Assembly: GCA_027624335.1 (NCBI GenBank)
Contig: JAQBWV010000015.1
Coordinates: 1 to 48,298, forward strand
Direction: 5' to 3'
From: Planctomycetota bacterium
GTDB taxonomy: Bacteria; Planctomycetota; Planctomycetia; Planctomycetales; Planctomycetaceae
Length of the DNA stretch: 48,298 nt
The position numbers were made by a program, and so were the translations under genes. Below the pieces are notes generated by a model that saw only the letters and a program-made list of their open reading frames with translations, searched no databases and had not been told where the DNA came from. Below are positions 1 to 48,298 of this stretch, piece by piece; within the stretch, counting starts at the first letter, position 1, and each line of letters begins with the position of its first letter.

Positions 1-1
1 C

Positions 2-883
2 AGCAACAGCGAAGGTTGGACGAAAATCCAGGGAGCGTTCTGGCGGGCTGGTGGCATCGCTCCCGGCTACAAACACGTCGAAGTCACACCGAAATTCACT
101 GAGGAAGCCGTCAGCTATCTCTCGGACCAGTCGACGGACAAGCCATTCTTTCTTTACCTGGCTTACCCGTCGCCTCATACACCCTGGATGCCGACGGAAG
201 TATTCAACGGCAGGAGCAAAGCCGGCATGTACGGCGACTTTGTCGCGCAGGTCGATGCATCAATCGGTCAAGTACTCAAACAACTCGACGAGCTGAAACT
301 CAGCAAAAATACTCTGCTTTTCCTGACGTCGGACAATGGCCCCGTCTGGTACGAAACTGACACCCAGCGCTTCGGTCACAGCTCGACCGGAGCCATGCGA
401 GGCATGAAAGGCGATGCCTGGGAAGGCGGACACCGTATGCCTTTCCTGGTGCGCTGGCCGGGCCGGATTGCTGCTGGCTCAACCACCGACCAGCTTGCCT
501 GCCATACCGACCTGATGGCGACGCTGGCAGAACTGCTGGATTCAGAACTGCCCGGCGACGCAGGCCCGGACAGCTTCAGCATGTTGTCGACGCTGCTGGA
601 TCAAAGGCCGACGAGCATCGTCAGAACAGCGCTGGTCAGTCAGTCATCGCGAGGTTACCAGGCCACTCGCGGCGGTAGCTGGAAGTTGATTCCGGGACTC
701 GGTTCTGGCGGATTCAGTCAACCGAGCAAAGAAACACCACACCCCGGAGGCCCCAATGGCCAGCTTTATAATCTCGACGAAGACCCCAGCGAGACCACAA
801 ATCTCTACCAGAAACACCCGGAAAAAGTCGCGATGCTGTCCAAACTATTCGATAAGTACAAAGCTGATGGCAAAAGCCGGTGA
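2..883 (+). CDS. Sulfatase (arylsulfatase family), C-terminal part
   Basis: The reading frame is open from the left edge of the window to the TGA at 881-883, so only the last 293 residues are present. The motif FFLYLAYPSPHTPW, followed by TSDNGPVW, is typical of type I sulfatases, where the Asp-Asn pair helps bind the catalytic metal. The tail (LYNLDEDPSETTNL) is the usual C-terminal signature of planctomycete arylsulfatase A-like enzymes. The formylglycine Cys/Ser motif would lie upstream and cannot be checked. Family members hydrolyse sulfate esters, often on algal polysaccharides, and are usually exported. The substrate here is unknown. An internal ATG at 188 is not the true start, because conserved sequence continues upstream of it. 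Confidence 0.9.
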   Translation, partial: SNSEGWTKIQGAFWRAGGIAPGYKHVEVTPKFTEEAVSYLSDQSTDKPFFLYLAYPSPHTPWMPTEVFNGRSKAGMYGDFVAQVDASIGQVLKQLDELKLSKNTLLFLTSDNGPVWYETDTQRFGHSSTGAMRGMKGDAWEGGHRMPFLVRWPGRIAAGSTTDQLACHTDLMATLAELLDSELPGDAGPDSFSMLSTLLDQRPTSIVRTALVSQSSRGYQATRGGSWKLIPGLGSGGFSQPSKETPHPGGPNGQLYNLDEDPSETTNLYQKHPEKVAMLSKLFDKYKADGKSR

Positions 884-1024
884 GGCCGTTGTCTTCGAAG
901 CAAATGCCCGGCTGCCCCGCCAGAAACTCTTCTGAATGCCAATTAGCACTGATTCACGCTAATCGTCAATGCGCGGAGATTACTGAAAATCAGCGTCGAT
1001 CAGTGAGCGGAACGGTGCGTGATT

Positions 1025-2206
1025 TCAACGCGAGAAGTCACTGAGCACTGGCTCTCCTCCGCCTGGCGTACTCAGTGCGCGAAGCACCTCCGTAGAGATC
1101 TTGTCTGACAATTGCTGCACCGATCCGTCAGCCATGAGGAAGCTGGTAATGCCAGTGCAGTGTGATCCGAATCCGTTGGGCGTCTGATTTAGCCCGACCG
1201 CCGGGTTTCTCAGGTTTTCCGGATCGCCCCAGGCTTTGTGACGGAATCTGGTTTCGCCGATAAGCAGCGTGCTGGTTGTGCCGTCGCGAAACTCACGCAG
1301 CGGAAGAATGCGTCCGTCCAGGAATACGTGCATGTTGCCTGCAAAGTGGCAGGCCGCAAAACCATCGTCAGTCGTCAAGCGTCCGGAATATCGTCCCTGC
1401 AACCCGGGAATCGCCGTCTGCATGACCGAATGGTTTTCCAGAGCGTTCCACGCCACATTCCGCTGGACCTGTTTGTCGAGCCGCGCGGCCTCCGGACCCA
1501 GCCACGGCAACAGTTGTGTCACCCAGCTCTGCACGGGTCGCGTTGCCGGATCTGTCTCGTTGGAAGACTTATCGAGTGACGCTGCCGCCTCGTGATATTT
1601 TTCAAATGCCTCGCCGATATACCTGAGTCGAGCTTTAGTAACACTCCGTCCGATGAACTCGTGATTGGTGTTGTCGAGGAGATTTCCATGCGAGCTGGCA
1701 AGCCACAAAGTCTGGTGAGCCATACCAAGCATCGCAGTTCCAGCCAGAAACAGAACGAGGACGGCAGTCGTCAGTTTGAAAGTCAACAGCCAGCTCCACT
1801 CGGGAAGACCCGAATAACCCGGATCGTCCTGGTGCTCGGCGTTTTTGGCGAGCTCCCGAGCTGGTCCAGTCGCGGCAACATTGGTCGTCCGTTGATTCCG
1901 GTCTCCAGTTAACCAGCACGCAAATTGATGTATGCCGATCGTCAGACAAACCAGAAACACTCCCGCCAACTCGACGTCCGGCCAGACGATCTGTCCGGAC
2001 TCATTCCAGTGGCTCAGAAATCGATACCACCCTGCCAGCAAATGAAACGGAACTTCGAGCAGCAGATCAGCCTGCCCAAAGATGAACAGAACAACGACGA
2101 CAACTCCCACGAGCAGGCAGCCGATGCGACGAATCTCTCCGTCCGGATTTCGGATCCACTTCGAGGAATCAGATTCCCCATCGTCAATCGACCGCTCATT
2201 CGACAC
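1025..2206 (-). CDS. DUF1559-derived membrane protein, paralogue of its upstream neighbour
   Basis: This protein of about 393 residues starts at GTG 2206, two bases after the stop of the upstream gene, with a GGGAG ribosome site about 10 bases before it. A longer frame reaching back to 2560 runs through the neighbour and is ignored. Hydrophobic stretches lie near the N-terminus (GCLLVGVVVVVLFIFG) and further in (LTTAVLVLFLAGTAML). The C-terminal half keeps DUF1559 features: a RYIGEAFEKYHE segment matching the NLKQIG..L.NYH motif, WVTQLLPWL, and FLMADGSVQQLSDKIS, which matches the DUF1559 C-terminal 'DGSV' motif. It is more diverged than the neighbour. It is the last gene of a three-gene operon. 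Function is unknown, and no pilin-type signal is present. Confidence 0.75.
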   Translation of the reverse strand: MSNERSIDDGESDSSKWIRNPDGEIRRIGCLLVGVVVVVLFIFGQADLLLEVPFHLLAGWYRFLSHWNESGQIVWPDVELAGVFLVCLTIGIHQFACWLTGDRNQRTTNVAATGPARELAKNAEHQDDPGYSGLPEWSWLLTFKLTTAVLVLFLAGTAMLGMAHQTLWLASSHGNLLDNTNHEFIGRSVTKARLRYIGEAFEKYHEAAASLDKSSNETDPATRPVQSWVTQLLPWLGPEAARLDKQVQRNVAWNALENHSVMQTAIPGLQGRYSGRLTTDDGFAACHFAGNMHVFLDGRILPLREFRDGTTSTLLIGETRFRHKAWGDPENLRNPAVGLNQTPNGFGSHCTGITSFLMADGSVQQLSDKISTEVLRALSTPGGGEPVLSDFSR

Positions 2207-2208
2207 GT

Positions 2209-3306
2209 TCAGAAGTCTCCCAGTTGCCTGCCGTCCGAAGGGGTGAACAGAGCCTTCAACACTACCGGATCGACCTGCTCGGAAATCGCCCGCACCGTCC
2301 CGTCTCCCAGTAGAAATTGCACCACTCCCATAGACGGAGATCCGAATGCCGCTGGCGAGTTGAGTTTTCGATCGATCTTCCGCCAGTTGCCGGGCGAGCC
2401 CCAGGCGGGAATAGCATCTTTGATCTCTCCCGCCAGGATCGTATTCGAGGCTCCATCTGTGATGTCTCGAAGAGACAACGACTGATTCGGTGCGAGAATC
2501 CACGGATTGCCGGCGTAATGTGTGGCCGCAAAACCTCCGCTTACTTTTGTAGATTCCCACGGAAGTCCCGGATGCAGCAGAAACGGAATCGGCGTCTTCA
2601 TGTGATCCGCATTGGCTTCCGATTTCCAGTGGTCGTGCATGTCGATCTTCGCATGCAGATCGGCGTAATCCATAAACGGCAGGAGAAGAGTGATCCAGCC
2701 ATGTTGACCTTCTCCCATCTCATTGAAAGTTCCGCCCGGCGGAAACTGGTCTGCAACTTCGTGATAGTTCCAAAGACTCAGCCCGATCTGCTTGAGATTG
2801 TTTTTCGACTGCGTACGTCTGGAATTCGCTCGGCCACTCTCCACCAGTGAGCCTTTCGTCCTGGCCAGCCAGATGACATTTCGAGACAGACCGACGAACG
2901 AAATCCCGGCGACGAAGATCAGCACAATGACGCCAACCAGCATGCTCGACAGACGAATCGATCGAATTAATCCGGGGCGGGCAACAGCATCGCGGTTGCG
3001 TATCGAAACAATCAGGACGAAACCACAAACGATCGTCGCGATGAGCAGTCCGACGAAGAGTCCTGTCTCGGCTCCGGATGCTTCCATCTGGCTGCTCGAA
3101 GACGCCAGAAACCACATCCAACCCGTGGCGACGCGAAGCACTGCTTCGACCTGCGGCCCACTGGATTCCAGCAACAGGAAGCACACAAGCAAACCGAGGC
3201 CGAGAAATTTGAAAACTTTCCGGGTTGCACGAGTCCCTGACGTCGGTTCGTGTGCTGCATCGTTGTCCGTCAATTTCGACGGTTGTTGATCCGGTGATTC
3301 TCTCAC
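2209..3306 (-). CDS. DUF1559-type protein with three predicted membrane helices
   Basis: 365 residues, starting at GTG 3306, which overlaps the upstream stop by four bases (GTGA). GGGGAAG lies about nine bases before the start. Three hydrophobic segments lie near residues 33-47, 82-101 and 121-143. Then comes SRRTQSKNNLKQIGLSLWN (about 162-180), nearly identical to the junction found in ordinary DUF1559 proteins, with FPPGG and WITLLLPFMDY following. The C-terminus has QFLLGDGTVRAISEQVD. Ordinary DUF1559 proteins carry a single type IV pilin-like N-terminal helix (GFTLIELLVV type). Here that helix is replaced by three membrane segments. Function is unknown; a surface or envelope role is only an inference from the family. 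Confidence 0.8.
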   Translation of the reverse strand: MRESPDQQPSKLTDNDAAHEPTSGTRATRKVFKFLGLGLLVCFLLLESSGPQVEAVLRVATGWMWFLASSSSQMEASGAETGLFVGLLIATIVCGFVLIVSIRNRDAVARPGLIRSIRLSSMLVGVIVLIFVAGISFVGLSRNVIWLARTKGSLVESGRANSRRTQSKNNLKQIGLSLWNYHEVADQFPPGGTFNEMGEGQHGWITLLLPFMDYADLHAKIDMHDHWKSEANADHMKTPIPFLLHPGLPWESTKVSGGFAATHYAGNPWILAPNQSLSLRDITDGASNTILAGEIKDAIPAWGSPGNWRKIDRKLNSPAAFGSPSMGVVQFLLGDGTVRAISEQVDPVVLKALFTPSDGRQLGDF

Positions 3307-4016
3307 GGAGACTCTTCCCCGCTACCGCCCACCTCGCGGGCTTCCAGAATCTCTGGCTGATGGACGAATCGAATTTCGCCGGACGTCAGTAGTCCCAGCT
3401 GACCGTCGATAAAACAGTCGGGCTCGTAGGCGAGCAGAGCGTCTTTCTCAGCCGTCCGTCCTTCGATGTAGACGAACTGAAAGTCGGGCACTTCAAGCAC
3501 GTTCCAGTAGCGGGCCTCGATGACTTCTGAGTCGCGTTTTGATGGAAACCGCCCGTCGTTCTGCACCGCAAAATGCATCAACTCCCGCCAGAGTTCCGTT
3601 AGCTTCTGCCGACGTTCCACATGCAGCGTCTTCGTGAATTCGATCGACGATTCCTGATCGGGGCGACCTTTCAACGAGTGCGTAAACCCGTCGCGCTGCC
3701 ACGCTCCGGGCGTCATCAGCTCGCGAGCACCGGAGATCATCGTCAACACGATGACCGCCAACATTCCCCAAAGCACCACCAGAGAAACGGATCGGCGAAA
3801 ACTCAGCCACGGGAGCTTCGGGAAATCGCTCCGCAGCGAATTCCAGAGCAGCTGCACCCCGCAAGCGCAGGCCAGCAGAACCATGAGAAAAAACGAAATG
3901 CCATCCAGTCGAAGCCTGGCCAGATCCGTCAACCGGATCGAAGGCATCCCCGCCTGCACCTCGCGCGAGACCGCCATAACGCCACAGAAAACATGGACTC
4001 GCATTCCCAATGACAT
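3303..4016 (-). CDS. Uncharacterised membrane protein, first gene of the DUF1559 operon
   Basis: 237 residues from ATG 4016, preceded by GAGG with a seven-base spacer. Two hydrophobic segments (around residues 39-57 and 76-97) are followed by a soluble C-terminal domain of about 130 residues. That domain contains MHFAVQNDGRFPSK and a run of tyrosine- and acid-rich sequence ending in RFVHQPEILEA. Short 'HFAxxNDGxFP' segments occur in planctomycete proteins related to pilin-like or DUF1559 families. I do not recognise a named family. The gene overlaps the downstream DUF1559 gene by four bases, so the two are probably translationally coupled and may act together at the membrane. Confidence 0.65.
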   Translation of the reverse strand: MSLGMRVHVFCGVMAVSREVQAGMPSIRLTDLARLRLDGISFFLMVLLACACGVQLLWNSLRSDFPKLPWLSFRRSVSLVVLWGMLAVIVLTMISGARELMTPGAWQRDGFTHSLKGRPDQESSIEFTKTLHVERRQKLTELWRELMHFAVQNDGRFPSKRDSEVIEARYWNVLEVPDFQFVYIEGRTAEKDALLAYEPDCFIDGQLGLLTSGEIRFVHQPEILEAREVGGSGEESP

Positions 4017-4127
4017 TTGCCGACCTCAGCTGTCCAGCGATTCACCACCCGAACCTCTCCGCGACCTTGGCGTTCGTCCTTCGCGCCGTCTACGTGCGAT
4101 TTCCTGCGGCATTACCCTCTCAGGAAA

Positions 4128-4937
4128 CTACAGCCCGAGTACGTCATTCATCGTATAGCTTCCCGGAGGCTTTCCAATGAGAAACTTCGCGGCGGCGAGT
4201 GCTCCGTAGGCATAACTGTCACGCGAGTGGCCTCGGACGGTGATGTCGATCGTTTCTCCCATCATGCCGAAGACGATCGTGTGCTCGCCGACGTTGTCGC
4301 CGGTTCGAAGTGCGTGATAGCCAATCTCGTTGCGAGGTCGCTGGCCGGGCCGGCCGGAGCGACCATGCACGTGCTCGGTCTGCCCCATTTCTTCGGCGAC
4401 GATCTCGCCGAAGCGAAGCGCGGTGCCGCTGGGAGCATCTTCCTTGAATCGGTGGTGACGCTCGATGACTTCCACATCGACTCCGTCGGGCAGACCTTTC
4501 ACCGCACGGGCGGCTTCGCGAACCAGCTTCATCGTCAGGTTGACGGCGACGCTCATGTTCGGAGCCCACAGCAGCGCCGTCGACTCAGCTGCTTTCAAAA
4601 CCTGCTGCCGCTGCTCCTCTTCCAAACCGGTCGTCGCAGCCACCAGCGGAATCTGCCTCGCCGCACACAACTTAGCCAGCGGCGCCAGCGCTGCAGGGAC
4701 GGAGAAATCGATGACGACATCAGGATTCTCATCGGGCATATCGGCGACAATCGGCACGCCGATATTTCCAATGCCTGCCACCTCGCCTGCATCTTTTCCT
4801 GCCGCAAAGGCATCGATGGCGGCGAACACCGTGAGTTCCGGATCAGCATGCGCAAGTGCTGTAATCCGCTGTCCCATCCGCCCGGCGGCTCCATAAACGG
4901 CAATCTTAAGAGGGCTGGTCATTGGTTTGTCCATCAT
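4128..4937 (-). CDS. dapB: 4-hydroxy-tetrahydrodipicolinate reductase
   Basis: 269 residues, the normal length for DapB. The N-terminal Rossmann motif is GAAGRMG (residues 16-22). The catalytic and substrate-binding signature ERHHRFKEDAPSGTA is at 159-173, where H161 is the expected catalytic histidine, K165 the catalytic lysine, and SGT binds substrate. The enzyme reduces hydroxy-tetrahydrodipicolinate with NAD(P)H to tetrahydrodipicolinate in the lysine and diaminopimelate pathway. DAP is a peptidoglycan precursor, which matters for the debate on planctomycete cell walls. Two adjacent ATGs (4937 and 4934) could start it and neither has a strong ribosome site. It stands alone, with no other lysine genes beside it. 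Confidence 0.95.
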   Translation of the reverse strand: MMDKPMTSPLKIAVYGAAGRMGQRITALAHADPELTVFAAIDAFAAGKDAGEVAGIGNIGVPIVADMPDENPDVVIDFSVPAALAPLAKLCAARQIPLVAATTGLEEEQRQQVLKAAESTALLWAPNMSVAVNLTMKLVREAARAVKGLPDGVDVEVIERHHRFKEDAPSGTALRFGEIVAEEMGQTEHVHGRSGRPGQRPRNEIGYHALRTGDNVGEHTIVFGMMGETIDITVRGHSRDSYAYGALAAAKFLIGKPPGSYTMNDVLGL

Positions 4938-5366
4938 GTTCGCTCGTTGATAATGTCAGCAGAAATTCACAACAGGTCGGTCGATTCTGAAACCTGCATG
5001 CACGCTACGACAATGCTGTCGAGGCTCGCACATTCGCGCCATCGCGAGAGCGCACATCGAGTCGGGAGTGTACTCTGCAACTTCGACCGCCGCATCAATT
5101 GGACAGCTCTCTGAAGACTCTGCACTTTCGCGTCAAATGACTCGCCACCTGAATCATTGAAGTCAACAACGCACAACTGCCCTCATCCAGCAAGTGCCGA
5201 TGGTCCTCGCGGGCTCCGATAATCAATCGGTCGGTTCTGATCGCCATGCTGATCGACTGCCACCTGCAAGACGACCAGGGCGCTGGATGCGCGTTGAGCC
5301 CGACCGTCGCTATGATGCCGCCATACGACGATAGTTCTGCTCTGACCAGGGAAGGTGCTTCCGGCA
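4938..5366 (+). other. Intergenic region between divergent dapB and MFS transporter genes
   Basis: About 430 bases without a convincing gene. It should contain the promoters for both divergent genes, but I see no box pair close to consensus. The small open frames here have no family features or ribosome sites. Just before the transporter start there is a GGGAAGG sequence (5349-5355). Confidence 0.5.
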
Positions 5367-6752
5367 ATGTCCGCTCCTCAAGAGCATGAGACCGCACTCG
5401 AATCGCAATCTATCGCCGCGCGTTCCCAGCTCAATTACAAGTATTTTCCCGGTTGGACGATGCTGGGTATCGCCGCCGCTGCTCAGTACATGTCCGCTCC
5501 GGGCCAGTCCTATTCTGTGGCCGCGTTCAAGGACTCGATGCGGGTAGATCTAAGAATCTCCGAGACCGATTATTCTCTGGCCTACACTTTCGCCACGGTG
5601 GTCAGTGCCTGTCTGTTGCCGATCGTCGGGCGTCTCGTCGATCGTTTCGGTGCGAGAATCATGCTGCCGGTTGTCGCAACCGGCCTGGGCGTCGGCTGTT
5701 GGGCGATGTCTCACACCGAATCACTGACCGACCTCTATCTCGGATTCAGTTGCGTACGCAGTCTTGGCCAGGGAGCACTGTCACTTGTCTCCGTATGGAT
5801 CGTTGGCGAGTGGTTCGAGCGACGGCGCGGCATCGCTACAGCGATGGCTGGCCTTGGCGGTGGCTTGTCCGTCATGACAATACCGTTGATCAACATCTGG
5901 CTGATCGAGCACTACAGCTGGCAAACAGCCTGGCAAGGATTAGCGTTTGGTGTCTGGGGCCTGCTGGTCCTGCCAGGAATCTTCCTGCTGCGAGACCGCC
6001 CTGAAGATCTCGGACTGCAGCCTGACGGGCAGCCGTCAGACGATCTGCCCTCGACTGGCGACGCAGTCATCCAGGCATCACAAGTCACAAAGGATTTGTC
6101 GCCGCCCAAAACGGCGAGCCCACATCAGACCGCCACAACCGCAGGCCCTTACATCACATCGTTCGAAGATTCATGGACCGTCAGAGAAACAATTCGAGAT
6201 AGAACGTTCTGGAAACTTCTGGCCGTTCCCGCGACATCGGGACTGGTCGGCACGGGACTGATTTTCCACCAGGTAGCACTCCTCGGACGCCACGGACTGA
6301 CACCAACATGGGCCATCCTGATGATGACCTTGCAGGCAGGCTTCGCCACGCTGCTGCAGTTTCCGATTGGCTGGCTTACTGACAAAGTACCCAGTCGCTA
6401 CATCCTCGCCGCCGCGATGCTTGTACTGGCAACCGCGAATGTCCTGGTCATCAACATGCCCGCGATCTGGCTGGCAGGTGTCTATGCCTTCCTGCTCGGA
6501 CTGCATGGAAGTGTGATGCGAAGTACAGCGACCGTTGTATGGATCAACTATTACGGCCGAGCTCATCAGGGAGCCGTCCGCGGTGTGGCCTGGGCGGTCA
6601 TGATCATGGCGTCAGCCCTCGGCCCCCTGCCGCTCGCAGTCTCGATAGATCAATACGGCACCTACGATCCAGCCCTGTTCGCCTTCCTTACGCTTCCAAT
6701 CATGGCTGCGATCGCCGTGTGGACCGCACACCCACCGACACGCAAATCGTGA
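5367..6752 (+). CDS. Major facilitator superfamily transporter
   Basis: 461 residues from ATG 5367, chosen because GGGAAGG lies 11 bases upstream; an in-frame GTG at 5355 overlaps that site. Twelve hydrophobic segments can be picked out, split by a polar central loop (about residues 215-270). The MFS motif A between helices 2 and 3 reads GRLVDRFGAR, and RDRPEDLGLQPDG follows helix 6. This ending is frequent in the monocarboxylate/oxalate-formate type MFS group. The protein sits in the inner membrane and moves a small solute by proton-linked symport or antiport. The substrate cannot be assigned, and the neighbours give no help. Confidence 0.85.
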   Translation: MSAPQEHETALESQSIAARSQLNYKYFPGWTMLGIAAAAQYMSAPGQSYSVAAFKDSMRVDLRISETDYSLAYTFATVVSACLLPIVGRLVDRFGARIMLPVVATGLGVGCWAMSHTESLTDLYLGFSCVRSLGQGALSLVSVWIVGEWFERRRGIATAMAGLGGGLSVMTIPLINIWLIEHYSWQTAWQGLAFGVWGLLVLPGIFLLRDRPEDLGLQPDGQPSDDLPSTGDAVIQASQVTKDLSPPKTASPHQTATTAGPYITSFEDSWTVRETIRDRTFWKLLAVPATSGLVGTGLIFHQVALLGRHGLTPTWAILMMTLQAGFATLLQFPIGWLTDKVPSRYILAAAMLVLATANVLVINMPAIWLAGVYAFLLGLHGSVMRSTATVVWINYYGRAHQGAVRGVAWAVMIMASALGPLPLAVSIDQYGTYDPALFAFLTLPIMAAIAVWTAHPPTRKS

Positions 6753-7142
6753 CAGGCAAAGTGTCACATTCTGAAGCCGGACACGACCCCAGCGTCTCGT
6801 CACAGAGACCACTACCATACGCCTCACGGTCGAGGCGGGATCACGGTCGCTCGGGCACGTGTGGGTTGTCTCCGTGAAAATCGAAGTAGCGATAGAAACA
6901 CAGCAACGCCATGCCGATGAGCAAACGCTTCATAATGGTGCTGCCAGGATCGCGGGAAGTTAGCCGTACGGGCAGTCGTACCCGATCGCCAGGTGCATTT
7001 CTGAGAGTAACCCGATAAATAGGCAAGAACTGACGGAACACTGCCGCTCTCTGCGGTGAAGGAAACAGGAATCAATGGATTCCCAGTTCATGTTCGTCAT
7101 TGAAACAAGCAGCCGATCGTGTTGACCTGTTGGAGAACCGCA
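6753..7142 (+). other. Intergenic region, no convincing gene
   Basis: 390 bases between two plus-strand genes. A short hairpin (gtgaca/tgtcac, 6749-6767) overlaps the MFS stop codon but has no T-run, so it is a poor terminator. A 30-codon minus-strand frame with a hydrophobic start (MKRLLIGMALL) lies at about 6841-6933; it has no ribosome site and is not called. The last 15 bases contain the ribosome site of the next gene. Confidence 0.45.
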
Positions 7143-8390
7143 ATGAGAAACGTTTGGCTTGTTCTGTACCTGCTCGTTTCGTCCTCGCTGCGCGCGGAAG
7201 ATACAGCGTGGGTTCCGACGAAGAATGCGTCCAGAGACGCCGTCATCAGTGGGCGTTCGATGGAAACGTTTGAGGCAGGCGTGAAGCCGGAATGGGGCTA
7301 CGAGGCTCTTCAACAGGACACGTTTGTCGTCCTTCATCCCACGGAAGATCGGAAGAATGCGCCACTTTACGTGGTGCTGCATTCGGCGGGGCACGATGTA
7401 ATGTCGTGTGTGAACTGCACTCGGACTGTGGGGAATCACGACATCTATCGTTCTCCCGACGATCACTACGCGCTGTATGTCGATTGCCGGAAGCATCAGG
7501 CTCAGGACTGGTGGTGGGGCGGGATGCACGGCAGAGATCAGGGGTTGATCAAAAAGAACTCCGGCGGCGACACGACGCCTGTCGAAAAACGCGTGATGGA
7601 TACCGTGAAGTGGGTTATCTGGAAATACGGCATCGACCCGAACCGGGTTTACCTCTGCGGCAATTCGATGGGTGGCAGCGGGACGCTTGGGATTGGCCTG
7701 CGTCACGGAGATGTGTTCGCGGCGATCAAGGCGAACGTTCCGGCGGGCATCGAGCACGTTTCCCAGCGAATGTACTTTCCACCGCAATCAATTCCTGAGA
7801 ACGTCACTCTGCCTGAGCCGCCGGTCTGCATCGACTATTCCGCGCCGAACGACAGCTGGTCTGCGGGACACGACCGCTTTGTGAAAGCCATGAACGACCG
7901 CAAGTACTCGCTCTACTTTTATTGGGGACCGTTCGGCCACGCCAACAATTCCGCTCAGATCATGAAAGTGAACGACCTGATTGATTCGTTCGACTGGTTG
8001 AGCGTCAAGAAGAATGAGGCCTATGCCGTCTTCACGAGTGCGACCAGCAACTCCCCACTCCCGTGGCCGGATGATTTGAAAAGCTCGGCCGCAGGACAGG
8101 TCAACGCGTTCTTTCGCTGGAAAAATATGAGTGACTCGACGGACAAGTTTGAGATGTCGCTCTTGCTGGCGAATGCGACCGACGTGAAGACACAGTTTGA
8201 AATACCGAAAGAAGCCAGTGCCGACGTCACGCTACGTCGCCTGCAACACTTCCGGCTGAAGCCCGGTGAGACGTTTCGTTGGTCCTTCGGAATTACCAGA
8301 GGCGAAGGCCAGACCGACGCACAGGGGCTTGTCACTCTTCCCTCGCTGAGCATCGCGTCCGTTCCAACGACGTTAAGCGTGACCAGATAA
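7143..8390 (+). CDS. Secreted alpha/beta hydrolase (esterase/PHB-depolymerase-like)
   Basis: 415 residues from ATG 7143, with GGAG seven bases before it; the in-frame 7119 start lacks this. Residues 1-18 form a signal peptide ending in LRA. The nucleophile elbow is GNSMGG (173-178, S175), preceded by KYGIDPNRVYLC, the common arrangement in esterase-D and PHB-depolymerase-like hydrolases. A late GPFGHANN (H266) is a plausible catalytic His and D237 a possible acid, by position only. The C-terminal third (about 290-415) looks like a beta-sandwich accessory domain. It probably hydrolyses an ester outside the cytoplasm; the substrate is unknown. Confidence 0.7.
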   Translation: MRNVWLVLYLLVSSSLRAEDTAWVPTKNASRDAVISGRSMETFEAGVKPEWGYEALQQDTFVVLHPTEDRKNAPLYVVLHSAGHDVMSCVNCTRTVGNHDIYRSPDDHYALYVDCRKHQAQDWWWGGMHGRDQGLIKKNSGGDTTPVEKRVMDTVKWVIWKYGIDPNRVYLCGNSMGGSGTLGIGLRHGDVFAAIKANVPAGIEHVSQRMYFPPQSIPENVTLPEPPVCIDYSAPNDSWSAGHDRFVKAMNDRKYSLYFYWGPFGHANNSAQIMKVNDLIDSFDWLSVKKNEAYAVFTSATSNSPLPWPDDLKSSAAGQVNAFFRWKNMSDSTDKFEMSLLLANATDVKTQFEIPKEASADVTLRRLQHFRLKPGETFRWSFGITRGEGQTDAQGLVTLPSLSIASVPTTLSVTR

Positions 8391-8451
8391 ACGACATCCG
8401 CGCCACTCGCCATAGGGCAGACTCCCTCATGTTCGATACCAGGCACCCTTC

Positions 8452-8476
8452 AAATGATTTCGTTGAGAAATCATTT
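8452..8476. terminator. Hairpin between convergent genes
   Basis: A perfect nine-base inverted repeat (aaatgattt / aaatcattt) with a seven-base loop sits between the hydrolase stop (8390) and the convergent DUF1501 stop (8483). Position and AT-rich arms fit a bidirectional terminator, though no long T-run follows on either side. Confidence 0.4.
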
Positions 8477-8482
8477 CCCTGC

Positions 8483-9787
8483 TTATCCCCAGATTCCTCT
8501 CAGTTCTTCCGGGCCCGCGACTCCCAGTGGGAATTCACGGCTGTGCGGATGGTCGGCAATGCCCGCGAACTGTCGCAGGGCCTGATGCAGGTGCTCAGGA
8601 CGGATGCGAATCCCTCGTTCTTTGTCGTCGCTCAATGATGTGGGATCGAGCGGAACTGCAAACTGCTTTTCGTCGGTCGATCCGATGACGCGATCGCCCT
8701 TGATGCCGGGGCCGAGGAACATTGTCGAGCCGATGGACCAGTGGTCCTTGCCGTCACCTTTGTTGTAGGTCGGTGTGCGGCCCATTTCGCTCTGCACGAC
8801 GACGACCAGCTTCTCTCGAATCTGCAGTTCTTCGGCGCGGTGCAGCACGTAGGCAATGCCTTCCAGAAACTCGGGGATCAGCTTCATTTGATCCCGGTCG
8901 TTGTTGGCATGGCTGTCGAACTGGCCGATCGACAGATTTGCGGAGACACAGACACCAGCTTTGAATGACGCCAGAGCGATCTCTGCCTGCTGAGCCAGCC
9001 GTTGTTTCGGGATGGATTGTGGAATGTGAGGCGTCACTCGGGCCAGCGCTTTGGAATTGATCTGTGCCGCGTAAAGCATATTTTCCGCCCGATCGCGGCG
9101 CGGCAGCAGCGGTTGCCTCGCCCGGTCGGCGCGTCGTTCACCGAGTGCCTGTTCGATGCGGGACAGGGCGAATTCATCGTGATAGGGCGATCGCTCGTTG
9201 CCCTCAATGGCATCCGCGTTGGCGATCCGTTTCAGAGACGGCAGGTACGGCACTCGCGACATCGCAACCAGATTGCCAGTCGCCGAGTAGTTGCCAAACG
9301 TCAGAAACGAAAGCGGGCAGGTCGGTCCCTGGCAGGCCGCCACCAACGCGGCAAACGTCGGATACGCCAGACTGTCGAGCTTGCCCGTTGCCATATAGCG
9401 AGAACACGGCGAGTGGTTGTTGACCGAATAGTCCAGGCCGTTGAACACGAGCAGTTCGTCGCCGAACTCTGCGTAGAAGTCCTCGTTGCTGAGGCCTCCC
9501 TCTTTGTGTTTCGCGGTGGGAGCAAACCGGTGAACGCCGTGGGTGAGGATGTCGCCTTCTTCGTAAAGCCGGTTAATCCCGCCGACTCCCTTCGGGTCCA
9601 TCAGGTAAGTGGTGTCCCAGCCGCCGGACGCGTTGAACACGATGTAGTACGGCCCGTCGTACGCAGGCAATTCGTGGCTGTCGTCAGCTTGCGCGGTGTC
9701 CGGAAACCGAATCGGCGTTGCCAGTCCCAGCCCGGCACCCGCACACCATTTCAGAAAGTCGCGACGCATTGAACGGTCTTTACTCAT
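8483..9787 (-). CDS. Twin-arginine exported DUF1501 protein
   Basis: 434 residues. The N-terminus has a twin-arginine signal (MRRDFLKWCAGAGLGLATP, starting at residue 7). The C-terminal half carries QSEMGRTPTYNKGDGKDHW, the DUF1501 signature (usually SEFGRTP...GRDHW), and QFDSHANN. DUF1501 proteins are widespread in planctomycetes, often beside large haem-motif proteins, and belong to the alkaline-phosphatase-like fold group; their reaction is not known. The start overlaps the end of the upstream haem-motif gene by eight bases, so the two are co-translated. This copy is diverged from the one at 20613-22031, for example in having GGWDTTYLM near the N-terminus. It probably acts in the periplasm. 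Confidence 0.8.
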   Translation of the reverse strand: MSKDRSMRRDFLKWCAGAGLGLATPIRFPDTAQADDSHELPAYDGPYYIVFNASGGWDTTYLMDPKGVGGINRLYEEGDILTHGVHRFAPTAKHKEGGLSNEDFYAEFGDELLVFNGLDYSVNNHSPCSRYMATGKLDSLAYPTFAALVAACQGPTCPLSFLTFGNYSATGNLVAMSRVPYLPSLKRIANADAIEGNERSPYHDEFALSRIEQALGERRADRARQPLLPRRDRAENMLYAAQINSKALARVTPHIPQSIPKQRLAQQAEIALASFKAGVCVSANLSIGQFDSHANNDRDQMKLIPEFLEGIAYVLHRAEELQIREKLVVVVQSEMGRTPTYNKGDGKDHWSIGSTMFLGPGIKGDRVIGSTDEKQFAVPLDPTSLSDDKERGIRIRPEHLHQALRQFAGIADHPHSREFPLGVAGPEELRGIWG

Positions 9788-12122
9788 AGAGAAAATCCTC
9801 CCGACGCAGCAGGTATGTTACGACGGCGCGCCACGCACGGACTGTGTAATGAGGGTCAGGGACGGGTGATTCGAGTCCCTGTCGACAGCTCCAGACTTCG
9901 CGCGGATCGATGCCCTTGCTGGCGGCGTCGGCCACGATTCCCGCAAAGAGTGCAAATGTGCGATCGACTTCCCGGGAATCCGGCTCGTCGGCGCGGCCCA
10001 GGACTTGCTGATGCAGATACACGATGGCACGACGAATCTGCATGTCGGATTCAGTCGAGGCACCGGGCCGTACATCGGGTTCGATGGTCGGAAACAGAAT
10101 GCGATCGGCGACCGGGCGGCTGAAGTCGTACGCGACGTTGCGACAGGCCACGTCGTTCGAAAGCGTTCGCTGGATCGCCCCCATCGCTCCGCTGGGATCG
10201 GTGGCACGTTCGGTGACTTCCTTTGAATCGATTCCACCGTAGAGCATCGCTGTCTGATTAGTCAGTTGTCCCCACGGCTGCCCGAAGATGGCGGTGAGCT
10301 TGCGCTCCAACTGCTCCGGGGGAAGCATCCTGACGACGCCGACGTCACTCAGTTCGGCCTCACGTGCGGGTGTCGTTGCGGCCGTTGCCAGTCCGTCCGC
10401 TCGGTAGAAGTCGGACAGCACCCAGTCCTTGATCGAATCCTTGAAGTTGAAGCCGCCATCGACGAATCGCCGCGCGATGGCTTCGACCTGTTGACGCTGT
10501 TCCTGCCAGGCACGACTTCGTGCTGCATGGAGCGGATCATCGAGGTCCTTCGGCGGCAGCAGTGGCCGGCGACCAGTCAGGATGTAATACGCATGCTCGG
10601 TCATTGCGACCGCAAAGCGAGGGTCCTTTGCCGTGCGCTCGCCCAGCCACTCCAAAGCCCGCCACCGTTCTTTCGCCGGCAAATCTTCGCCTTCGAAGCC
10701 TGCATCAAACATATCGGTGAACCAGCCCTCTTTGCGTTTTCCATAGAGCGCAAAGTTCGCCTCGAATCGCCAGTAATCCTGAAACAGTCCCGCGACCGGA
10801 TCGAGTGTTTTGTGGCAGACGACGCATTCGGACGCCTGCATGGTGGGGATTTCAAATTTCTCACTCACCGCCGCCGCGTCTGATACTCGGGCAGCGAGTT
10901 CGAGCACGTCAACGCCGAGAAAGTGCTGGTAATACATGCGGGCACGTAAGCGGTTGCGGTTGGTCTCCGTCGTGGGGTAGCGGCTGAGGTACTGAAATGT
11001 GCTGAGCAGCCCGGAGTGCGGATAGAAGCCCGTCGCCGATTCCTGGTCCTCGCGGCGACTGCGTCCGGTCAGCGCCTTCAGCTTGACCGGGATGTATTCG
11101 AACGGATCGTCCGGATTGCTGAACTGGTCCTTCAGCTCATCAAAGACGCCGTACCCGCGAGCCGTGAACGGCGACACCATGATGTAATCGGCCGTGACGA
11201 TTTCAGTGAAGGGGTGATCATTCCGCACGATGTACTCGATCAGCTTCATCGGCTCACCGAGCAGAGCCGCGCGGTAGTCGTTGGCCAGTTTGTAGCCGGC
11301 CTGTCGCCGCTCTTTCTCGTCGGTGATGTGGCTGAGGTCGCGCTTCTGATACCACAGTCGTGTCTTTTCAAAGTGCTCGTACGACAGCACCGTCGCGTCC
11401 GGGTTCCCATCGACTCCCAGAGTCAGAAAGATGTCGTTGAATCCCTCACGCAACCGTTCCAAAAAAGCGTCCTCGTGCATGACGCCATCGAGGATTCCGG
11501 GCACCGCTTTCAACCCGTCCGCCTCGACCGTCGCACGTTCTTTCTTCGTTGGCAGACGACCGGCCAGCGACAACGTCGCTCGCCGCAGCAGTCGGACGTC
11601 GTCAAGCATCAAGACCCCGTCAAAAAACGGCGGCGCGTCTGGATTGATGAGTGGTGTCTGTGGGAGCGTCGCAGCGGGAGAATTCACTCGACGCACAAAC
11701 TGTTCAAGAATGCGATACCCGGTCGAGCCCGTCTTGAGCACCTCTTTGCCGCCGTGATCGAGCCCTCCAGCGACTTTGATCAGCAGCAAAGCCTGATCGC
11801 CCGACTTGAGCCGCGCCACCCGAGCGAACGCATCACGGTTGAGCGTCATCAGCTTCTTCCGCTCGTCGTCTTTCGCCAGCCCCAGTTCGCGGAGCAGCAA
11901 TCGCGAGTCCTCAGCATCACCACCCTGTTTGTGACACTTGATGCACTCCATGACGCCAACTTTGGACCAGACTTCATCGGCGAACCAGGCATCGGTGACC
12001 GCAACACAATCAGGTCCGGGACACGACGACTTATCGTCGGCACCGGCGACGGTCGATACGAGTGCCGTCAGAACGACCACCATTCGCACTCTGTAATTCA
12101 CCGACGCGTGTGAAGTCCTCAT
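9780..12122 (-). CDS. Large secreted protein with two c-type haem motifs
   Basis: 780 residues from ATG 12122. A signal peptide (about 1-28) is followed by two CxxCH motifs, CIKCH (60-64) and CVVCH (433-437). The second is followed by KTLDPVAGLF, resembling the haem domains of the planctomycete DUF1588/DUF1592-type proteins. Between them lies a long helical domain with RLPTKKE (189-195), similar to the 'AGRLPT' motif of DUF1549/DUF1592-like proteins. It is expected to bind haem c in the periplasm, but its redox partner and substrate are unknown. It is the upstream member of an overlapping pair with the DUF1501 gene, a common planctomycete arrangement. Confidence 0.75.
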   Translation of the reverse strand: MRTSHASVNYRVRMVVVLTALVSTVAGADDKSSCPGPDCVAVTDAWFADEVWSKVGVMECIKCHKQGGDAEDSRLLLRELGLAKDDERKKLMTLNRDAFARVARLKSGDQALLLIKVAGGLDHGGKEVLKTGSTGYRILEQFVRRVNSPAATLPQTPLINPDAPPFFDGVLMLDDVRLLRRATLSLAGRLPTKKERATVEADGLKAVPGILDGVMHEDAFLERLREGFNDIFLTLGVDGNPDATVLSYEHFEKTRLWYQKRDLSHITDEKERRQAGYKLANDYRAALLGEPMKLIEYIVRNDHPFTEIVTADYIMVSPFTARGYGVFDELKDQFSNPDDPFEYIPVKLKALTGRSRREDQESATGFYPHSGLLSTFQYLSRYPTTETNRNRLRARMYYQHFLGVDVLELAARVSDAAAVSEKFEIPTMQASECVVCHKTLDPVAGLFQDYWRFEANFALYGKRKEGWFTDMFDAGFEGEDLPAKERWRALEWLGERTAKDPRFAVAMTEHAYYILTGRRPLLPPKDLDDPLHAARSRAWQEQRQQVEAIARRFVDGGFNFKDSIKDWVLSDFYRADGLATAATTPAREAELSDVGVVRMLPPEQLERKLTAIFGQPWGQLTNQTAMLYGGIDSKEVTERATDPSGAMGAIQRTLSNDVACRNVAYDFSRPVADRILFPTIEPDVRPGASTESDMQIRRAIVYLHQQVLGRADEPDSREVDRTFALFAGIVADAASKGIDPREVWSCRQGLESPVPDPHYTVRAWRAVVTYLLRREDFLYE

Positions 12123-12195
12123 GTCATCTCAACTTTCAAGATCATCAAAGCGCTCAACAGGAACGCGAGCGACGACGGAACGCGGGTTGAAAAAT

Positions 12196-12321
12196 TCATC
12201 GCTGCTGTCCAATCGCATCAGCGCGAATGAGGAAGTCGAACAGTTGGTCGTAATGGTTGCCGTCCAGTGTGATGTCAAACGGAACGATCTGCACTCCCCG
12301 CTCCGTATGTGACCCGCCAGA
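12196..12321 (-). pseudogene. Possible C-terminal remnant of an unknown protein
   Basis: On the minus strand a 41-codon stretch between two stops reads GVQIVPFDITLDGNHYDQLF, then an FDFLIRADA-type end. The amino-acid texture is that of a real protein tail, unlike random frames here. There is no start codon. Its TGA (12196-12198) overlaps an ATG that opens a 26-codon hydrophobic mini-frame (12119-12199) running into the haem-protein start. I cannot name the family. It may be the relic of a gene once upstream in the same operon. Confidence 0.3.
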
Positions 12322-13578
12322 TCAGTCGATTTTGTCACAAGGTATCTGCGGCCAGCGTACAGATTTTTGTGAAAGTACGCCCCTCAACCGCGAGCTGTTC
12401 CACAGTTCGCCAATGCACCAACTACAAGCGTGTCAGGTCACGTCAGCTCCGCCGTGATCGAGTGAATCATGTTGCGTCGATTTCGAGTCGCTCTGTCGTT
12501 TCTGCGAAGCCATCGCGAGTTACGTCAAGCAGGTCGCCGACGTGCTCGCCAGGCAGTTTGACGAAGAGGCAGTGCTCTACGACGCGTATTCACCGAAGCC
12601 GAGGCCCTGCAAGCAGAGCGGCAGACCGGCTACCCGCTGCTCTACTCACAGCAAGGCTATAGGTACTGCAACCTACTGGTTGCCCCCGCTGAGCGTGCCG
12701 CGTGGCAAAGTAGCCATCTCGCTCCGCGAGATGAGCCGAGCACGCTATCCAGTCGGACACTCGCTACGCAGGACAACGTCACCCGGCAGACAGAAACGCC
12801 GCAGGCCGGATCCATTTCAACGAGTTCGTCGGAACGCACGACGGCTCATCACGCGAAGCGTGATGGCTACTTAAAAGACCTTTCCGTCGTCGAGTACCGC
12901 GTCACAACGATGTTGGAATGGAGAGCACTTGGCGACTCGATACTCGTCATCGCGCTCGATCATCTGACGCTGGACCGCGTGTCGCTGTTGCGAGCCGTGC
13001 TGAACTCGCCCAGCCAGTATCGGCCGCAGGCCCGCACAACTCTGGACACCGCACTGGCCTCGTTCCCCAGGCCAACACGAGTTACCTCCTCCCATTGGAT
13101 CTGCTGCCGAGTCCCTGGCTGCACGCGTCAGCTGGCGAGTGGGACATGAGCGTTCAATGTCTGAACGAAGCCTTCGCCCTGGCGACTCGCGGCGGCATCA
13201 CTCGGCTGTGAAAGATCGCAACACCGGGCGAAGCGAACCAGATACCGCTCGCTCCGCATTGCGTCACCACCGATCTGGGAGCAGACTGCAAGCCTGCATG
13301 GCTGCGAGGTCGGGCCACTCTTTCTGATCCACGAGTACTACCCGAGCATTTTGCCGCCCGGCCTGGTAGAAAAGAGCTGGTCGATCGACAAGGATGGCTA
13401 TACCTCTTTGCCCGAGGGAGTCGGTCTATCGATGAAGCTAAACTGGTAGTAGTCGCAAAGCAGCTGATCGTGCCGGAATGGCCCACGCGACGCCAAATGC
13501 CGGACAGTTCGATCGCTGATTTGTAAACGGGACGGCGCTGCAGTGTGGCCTGTGTTTTCAGTTTATAGGGGACCTGGA
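12322..13578. other. Decayed region without an intact gene
   Basis: About 1.25 kb with many short frames on both strands, none complete or with a good start. One plus-strand frame is open from about 12555 to 13149 but has no start in its first half, and its sequence (long S/T/R-rich runs) is not clearly protein-like. A second segment at 12485-12600 (FCEAIASYVKQVADVLARQF) reads like a helical protein for about 40 codons and then loses frame. The right end holds the recognisable enolase-superfamily remnant. Just before 13579 is the AGGGGA ribosome site of the next gene. Confidence 0.45.
13101..13449 (+). pseudogene. Frameshifted 3' remnant of an enolase-superfamily (mandelate racemase-like) gene
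   Basis: Read across breaks, the plus strand gives ATRGGITRL, then TGA (13209-13211), then KIATPGEANQIPLAPHCVTT, and after a one-base shift near 13290 VGPLFLIHEYYPSILPP and WSIDKDGYTSLPEGVGLSMK, ending at TAG 13447-13449. The order 'GGIT...KIA...A....PLAPH', then an LFL..E.. stretch, then 'DGY..LPEGVGL', is the C-terminal pattern of mandelate racemase/muconate-lactonizing and sugar-acid dehydratase enzymes. An in-frame stop, a frameshift and no visible N-terminal part indicate a pseudogene. The upstream limit is uncertain. Confidence 0.5.
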
Positions 13579-14703
13579 ATGACGCATCTGTTTTCTCGAC
13601 GGGATCTACTGAAGCTTGCGGGCGGCGCGGTGGTCGCCTCGACCGGGCTCTCGTTGTCGGCCGCGCCCACTGACAGGAAGATATTTCGGATCGGTGTCGT
13701 GTCGGCCGCGATTCTTGGTAAGCCGCAGACTCGGAATGGGCACACCTGGCACTTTGGCCAATACCTGCATCCGACGTGCGACTTCGACGCCTTGAAGAAG
13801 CACTATCCTCAGGTCGTTGACGGCTGGCAGAAGGTCTATCGAAATCCGCAACTGCACTTCGATCTGCTTCCGCTGCCGGACACGAAGATTACGCATTACT
13901 ACGACGCCGACCCAAGTGTCTCGACGGCGTTTGCAGAAGTGTTTCCGGGAGTTCAGGTCGCCACGAGCCTCGAAAAGATGGCCGGTGAAGTGGATGCCAT
14001 CTGGATGGGCGACGCGTCCGGCAAAGGCGAGGATCACTTCGATCTGGTCGCGCCAGGACTGGCTCGCGGCCTGCCAACTTTCTGCGACAAACCAATCGGC
14101 GGTACGGTCGAGGGGACAAGGAGGATTCTCGATTTCGCACGTAAACACGATGCGCCACTGATGTCCGGCAGCATTTTCAATCATGAGTGGGGCATGGAAG
14201 CCGCAAAGCGAATGCGCGACGCGAACGAGTTCGGAGAGATCGAACACGTCTCGGCGCGTCTCCATAGCCGTTACCGACTCGACGGCTGGATGATCTACGG
14301 ACAGCATCCGGTGTGGACAGTGATGAGTCTGATGGGGGCAGGCGTCGATGCCGTTAGCATGTATGAATACAAAGACACGTGTCACGCTCAAATCACGTAT
14401 CAGGACCGTTACCCGTGCCACGTCTGGTACGGACAGCCGTTTGAAAGGTTCGAGTACAACCGGACGGACGTGTATTTCAAAAAGAAGCTCTATACGTTCA
14501 CGCCATCGATCGAGGGCGACTTCGCCGTCGGCCACAAATACGAAATGGTCCGCATGGCTGCGGCGTTTCGAGACATGCTGCATTCCCGCAAAGAACCAAA
14601 CTCTCACCAGGAAATTCTGGAAGTCACGGCGATCGTTCATGCCGGTGCCAGATCGCTGAACGAGAAAAGCCGTCTGGTCCAACTGGCCGAGGTACTTGGT
14701 TAG
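13579..14703 (+). CDS. Tat-exported Gfo/Idh/MocA-type oxidoreductase
   Basis: 374 residues from ATG 13579, with AGGGGA about seven bases upstream; an in-frame GTG at 13543 is less likely. The N-terminus has a twin-arginine signal (SRRDLLKLAGGAVVAST). FRIGVVSAAI opens a Rossmann-like domain. VDAIWMGDASG and GLPTFCDKPIGGTVEG match the family's 'xKPxG' nucleotide/substrate segment, where the Lys before Pro is usually essential. The C-terminal half is the usual alpha/beta dehydrogenase domain. Family members are NAD(P)-linked sugar or inositol dehydrogenases, and exported ones carry their cofactor through Tat. The substrate is unknown. Its 3' end is followed directly by a transposase relic. Confidence 0.75.
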   Translation: MTHLFSRRDLLKLAGGAVVASTGLSLSAAPTDRKIFRIGVVSAAILGKPQTRNGHTWHFGQYLHPTCDFDALKKHYPQVVDGWQKVYRNPQLHFDLLPLPDTKITHYYDADPSVSTAFAEVFPGVQVATSLEKMAGEVDAIWMGDASGKGEDHFDLVAPGLARGLPTFCDKPIGGTVEGTRRILDFARKHDAPLMSGSIFNHEWGMEAAKRMRDANEFGEIEHVSARLHSRYRLDGWMIYGQHPVWTVMSLMGAGVDAVSMYEYKDTCHAQITYQDRYPCHVWYGQPFERFEYNRTDVYFKKKLYTFTPSIEGDFAVGHKYEMVRMAAAFRDMLHSRKEPNSHQEILEVTAIVHAGARSLNEKSRLVQLAEVLG

Positions 14704-14705
14704 CT

Positions 14706-14905
14706 ACGAATGGGTCATGCCGAGCCTTCATGGAATCGTGTTTCGAAACACTCAAACAAGAACTCGAAATGACGGAACACAACGACCGCCAGGAGGCACG
14801 CTCCGAGATCGCTCACTACATCCGCTACTACAACGTCGTAAGAAAACACTCCGGCGTCGAATACCTCAAACCAGCTCAGTTCGAAGCCCACATCAACCAA
14901 CGTGA
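14706..14905 (+). pseudogene. IS3-family transposase relic (C-terminal fragment)
   Basis: The frame through AFMESCFETLKQELEM, then EARSEIAHYIRYYNVVRKHS and LKPAQFEA, matches the last 60 or so residues of IS3-family OrfB transposases (the end of the rve integrase domain, with the typical 'YNxxRxHSxxxYLxPxxFE' ending). The DDE catalytic part and orfA are missing. Similarity starts right after the oxidoreductase stop (14703), suggesting that a deletion or an old insertion ended here. The open frame runs on to 15020, but the part beyond about 14905 is unrelated and overlaps the VWA gene on the other strand. Confidence 0.75.
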
Positions 14906-14973
14906 AAAAGAGACCGAACCGTCCGCAAAAACGTCACCACCTCACGGCGTGGATTCGGTTTCGTCAGTACGAT

Positions 14974-16110
14974 CTACAGGACGCGACGTTTCTTGCGACC
15001 TTTGGAGAAGCTGTCGATGACCATGTTGCCGAGATCCTCGGCGTTACAGTAAGCCGCGACACCTCCTGACACCCTGGCCATCTGCTCGACGAAGTTGACC
15101 AGGTCGAGGTAGAAGTAGTCTTCGATCAATGCAAAACTCGAAAGATGAATCCCGTCGTTCGAACACCGTTTGACTTCGGCCAGTGTTGCCTTCGCAGTGC
15201 GCTCAGCAGGCGGGTAGATCAGGAGCAGATCGCGACCCTCGAGATGAGCCGTTGGTTCGCCATCTGTGATCGTGATGATTTGCCGATTCTGTGCCGGATG
15301 TCGTTTGAGTAGTCGCCGCGCGAACTGCAATCCCGCCTGGATGTTCGTGAAATGTTGCGGTACGAATGTGGGCGGCTGGTCGAGGTTTATTCGCAGATGA
15401 ACGCGTGGGTCAAAGATGCTGACTTCTTTAGGAGCTGAATAGAGAAGTTCCCGTTCTGTCATCGGGTTCGCGTAGCTGTAAAAGCCGACGATCTGCAGGA
15501 AGTCTCCCTGATATCTCCCGCGAACGAGACCCTGCAGTGCCATCGCGACTTTCTTGGCCTGTCCGTATTTTCCGTACCGATTCATGCTGCCAGACATGTC
15601 GAGCAGTACAACGGTCGCGCAGGCTGTCTGGTACTCGGTGTCGTAAACGACGAGGTCGTCCTGGTTGATGTCGATCGGCGACCCGCCGCCCTGCCGAACG
15701 AGTGCGTTCTTGAGGGTCTCATGCATGTTGAGGTTGGAAATTGGATCGCCGTACTCGTACGCCTTGGAATTCTCATGCACGGTCTGGCCAACGCCGCGAA
15801 ATTCGGTCTCATGTTTTCCGACCTTGTCTTTCCGCGTGACGTTGAACAGTGCCTCCAACGCCTGGCTTTCGACTCTTCGAACGCCTCGCGGTGTCACATG
15901 AAACCGACCGCTCTCGTCCTGATCGACGTAGCCCTGGTCGATCAGTTTCTGCACGAGGTCCGGGTGTTCTTCCTCCCAGGTCAGCAGGTTGTCGAGAATC
16001 TCTTCGCCGTAGTCGAGCATGTACCGGCTGAGTTCATCAAAAAGTTCGTCCGCTGACTGTGGAGTAAACTCCTGCGATCCGTCCCAGTGTGAGTATTCGA
16101 ATTCGGGCAT
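14974..16110 (-). CDS. VWA-domain protein
   Basis: 378 residues. The N-terminal 120 residues are acidic and helical with a winged-helix feel (DLVQKLIDQGYVDQDE, then RFHVTPRG). A von Willebrand A domain follows with an intact metal-ion-dependent adhesion site: DMSGS (171-175), T255 in FTNIQAG, and D283 in TITDGEP. No signal peptide or membrane segment is seen, so it is probably cytoplasmic. Proteins of this shape often work with a MoxR-type AAA ATPase, but no such gene is in the window, so the partner is unknown. Its 3' end converges with the IS3 relic. Confidence 0.75.
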   Translation of the reverse strand: MPEFEYSHWDGSQEFTPQSADELFDELSRYMLDYGEEILDNLLTWEEEHPDLVQKLIDQGYVDQDESGRFHVTPRGVRRVESQALEALFNVTRKDKVGKHETEFRGVGQTVHENSKAYEYGDPISNLNMHETLKNALVRQGGGSPIDINQDDLVVYDTEYQTACATVVLLDMSGSMNRYGKYGQAKKVAMALQGLVRGRYQGDFLQIVGFYSYANPMTERELLYSAPKEVSIFDPRVHLRINLDQPPTFVPQHFTNIQAGLQFARRLLKRHPAQNRQIITITDGEPTAHLEGRDLLLIYPPAERTAKATLAEVKRCSNDGIHLSSFALIEDYFYLDLVNFVEQMARVSGGVAAYCNAEDLGNMVIDSFSKGRKKRRVL

Positions 16111-16449
16111 GGCAGGCCTGTTCCAAGCGTGGTTTACTCAGCAAGGATACAGACGAGCTGGTCTGAATCGGAACGGACTGCGGACCAATTCTCATTCAAT
16201 CCAGGCAAATTCGGAATTGCCGTTGCAATCCACCGGGCCGTTCAACTCGACCGATCCGCACAGCTGTCACAGGACGGCAGAGTCGAGCGCAGATTCTCTA
16301 ATCGTCAGGTGATTACGCCGCCGCGTGGTCTCGCATGGTCTAAGTTTCAATCAAGCAGCTACATCTCGGCTTCCGGGGAGAGGTATCGGACATTGAGTCC
16401 GGTCGGCCGGAAGCGGGCCGCAAACACACCATGGATCAGGAACGGCACG
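16111..16449 (+). other. Divergent intergenic region and csrA leader
   Basis: 339 bases between the VWA gene and csrA, which are divergent. Two small nested stems lie in the csrA leader: cttccgg/ccggaag (16370-16376 and 16407-16413) and inside it ggac/gtcc (16388-16400). GGA bases occur in the loop and next to the start. I cannot fix a promoter. Confidence 0.4.
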
Positions 16450-16692
16450 ATGCTGGTACTCAGCCGGAAGAAGGACGAGAAGATCGTCATCGGTGACAAT
16501 ATTTCAATCATGGTCGTCGAGATCCGAGGGGACAAAGTCCGTCTCGGTATTGATGCTCCTCGCGATGTCAGTGTGCATCGACGTGAGGTTTACGAGGCGA
16601 TCAAACGCAAAGAAACCGAGCAATCTGTGGTTGAAGAAGATGCGACTGAAGATCTTTCGGCTGTCGAATCTGCTGATCAGGTTCAGGCATGA
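16450..16692 (+). CDS. csrA: Carbon storage regulator CsrA, with an acidic tail
   Basis: 80 residues from ATG 16450, with AGGAA eight bases upstream. MLVLSRKKDEKIVIGDNISI, then VRLGIDAPRDVSVHRREVYE, is a textbook CsrA, including the RNA-binding N-terminal strand and the conserved R in VHRREV. CsrA is a small dimeric RNA-binding protein that blocks or stabilises mRNAs by binding GGA in hairpin loops. In many bacteria it also controls motility and is set against FliW and flagellin. The last 20 residues or so (EQSVVEEDATEDLS...) form an acidic extension beyond the usual 60-residue core. The ribosome site itself contains GGA, which would allow self-control (inference). The stop overlaps the next ORF. 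Confidence 0.95.
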   Translation: MLVLSRKKDEKIVIGDNISIMVVEIRGDKVRLGIDAPRDVSVHRREVYEAIKRKETEQSVVEEDATEDLSAVESADQVQA

Positions 16693-16910
16693 CCAGCCAT
16701 TCGTCGGTGATCTCACCTTCCCTTGTTGATCGAGTTTGTCAACGGGCAGCTCGTGTAAAGTCGGAGGCCGGGGTTCCGTTGATTGTCCTGGATGAAATGC
16801 AGGCGGCTGGCTCGCACCACCTGGACCTGGACGACGTTGGACTGGAATCGGCGAAGGTACTTCTTGTGGCCGCATACCGGTCGGTCCGCGACGGTGTCTG
16901 CAATACGTAG
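16689..16910 (+). CDS. Small ORF overlapping the csrA stop codon
   Basis: 73 residues. The ATG (16689) overlaps the csrA TGA in an ATGA arrangement, the hallmark of translational coupling. The sequence is mixed in composition and moderately helical (SLVDRVCQRAARVKSEAGVP, then LDEMQAAG). I recognise no family. A strong hairpin follows 35 bases after its stop, which fits a csrA-ORF transcription unit. It could be a small partner of CsrA, or simply a chance frame that is open beyond csrA. Confidence 0.4.
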   Translation: MTSHSSVISPSLVDRVCQRAARVKSEAGVPLIVLDEMQAAGSHHLDLDDVGLESAKVLLVAAYRSVRDGVCNT

Positions 16911-16944
16911 TGGAAACTGAGCGGCTTCTTCCGTTAGCAAATCG

Positions 16945-16996
16945 ATCAGCCCTGAATTGGCGACACACGATCCTGTGGTGCCATTTCAGGGCTGAT
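16945..16996. terminator. Long hairpin between convergent transcription units
   Basis: Seventeen-base arms (16945-16961 and 16980-16996) match with one mismatch; the outer twelve bases (atcagccctgaa / ttcagggctgat) are perfect, and the loop is 18 bases. It lies between the csrA unit and the convergent EF-hand gene, so it may terminate transcription in both directions. Only a short mixed T stretch (tgtgttt) follows on the plus strand. Confidence 0.6.
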
Positions 16997-17099
16997 TGTG
17001 TTTGCAGAGTTAAACGACAGCAGTTGAACTGAAACTCTTGTCCCAACACCAACCGCAGCTTTTCGCCGAAAGTTCCGCCGAAGGAGCGACGTTCCAGGT

Positions 17100-18386
17100 T
17101 TATTGTTTGCGAGATTGCTCGAAGACTTTCCTCAGTTCTTCGAGACTGAGTTTGCCATCGCTGTTGGAATCGACTCGGTCGAAGTTTTCTCTCAGTCGTT
17201 CAGGTGCTTCGTCCCGGTTGACAACGCCGTCTTTGTTCCGGTCCATCCGTTCGAAATTTTCCTCGACGCTGCCAACCTGCGGTCTTCCTTCACGTCGTGA
17301 CTGATCAGTGCCGGGGCGTTCGTCGTCACGAGGTCGCTCACCTGGTTTCTGTCCTTCAGCAGGTCGAGACGCTCCGTCAGGCCGTGGACGGTTCGAGTCG
17401 TTTTGTCCGGGACCAGGACCTCCGAAAAGTTCCCGCAGATCGAGCGTCCCATCACCGTTCTGGTCCAGCTGTTCCAGCAACTGAACAGCCTTTGCGAGTT
17501 CATCTCGACCAAGCCGGCCATCATGATTCGCATCCAGGATCCGCAGGAATGCCGGGCCTCCACCCTGTGGACGATCATTCTGCCCCGGTCGTTGCATGTC
17601 TCCGTCGCGAGCCGGACGATCACTTTCGGGCCGCTTTGCGTCGCCGTCACTTTGTGGTCTCTTCCTCTCGTCCGGACGCGTACGTTGCTGATTGCGACCG
17701 AATTGAGCTGCGGCTTTTTCGAATTCCTGAAGCGTCAGTGACCCATCCCGTCCTTTTCCGGATCGTTCCAGAAGTGCTCCGACGATTCGTCGGCCCGATT
17801 CAGAACTTTCTTCGATCGTCAGCTTTCCATCGCTATTTGTATCAAGTCGCTTGAACACTTCGGCAGGATTTGCCTGCGAGTCCTGTTCGGGGCGACCGCG
17901 TTCGAGCTTCTGCCGCAGCTGTTGAAACTCTTCCAGAGTGAACGCGTCTTTTCCCGTCGATTCAAAGAGCGGGGCGAATCGGTTGGCCATAAACTCGGGC
18001 AGTTCCGTTTTCGAAAGTTTTCCATCGCCGTCTTTGTCCAGCCTCTTGAAGAACTCAGTTGCATCAAACGGAGGGTTGCCGGCTGCTCCTGGGCGACGGG
18101 TTGCTGTGTTGCTGTCTCGCTCGGCGGTGGGCCTGTCGTCGGTTTCTGATGTCGCTTTGTCGAATTCCGTCTGAGTCAGCTCACCGTTCTTGTCGGCATC
18201 GCCCAGTCGAACGAGTCGTTCAAAGAATCGAGCCTGAGCTTCGGGAATTTCATCGACGACAAGCTTCCCATCACTGTTCCTGTCGAGTTGCTTAAAAAGG
18301 TCATTCGGCTTTGGACTGTTGTCCTGTGCGAATGTGGACGCAGACCACGTCAGCGCAATTCCGGCCAGCAGGCAGAAACGTTTCAT
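17100..18386 (-). CDS. Secreted EF-hand repeat protein
   Basis: 428 residues from ATG 18386 (AGGA nine bases upstream); the longer frame to 18719 lacks features. A signal peptide ends near TFAQ. At least eight canonical calcium loops follow, including DRNSDGKLVVDE, DADKNGELTQTE, DKDGDGKLSKTE, DTNSDGKLTIEE, DANHDGRLGRDE, DQNGDGTLDLRE, DRNKDGVVNRDE and DSNSDGKLSLEE, plus two degenerate ones. Charged linkers rich in R, P, D, Q and G (about 205-225 and in the second half) separate the pairs. Secreted multi-EF-hand proteins are frequent in planctomycetes; they probably bind calcium outside the cytoplasm. The role is unknown. Confidence 0.85.
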   Translation of the reverse strand: MKRFCLLAGIALTWSASTFAQDNSPKPNDLFKQLDRNSDGKLVVDEIPEAQARFFERLVRLGDADKNGELTQTEFDKATSETDDRPTAERDSNTATRRPGAAGNPPFDATEFFKRLDKDGDGKLSKTELPEFMANRFAPLFESTGKDAFTLEEFQQLRQKLERGRPEQDSQANPAEVFKRLDTNSDGKLTIEESSESGRRIVGALLERSGKGRDGSLTLQEFEKAAAQFGRNQQRTRPDERKRPQSDGDAKRPESDRPARDGDMQRPGQNDRPQGGGPAFLRILDANHDGRLGRDELAKAVQLLEQLDQNGDGTLDLRELFGGPGPGQNDSNRPRPDGASRPAEGQKPGERPRDDERPGTDQSRREGRPQVGSVEENFERMDRNKDGVVNRDEAPERLRENFDRVDSNSDGKLSLEELRKVFEQSRKQ

Positions 18387-18715
18387 CTTCAGTATTCCTG
18401 GTAAAAGAGTGTTGCGACAATCGGGTATCCGATGCGTGTCGAGACACAGACGGCGAATCTGTTCCTGGACTGGTATCAGCGTGGCCGGTTTGCCACAACC
18501 AAAGAGCACCGGGAGACCGCCACGAATGATGCGAGCACGGCGCACGTATCTTTCTCTGTAAGACTCTAAACCCTGCAACAAGCCGAGAGTTTCGCAGCGT
18601 GGCACAACGAAAACCGAAAGAATTCTGCGACGGTGCCACCTTTTCAAACGAAGAGTACGCCGAAGGATAAAACGCAGAGGATCAGGGACGCTCTGAGTTC
18701 CACATGTTTTACCGC
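18387..18715 (-). other. Intergenic region upstream of the EF-hand gene
   Basis: About 330 bases between two minus-strand genes. I see no gene, no strong hairpin and no recognisable promoter other than the ribosome site before 18386. It probably carries the EF-hand gene promoter. Confidence 0.4.
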
Positions 18716-20254
18716 TCATGTCCTCTCGACATTCGATGCAGGAATCGTTCGCCCCGTCCAGCGAATCGCATCCAGAAGACCGTTGAGATGATCGGTCGTA
18801 GTCAGCGGATTGATGATCGTCACCCGTAACGCCTGCCGACCGTCGATGTTGGCCTGCACGATGTAGTATTCACCGGAGCGAATCAGGTCACGACGCAGTC
18901 GAAGCAGGAACTGATTGAGCTGCTCGACTGGGGCGTCCCGGAGTTCATCAGGCACGTACTGGAATGCGACAATGTTGCACTGCGGTTCGTGCAGCGGTTC
19001 AAAGTCGGGAGCCTCAACCAGCATTTCGTAAAACACGCGTCCCAGGTCGAACGTCTGATCGACCATGTCCGAAAACAGTTGTTGCCCGAATAGCGACCAG
19101 ATTCCCCACAGACCGTAACTGGCCGCTCGCTTTGTACATTCAGGAGTGAGCATTCCGCTGTCGTAGTCGGCCATTCCCGGCGACGACGGGTCGAACAGGT
19201 ACGGAGCGTCCTGACGAAACGCCTCAAAACGGTGATCGCGGTTCCTGTAAAACACGAACGCGCACAAGGCGGGAACAAACATCATTTTGTGAGCATCTGC
19301 GACGACCGAGTCGGCCAGCTCGAGGCCTGCAATCAGATGTCGGTATTTGTCACTGAGACAGGCCGCTCCACCATGAGCCGCGTCGACGTGCAGCCAGACG
19401 TCGTGACGACTGCAGACTTCAGCGATCGCTGGCAACGGGTCGAACGCTCCAATCGGCGTCGCACAGGCACACGCACAAACGGCAACAATGGGCGTTCCCT
19501 TCAGACGCAATTCAGTCAACATCTCATTCAGATGGTTGGGATCCATTCTTCGCTGACGGTCGAGTCGGACGCGCACCACATTGCGAGTGCCAATTCCAAT
19601 CATTCCGGCCGTCCGCAAGATGCTGTAATGCGAGTCTCCCTGGGCAACCAGAACCGGAGCGGCACCGGCGGTGTGCATGCCGGATTCCCAGGCAGCACCC
19701 AGAGAAACATTCCTCGCCGTCAGTAACCCGGTCATGTTTCCCAGCGTGCCGCCGTGAGTTACCAGGCCGGCGAATGTGCCCGGTTCGAATCCGATGGCCT
19801 GCCCGATTCGATCCACCAGGGATCGCTCGACAGCCGTTGCCCACGGCCCCATTTCATAAACAGCCATGACTTGATTCGTCACCGAGCCGATCGCGTCGAA
19901 CAGTCCAGCCAGCGGAACGGAAGCTGGCACCTGATGCCCGATATACCTCGGGTCATGGAGATTATGCCCACGAGCCAGCATCTCGGACGCCAGCTTCTCG
20001 AATCGGTCAACCAGTGGTTCCGGCCCATGCTGCATTGGACTTGTCGGATCAAGATACTCGCTCGCAAGACGACAGTTCTCGGGCGGCTCATTCCAGTTCA
20101 GAACGCGACCGCTGCTGCTACGAGTGGATTCAAAATGCCGCCCCAGGATGTCGGCCAGCCGGTGCGTCAATTCCCGCAAACTGGCTGGAGAAAATGCCTG
20201 TTCGATTCGCTGTCTGGCTTTGATTGATGTGGTGTTGGGATCGGTACGGGGCAT
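18716..20254 (-). CDS. PLP-dependent group II decarboxylase-like enzyme
   Basis: 512 residues. Fold-type I PLP enzyme of the group II amino-acid decarboxylase kind. It has THGGTLGNMTG (167-177), a base-stacking His in DSHYS (H209), the PLP-pyridine Asp in HVDAAHGG (D291), and the Schiff-base Lys in DAHKMM (K323). The order matches diaminobutyrate, tyrosine and glutamate decarboxylases. The DAHKMM variant, rather than DPHKW or DFHKLF, makes the substrate uncertain. It is expected to decarboxylate an amino acid to an amine in the cytoplasm. No transporter or partner is adjacent. The start ATG 20254 has only a weak GAG upstream. Confidence 0.8.
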   Translation of the reverse strand: MPRTDPNTTSIKARQRIEQAFSPASLRELTHRLADILGRHFESTRSSSGRVLNWNEPPENCRLASEYLDPTSPMQHGPEPLVDRFEKLASEMLARGHNLHDPRYIGHQVPASVPLAGLFDAIGSVTNQVMAVYEMGPWATAVERSLVDRIGQAIGFEPGTFAGLVTHGGTLGNMTGLLTARNVSLGAAWESGMHTAGAAPVLVAQGDSHYSILRTAGMIGIGTRNVVRVRLDRQRRMDPNHLNEMLTELRLKGTPIVAVCACACATPIGAFDPLPAIAEVCSRHDVWLHVDAAHGGAACLSDKYRHLIAGLELADSVVADAHKMMFVPALCAFVFYRNRDHRFEAFRQDAPYLFDPSSPGMADYDSGMLTPECTKRAASYGLWGIWSLFGQQLFSDMVDQTFDLGRVFYEMLVEAPDFEPLHEPQCNIVAFQYVPDELRDAPVEQLNQFLLRLRRDLIRSGEYYIVQANIDGRQALRVTIINPLTTTDHLNGLLDAIRWTGRTIPASNVERT

Positions 20255-20612
20255 GAAGCACTCGGGAGTAAGCTGGTTACGTCAGGGAAAAAGCACATCG
20301 ATCTTCGCTGCATCGGAACTATTCGGGGAACGTCCCGATTTCCGGCGGGCGGAAGTGCAAAGGCTCACGGTTACGAAAACACTTTGCGATTCTCTGTCTC
20401 CTGACCATGAAGCGGCAGCCTGAATCCTGACTGTCATTCGGATGGCTAATCCGGACGTGTTCCCCAAAGACCCTACCGCTGCCTGCTGGTTCGCGATGGC
20501 TAATGTAACCGGCGAAATGTCCCGAGAGTGGGGCGCCGGCGCGACAAGGTCAGCGACCTTGCAGAAACAGCAACGACGCAGCTTGACCATCAAACACGAC
20601 TTACGCACAACT
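20255..20612 (-). other. Intergenic region with repeat-like sequence
   Basis: 358 bases without a convincing gene. The ten-base word gatggctaat occurs twice (near 20440 and 20497). A perfect hairpin, caaggtc/gaccttg with a three-base loop, lies at 20545-20561, between the DUF1501 gene and the decarboxylase. There is no T-run. The composition differs from the neighbours and may be a dispersed intergenic repeat. Confidence 0.4.
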
Positions 20613-22031
20613 TCAGGCGAGAACTTCGCTGATGGGTTGGCCGATGACCAACTGATGAGGTCGGTCGGTCTGGTCGTGCAGGACGGTACCGGGCGGGATG
20701 CCCATTAGATGGTACAGCGTGGCTGCGAAGTCGGCTTGCGTGCGGGGTGACTCGGACGGGTACGCAGCGGAGTTGTCGGATGCACCGTAGATCGTTCCCG
20801 GTCGAACTCCCGCTCCGGCCAGCGCGAGAGAGTACACCCAGGGCCAGTGGTCGCGACCGGCGTTCTTGTTGATGGTAGGAGTTCGACCAAACTCAGCGTT
20901 CACAACGACCAGGATTTCGTCGAGCAGACCTCGTCCTTTCAGGTCGGTCAATAAGCCGTGCAGCGCCGCGTCGAGTGTCGGAGCAAGCGACTCTTTCATC
21001 TTCTTGAAGTTGCCGCTGTGCGTGTCCCAGGAACCACTCGGAGTGTGGCAGTAGCTGACGTTGACCATCGGCACTCCGGCCTCGACCAGGCGTCGAGCCA
21101 GAATGCAGCGCTGTCCGAATTCCGTCCAGCCATACTGCTCTCGCAGCGGTCGAGGCTCCTTCGCCAGATCGAATGCCTGACGAGTTGCGGGCGAACTCAA
21201 AAGTGAAAAAGCCCGCTGATAAAACGTGTCGAGGTTTGAAGCCGAGGCTGACTCATCAATGGCGCGTCGCTGCTCATCGATTTCACGAAGCAACGTCTGG
21301 CGGGAACGAACTCGACCGGCGGTCAGCTCCGTCGACGGTTCAATGGCTTCAATTCGAACGTCATCTTTGAGCAGTGCCTGATCGACCGCGAAATGAGCGT
21401 GCGTTGCCCCCAGGAAACCAGGCAACTGGCCATGCAGAGTGGTACCGTTGCTTCGCCGCATGAGTGGACCAAGTCGCACCCATCCCGGAAGGCTTCCTGG
21501 GGCAGGACGCAGATGATCAACGACGGCACCGAAGGCCGGGAAGTCTGTTGCTGCTGGCGGAAAATCAGTTTGCGGCGTGCCAGGCGGATGTCGGTGTCCG
21601 GTTCCGGCTGGCAGACTCGCCGTCACATGATTGGGATTGTCGTGAGACATCGACCGGATGATCGCCAGGTGGTCCGCGATCGTCGCTGAACGCGGCAGCA
21701 GCTCTGAAAACTGCACGCCAGGGAGACTGGTCGAGATGGCTCCAAACTCGCCTTTAACGGCAGAAGGGCCGTCCGGTTTTGGATCGAACGTCTCCTGCTG
21801 AGGATGTCCACCGTGCAAATAGAGCATGATCACGCCACGGGCTTTTCCGAACGAGCCACTGGATGGCGCAGCGTACGCCTGACGACGCAACAGTTCGGTA
21901 AGCGTCAGACCAAGCCCGAAGGCACCGCCAGCGAGCAGTGCCGAGCGTCTTGTTACCTCAGAAAGACCGCGAAAGCCTGAGCACCCAACCGTTAGGTCGC
22001 CGGACTCGTTCGTCTCGTGTCGAATCGCCAT
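20613..22031 (-). CDS. Twin-arginine exported DUF1501 protein (second copy)
   Basis: 472 residues from ATG 22031, chosen because GGAG lies six bases upstream; the longer frame to 22151 adds a non-conserved stretch. The N-terminus has TRRSALLAGGAFGLGLTL, a Tat signal. MLYLHGGHPQQETFDPKPD, then GSWDTHSGNF and NAEFGRTPTINKNAGRDHWP, are the full DUF1501 signature. This copy is closer to the family consensus than the one at 8483-9787. DUF1501 genes are often paired with a DUF1549/DUF1553 haem-type gene; here no partner is next to it. The reaction is unknown, and it is probably periplasmic. The flagellar cluster ends 134 bases upstream of it. Confidence 0.85.
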   Translation of the reverse strand: MAIRHETNESGDLTVGCSGFRGLSEVTRRSALLAGGAFGLGLTLTELLRRQAYAAPSSGSFGKARGVIMLYLHGGHPQQETFDPKPDGPSAVKGEFGAISTSLPGVQFSELLPRSATIADHLAIIRSMSHDNPNHVTASLPAGTGHRHPPGTPQTDFPPAATDFPAFGAVVDHLRPAPGSLPGWVRLGPLMRRSNGTTLHGQLPGFLGATHAHFAVDQALLKDDVRIEAIEPSTELTAGRVRSRQTLLREIDEQRRAIDESASASNLDTFYQRAFSLLSSPATRQAFDLAKEPRPLREQYGWTEFGQRCILARRLVEAGVPMVNVSYCHTPSGSWDTHSGNFKKMKESLAPTLDAALHGLLTDLKGRGLLDEILVVVNAEFGRTPTINKNAGRDHWPWVYSLALAGAGVRPGTIYGASDNSAAYPSESPRTQADFAATLYHLMGIPPGTVLHDQTDRPHQLVIGQPISEVLA

Positions 22032-22164
22032 TCGAATCTCCATTGCCATCACAACTTCAGTCGGTTCAGTCTGCCAGCGATGGAGAGTGGCGTAAAGGTA
22101 GAGAGCCGAATCAGCCGATGGATCGGCGTACGTGATTCCGTCAGGTTTCAAGTCAGATCGCGTG

Positions 22165-22941
22165 TCAGATCAACGAGACGCTGACGATACGGTCAAGTCC
22201 GACTCGGACACCCTGCACGAGCACACCAGCGGAACCGGTCGCGGTCGCGGCGGCGATTGCAATGCCGCTGAGAACCTGTCCGTCCTGTGTGACCGCCTGG
22301 ATCTGTTTGCCATCAAGTTCCTTTGCCGTCAGCAAGTTTGTGACCGCTGTGGCATCGATCTCTGATCTCGTGGCGACGCCGGAGTTGTCGATCGATTCAA
22401 AGACCAGGAAGTCTTTGCCATCTCGATTCACGACGCTGCGAACCGTGCCGAGTTCTGTGGCACCATTACCTGAGTCGACCGCTACCAGTTGACCCACGTA
22501 AGACTGCGGACCGTTGACCGAGACGACTCGATTGATGGGCACGTCGTTTCCGTTGATGCCGACGAAGGTCTCGCCGTTCGAGACGAATGCGCGATCGACG
22601 ATGCCTACGGAAGAATCATCGAGGGTCACGGCCTGACCGATGTAGGACGCGCCGACCGACAGACGCTGCCCGAAGTCTTCGCCGTTCTGTTCCAGCGATG
22701 TAGCGACGTCTTTGAGTGTGTCGCTCAGTTCGAGATTCGACGTCAGACCCTGCATGGTTGCGAGCTGGTTCAGAATCTCAGCGTTGTCGACAGGTTCAGT
22801 CGGATCCTGATTCTGCAGCTGGGCAATCAGCAACGTCAGAAAGTCATCAGCAGTCAGCGAGTTGAACCCGGTTCCCGATTTTTCTTTCGGGGTGGCTGCT
22901 GAGCTGACGACATCTCTAAGTCCGGAAGCAATGGAACTCAT
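22165..22941 (-). CDS. flgD: Flagellar hook capping protein FlgD
   Basis: 258 residues. The conserved N-terminus FLTLLIAQLQNQDPTEPVDN, then AEILNQLATMQ, identifies FlgD, the scaffold that caps the growing hook and lets FlgE subunits assemble. The central part carries GQAVTLDDSS, a FlgD Tudor-like feature, and the rest is a beta-rich domain. It is the last gene of the flagellar cluster, separated from fliK by about 240 bases containing an inverted repeat. It is exported by the flagellar secretion system, so no Sec signal is expected, and none is seen. The hook gene flgE is not in the window. Confidence 0.9.
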   Translation of the reverse strand: MSSIASGLRDVVSSAATPKEKSGTGFNSLTADDFLTLLIAQLQNQDPTEPVDNAEILNQLATMQGLTSNLELSDTLKDVATSLEQNGEDFGQRLSVGASYIGQAVTLDDSSVGIVDRAFVSNGETFVGINGNDVPINRVVSVNGPQSYVGQLVAVDSGNGATELGTVRSVVNRDGKDFLVFESIDNSGVATRSEIDATAVTNLLTAKELDGKQIQAVTQDGQVLSGIAIAAATATGSAGVLVQGVRVGLDRIVSVSLI

Positions 22942-23045
22942 TTCAATCCCTTTCTGGCCACACGTGCTGTCCGCAACAGCCTTCAGCAGCGATGTGGAAT
23001 GCTAATTATGGATCGCACAGGAATTATTTTTCCGAACCCCAATCG

Positions 23046-23115
23046 CGTCATTCCCGCGCAGGCGGGAACCCAGCGCACCAGGGAAAACTGGTTTCCCGCC
23101 TGCGCGGGAATGACG
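23046..23115. repeat. REP-like palindromic element between fliK and flgD
   Basis: A perfect 23-base inverted repeat, cgtcattcccgcgcaggcgg plus gaa (23046-23068), pairs with 23093-23115 across a 24-base spacer that itself has accag/ctggt. Each arm is also nearly self-palindromic (ttcccgc/gcgggaa). This class of sequence is found in many bacterial genomes and produces spurious frames translating as VIPAQAGTQ and FPACAGMT, both visible here. It would fold into a very stable mRNA hairpin between two flagellar genes. Confidence 0.85.
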
Positions 23116-23183
23116 AAAATCGTAGCTCTCACTAAGGTTGAAAATCGGGAAGTAATTTCGGAACTGCTCCTTCGCCTGGTCCA

Positions 23184-26147
23184 TTACAACTTGACGTCGA
23201 GCTCTTCCTGACGTTTGCTCTGGCGTGTCTCATCGTGAGGTGCATCGCGATGATCATTTCTTTCACGTCGTTGATTCTGTTCGTCACGAGCCTGCCGCTG
23301 ATCCTGCGACTGGCGATCCTGCCGAGACTGCTGGTCTCGCTGCTGCTGATTTCGTTGCTGAGACTGATCGCCGTCGTGCCGACCAGAGTCTGCGCGTGAG
23401 TCGTTCAGAAAGACTTCCACGCGATCGACCACGGCGCCGGAGCGGGCCAGTGATTGCCGCAGTTCCGGCAGTGTTTCAAGAACGGCGACTCGCGCAGCAG
23501 CGGATTGAACTTCCAGTCGCGCGACGATGCCGCTTTCGCTGCGCGAGACGTCGACAAACATGCTGCCAAGTTCGCCAGGATTCAGTCGAACTCGAATGTG
23601 ACTGCCGCCGCTGGTTGCATCCTGGATGGCGGACACTGCCTCCTGAATTTCCATCGGCACCGCCGCTTGTAAGGCCGGTGCCGCTTGTCGAACTGAAGTG
23701 CCTGTCGCGACGGGAGCGACCGGGCCGCTACCTCCTGATGCCGCCGTTGCAGACGTCGGGTTGTTCAGTTGCGTGTCTATCGACGGCGATGATGCCACCG
23801 CGTCAGGTGAGTCGTTGGTTGTAACAGCGGCAGTGACCACTGAGCGATCTGCTTCGTCTGTCACAACGCTGGTGTGCATCACCGCCGCCGATGCCTGCTG
23901 TGTAACCTGAGACGAGTCACTTGCAGTTTGCTGGTCGTCCGAATCGGCAGACGTGTCCTTAGACTTGTCACCCGGGCTTGCGACGACGCGCGATGATTCT
24001 GGGGTGGGCACGGCTGCTGGTGGTGCTTCCGGATGCTGTGATTCAGAAGTCGGATGTACTGAGGGTTCACGGATGCTCGATGGCCGACTTGCCGGTTCAT
24101 CGTTACTGGAACTCTCGCTGGGGGCGATACTCACACTGACGGTGTCTGCCTGTGCTCGCGTTTCAGCAGCGACACGTGAATCCGCAGTCGAGATGGAATC
24201 ATCAGATCGGCCAGCGACGCCGTCTGTCACGTCTAGGGATACCCCGATCTCCGCCGAATCCGCAACGTCATTTCCAGTTGAAGCGGTGATTGTTGGAGCT
24301 CCAGATTCCTGCGAATGGTCGACGGAGTCTTTGCTTTGGCCGGTCACCGCCGCCGGACCTGGCGACTCCTTAGCGTTGGGGGTAACGGGAGCAGGTTGTG
24401 ATGTTGAACGTGGGACTTCATTCGTTGTGGCAGCAAGTGAATCAACCCGCACTCGTGTCTGGCTCTGGTCATCCGACCGCTGTCCTGACTCGCTCAATGG
24501 GCTTTTGTCGATCGTTCGGGACGCGGTTTCCGGATGATTCGACGGTGACTGCTCTCGCGCCGCTCTCTCAGATTGAGCTTCGTTTTGATCCTGAATTGCT
24601 GCCGACGAGGCACTGACAAAACGAACCGGCGGGGCGTCGTCGGTTTGCGGAACTGGAGAAGCAGCAGCTAACCGTCCCTCGGCGACTGATTGCTCGCTGC
24701 GTTGCGAGACTTCTGTTCGATGCACTGTTTGACTGGCTGATGTCGATTCCTGTGGTGTGGCCAACGTGTTTGGTTCAGCCGGTAGAAGAGTCGCGGGAAT
24801 TTGCGGAGGTATTGTTGGTTCGACGTTCACGTTGACAGTCGACGATGTGCTCGCCTTGACGGACTCACTGACTGCCGGGTTCGCTTCAGTATTGGAATCA
24901 GCGGCCGATTTCGCTGGCGAAACCTGCGACTGAACCGGAAGCCTGGATTTGCCTGTCAACGATCGAAGAATTAACGGCGATTGAGCGGATGTGTCGGCGA
25001 CGAACGTTGCTTCCTGATTCGCCGACAATTGAAGTTCCGCAGGCCTCGCTGCCACTGAAGTCTGAGTTTCTGCTGCTGCTGCGATTTCAGCATCAGCGTT
25101 GACGTGAAGACTCTCAACAACACGTAAAGCGTCGGGGCTCAACCCATCAGCCAGCGGAGCGACTGATGCCCCTGCGGGAATCGCGAGCCCGTCGGTAACA
25201 GAAACCGGCGAGCTAGTCACCGAATCCGACCGCAGCGACGGAAGCGTCGGAAATGACACCAGCTCGTGAAACTCTGGTTGCGATTCCAGGGATGCTACTG
25301 CGGAAGCAGCAATATCCTTCAGGTCAGTCGTCCGAACGGTCGACGAGGTCGTCGCGGCCTGTGCAACCGGAAGTTCGTCGACTGGCAGCAAGGCATCGTT
25401 CAGAAAAGGCCGTGCTTGTGATTGGCCATCAGTCAACGCATTACCCGAGGAAATATTCAACAACGTCTCGGCGCTGACTCCTTCTGCGGGACTCGGCGAT
25501 GAGTTGTCGAGGATGAGCTCTCCGAGAAATTCATGGCGAAAAGCCGGATCGGTCGGCAGACGTCTCAATGATGGCAACGCTCCCGGATCCGCCAGGTCGG
25601 CGCTCAGAAAGTCAGCGATGATGAATTCAGGGATGACCACGTCGGCAGGAGTGTCATTCGTTACCGTGAATTCTCCCGACGTCAGCCGTGGCTGAGTCGA
25701 GACGGAATCAGTCTCAGTACCAGTTAAGTTTCCAGCCTCCGTCGACGTTCCCTGGTCAACTCTCAGAATCCTTGATGACGAGACAGCGTCCGCAGCCGGC
25801 GAGGGTTGCTCGCTGGAGTTGAGTTGTCGCTCAGCGCGTGCTGGCTGCTGAGTTCTTTTTGAAATATCACGAGACTCGTCGACACCTTGGGTCTCGACGC
25901 GTTGACGTGCGTCTCCGGCAGCGTCTTGAGATTCAAATCGTGATTGATCCGTTCGCCCAGATTCCTGCGGCTCGCCTGGCGACGGCGTTTTTTCTTTTGG
26001 AACCTGTTCGGCTGACTGTTTCTGCAGCGACTTCTGAAAGCTTCCCTGATTCGAATCGAGCGGCGGCGATGCAGGTTCTGCCGCTGGAGAAATGGACGCA
26101 CCATTTCTGTTGGCTACAGAAACGGCGTTGATGAATTCTGGAATCAT
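23184..26147 (-). CDS. fliK: Flagellar hook-length control protein FliK
   Basis: 987 residues, about twice or more the usual length. The first 800 or so residues are low in complexity and rich in S, T, A, P, Q, D and E with few hydrophobics, as expected for the secreted ruler part. The Flg_hook domain is at about 832-914 and includes SHIRVRLNPGELGSMFVDV and LETLPELRQSLARSGAVVD. An unusual Q/R/D-rich tail of about 73 residues follows (QQRDQQSRQDRQSQDQRQ). FliK measures hook length and switches export from rod/hook to filament proteins through FlhB. Its start ATG 26147 overlaps the MotE-like stop (ATGA). Position in the cluster supports the call. Confidence 0.9.
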   Translation of the reverse strand: MIPEFINAVSVANRNGASISPAAEPASPPLDSNQGSFQKSLQKQSAEQVPKEKTPSPGEPQESGRTDQSRFESQDAAGDARQRVETQGVDESRDISKRTQQPARAERQLNSSEQPSPAADAVSSSRILRVDQGTSTEAGNLTGTETDSVSTQPRLTSGEFTVTNDTPADVVIPEFIIADFLSADLADPGALPSLRRLPTDPAFRHEFLGELILDNSSPSPAEGVSAETLLNISSGNALTDGQSQARPFLNDALLPVDELPVAQAATTSSTVRTTDLKDIAASAVASLESQPEFHELVSFPTLPSLRSDSVTSSPVSVTDGLAIPAGASVAPLADGLSPDALRVVESLHVNADAEIAAAAETQTSVAARPAELQLSANQEATFVADTSAQSPLILRSLTGKSRLPVQSQVSPAKSAADSNTEANPAVSESVKASTSSTVNVNVEPTIPPQIPATLLPAEPNTLATPQESTSASQTVHRTEVSQRSEQSVAEGRLAAASPVPQTDDAPPVRFVSASSAAIQDQNEAQSERAAREQSPSNHPETASRTIDKSPLSESGQRSDDQSQTRVRVDSLAATTNEVPRSTSQPAPVTPNAKESPGPAAVTGQSKDSVDHSQESGAPTITASTGNDVADSAEIGVSLDVTDGVAGRSDDSISTADSRVAAETRAQADTVSVSIAPSESSSNDEPASRPSSIREPSVHPTSESQHPEAPPAAVPTPESSRVVASPGDKSKDTSADSDDQQTASDSSQVTQQASAAVMHTSVVTDEADRSVVTAAVTTNDSPDAVASSPSIDTQLNNPTSATAASGGSGPVAPVATGTSVRQAAPALQAAVPMEIQEAVSAIQDATSGGSHIRVRLNPGELGSMFVDVSRSESGIVARLEVQSAAARVAVLETLPELRQSLARSGAVVDRVEVFLNDSRADSGRHDGDQSQQRNQQQRDQQSRQDRQSQDQRQARDEQNQRRERNDHRDAPHDETRQSKRQEELDVKL

Positions 26148-26773
26148 TTCAAAGTCTCCCCTGGTGTCTCCGCAATCCGACCGCGAGCGATGGCCTGAAA
26201 GATCTCATGCCCTCGTTCAATCTGAAGTTTGTCTCCGGCTGAAAATGCTTCGAGAAGCTTTGCGATCATTTTTTCCGGCATTTCTGTCAAAAGGATGACC
26301 GATTCTTCGAGCGACAGCTTCATGAGTTGGGCCACCGCCGTTTTCGAGTCGGACGCCAGCAGAACTGCCCGAGTCAGTCCAATGCTCGCAGCGGTTGTCT
26401 TTGCCTTTAGGTCCTGCTGTTCTTTCTCAAACTGTTCGCGTTTCGCGACCAGCGCTTTCTGCTCGGTCACCACTGTCACTCGTGAATCTGCGACGAGCCC
26501 GCGCAACACCTCCTGCTCCCGTTCCCGGTCGTTCAGGTGCAGAATCCGAATGGCCCGCGTCTGGATCACGTCTTCGATCGACGCCGGGGGAGCTTCTGTT
26601 TTGCCGCCAGCGGAGCCGGAAACCTGTTCGACATCGGACAGGATCACTCGGATTTCTCGAATTGCGTCGGGATTGAGGCGTCCCTGCGACCATAGCAGCC
26701 CACCGGCCAGGCCCTCTGCAAGGAGCGTGAGGACGGCGACTGTCGAGAGTGCTGTCAGAACAAGTTTTCCCAT
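26144..26773 (-). CDS. MotE-like / MgtE-N-domain flagellar protein
   Basis: 209 residues. One membrane helix (about 7-30) is followed by a charged coiled-coil-like stretch (about 75-130, with REQFEKEQQDLKAK). The C-terminal domain has MKLSLEESVILLTEMPEKMI and AKLLEAF, the helical repeat of MgtE N-terminal domains. In alphaproteobacteria MotE has this architecture, sits near fliJ/fliK-type genes and stabilises MotC in the periplasm. Here the gene lies between fliJ and fliK and overlaps fliK by four bases, so it is almost certainly a flagellar factor. The exact role in planctomycetes is inference. Confidence 0.7.
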   Translation of the reverse strand: MGKLVLTALSTVAVLTLLAEGLAGGLLWSQGRLNPDAIREIRVILSDVEQVSGSAGGKTEAPPASIEDVIQTRAIRILHLNDREREQEVLRGLVADSRVTVVTEQKALVAKREQFEKEQQDLKAKTTAASIGLTRAVLLASDSKTAVAQLMKLSLEESVILLTEMPEKMIAKLLEAFSAGDKLQIERGHEIFQAIARGRIAETPGETLK

Positions 26774-26800
26774 GATTCCGCTTCCCTGCGGTCGACCGAG

Positions 26801-27238
26801 TTACCACTTCCAATTGGAAGACTGCCACTGCTCGCCGAGTTCGATTTCCGTTCGTCTCAGATCAGAGGCGACTTCCTCTGCGACGTGCGTTTCACGCAGG
26901 CGTTCGAGGGCTTTCACTTCCTGATCCGCTGTTACGAGTGTCGTACGACGCAGTTCGACGATGTGCCGAGCCTGCGCGAGCTGCTCATCAAGAATCATGA
27001 TTTGAATGTCGAGCTGTCCTGTGAAGTATCGTCGGCGAGCTGCTGCTTCGACATTGATCACGTCCGAACGAGTGAAAGATGACAGCTGATCCATCTGCGT
27101 CTTTTTCTGACGTCCAACTTTCGCCCGGTTGTCGAGCAACGTCCGTTCGTCAGCCAGCGCTGCCGCCAGAGCGTTGCGTGCCTCCACGCGGAGGTGTTTC
27201 CGATAGTCGAGAACTTTGTCGAGCCGAAACGGTTTCAT
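26801..27238 (-). CDS. fliJ: Flagellar export chaperone FliJ
   Basis: 145 residues, the normal FliJ length. The N-terminus MKPFRLDKVLDYRKHLRVEA is followed by a nearly continuous coiled coil, as in FliJ, which resembles the gamma stalk of F-ATPase and inserts in the FliI hexamer. It helps recycle chaperones and couples ATP hydrolysis to export. Sequence identity within the family is low, so the call rests on size, the coiled coil and the position directly after fliI. Confidence 0.85.
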   Translation of the reverse strand: MKPFRLDKVLDYRKHLRVEARNALAAALADERTLLDNRAKVGRQKKTQMDQLSSFTRSDVINVEAAARRRYFTGQLDIQIMILDEQLAQARHIVELRRTTLVTADQEVKALERLRETHVAEEVASDLRRTEIELGEQWQSSNWKW

Positions 27239-27310
27239 GTCGTCAGCCGTTGTCTGCGAAAGGTTCCATGGAGGGTTGTGTCAAAGTTGAATGACGAACG
27301 AATCGTGAAC

Positions 27311-28648
27311 TCACGATGCCACTGCCGAACCAGGATTCAGCAGGAGCTGCGAAGCTGCCTGAGCCAGTGCTGTCAGTTGCTGCTGCGTCTGTTCCAGCGT
27401 TGAGTTTTCAAGTCGATCCTGAGTCAGGAAAAGTCGTATCGGTTCGGACAATTTGAGAGCAGCGTCAACCAATGGGTTTGTGCCAGGTCGGTAAGCACCA
27501 ATCGAAACCAGATCCTGTGATTCCCGCCAGGCGGCCAGAACTCGACGCAGTAAGGCGGCGGATTCGATCTGCTCGGGGGAAGCGACGTCGGTCATGGATC
27601 GACTGATGCTGGCCAGCGAGTCGATCGCCGGCCAGTGATTTTCGTGAGCCAGTTTGCGTGACAGAACCAGATGTCCGTCCAGAATTCCTCGCACGGTGTC
27701 AGAGACCGGTTCGTTGGTGTCGTCTCCCTCCACGAGGACGGTGTAAAAGGCGGTAATACTTCCCTTATCGGTAAGACCGCTCCTCTCAAGCAGCCTCGGG
27801 AGTATGGAAAACACGCTGGGAGGGTAACCCCTCGTCGCGGGAGGCTCTCCCGCCGCCAGCCCAATCTCTCGTTGAGCCATGGCGAAACGAGTAACGCTGT
27901 CCATCATCAACAGCACATGCATGCTCTGTTCGCGGAAGTAGTCGGCAATAGCTGTTCCCAGCCAGGCAGCACGAATTCGCATGAGAGCCGGCTCATCGCT
28001 TGTAGCAACGACGACAACGCTGCGACGCAAGCCCTCTTCGCCGAGTTCTTTTTCGACGAACTCGCGTACTTCACGACCTCGTTCACCAACCAGCACAACA
28101 ACGTTTACGTCGGCTGAACTTCCTCTCGCCATCTGTCCCAGCAGGACGCTCTTACCGACACCGCTGCCAGAAAAGATCCCCAGTCGCTGTCCGAGTCCGC
28201 ATGTTGCCAGGCCGTCGATGACTCGCAGACCGGTTGAAAGCGGTTGCCTGATTCGCGGACGATTCAAGGCCGGAACGGATTCTCCGAACAGACCGATCCG
28301 CCGAGTCAGTACAGCGGGAGGTTTTCCATCGACAAACTGGCCTCGCGCATTGATGACTCGACCCAGCAATTCTGGACCGACCCTGACTGACGGCACAGAG
28401 CAAGTGAGCTCAACCGCGTTGCCGCGCCTGATCCCCCGTTGATCACCGAATGGCAGGACTAGAGTTTCACTGTCCGTAAACCCGACAACCTCAGCCTCAA
28501 TGCTCCGCTCGCCTTCGCGATGAATTCTGCAGCGAGCCCCCAGCGGCGCCGGAAAATCATGAACGGCAGCAGCCAGTCCGGAAATGCGGCTGGTGCTTCC
28601 GAAAAGTTTCGGAGCGAGCATCTGTCGGATGTGCTGAGATCGCCGCAT
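27311..28648 (-). CDS. fliI: Flagellum-specific ATPase FliI
   Basis: 445 residues. The Walker A motif is GSGVGKS (161-167), and the Walker B segment LLMMDSVTRFAMAQREIGLA has D250. ATRGYPPSVF, then LPRLLERSG, completes the FliI/SctN signature. It is a hexameric cytoplasmic ATPase of the flagellar type III export apparatus, homologous to the F1 beta subunit. The start ATG 28648 has GGAA six bases upstream. The gap to fliH is about 90 bases, more than between other genes of the cluster. Confidence 0.95.
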   Translation of the reverse strand: MRRSQHIRQMLAPKLFGSTSRISGLAAAVHDFPAPLGARCRIHREGERSIEAEVVGFTDSETLVLPFGDQRGIRRGNAVELTCSVPSVRVGPELLGRVINARGQFVDGKPPAVLTRRIGLFGESVPALNRPRIRQPLSTGLRVIDGLATCGLGQRLGIFSGSGVGKSVLLGQMARGSSADVNVVVLVGERGREVREFVEKELGEEGLRRSVVVVATSDEPALMRIRAAWLGTAIADYFREQSMHVLLMMDSVTRFAMAQREIGLAAGEPPATRGYPPSVFSILPRLLERSGLTDKGSITAFYTVLVEGDDTNEPVSDTVRGILDGHLVLSRKLAHENHWPAIDSLASISRSMTDVASPEQIESAALLRRVLAAWRESQDLVSIGAYRPGTNPLVDAALKLSEPIRLFLTQDRLENSTLEQTQQQLTALAQAASQLLLNPGSAVAS

Positions 28649-28737
28649 CGTGAATTCCAGACGTGTCTTACTGAATGCGGTGGATGGTTAGCAGGAAGCC
28701 AGTTACCCGATCTTCGATTCGTCGGTCCTGAGTCGGA

Positions 28738-29451
28738 CTATTCACGAATGCCATCCAGAAGTTCTTCTGTGATTCTCTCCAGCATGGTTTCAATGCGGGC
28801 ATCGATCCTCCCGTGCTCGGTTACAACGACGCATCCGCCAGCAGAAATCGATGCGTCTCCATGCAACTGGATATCGATACCTCTTGCGCTCTCCTGCACG
28901 GCAACTCGCACGCGGTCTCCCAGTGCTTCGAGATCGCCTGGATTCAGACGCAGCTCCAGCGACGTCTGCCCGACAGCCAGTTGTACCGCTTCCTGCACGA
29001 TGCCCGTTAACGATTCCGGATCCACTTCTAGTCGGCGTCGAATGATCTTTCCCGCGATGGCGGTGGACAGTTCGACGAGTTCTTCTTCCCACTCGGCCTG
29101 GCACTCACTGCGAGCCCGGACAATCTCTTCAAGTAGTTGAGACACGGCGGGCAGCACCGTACTCAGACGCTGCTCAACAAGATCGTCGGCAAGCTGTTGG
29201 CTGCGTTGTGCGATTTCTTCTTCAGCCTGTTTCAAACCGTTGCGATAGCCTTCGCTATGTCCATCTGTTTGAGCCTGCTTTCGAATGGCGTCAGCCTCCC
29301 GGCTGGCTTCCTGAATCATCACGTGACACTGTTCGCGAATCTCTGACTTATAGGTATCACAGCGCTGCTGAATATCTTCAAAAGTGAAGACGAGATGAGA
29401 TGCCTGCCCGGCAGGCAGATGGCGTTTCATGATGCGAGGCGACGTTGGCAT
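28738..29451 (-). CDS. fliH: Flagellar export assembly protein FliH
   Basis: About 237 residues if started at ATG 29451 (MPTSPRIMKRHLPAG). That start keeps the short conserved RIMKR segment like the 'RIIK' found at FliH N-termini. A GTG at 29532 or an ATG at 29430 are alternatives, and none has a good ribosome site. The sequence has FEDIQQRC, then a coiled coil rich in E, Q and R with GHSEGYRNGLKQ, a FliH-type glycine repeat. The C-terminal FliH domain is about ELVELSTAIAGKIIRRRLEV to the end. FliH binds and regulates FliI. Position between fliG and fliI is the classical order. Confidence 0.85.
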   Translation of the reverse strand: MPTSPRIMKRHLPAGQASHLVFTFEDIQQRCDTYKSEIREQCHVMIQEASREADAIRKQAQTDGHSEGYRNGLKQAEEEIAQRSQQLADDLVEQRLSTVLPAVSQLLEEIVRARSECQAEWEEELVELSTAIAGKIIRRRLEVDPESLTGIVQEAVQLAVGQTSLELRLNPGDLEALGDRVRVAVQESARGIDIQLHGDASISAGGCVVVTEHGRIDARIETMLERITEELLDGIRE

Positions 29452-29575
29452 CGGAGTCAGACTGGTGGGGTGATTGTGGAGATGATGATGAGGAACATAG
29501 TCGTAGAGTTTGTGCAGCGAAGCGGAACGCACCCTGCAGCAGGATTCAAATGCTCGATCGATTTCTCTGTCGGAC

Positions 29576-30568
29576 CTAACTTACGAACTGGTCTCCGTCA
29601 CCGCTGGTGACCGTGATTGTTCCCGCATCTTCAAGCCGTCTGACTGTGTCCACGATCTGCTGCTGCACACTCTCAACATCACTTAATCGAACAGATCCCA
29701 GATAACCCATTTCTTCTTCGAGATTCTCTGCAGCGCGTTTCGACAGGTTTCCCAGGATCTTCGTTCTGATTTCCGGTGACGCACCTTTCAGAGCCATCGC
29801 CCACTGGCTGTTGTCGATTTCTTTCAGCAGCGTCTGAATGCTCTTGTCATCAAGCTTGGCGATGTCGTCAAAGACAAACATCAATCGCTGTATCTCACCA
29901 GCCAGGTACTCAGATTCCTGACTGATTCCCTCAAGAATGTCTTTTGTCGTATTTCGATCAGCAATGTTGAGAATCTGAGCGATCAGCGGAATTCCACCAG
30001 CGGTCTCGGACTGCTCGTTGAACAGAGAAACCATGCGACTCTTCAAGCTTTCCTCGATTTCCCGCATGATCTCGGGAGCGGTCTGCTCCATGTTGGCGAC
30101 ACGGCGAACAACGTCGAGCTGCTTGTCCGGAGGCAGGTCCTTCAGAAGGTCAGCGGCAAGTCCAGTTGGCAGATTCGACATAATCAGAGCGATTGTCTGC
30201 GGGTGCTCTTCGCTGATGAAGTTCATCACGTCGGTGGCTTTGAGCTTGTGCAGAAATCCGAACGGCACTGCCTTCATTGACCGTCGCACGCTGTCGACAA
30301 TCTCGCTGGCGTTTTCTTCACCGATGCTGCTTGACAGAAGTTCGTTAGCGAAGTCCAGACTACCTCGTGTGATGACTGTGCGACTATCAACGGCGTCTCG
30401 AAACTCCTTGATCGCCTCGTCCTGCTCGTCCTGAGTGACATCGTCAGTGCGCGCAATTTCTACAGTAAGTCGCTCCATCTGCTCTTTAGGCAGATGACTG
30501 AGCACTCTGGTCGCTGCGGCCTTGTCCAGGCTCAACAGCACGATCGCGGCTTTCTTCAGATCATCCAT
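29576..30568 (-). CDS. fliG: Flagellar motor switch protein FliG
   Basis: 330 residues, typical length. KAAIVLLSLDKAAATRVLSH is the FliG N-terminal domain that binds FliF. The middle domain carries FISEEHPQTIALIMSNL, the EHPQ motif for contact with FliM. The C-terminal domain has a charged helix (FDDIAKLDDKSIQTLLKEID) that interacts with the stator. FliG forms the torque ring on the cytoplasmic face of the MS ring. It lies directly after fliF, with 42 bases between. Confidence 0.95.
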   Translation of the reverse strand: MDDLKKAAIVLLSLDKAAATRVLSHLPKEQMERLTVEIARTDDVTQDEQDEAIKEFRDAVDSRTVITRGSLDFANELLSSSIGEENASEIVDSVRRSMKAVPFGFLHKLKATDVMNFISEEHPQTIALIMSNLPTGLAADLLKDLPPDKQLDVVRRVANMEQTAPEIMREIEESLKSRMVSLFNEQSETAGGIPLIAQILNIADRNTTKDILEGISQESEYLAGEIQRLMFVFDDIAKLDDKSIQTLLKEIDNSQWAMALKGASPEIRTKILGNLSKRAAENLEEEMGYLGSVRLSDVESVQQQIVDTVRRLEDAGTITVTSGDGDQFVS

Positions 30569-30610
30569 CAGTCGTACGGGGCTATCAGGTTAAACAAGGG
30601 AAACGAGGAC

Positions 30611-32227
30611 TCAAACCTTCTGCAGCCATTTGGAAATCACAGCGGCGGCGGCAGCCGGGTCGCTTTGAACTGCCAGTTCCAAAGCATCGCGGTTAGTCAG
30701 CGGTTTGGATTCTTCGACAGGCTTCTCTGCTTCAGCCGACATTACCGCATTCGTCAGCTTGTCGAGCGCGGCGGTTGACGGAGTCGATTGAGAAACTGGC
30801 ATACTCTTCTTGAGCAGCATCAGCGCCCACAGCCCGAACAGCGTCAACGCAATGCTGCTGCCCCATGTCGAAATGAAGTCCGTCACCATGTCGGTGACAG
30901 GCAAATCCGTAGCAGGCGTATCCGGCTCGATGCGACGATAAGTCGTCACGCTGATCGAATCTTCCAGTGGAGAACCTGGCGGGATCAGCTTCGACACGAT
31001 CTGTTTGACTTTGACGATGAAGTCGGCTCGGGTTGTGTCAACCTCCTTGCGGAACTTCGCTTTCTCTTCGTCAGTAGTGCCTTGAGGAATTCCTTCGCGG
31101 ATGACGAGTTGTTCGAGATGCCCTTCCGGAATCGACACGGCGACCTGCATGGATTTCTCATTAAGTGGAGTCCTCTGCGTTTCCGAAACGACCATTGACG
31201 GAACCGAAAAAGACTTCGTCATCTGATCTTTGTCGGTAGTTGATGACTGCTGAGCGTTCGTTGGCGCAAGCGTTCTTGGCTGATTTGACTGCGTGCCAGG
31301 AGTGCCAGTCGCCGGTCCTTCGTTGCTGTTGGTTTCCCGGACTTCGGTAATACTCGTCAGTTCCACAGCGCTTTTGTCGATCTGCTGACTTCGTTCACGA
31401 GCTGACATGATGTTGTCGAATTCAACGTGAACTGCGACGACAGCGTTGGGAGCAATTTCGTTGAGTGCATCGCGAATGCGAGCTTTGTGATACAGCACAC
31501 GGCTGCGTTTCATCTCTTCGAGTTTGTTATCGAACGGGTCAGCAGGATCGTTGCCGGCCCATGACTGCCCGGTTGAACGATCGACGACGACGACGTTATC
31601 GCGTTCCAGGTCAGGGACCATGCTGGCCACCGAATTTCGCAACGATTCAATCAGACGTCGGGGGAGTTCCCGACCGCCCTCCGGTGTGACATGAACGGAC
31701 GCTTTGACTCCACTCGTTTTATCCCAGCGAGACTTGCCCTCTGGCCGGGACCAGATTACCTGGGCATCCTGAATTCCATCGATGGCACGCAGATTGTTTC
31801 GCATCTTCTTCGCCAGTTGCACATCCATCAGCGCTGCAAACTGACTCTGCGGTGTGAACGGGTTGACCTGTTTGAGTGCTGCTTCCAGTTCATCATAAGC
31901 GTGAGGCGAACCGATACCGGCGGCCATGAGCGCGCCGTTGTACTCGTCAACCTTTGAAGCGGGAGCGAGAATTCGATGCCCGACCGTCCGGAAATCGTTG
32001 AAGCCTCGATCTGATAATGCCTGCTCAGCCTGCATGAGGACTTCTCGATCAAAGGCCGCCCCCCATTGCAATGGAGCGTCGCCACCTTCCTGTCGACCGA
32101 AGATCAGCAGGCCAAACGGCACCATGACCATCAGGCTGAGCGCCACCAGAGTGACCTTCTGATGAGGCTGCATGTCGCCAAACAGGACACTCAGCTGAGA
32201 GCGAATGTTGCTGATGATTGAGAGCAT
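30611..32227 (-). CDS. fliF: Flagellar MS-ring protein FliF
   Basis: 538 residues. The first membrane helix is at about 25-44 and the second at about 456-474, enclosing the periplasmic ring-building domains. FTPQSQFAALMDVQLAKKMR and VWSRPEGK match the YscJ/FliF domain. The C-terminal tail ends DPAAAAAVISKWLQK, the FliG-binding helix. FliF is the first-built ring of the flagellar basal body and the base for the export gate. It lies between fliE and fliG, the classical order. Confidence 0.95.
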   Translation of the reverse strand: MLSIISNIRSQLSVLFGDMQPHQKVTLVALSLMVMVPFGLLIFGRQEGGDAPLQWGAAFDREVLMQAEQALSDRGFNDFRTVGHRILAPASKVDEYNGALMAAGIGSPHAYDELEAALKQVNPFTPQSQFAALMDVQLAKKMRNNLRAIDGIQDAQVIWSRPEGKSRWDKTSGVKASVHVTPEGGRELPRRLIESLRNSVASMVPDLERDNVVVVDRSTGQSWAGNDPADPFDNKLEEMKRSRVLYHKARIRDALNEIAPNAVVAVHVEFDNIMSARERSQQIDKSAVELTSITEVRETNSNEGPATGTPGTQSNQPRTLAPTNAQQSSTTDKDQMTKSFSVPSMVVSETQRTPLNEKSMQVAVSIPEGHLEQLVIREGIPQGTTDEEKAKFRKEVDTTRADFIVKVKQIVSKLIPPGSPLEDSISVTTYRRIEPDTPATDLPVTDMVTDFISTWGSSIALTLFGLWALMLLKKSMPVSQSTPSTAALDKLTNAVMSAEAEKPVEESKPLTNRDALELAVQSDPAAAAAVISKWLQKV

Positions 32228-32283
32228 TGATCACGCAATAGGTGGGAAGTGGGAAATGAATTTCAATGAACGCTTAGTGATCC

Positions 32284-32601
32284 TTACATCTGCATGTTCT
32301 TCAGTTCTTTCCAGGCGTCGACAAGTTTTCGTTGAACCTGCAGCATCAATTTCGTTGCCAGTTCTGCCTCGCGGACGGCAATGATCGATTCAGCCAGCGT
32401 GATATCGCCGCCAGCGAGGTTGTCTCCAATGCTTGTTTGAGCCGATTGCTGCAGACCAGCCACTTCGCTCATCGAATCGAGCATCAGCTTCTGGAAAGAC
32501 GCTCCCTCAACGGCACCAGCAGAACCTGCCGAGTACGTCTTCATCAGAAACATTGGATCAGAAATGCCCAGCGGCATTCCGACTCCGTTGATCTGTGTCA
32601 T
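32284..32601 (-). CDS. fliE: Flagellar hook-basal body protein FliE
   Basis: 105 residues. The C-terminal half has IAVREAELATKLMLQVQRKL, which is the FliE signature (helical, binding the rod to the MS ring), after GGDITLAES. No Sec signal is present, as expected for a flagellar-exported protein. It sits between flgC and fliF, the normal order in this module. Confidence 0.9.
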   Translation of the reverse strand: MTQINGVGMPLGISDPMFLMKTYSAGSAGAVEGASFQKLMLDSMSEVAGLQQSAQTSIGDNLAGGDITLAESIIAVREAELATKLMLQVQRKLVDAWKELKNMQM

Positions 32602-32654
32602 GCGCTGGTTCCGGAACGAGTTGAGGAGTTTGCAGTCCGACGTTCGATGTGCTG

Positions 32655-33062
32655 TTACTGCAACAGTCGTAGTGTCTGTTCGGCCATTTGTCGGCTCATC
32701 TGAATGGCTGAGGTGTTGGCTTCATAGGCGCGGCTGGCAAGCACCGCGTCGGCGAACTCGTTCATGATGTTGATGTTGGGCAGCCTGACTAATCCAGTTT
32801 CCGGATCCGCATCCGGGTGGCCGGGATCGTGAACGAGTCGTGGCTCAGAGGTCTTGTCGATGTGAACCTGAAAGCCGACTTCTCCTTCTCCCTTGCCGTG
32901 GGAACTCTCTGAGAAGAAGTCGACGTACCGACGCTGGAACGGTTCTATTTCGCCTTTGGCGTTTCTCGTCGTGTTCGCGTTAGCAATGTTGCCAGCAATC
33001 ACATTCATGCGCTCGCGCTGAGCAACAAGAGCGCTGCGGCTGATGTCGAGGGTACGTAGCAT
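32655..33062 (-). CDS. flgC: Flagellar basal-body rod protein FlgC
   Basis: 135 residues, typical of FlgC. The N-terminal rod motif reads DISRSALVAQRERMNVIAGN, then IANANTTRNAKG. The C-terminal motif is NIMNEFADAVLASRAYEANT with AIQMSRQMAEQTLRLL. Both ends form the coiled-coil pairs that build the proximal rod. It follows flgB after about 104 bases. Confidence 0.95.
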   Translation of the reverse strand: MLRTLDISRSALVAQRERMNVIAGNIANANTTRNAKGEIEPFQRRYVDFFSESSHGKGEGEVGFQVHIDKTSEPRLVHDPGHPDADPETGLVRLPNINIMNEFADAVLASRAYEANTSAIQMSRQMAEQTLRLLQ

Positions 33063-33166
33063 TTCGCGGACCTCCTTGTCCGGTGCGACAGTCGCTGGCT
33101 TAACAGCACTGAATGAACGGGGTGATGGTTACTTACGGTCGTCGCGAAGAACTGAGCGGAGCAAGT

Positions 33167-33667
33167 TTACGCTTGTCCTGAAATCACGGCTTCGAGCAGG
33201 TCGTACTGAGATGTCATCATTTGCATGGCATAGCTCTGCATCATCAGAGTCCGAGTCATTTCCATGACCTCGTGCTCGATGTTGCGCTTGCCATTGTCCT
33301 GCAGACCAAGTGTTTCCGCGGGGAGATCCAGAGAACGGAACAGATCGTCGGTGAACACGTCGTCGACGGTCTTTTCCCGAGTCGTCAGAGAAGAAGAGAA
33401 TTCGTTGGGGAGAAGTGAAGAAGTGCTTTGAGATGTGTACTGTGAGGGGGGGGAGTTAATCTGCCGGACAGCCTTTTTCATGGCTTGCTGAAAGGCCTCA
33501 ACGGGCAGGTCTCGGGACTTGTAATCGGGTGTGTCGATTTTGGCAATATTGGCTGCGAGCACCTGTTGCCGACGTTCGTTGAACTGCGCCAATTGTTTCA
33601 GCAACGGAACGGTTGCTGGTCGAACAAAAGAATCGATCAATTTGTGGTACTCCTCGTGCTGCGGCAC
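33167..33667 (-). CDS. flgB: Flagellar basal-body rod protein FlgB
   Basis: 166 residues, somewhat longer than the usual 110-140. The N-terminal part has RRQQVLAANIAKIDTPDYKS, the rod-protein signature (usually 'xNIANxxTPxYK'). A low-complexity Ser/Thr/Gln linker lies at about 72-100. The C-terminal part (NIEHEVMEMTRTLMMQSYAM) forms the second helix. It makes the proximal rod with FlgC. The stop lies in the gap before flgC. Confidence 0.9.
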   Translation of the reverse strand: MPQHEEYHKLIDSFVRPATVPLLKQLAQFNERRQQVLAANIAKIDTPDYKSRDLPVEAFQQAMKKAVRQINSPPSQYTSQSTSSLLPNEFSSSLTTREKTVDDVFTDDLFRSLDLPAETLGLQDNGKRNIEHEVMEMTRTLMMQSYAMQMMTSQYDLLEAVISGQA

Positions 33668-33676
33668 TGCTTGCCG

Positions 33677-34150
33677 CTAGCGACTCACGTCCAGAAATCT
33701 GGGGCGAGGGGCATGGCCATGGCCGCCGGAGATCGGCAAAGTGCTGGACACATCGCCGATCTCCTTCAGCCGAATCTGCGTTTCGTCCCGACGTTGACTT
33801 AAAACCGCTGTGCCTTGTTGTTCAAGACTCATCGACGCTGCGAGAATTCTCTCCGACTCGTCAATGATCTGCTGACACTGCGCCCGCAGGTCAGATCCGA
33901 GTTGATCTCGAACCGATTTCCAGAAAGTGACGATCCCGCCAAACATCTGGCTTAGTTCAGAAAGATGGTCCAGAACCCGCTGCTTCTGCGCGATCAGTTG
34001 CAGCAGTTCCGAAAAGTTTCCCTGGTCAATCAGGTTGCTCTGTCGTTGCGAAAGCTCAAGCATCGCGCGACAGTACTCTCGTCGCCGTTGGAGGACGGCG
34101 AGCAATTCGGGCAGCTGGTTCGATTCAGGTTGTTGTGTCGAAGTTGTCAT
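33677..34150 (-). CDS. FlgN-like flagellar export chaperone
   Basis: 157 residues, mostly helical. ELLAVLQRRREYCRAMLEL, then KQRVLDHLSELSQMF, is the pattern of FlgN-type chaperones, which guard the hook-filament junction proteins FlgK and FlgL. The stop is only 10 bases before the flgB start, so it is in the same operon. Sequence conservation in this family is low; the assignment rests on length, helicity and position, and it could be another small coiled-coil chaperone. Confidence 0.65.
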   Translation of the reverse strand: MTTSTQQPESNQLPELLAVLQRRREYCRAMLELSQRQSNLIDQGNFSELLQLIAQKQRVLDHLSELSQMFGGIVTFWKSVRDQLGSDLRAQCQQIIDESERILAASMSLEQQGTAVLSQRRDETQIRLKEIGDVSSTLPISGGHGHAPRPRFLDVSR

Positions 34151-34197
34151 GTGCGAAGGTTGAGTTCCAGGTCAGATTCTGCCCATTCGGGTAATGC

Positions 34198-36711
34198 TTA
34201 CGAACTTGTTGCAACCTTTTGATTCTGGCTGTCGTGGATCTGGCGAGCCCACTCGATCCAGGCTCGCCATTGCTCGCGCGTCATGCCGGTCGAAGGTGAA
34301 GCGAAGGCTTCGTCGGAAAGGCGACCCAGGACAACCCTGGCCTGTTCAAATTGCAGTCGCGCCTCGTCCGGTTCTCCCAGTCGCGAATGGCAGCGTGCCA
34401 TCAGCACGTAAGCGGTCAAAGCCGACACGTGATCCGGAAATCGACTGGTCACGGTGCGAAATCCAGACAGTGCATCTGCGTACCGTTCCTGTTCGAACAA
34501 TGTCTGCGGAATCGTCAGAAACGTCGTTCGATAGAGCTCCTGGCCGTAATCGTCGAGCTGGTTGGCGACTCGTAAATCCTGCAGTTGCCGCTGCAGAATA
34601 CGGTACTCGTCTCCAGCTCGGCTCAATACCTGCGAAATCTCCCGGAACAATTCCGCTCGTGCATTGACTGGCATCGCGTCGAAAAGCTCTTCACGTATTT
34701 CGGCGACGGAAGACTGAAGTGCTCCGGCAAACAGATAACGAGCCGCGATACGCTCATCGGATTCCGGATAACGTTTCAGGTATTCATCGAGGTGTCGAAT
34801 CGCTTCCTTCCAGTAGTCGTAGGCGTCCTGCCGGAGTTTCGATTGCTCTTCAGTCGGTTCGGCCCCTTCTGCTGGTGTCGATTTGCGGTACGCATTCGAT
34901 GCCAGATGTGCCGTGAGGTGCCCGAGGGCAAACTTCGACAGACGCCACTCATTCGCGGCCGGCTCGAGCTCTTCAGAGGTCAGCATGGCCTGCCATGTTC
35001 TTCCGGCATCTTCCGGTCGATCCATTTCGAGCTGGCACATGCCGAGCAGATAACGAGCCTCAAACACGGACGGGTCTGTCGGAGAATTCAACTCGACATT
35101 CTGAAAGCTCTCGTAGGCCTCGCTCAGCCGGTCCAGGTTCATCAGCATGCGGCCGCGGAAAACACGTGCCCGCGGAATGCCTCGAGGCGGATCAACGCGG
35201 ATGAACTCATCAGCCTGAGCGAGCGCTTCCTCGAAGGCACCACCCCGTTCGAAATGCTGAGCACTGGTCCAGACGGACTCTGGGTATCCCTGCCCAGTCA
35301 ACTTTCCTGCGGCCAAATCTCTGTGAGCTTTACCACTTTGTACCCAGAGTTCCTTCGACTTCGGTCTGAGCTCGCGTTTTCGGCCGAACGGTGCGTCATC
35401 GAGTGCCGACTGAGCGGCCTCGGCCCACTGTTCGCTGGTTTGAGCGATCAGTTCGAGGGTGCGCACTCGTTCAATTAATGGAGACATGACTCTCGTCAGA
35501 TCCATAGCCCGGTCGAACTTCCTGTCCTTAAGCCAGTCGTTCCACGCAAGCAGAATGGCGTCTCGAAACTGATTTGTTGCAAGCCATCGATTTCGAAAGT
35601 CCTCAGGGCGAACTACGGCCCGCAAAACCTCACGGTAGGCTCGCAGCGACTCTTCATCACGACCTTCCTCACGCAACAGGCTTGCAAGACGAAGCTGAGA
35701 TGCTGCCCATTCGTCGGTCTCAGAAAACCGTCGGGCGGTCTGTTGATAATAGTTGATGGCCGACTTCACGTTCAGAAGCCGCTCGCTGCAAAGAGCATTG
35801 AGAAACGACGCCCGCGCTGCGAATTCTGTGTGACCATTCTGGTCTATCAGTGGTTGCAGCATGGCCTGAGCATCGCTGTACTTCCTGTTAGCGGCTTCGA
35901 TGTTCTGATTTTCCGCCAGGCTTTGCCCTTCAGACATCATGATGTGGGCACGCTCGATGATGGACTTGTGATCCTGAGACGTCCGGGATTCAATCTGGCT
36001 AAGAACCTGAGCAGCTTCGGCAAGTCGGCCCATTTGTCCGAGGATGCGCGTCCGCAGGTAGTCGGCTTTTTCCTTCTGCTGGTCGGTCAGATCGTTCATC
36101 GCAGCCAGACCATCGCTGATTGCCAACGCCCGTTCGAGGCCGCCCGCCAACTGCTGGTCCGAATAGTTCTGCATCAGCAGAAGCGAAGCTTCGACACGTC
36201 CCTGCGGGTAATCTTCCAGCGACATCTCCAGCGTTTCGCGAGCGCGAGTCGGAAGGCTTACGACCTGCAGGGCGACACCCATCGCCCATGTCATTTCGGC
36301 TTTGCGATGTGGTGGCATCCCGCGTGGAAAGGCCTTTTCGAAATGCTCAATCGCCTTCAGATAGCGCTGTTGCTGCTCGCGACCTTCGAATTCGCGACCA
36401 GTGTAAAACTCAGCAATGCCTCGAATGTAGCTCATTGCAGAGGGGAAATTCGGGTCGACGTATTGCAGCTCATCCAGCTCATCCACAATCTCCAGCGATT
36501 GCCGAATCTTCCAGTTCGACTCCCGCTGGTCAATCAGCTCCAAAGCTCGTCCGAGTCGTTCGGCCGGAGTCTGCTTGTCTCCTGACAGCGCATAGAAGGT
36601 GAAGCCCGCTCCAATCACTGCCACCGCAGCCAGTAGAATGGCGAGCTTCTTCTTCGATCCGCCGGAGGTTTCTTCCGTCACCTCAGCTTCATAGGGAGGG
36701 GCATCAGCCAC
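34198..36711 (-). CDS. Membrane-anchored TPR protein heading the flagellar cluster
   Basis: 837 residues from GTG 36711 with a weak ribosome site. One membrane helix (about 22-43) is followed by some 790 residues of helix pairs with TPR-type spacing, for example ALEQ-like hydrophobic patterns, HFEKAFPRGMPPH and MARCHSRLGEPDEARLQFEQ. The bulk is predicted on the far side of the membrane if the N-terminus is cytoplasmic. It is transcribed with flgN and the rod genes, with about 47 bases to flgN. It is not part of the usual bacterial flagellar set that I know. It may be a planctomycete-specific assembly factor, or an unrelated gene driven from the same promoter. Confidence 0.65.
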   Translation of the reverse strand: MADAPPYEAEVTEETSGGSKKKLAILLAAVAVIGAGFTFYALSGDKQTPAERLGRALELIDQRESNWKIRQSLEIVDELDELQYVDPNFPSAMSYIRGIAEFYTGREFEGREQQQRYLKAIEHFEKAFPRGMPPHRKAEMTWAMGVALQVVSLPTRARETLEMSLEDYPQGRVEASLLLMQNYSDQQLAGGLERALAISDGLAAMNDLTDQQKEKADYLRTRILGQMGRLAEAAQVLSQIESRTSQDHKSIIERAHIMMSEGQSLAENQNIEAANRKYSDAQAMLQPLIDQNGHTEFAARASFLNALCSERLLNVKSAINYYQQTARRFSETDEWAASQLRLASLLREEGRDEESLRAYREVLRAVVRPEDFRNRWLATNQFRDAILLAWNDWLKDRKFDRAMDLTRVMSPLIERVRTLELIAQTSEQWAEAAQSALDDAPFGRKRELRPKSKELWVQSGKAHRDLAAGKLTGQGYPESVWTSAQHFERGGAFEEALAQADEFIRVDPPRGIPRARVFRGRMLMNLDRLSEAYESFQNVELNSPTDPSVFEARYLLGMCQLEMDRPEDAGRTWQAMLTSEELEPAANEWRLSKFALGHLTAHLASNAYRKSTPAEGAEPTEEQSKLRQDAYDYWKEAIRHLDEYLKRYPESDERIAARYLFAGALQSSVAEIREELFDAMPVNARAELFREISQVLSRAGDEYRILQRQLQDLRVANQLDDYGQELYRTTFLTIPQTLFEQERYADALSGFRTVTSRFPDHVSALTAYVLMARCHSRLGEPDEARLQFEQARVVLGRLSDEAFASPSTGMTREQWRAWIEWARQIHDSQNQKVATSS

Positions 36712-37206
36712 GACAGTTTCTCGCGCAGAATGCCTTAACGAGCTGCCAAACGGAGCGCGTCAGCATTCTGACAGGTACGATTTGAACGAGGAGAGCAATA
36801 TGGCCAGGATCGGCCTGATGGAGAGTGGCTGCTTCCGCCCCAATTGTCTGGTAAATGACACTGCAGGGCAAAACTTCAGCCAAAGTGTGAGATGTGACCC
36901 GACTTCTTAGTTCTGATACGTGAATTCTGTCAACAGGGCTTCCCGCTGCGAGTGGTTTCCCTCCACTCAATAATGATCGAGTATCTGCCGCATCTGACCA
37001 TGTCTCGTCGCGGCGAGAGGCGGGATTTTCGACGAACTCACGAACGTTTCTTGACCGACCGCGACTCCACGGAGAAGATCGCTCATGGTTTGTCGTCGAC
37101 GAATCCAGCGATGGTGTGTCGCGAGCAATGTCAGTGACATACATCGAAAAACGAAGAGCAAGCCACCATGTCGTTCCGCCAACGCGTTTTGAAAAGGAAC
37201 TCAGCG
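36712..37206. other. Divergent intergenic region upstream of the flagellar cluster
   Basis: About 495 bases between the TPR gene and the DUF1326 gene, transcribed away from each other. It should hold the promoter of the flagellar cluster. I looked for a sigma-28 (TAAA-N15-GCCGATAA) or a sigma-54 (GG-N10-GC) box and found none close to consensus. Small frames here look random. Confidence 0.4.
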
Positions 37207-37878
37207 ATGAAAAACTGCATTCTCCCATTACTGGTCGTCTTCACTGCCGGTCTGACTGAGTCGGCAGCGGCTGCTCAGATTTCAGGTGAGTATCTGGAAG
37301 CTCGAACGTGCAATGTCTACACCGGCCCTTGTTTCGCGAATGCCGAAATGAGCCTCTCCGGCAAAGAAGCACTGATGGCCTGGAAAGTCGATAAGGGTAC
37401 ATGGAACGACATCCAGCTTGATGGACTGGGTGCGGCTCTGATTCTCCACGCTCAAGGAACACTCGGCTACGACGGGATTTTCCCCATGCAGGCCGGCAAG
37501 GTGAAGTCAGTTCTGCTGGTCGATGAAAAAGCCTCGCCAACTCAGCACGACGCACTGGTTGCGTTTGTGAAGAATTCCACAAAGGAACTTTCAACCAACG
37601 TCGTCAGCGTCGAGCGGGTTCCGTTCGAGTTGAAGAACGACCACATCGACAACGTTGGTGTTTTCAAAGCCGGCAATCTGGCGGAAATCCGAACTCGCAA
37701 ACTGCAGGACGGCGACTGTGTCTGCACGAACGAAGTGGTCTTTTACCAGCCTCTGACAAAGATCGATAACGCCAGCCCGGCCTACTCGTTGAAACTTTCG
37801 TGGCAGGGCGAGAAGCTCGGTACGCGATTCATCAATCGCGGAATCCGAAGTGCGTTTCTGGGAACGTTTCGGAAATAG
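37207..37878 (+). CDS. Secreted DUF1326 protein
   Basis: 223 residues from ATG 37207 (GGAAC eight bases upstream); the longer frame to 37168 is less likely. A signal peptide of about 22 residues ends AAAAQ. ISGEYLEARTCNVYTGPC is the DUF1326 start; two cysteines lie six residues apart, and a second CVC is at DGDCVCTNEVVF. Cysteines may bind a metal or form disulphides. The family function is not known. A good terminator follows about 100 bases after the stop, so it is probably a single-gene unit. Confidence 0.8.
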   Translation: MKNCILPLLVVFTAGLTESAAAAQISGEYLEARTCNVYTGPCFANAEMSLSGKEALMAWKVDKGTWNDIQLDGLGAALILHAQGTLGYDGIFPMQAGKVKSVLLVDEKASPTQHDALVAFVKNSTKELSTNVVSVERVPFELKNDHIDNVGVFKAGNLAEIRTRKLQDGDCVCTNEVVFYQPLTKIDNASPAYSLKLSWQGEKLGTRFINRGIRSAFLGTFRK

Positions 37879-37981
37879 ATATCTGTTTCTGAACCGCCGA
37901 GTTGTCCGTCGACCCGTGCCGCTGCGCAACGTCGTTCATTTACTGTCAGAAAACCAGGTTTCAGCGCGTAAGCAAAACAAG

Positions 37982-38018
37982 AAACGCAGGGCAGTCATGT
38001 GACCGTCCCGCGTTTTTT
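37982..38018 (+). terminator. Rho-independent terminator after the DUF1326 gene
   Basis: A 16-base stem, aaacgcagggcagtca (37982-37997) with tgaccgtcccgcgttt (38000-38015), has two mismatches, one G-U pair and a two-base loop. It is followed by further T residues (TTT at 38016-38018). Position and strand fit the end of the plus-strand DUF1326 gene. Confidence 0.75.
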
Positions 38019-38041
38019 GGCTTTTACCGATTGTTCAGAAC

Positions 38042-38127
38042 GAAAGGCGGAATCGGACTGGTGAGCTTTCCGGGGACACCGGGATGATTTGCCAGAGACC
38101 GACCATCCTTTTCCGATCCCGCCTTTC
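38042..38127. repeat. Inverted repeat downstream of amt
   Basis: Fifteen-base arms gaaaggcggaatcgg (38042-38056) and ccgatcccgcctttc (38113-38127) match with one G-U-type difference around a 56-base loop that contains ccgg/ccgg. It lies just past the stop of the minus-strand amt gene and could be its terminator or a structured 3' end. Confidence 0.5.
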
Positions 38128-38153
38128 CACAGGATCCGTTTGGCTTATTCAGC

Positions 38154-39626
38154 TTAGGTGTAAGCCTGCATGCCGTGTTCACCGATGTCGAGTCCTTCGA
38201 CTTCTTCCTGATCACTGACTCGCAGTCCCATCGTTGCTTTCAGAACGCTGCCGACGATCAGACAAAAGATCACGGTGAAGATGCCGATCGCGACGATCCC
38301 TGTGAGCTGTGCTACAAGTTGCTCGCCACCAGCCTTCGCTCCGAAGAGTCCGACGGCGAGCGTTCCAAAGATGCCACAGACGAGGTGAACACTGATGGCT
38401 CCCACGGGATCATCAATCTTCAGTTTCGTATCGACGAAGATCACGGCGAAGTAAACGATGACTCCGGCGATCAGTCCGATGATGATGGCGTCGAGTCCTG
38501 TCATTTGGTCAGCTCCGGCCGTGATGCCGACAAGGCCTGCCAGAATTCCGTTCAGAGCCATGCTCAAATCTGGCTTACCGGCACACACCCAGGAAACCAT
38601 CGCGGCAGATAAACCACCGGCGGCTGCCGCCATCGTCGTGGTGACGAGAACCAGGGAGACGGCACCAGGATCAGCACTCAGCACCGAGCCACCGTTGAAG
38701 CCGAACCAACCAAACCACAGTAGGAATACACCAATAGCCGCCAGCGGCATGTTGCTGGCCGGAATCGGCAACGACTGACCATTGACATATTTCCCTTTGC
38801 GAGCACCCAGCAGCGTCGCCATCACCAGAGCGCCCCAGCCACCGACGGAGTGAACCAGCGTTGAACCGGCGAAGTCATGGAATCCAGCGTCAGCCAACCA
38901 GCCAGCTCCCCACTGCCACGAACCGGTGATCGGATAGCTGATCGTGACGAAAGCTGTCGCGAAAATCAGGAACGACGAAAGTTTGATTCGACCGGCGACG
39001 GCTCCCGAAACGATCGTGCAGCACGTGGCCGCGAACATCGCCTGGAAGAAGAAGTCGGTAAAAGCGGTGTAGCCCGGGTTGTAACCCGAACCGCAGAAGC
39101 CTGGGTCGCTGAGTTGTGCGGTTCCGTTCAAGAGGAACCCGAAACCCGCGAATCCCAGCTTGCCAGCGACAAAAACATTGTCGGCGTTTGTGAAGTCAGG
39201 ATACATCAGGTTAAAGCCGAGAATCCCGTAGGTCAGCAGCCCGATACAGATAATCATCGTGTTCTTAAACAGGATGTTGACGGTGTTCTTTGATCGGGTC
39301 AGTCCGCTTTCCAGCGTGGCGAATCCAAGATGCATGATGAATACAAGCATCCCGGCCAGCATGATCCACAGGTTGTTGACGAGAAATGTCGCCGCTTCCA
39401 GGGCATCTACGCTCGCGGGTGCTTCGGCATCGGTCGAGCCTGCATCGGTCGGCGGTTCGTCAGTGGATGTCGCATCCGGAGCGGCTTCCGTTTCTGGTTC
39501 CGACGCTGCAGCGACCGAAGCCTCTCCACCGGCCTCGTCCTGAGCGATTAACGAGGTCATGGGAATCGCCATGACCACAACTGCCATCAGTGCTGGAAAC
39601 AGCCAGCTTCGTCCGAGTGTCAACAT
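38154..39626 (-). CDS. amt: Ammonium transporter with signal peptide and acidic extension
   Basis: 490 residues from ATG 39626, with GGAG ten bases upstream; upstream in-frame ATGs have none. A signal peptide (about 1-27, ending LIAQ) and an Ala/Glu/Asp/Thr/Pro-rich linker (about 28-70) precede the Amt core. FATLESGLTRSKNTVNILFK is the first-helix signature. The two pore histidines are seen in STLVHSVGG and ISVHLVCG, and WFGFNGGS is also typical. It forms a trimer in the inner membrane and takes up ammonium. No glnK/PII gene is next to it. A sigma-54 type promoter lies upstream, so nitrogen control is likely. Confidence 0.9.
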   Translation of the reverse strand: MLTLGRSWLFPALMAVVVMAIPMTSLIAQDEAGGEASVAAASEPETEAAPDATSTDEPPTDAGSTDAEAPASVDALEAATFLVNNLWIMLAGMLVFIMHLGFATLESGLTRSKNTVNILFKNTMIICIGLLTYGILGFNLMYPDFTNADNVFVAGKLGFAGFGFLLNGTAQLSDPGFCGSGYNPGYTAFTDFFFQAMFAATCCTIVSGAVAGRIKLSSFLIFATAFVTISYPITGSWQWGAGWLADAGFHDFAGSTLVHSVGGWGALVMATLLGARKGKYVNGQSLPIPASNMPLAAIGVFLLWFGWFGFNGGSVLSADPGAVSLVLVTTTMAAAAGGLSAAMVSWVCAGKPDLSMALNGILAGLVGITAGADQMTGLDAIIIGLIAGVIVYFAVIFVDTKLKIDDPVGAISVHLVCGIFGTLAVGLFGAKAGGEQLVAQLTGIVAIGIFTVIFCLIVGSVLKATMGLRVSDQEEVEGLDIGEHGMQAYT

Positions 39627-39860
39627 GCTGAGATACTCCAATTGAAATTGCATAACCAGGGAGGGAAACCATCGCGTGAAAATCGGAAATCCGCATTTCC
39701 GATCGACGACCAAACGGCAGCCAGTAGATTGACGTGCCACCATTCGAGGCATCTCTGCTCCTTACAAGGCCAGACCAGGCCAAAAGTGCTGAGAAAACCA
39801 AGGGTTTACGGTCGTGGGCAACCGGTCAGTGAACGTGAGCCGTGTCGCGATTCCAGACTC

Positions 39861-39875
39861 GCAACTGGTGTGCCA
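39861..39875 (-). promoter_or_regulatory. Sigma-54 (RpoN) promoter upstream of amt
   Basis: On the minus strand the sequence TGGCACACCAGTTGC matches the sigma-54 consensus TGGCAC-N5-TTGC exactly, with GG and GC ten bases apart. It points toward amt, whose start codon lies about 220 bases downstream of the predicted start point. Sigma-54 control of amt genes is well known in other bacteria. Only sequence supports this, and an activator site was not found. Confidence 0.65.
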
Positions 39876-40061
39876 CATGCTGACATTGAGAGCATTGAGC
39901 GATCGACGGATGACCTGCACCAAGTTGATTGCCCCGATTTCAACCTCAGGCTCACAATGCGACCGACGTTCGTTGAAACCCGATTGGAACACAGCGTTTG
40001 CTGGTATCGGTGAGAGAAACCGAAGCGATTCAACGCCCAGGAATGAATCGTTGATGATCTG

Positions 40062-40260
40062 ATGAGTCCGCAAACAATGGCTGTCGCAATTTCGAGACTG
40101 CCGCAGCAGTCGGCACCAGCTGGAGTCGCTTTGCCGGCAAGGCGTGCGCACTGTTTAAGCACACATGGCGATACTGGTGGCACTCGTACTGTGTCAGTGT
40201 CGATCTTGAGGGATTGTGTGCCACTGGTAGAGCCCAGTGGCATTCATCGAAACACGGTCG
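40062..40260. other. Palindrome-rich intergenic block between amt and the kinase gene
   Basis: The 39627-40325 interval has no convincing gene. This part contains several copies of a GTGCCAC/GTGGCAC word, ending in a perfect nine-base inverted repeat tgccactgg/ccagtggca with a six-base loop (40219-40242). The hairpin lies 84 bases past the stop of the minus-strand kinase gene and could terminate it. Frames here (for example 39806-40243 minus) look like non-coding repeat translations. Confidence 0.45.
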
Positions 40261-40325
40261 AAAGGGCCTTGTCACGTCCGCCACCGAACACTCGACGGAA
40301 TCTCATGCGAAGTGATCGTCGACAA

Positions 40326-42350
40326 TCAATGCTCGATTGAGCAGTCGGGGAGCATGATGCGGAGGCGGGAGACCGCGTCTTCGGTCAATGCAGTTCGCTT
40401 GAGGTTGAGTCTTCGAAGGATTCTGAACGCTGCCAGTGAATCAACGACCTGGTTCGTCACGTCGGTACCTTCAAGGTCGAGATCGGCAAGCGTCGCGAGC
40501 TCCTTGAGGCTCGCAACACCTTCATCACCGATCGAATCGTATCGAAGCCCGAGGCTCGTCAAATTGCGGCATCGCGTTAGAGATCCCAGCCCTTCATCTG
40601 TGACCAGCGTGTTGCCAATGTCCAGAAACCTGAGTTCTTTCAACCTCGCAATCTGACGCAACTGCGCGTCTTTGAGTCTTCCTCCCGACAGATTCAGATG
40701 CCTCAGCGATGAGTTCGAGACGATCAACTTCAGATTGTCGGAACTCAGCAGCTGAACCCCGCTCAGGTCAATTCCAATCACCGCGAAACTGACCTGCGGA
40801 AGCGGGTCGGTTGGCTTGACGACGGACTCGCCGGACCCTGTATCGACCCGAATCTCACGGGCGACGCGACGGGCCCATTCAATCAGCGAATCATTTGGAA
40901 CAGAGAATCTTTTCCCGGGGGGCAGAAACGGGAACGTACTGACTGGAGACGCGGGCGTCTGGGAATTGGCACCGGCACCGCTGACTGGAGTTTTTTCGTC
41001 TACCCGTGTTTTCAACGCCGACTTGACGGACTCCTTTTTTTCCGGCGGTCCCGACCCTTGTGACAAAGCAAACAGGACCGCAATCACGCCCGCACACGCA
41101 GTCCCCACAGAGATCGCCAACGGCCAGACGCTCTTCTTTACGTGACGCCTGATCAACGGCACTGGGGTTATAACCGCTCGACTGTCGAGATGATCAACGA
41201 AAAAATTAAGCGTCTCGTCCACGTACGAATCAAGCGCAGGGAGATCAATCGCCGGAACTGTCACGGGCTCCGGCTGAATCTCGAGTGACTTTGGATCCGT
41301 GACAAAGGCCTCAAGAACAGCAGCGACTTCAGCCGGAGTCTGAAACCGCTGAGCAGGGTCACGATGCAGCATTCGGGCGACAATATGCACCAGTACGGGC
41401 GGGACATTCTGGCGAAATGTACTGACGGGAGGAGCATCCGTATTGATGCGAGCCAGCAGTTTCTCCATCACGTTGTCGCCGCTGTAGGGCAATTCTCCAC
41501 AGAGTAGCTGAAACAGCGTGACTCCCAGTCCGTAGATATCCGACCGAATATCCACGGTGCGGGAACTCATCGCCTGTTCCGGAGACATGTAATCCGGCGA
41601 GCCCATGATCTGTCCGCTGCGAGTGACGTCGGCATCTTTTTCCTGAAAATCGTCGCCGCCCTGTGTCGCCAGCTCGGCCTGATGAGACAGCCGAGCCAAA
41701 CCCAGATCGAGAAGTTTGATCACTGGTCGGCGAGTCTTTGGATCCTTCGACACCAGCAGATTCGACGGCTTGATGTCGCGATGCACGATCCCACGCTCGT
41801 GCGCATGCTGCAGCCCGTTGGCCGCCTGTCGAATGCATTCGCAGGCAAACTCGATGCTCACCTGTCCGGGCTCGCGAATCAGGGCTTTCAGATCCCGTCC
41901 TGGAAAGTATTCCATTACGAGAAAGCAGCGATCGCCGATCTGGTCGGCATCAATGGCCCGTACGATGTTCGGATGGTTCAGGCTGGCGGAAAAAGCAATC
42001 TCCCGTTCGAACCGTGCTCGGGCAGTCGTGTCACCGTGCAGGTTCGTCGCCATCACCTTGAGAGCGACTTCGCGACGAAGAGTGATACTCTCGGCTTTGA
42101 GAACCGCTCCCATTCCGCCCTGCCCGAGCACGTCCAGCAATTTGTACTTGCCCAGAAACAGCTTGCTTTTCCCCGCAAGCAGCTGCCGAGCCTGCCACTC
42201 CGTCAGCCAGGTGCGAAGTATCAAATCACGAGCGACTCCAATAGCGTCCGATCGTGTAGCAAAATCAGCCGCCACGGCCACCTGCTCAGGACTGAGCAGA
42301 TTGCTGCGACGCAGAGTCGACATGAAAGACTCAACGGCAGTTGGCGTCAT
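40326..42350 (-). CDS. Membrane Ser/Thr protein kinase with C-terminal leucine-rich repeats
   Basis: 674 residues. An N-terminal helical stretch precedes the kinase domain (about 69-350). It has a glycine loop GQGGMGAV, catalytic K98 in VALKV, E117, HRDIKPSN (190-197) and DLG (215-217, in place of DFG, common in planctomycete kinases), then SPDYMSPEQ. A membrane helix lies at about 409-429. The outside part has four or so leucine-rich repeats (about 550-665; LRHLNLSGGRLKDAQL, LRFLDIGNTLVTDEG, LADLDLEGTDVTNQ). It would sense an external protein or ligand and phosphorylate cytoplasmic targets. The substrate is unknown. The start ATG 42350 has no clear ribosome site; M10 (42323) is an alternative. 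Confidence 0.85.
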   Translation of the reverse strand: MTPTAVESFMSTLRRSNLLSPEQVAVAADFATRSDAIGVARDLILRTWLTEWQARQLLAGKSKLFLGKYKLLDVLGQGGMGAVLKAESITLRREVALKVMATNLHGDTTARARFEREIAFSASLNHPNIVRAIDADQIGDRCFLVMEYFPGRDLKALIREPGQVSIEFACECIRQAANGLQHAHERGIVHRDIKPSNLLVSKDPKTRRPVIKLLDLGLARLSHQAELATQGGDDFQEKDADVTRSGQIMGSPDYMSPEQAMSSRTVDIRSDIYGLGVTLFQLLCGELPYSGDNVMEKLLARINTDAPPVSTFRQNVPPVLVHIVARMLHRDPAQRFQTPAEVAAVLEAFVTDPKSLEIQPEPVTVPAIDLPALDSYVDETLNFFVDHLDSRAVITPVPLIRRHVKKSVWPLAISVGTACAGVIAVLFALSQGSGPPEKKESVKSALKTRVDEKTPVSGAGANSQTPASPVSTFPFLPPGKRFSVPNDSLIEWARRVAREIRVDTGSGESVVKPTDPLPQVSFAVIGIDLSGVQLLSSDNLKLIVSNSSLRHLNLSGGRLKDAQLRQIARLKELRFLDIGNTLVTDEGLGSLTRCRNLTSLGLRYDSIGDEGVASLKELATLADLDLEGTDVTNQVVDSLAAFRILRRLNLKRTALTEDAVSRLRIMLPDCSIEH

Positions 42351-42906
42351 GCTGGGTGAGACGGGATCTTGAAAGGCGACGGCGGGCGACGCGAGGACTC
42401 ATTGAATTTGACCAGCGGCGTGGCTGCTGAAACGCGATCAAATCCGCCAACGGCGATGAGCGAGCAAAAATACCTCTACCGAACGGCACAACGCGATTTG
42501 TCGAGACCCGTGACATTTTAAGGTGGGAACCTTCTGCCCGGGATGTGACGTCCGAACGAATCGGCATGCCCCATGGCCGAACAAGGAAGCTCCCTTTTTA
42601 GTCATTCTTGTAGGGTCAACAACGTTTGGCGTGTGTGTCGAACTCGGTAGAGGTACACCGCCAATGCTATCCTCCGTCCAACGGCTCGGCAACATTCGAC
42701 TGGCTGACTTCACGCCGATTTCAGAATTGACATGGAAGGCGTCAGTTTCGGGCTCATGGGCGATCTTCACTGAATGCTGTGCATAGCCACGAATCACGGA
42801 TGGCAGGCAGCAGTTCATCGCAGAGTTGCGCTGCTGATTTCTTTACAGGCTCGGGAAACCGTCGAATCAGATTTGAGAAAGTGTGGAAACAACTACGGTC
42901 GGTGTT
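42351..42906. other. Divergent intergenic region before the ATP synthase operon
   Basis: About 560 bases up to the promoter candidate, between the kinase gene and the divergent atp operon. No gene, RNA or strong hairpin is seen. The ORFs here are short and lack family features. Confidence 0.4.
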
Positions 42907-42935
42907 TTGACACTCCGATATGGGATCGATATCGT
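42907..42935 (+). promoter_or_regulatory. Sigma-70-like promoter candidate for the atp operon
   Basis: TTGACA (42907-42912) matches the -35 consensus perfectly and is followed after 17 bases by TATCGT (42930-42935), four of six matches to TATAAT. Transcription would start near 42942, about 30 bases before the first atp gene. Confidence 0.4.
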
Positions 42936-42970
42936 CCGGCGCGCCTCGGGGGTTTTGCTCGGGAGCGGCG

Positions 42971-43189
42971 ATGAAAGACTCAGACAACCACAGAGCAACA
43001 TCCAATGCGATGCGTTGGGTGTCGCAGGTGACATCTATCGGGATGGAACTGGCAATTCCTGCCGGTGTGGGCGTTTGGCTGGATTCGAAGTACGGAACTT
43101 TGCCGGGATGGACTCTCGTCGGAGTCTGCTTCGGGAGTTATTTGGCTTTTCGAGGCCTGCAACAACTTCTTCGCGATCTGGAAAAATGA
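42971..43189 (+). CDS. AtpZ-like small ATP synthase-associated protein
   Basis: 72 residues from ATG 42971, with a good GGGAG five bases upstream; the longer frame starts inside the promoter. It has two hydrophobic helices: SIGMELAIPAGVGVWLDSKY and LVGVCFGSYLAFRGLQQLL. This arrangement, with the LDSKYGT loop, matches the AtpZ/AtpI_2 family found at the head of many atp operons, where it helps handle Mg2+/Ca2+ or c-ring assembly. Its stop overlaps the next gene by ATGA. Confidence 0.8.
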   Translation: MKDSDNHRATSNAMRWVSQVTSIGMELAIPAGVGVWLDSKYGTLPGWTLVGVCFGSYLAFRGLQQLLRDLEK

Positions 43190-43614
43190 GTTCCTCATCT
43201 GAAGACAACGGCAGCAGGAGTCGCGACAGCGGTTCCGCCGATGTTTTTCGGCTGGTGGTTGCGAGTGCAGTTTTTGCTCTTCTGCTGGCGGGTCCTGCAT
43301 GGCTCGTTGCAGAAACCAAAGGTCTGATCGGGGTTGGCGTTTCAGCCTTGCTGTGCGTCATTCCAGGTTGTCTGGTTGTAGCTTTTAAAGGGTTGGCAGG
43401 CGGATCGCAGGCCTCTCTGATTTTGACTGCGAGCGGGTTAAGGATGTTTTTCGTCCTGCTCGGAGCCCTTGGAGCGAAGTTCGTTGTCTCCGGATACGGA
43501 CTCAAAGAGTTTTTTGTCTGGCTGATTCTGTTTTACATGTTCACGTTGGCGCTTGAGACAATGAGTCTGCTCAGCGTAAAGCGTGAGTCCGGGGACAGTA
43601 ATTCGTCAGTGTGA
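43186..43614 (+). CDS. AtpI-like membrane protein
   Basis: 142 residues from ATG 43186, overlapping the AtpZ-like stop by four bases. Four hydrophobic segments (VASAVFALLLAGPAWLV, IGVGVSALLCVIPGCLVV, ILTASGLRMFFVLLGALG and FFVWLILFYMFTLALE) give the four-helix pattern of AtpI, an assembly helper for the c-ring. The N-terminal 20 residues are Ser-, Asp- and Gly-rich. The sequence is diverged; the call rests on shape and position before atpB. Confidence 0.7.
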   Translation: MSSSSEDNGSRSRDSGSADVFRLVVASAVFALLLAGPAWLVAETKGLIGVGVSALLCVIPGCLVVAFKGLAGGSQASLILTASGLRMFFVLLGALGAKFVVSGYGLKEFFVWLILFYMFTLALETMSLLSVKRESGDSNSSV

Positions 43615-43665
43615 TTCGATACTGGCAGGCTGTATGGCTCGTGGGTAATTCCTGAGAACAGACTT

Positions 43666-44592
43666 ATGCTTTTTGCTGCCGGACAAGATCATTTTCACCA
43701 TGTGCGGGACTTTCCGTTCTTCGAGTTGCCGTTGCGCCTCGGGACGGCCATCGATTCGCACGGGCATACGGTTTACGGAATTCCACTTCCGAATATCGGT
43801 GGCTTTCAGATTACCAAATTCATGGTGCTGCAGGTTGTCGCTGGATTGTTGACGTTCCTGGTGTTCAAGGGGCTGGCGAAGCGGGTCAACTCGGGAGAGC
43901 CAACTCAAGGGCGTTTCTGGAACTTCTGGGAATCGATTGCTCTGTTCATTCGTGACGAAGTTGTTCGGCCAACGATTGGTGATGGACATCATGATCACGA
44001 TGGTCATGGTCATAGCCACGAGGCAGCTGATCACGGTCACGGTGAAACGCAGGCTGGGCATCACGCGGACCAGTACCTGCCGTTTATCTGGACCTGCTTT
44101 TTCTACGTTCTTTTCTGCAACCTGCTTGGAGCTGTTCCGCTGCTGGGTTCTCCGACAGCCTCGATCAGTGTCACGGCTGTGCTGGCTGTGTCAGTGTTTA
44201 TTTACAATCTCTCTCACGGTGTCCGGCAATTTGGATTTGTCGGGTTCTGGAAAAATCAGGTTCCGGACCTTGGTCTGGGTGGTTTTATGGGAGTGGCGAT
44301 TGGTGGCGGGATCTGGTGCATCGAAGTCGTCGGGCTGTTCATCAAGCACGGAGTGCTGGCTATTCGACTCTTCGCCAACATCATGGGCGGTCACACGGTT
44401 GTCGGCGTGATTCTCGGATTTATCGCAGTGGACGGAGTTGCCGGCACGATGCTGCAGGGCCTGGTGATTCCTGCCAGTATCGGCGGACAGGTTCTGATTG
44501 GTCTGCTCGAACTGTTCGTTTCGTTCTTGCAGGCTTACGTGTTCGCGTACCTGTCGACTATTTTCCTGTCGGCCAGCATGCATGCACATTGA
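43666..44592 (+). CDS. atpB: ATP synthase Fo subunit a, with a histidine-rich loop
   Basis: 308 residues. The C-terminal half carries HGVLAIRLFANIMGGH with the essential Arg (R234), and E220 lies in the preceding helix. GQVLIGLLELFVSFLQAYVF is the last conserved helix. It forms the half-channels next to the c-ring in the inner membrane. Between the first helix and the second, residues 107-135 contain ten histidines in about 26 residues (HHDHDGHGHSHEAADHGHG), absent from typical subunit a. It precedes atpE. Confidence 0.95.
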   Translation: MLFAAGQDHFHHVRDFPFFELPLRLGTAIDSHGHTVYGIPLPNIGGFQITKFMVLQVVAGLLTFLVFKGLAKRVNSGEPTQGRFWNFWESIALFIRDEVVRPTIGDGHHDHDGHGHSHEAADHGHGETQAGHHADQYLPFIWTCFFYVLFCNLLGAVPLLGSPTASISVTAVLAVSVFIYNLSHGVRQFGFVGFWKNQVPDLGLGGFMGVAIGGGIWCIEVVGLFIKHGVLAIRLFANIMGGHTVVGVILGFIAVDGVAGTMLQGLVIPASIGGQVLIGLLELFVSFLQAYVFAYLSTIFLSASMHAH

Positions 44593-44662
44593 GTTGATGT
44601 GAAGTCCCGAGGGAACTGTCTCTCAGGTACATAATATTGTTTTCAGTTGGATCTTTTGATCT

Positions 44663-44669
44663 AAGGAGA
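44663..44669 (+). promoter_or_regulatory. Strong ribosome-binding site of atpE
   Basis: AAGGAGA lies nine bases before ATG 44679 and is the strongest ribosome site in the operon. It fits the need for many copies of subunit c. It also decides the start, because a longer in-frame ORF begins at 44637. Confidence 0.7.
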
Positions 44670-44678
44670 TCGACCAAA

Positions 44679-44966
44679 ATGTCACAGGCTGTCAAGCTCG
44701 TCATCATGGCTGCTGCAGTCATGCTCACATTCGCTGTTCCTGCTTTTGCCGAAGATGGGAGTGGTACTCTCAACTCGGCTGCCGTTGGCGCAGGAATTGT
44801 GATGCTCGGTGCTGGTTTGGGAATCGGCAGGATCGGCGCATCCGCAGTTGAGAGTATGGCACGTCAACCGGAAAAAGCAGATGACATTCGTGGTGCAATG
44901 ATTGTCGCTGCCGCGCTGATCGAAGGTGCTACATTCTTCGGTTTGATCGTGTGTATCGCTGCGTAG
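44679..44966 (+). CDS. atpE: ATP synthase Fo subunit c, with N-terminal extension
   Basis: 95 residues from ATG 44679. Residues 1-24 look like a cleavable signal peptide (MAAAVMLTFAVPAFA followed by ED). The two-helix hairpin has the glycine-rich first helix (GAGIVMLGAGLGIGR), the RQPE loop (63-66 region) and the ion-carrying E82 in AALIEGATFF. The Gln and Ser/Thr ligands of Na+-type c subunits are absent, so proton use is more likely. It forms the rotor ring. It follows atpB after 86 bases. Confidence 0.95.
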   Translation: MSQAVKLVIMAAAVMLTFAVPAFAEDGSGTLNSAAVGAGIVMLGAGLGIGRIGASAVESMARQPEKADDIRGAMIVAAALIEGATFFGLIVCIAA

Positions 44967-45049
44967 TGACACCGTTCGTTGAGCTGATTTCAGTTTGACA
45001 AGACGACGTCATTTCTTCGTTTCTGTATTGCGACCTACAGGGTGCGATA

Positions 45050-45700
45050 ATGCACGCTTTTCGCTTCCACCGTTACTGGCTTCTGTTACTCGCGGGGATC
45101 GTCTTCGCGGTAACAGTCGTGTCTGTACCAACTATCCAGGCAGCTGACGACAGTCATGCCGTCCCTGAGGGACAGGATGGCGGTCACGACGGTGCCGAAA
45201 CTGGCGTACCGATGCAACCGCAAAACGATCTCGTTTTGTGGACCATTGTGACGTTTGTGGTGTTCCTTGTTGTGTTGAAGAAGGTTGCCTGGGGGCCTCT
45301 GATTGAGGGGCTCGACAACCGGGAATCGAAGTACCGCAAGCTGCTTGAGGATGCTAAAGCTGATCGCGACAAGGCTGTTGCTTTGCTCGCGGATTATGAA
45401 CAGAAACTGAAGGCCACTCAGGGGCAGGTGGACGAGATTATTGCGGAAGCTCGCCGCGACGCTGATCGCACTAAGACGGACATCCTTGCAACGGCTCAGC
45501 AGAGCGCTGAAGCCACCCGCAAACGTGCACTGGAAGACATCAACCGTGCTCGAGATCAGGCGGTTGCAGAGTTGTTTGATCATGTGAGGGCAAGTGTCGT
45601 GTCAGCAACAGAGAAAGTGCTTTCCCGCAGTTTGAATGATGCTGATCATCAGAAGTTGATCGACGATGCTCTGGCAGAAATGTCGGCGGCTCAGGGATAG
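45050..45700 (+). CDS. atpF: ATP synthase Fo subunit b, with signal-like N-terminus
   Basis: 216 residues. An N-terminal hydrophobic segment (about 8-31, ending TIQA/AD) looks like a signal peptide. A polar, Gly/Asp/His-containing linker follows, then the membrane helix of subunit b (LVLWTIVTFVVFLVVL, about 61-76). The rest is the long alpha-helical stalk (EAKADR-type heptads, EEARRDADRTKTD-like). Subunit b is the peripheral stator. Ordinary subunit b has only the one membrane helix at its very start. It sits between atpE and atpH. Confidence 0.9.
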   Translation: MHAFRFHRYWLLLLAGIVFAVTVVSVPTIQAADDSHAVPEGQDGGHDGAETGVPMQPQNDLVLWTIVTFVVFLVVLKKVAWGPLIEGLDNRESKYRKLLEDAKADRDKAVALLADYEQKLKATQGQVDEIIAEARRDADRTKTDILATAQQSAEATRKRALEDINRARDQAVAELFDHVRASVVSATEKVLSRSLNDADHQKLIDDALAEMSAAQG

Positions 45701-45762
45701 GCCTAATTGACGCCGCAGGCGAAAATTGGACAGGTGAAACTGTCACATGAGGTGAGGTCGGA

Positions 45763-47866
<2,104 letters not shown>

Positions 47867-47953
47867 AGGCGAGTAAGAATTTACCGGCACTGACGAGGAA
47901 TTCTCTCATTCGCCTGCTGATCACGATGCAGCGTTAACAACGGACGGGAAGCG

Positions 47954-48298
47954 ATGGCCAAAGCCAGAGCGATTGTCAAACGCCTTAAGGCGGTTAAAAA
48001 CATCCGGAAGATCACCCGGACCATGGAATTGATCGCGACTGCGCGGTTCAAGAAAGCCATGGACCGAGCGACTGAGGCTGCTTCGTATACAAAAAAGATC
48101 AACGAAATTGTCGCAGACCTGTCCGGCGCGAATCTGAGCTTCAGTCATCCACTGCTGACTCAGCCGGAAGAACAGACAAAGAACGTTCTGCTGGTAATGA
48201 CTTCCAACCGCGGCCTGTGCGGCGGCTACAACGCCAATGTCTTCCGCACCGCGACGCCGCACTACCGAGCGCAGTCGTCGGACCACGAAGTCGACCTC
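47954..48298 (+). CDS. atpG: ATP synthase F1 subunit gamma, N-terminal part
   Basis: 115 residues before the window ends. ATG 47954 is preceded by GGGAAG. KRLKAVKNIRKITRTMELIA and TARFKKAMDRA form the N-terminal helix of the central shaft. VMTSNRGLCGGYNANVFRTA is the gamma signature, and the cut falls soon after it. The beta and epsilon genes (atpD, atpC) should follow outside the window. Confidence 0.95.
   Translation, partial: MAKARAIVKRLKAVKNIRKITRTMELIATARFKKAMDRATEAASYTKKINEIVADLSGANLSFSHPLLTQPEEQTKNVLLVMTSNRGLCGGYNANVFRTATPHYRAQSSDHEVDL

Follow-up and report, generated by a model that had tools for sequence, protein, structure and literature searches.

A conserved sigma-54 promoter box upstream of an ammonium transporter gene and a probable nitrogen regulon in Planctomycetia

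The window, which is the whole stretch of 48,298 nt that was analysed, carries on its minus strand an ammonium transporter gene (amt, 38154–39626) that encodes 490 aa from the conserved ATG and whose product scores 400 bits against TIGR00836 (cut-off 343) and also matches PF00909. The open frame begins at 39752; the start common to the congeners G003 and G004 is at 39626 and is preceded by a GGAG/GGGG ribosome site. Positions 39861–39875 of the same strand read TGGCACACCAGTTGC, which is an exact match, and the only exact one in the window, to the sigma-54 −24/−12 consensus TGGCAC-N5-TTGC with its invariant GG and GC (PMC12316311). An initial annotation had described this box as an exact consensus with correct spacing that is oriented toward amt at a plausible distance, and both descriptions hold: the box faces amt, and 234 nt separate it from the start at 39626. 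Transcription from sigma-54 promoters starts about 12 nt downstream of the −12 element, which would place +1 at 39849, 12 nt past the C of that element, and would give a predicted 5′ leader of about 223 nt (39627–39849, minus strand) that includes the imperfect hairpin GGAGCA-gaga-TGCCTC. In two relatives (L110 and L166), the amt leader has, by eye, a perfect form of this hairpin (GAGGCA-N4-TGCCTC). Rfam searches of the leaders gave no family beyond chance (one chance-level match per search) and none at its curated score. The upstream neighbor of amt is a gene for a 674-aa protein kinase that has the same direction and ends at 40326. The region between this gene and the box (39876–40325, minus strand), the expected place for an activator site, is poorly conserved and has no convincing shared motif; because the DNA between the kinase gene and amt is poorly conserved in congeners, we took the open reading frames found there to be spurious. 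Farther upstream, a match to 6S RNA (RF00013; 51.4 bits, gathering score 46.4) lies at window positions 42469–42656 on the minus strand.

The consensus is short, and we compared its frequency with control counts. The window as a whole is not enriched, with 45 matches at two or fewer mismatches against 49.8 expected; in the 7.08-Mb genome, the pattern has 16 exact matches and its backwards version 11, a slight excess only; and the six genomes of the genus together contain 127 against 97, which is barely above the control. The window and genome counts are those that might be seen if a 10-base pattern had merely happened to fall upstream of amt, and they make a single match weak evidence; therefore, the case must rest on where boxes are located. 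From the genome-wide count of the backwards pattern, we estimate a density of about 0.0004 exact matches in 500 nt of a single strand.

To assess location, we scanned up to 500 nt upstream of 56 amt genes from this genome and its relatives, counting sites with up to one mismatch only if GG and GC were intact. An exact box was found at 18 of the 56 genes and a box with at most one mismatch at 38, counts that come from non-independent relatives and are not probabilities. Shuffled sequences gave averages of 0.05 exact boxes and 0.91 with at most one mismatch, the opposite strand gave 0 and 4, and the backwards pattern gave 0 exact and 1 with at most one mismatch on each strand. Addition of one further gene with an exact box (L117) raised the totals to 19 and 39 of 57; the sample, at 56 as at 57, comprises under half of the amt matches listed, and one gene (L111) was kept out of it for length (175 nt upstream, no box). 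Of the 34 genomes, 29 have an amt box with at most one mismatch, as do 23 of the 28 genera, and at 18 of the 57 genes there is none within 500 nt. Among the window amt and its six closest relatives, five of seven carry a box, which is exact in four and has one mismatch in the fifth. The box is thus kept at orthologous genes, as expected of a sigma-54 promoter, though not universally: the G015 orthologue of the window amt has no box in the 900 nt upstream. In G011, only 175 nt could be scanned at one amt copy, and the second copy has an exact box. Another family of the same class has exact boxes in G040, G049, and G057 and none at amt within 500 nt in G054. Two Amt-like genes of this genome, on contigs C163 and C347, likewise lack a box within 500 nt.

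The boxes are conserved amid diverged DNA. In 15 ungapped comparisons with this genome, the 50 nt before exact boxes were identical at 9–21 of 50 positions, and the DNA 10–60 nt past exact boxes was identical at 5–38 of 50 positions, with 38 of 50 at amt2, so that at some sites the downstream DNA is conserved as well; all these comparisons were anchored on exact boxes, whose ten fixed bases are identical by choice of sites. Among named records, with one mismatch allowed, 9 of 79 amt regions contain a box within 650 nt, and none contains one on the opposite strand. Exact boxes occur in Adhaeretor mobilis (L029), a Deltaproteobacteria MAG (L026), and a Haloferula MAG (L012), and three planctomycete records (L002, L023, and L070) have no box at amt in the 650 nt scanned. 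In the Haloferula MAG, from a verrucomicrobial genus, the exact box lies at −183 of amt, and the arrangement may extend beyond planctomycetes.

The initial annotation had predicted a sigma-54 nitrogen-control regulon and had suggested a check for the same box at other nitrogen genes. This genome has exact boxes before an amtB-activator-PII-PII-glnD operon and before glnII, and boxes with one mismatch before its third amt gene and a NarK-type gene; these predicted sites lie at nitrogen-assimilation targets, as would be expected of an Ntr regulon. The best model for the glnII product is NF041605 at 385 bits, which is under the cut-off of 500, and we refer to it as a type II-like glutamine synthetase. 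Among 16 glnII genes, seven have an exact box in the 500 nt upstream and 12 have one when a single mismatch is allowed, compared with none on the opposite strand and with 0.00 and 0.24, respectively, in shuffles; four have no box with at most one mismatch in this range, and a scan to 900 nt raised the counts to eight and 13 of 16. The NarK assignment rests on a match of 279 bits, under the cut-off of 311.7, to a protein that is truncated by the end of the sequence stretch examined. NarK-type genes have an exact box in 9 of 22 cases and a box with at most one mismatch in 15, with none on the opposite strand and no such box within 500 nt at the remaining seven; this count covers 22 of 25 matches, three partial G025 matches (L420–L422) being left out. 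The type I glnA of this genome has no box within the 6 kb examined. Boxes thus recur at amt, glnII, and NarK across many genera and nearly all on one strand, in numbers far over those of shuffles wherever shuffles were run and within diverged DNA, and for these reasons we regard a chance origin of the box upstream of amt as extremely improbable despite the genome-wide counts.

We also clustered the genes that follow exact boxes in the six genomes, using all 127 sites, a set that was left unfiltered and includes some sites inside long frames or at contig ends; the identity of each named family was checked on one member. The nitrogen-related clusters are amt2 (six genomes), glnII (five), NarK (four), and amt1 (three), and further clusters are groEL (four), dnaK (four), Usp genes (three), a DabA-type gene (three), and several unknown families. 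One family of about 460–540 aa follows an exact box in five of the six genomes (L181, L302, L335, L370, and L387), and the member searched (L302) matches no Pfam or NCBIfam model. The available text of an in silico survey reports chaperones and UspA as enriched in the Planctomycetia sigma-54 set (PMC12316311); these targets are common to the two analyses, and the overlap is external evidence that boxes of this type are meaningful. It also bears on an alternative reading in which the sigma-54 promoter is real and the signal is not nitrogen, amt being part of a broad stress or envelope regulon. The recurrent exact boxes at groEL, dnaK, Usp, and DabA-type genes fit that reading, as does the weight that the published set, in the same portion of the survey, gives to chaperones and stress proteins. 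Against it, three nitrogen-assimilation classes (amt, glnII, and NarK) share the box and one amt copy leads an operon with PII and glnD, and we judge a regulon of this kind unlikely to explain the amt promoter. Rather, we consider it very probable from the sequence comparisons that amt is expressed from this box as a sigma-54 (RpoN) promoter within a nitrogen regulon, most likely one that responds to nitrogen limitation, and that this regulon would comprise ammonium transporters, a PII/GlnD sensing operon, a type II glutamine synthetase, and a nitrate/nitrite porter.

Such a regulon depends on RpoN and at least one activator. A check for rpoN in the genome, also suggested by the initial annotation, found a single full-length copy (TIGR02395, 384 bits, cut-off 277) whose product has the activator-interacting, core-binding, and DNA-binding domains (PF00309, PF04963, and PF04552). 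The rpoN gene of Planctomyces limnophilus complements a Salmonella rpoN mutant, according to the accessible part of a paper that cites Leary 1998 (PMC3906078). PF00158 has 26 matches in the genome, about 18 of which are strong and represent sigma-54 activator genes; 9 of the 18 contain a literal GAFTGA. The presence of rpoN, of about 18 activators, and of the box at other nitrogen genes supports the predicted nitrogen-control regulon. The expectation of NtrC-type genes is borne out in part: sigma-54 activators are plentiful, but in this genome, which is 93% complete, none of the seven of the 18 that were compared with NCBIfam models (one of them a partial frame) reaches the NtrC equivalog cut-off of 558.6 bits, and one activator beside nitrogen genes has no receiver. 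Three receiver-type activators score 420–437 bits on the NtrC model. Gene families such as PSCyt1, PSCyt2, PSD1, and DUF1501 are also found in the genome and are part of the basis for calling it planctomycete. At another locus (L171, 4004–4018), an exact box precedes a gene pair for a circularly permuted ATP-grasp protein and an Alpha-E protein beside a receiver-type sigma-54 activator, and G005 also has an exact box before the ATP-grasp gene.

Of four activator neighborhoods examined (contigs C31, C210, C222, and C451), only that on C451 directly adjoins nitrogen genes. There, an exact box is followed by five genes in one direction, namely amtB, one for an activator of 327 aa, two for PII, and glnD, which we infer to form one transcript. 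PII is identified by two matches to PF00543 and GlnD by TIGR01693 (558.9 bits, cut-off 519.4), so that PII and GlnD, as expected for an Ntr regulon, are present. Both PII proteins retain the T-loop Tyr. The activator has a GAFTGA loop and only nine residues ahead of its AAA+ domain, and a domain scan found no receiver; HTH_8 was not matched in it and was matched in all four orthologues scanned. Its AlphaFold model has a mean pLDDT of 61.8, too weak for a fold search. Orthologues (E ≤ 1e-90, all with at least 60% identity) were found in 16 of 120 genomes of the family, including this one and all six of the genus, in a search that scored up to 18 first-look candidates per genome. Sixteen further genomes have only matches of 41–55% identity, which we read as paralogues, and many relatives have a box at amt and no clear orthologue of this activator. 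Because orthologues occur in only 16 of 120 genomes, it cannot be the general activator. The orthologue in G030 keeps a receiver (PF00072, 50 bits) with Ala at the position of the phosphorylated Asp and Glu instead of the usual Lys; we read this degenerate receiver as a probable stage in receiver loss.

On the preferred reading of a nitrogen-responsive sigma-54 promoter, RNA polymerase with RpoN would wait as a closed complex on the −24/−12 box; low glutamine would lead GlnD to modify PII; and the ATPase of an activator would then remodel the closed complex, so that amt transcription would begin near 39849. The best single candidate for that activator in the genus may be the C451 protein without a receiver, whose gene lies between amtB and those for PII. 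Because it has no phosphorylation domain, it would be regulated in trans, with PII itself as one possible agent, or through its own abundance. A more specific proposal is that Planctomycetia have a sigma-54 nitrogen regulon without NtrC, in which the formerly NtrC-like activator of one lineage lost its receiver within the amtB-PII-glnD operon and came to be switched directly by PII, bypassing the NtrB-NtrC phosphorelay; we regard this as doubtful and put it forward only tentatively.

Alternatively, the window amt could be driven by a receiver-type NtrC-like activator encoded elsewhere, with the C451 activator serving its own operon only. Genomes that have no C451 activator still carry the box at amt, and receiver-type activators do exist, including the three at 420–437 bits. 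One of these three is encoded on C210 (L175, 955–6284), where an exact box is followed in one direction by an oxygenase-like gene, a histidine kinase gene, and the activator gene. These genes may form a self-contained two-component operon under sigma-54 control. The type I glnA lies on the same contig about 13.5 kb away, and we regard this activator as a fair rival for the control of amt. The scores of the seven activators compared, all below 558.6 bits, and the four neighborhoods, with C451 alone directly beside nitrogen genes, count against this alternative, which is compatible with the preferred reading and which we consider only a little less probable than its opposite.

The proposed nitrogen regulon resembles the NtrB-NtrC/sigma-54 regulon of Pseudomonadota (glnA, glnK-amtB, and nitrate uptake), as described in the available text of the survey, in its sigma-54 box, PII, and GlnD and in targets for ammonium transport, glutamine synthetase, and nitrate uptake (PMC12316311). 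It differs in that none of the seven activators compared reaches the NtrC cut-off and the activator beside the nitrogen genes has no receiver, in that the glutamine synthetase target is type II-like and not the type I glnA, in that glnD follows the PII genes in one cluster, and in that boxes often lie 150–450 nt before the start. The C451 activator is like PspF and HrpR/HrpS in having an AAA+ domain with a GAFTGA loop, a C-terminal DNA-binding region, and no sensor at the N terminus; for PspF and HrpS, control in trans is described (PMC7057263). It is unlike them in being encoded between amtB and PII genes and in having an orthologue, in G030, whose receiver is retained with Ala in place of the phospho-Asp.

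The view that few sigma-54 promoters have been described in this phylum stands for experiments, as far as the literature was searched, but not for predictions, since in silico regulons exist for the group. In its available text, the 2025 in silico survey finds nitrogen enrichment strongest in Pseudomonadota, weaker in certain classes that it names, and missing from all others, and does not name Planctomycetia (PMC12316311); it cites Studholme and Dixon 2004 on the Pirellula sigma-54 regulon, and that study might already hold parts of the present regulon. The anammox planctomycete Kuenenia has an amt-PII cluster induced by ammonium limitation, and the accessible part of that report does not mention sigma factors or NtrC (PMC7438415). 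No title on a planctomycete sigma-54 nitrogen regulon was found among those listed in our literature search, which covered mostly sources other than subscription journals. Boxes at amt are visible in 23 of the 28 genera scanned, which belong to two families, one of them planctomycete and the other from the same class, a class that the survey, in its available text, does not name for nitrogen (PMC12316311). If the reading is correct, these bacteria have a nitrogen-sensing circuit that can be tested, and they provide a natural example of the loss of a phosphorylation domain from an activator placed between an ammonium channel and the PII proteins that partner it.

A search for an activator motif shared upstream of the amt1, amt2, amt3, glnII, and NarK boxes (23 promoters from six related genomes) found none that is convincing. 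The top 8-mers occur in four classes and six promoters, against at most four and four in 20 single-base shuffles; because the genomes are related, their promoters are not independent samples, and we claim no motif from them. About 150 nt upstream of the glnII box, a block TCGATGGAATTCG..GGTTATTCT is strongly conserved amid diverged DNA in five genomes of the genus (L222–L225 and L227), with one base that differs nearby in G003. Its first word has a copy with two mismatches in G011; among 13 amt promoters, the first word is absent and the second occurs once (G001 amt2). This block is a possible candidate for an activator site. The glnII leaders of five genomes of the genus (L222, L223, L224, L225, and L227) also share a hairpin-like element, GGGAGCGCTCAC..TCTGG..CCAGAGCTCCC, at about −170 to −120 from the start, which had no Rfam match in the four of the five loci searched. 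The sequence AGGAGCGCTC is seen again upstream of glnII in G015 and G031.
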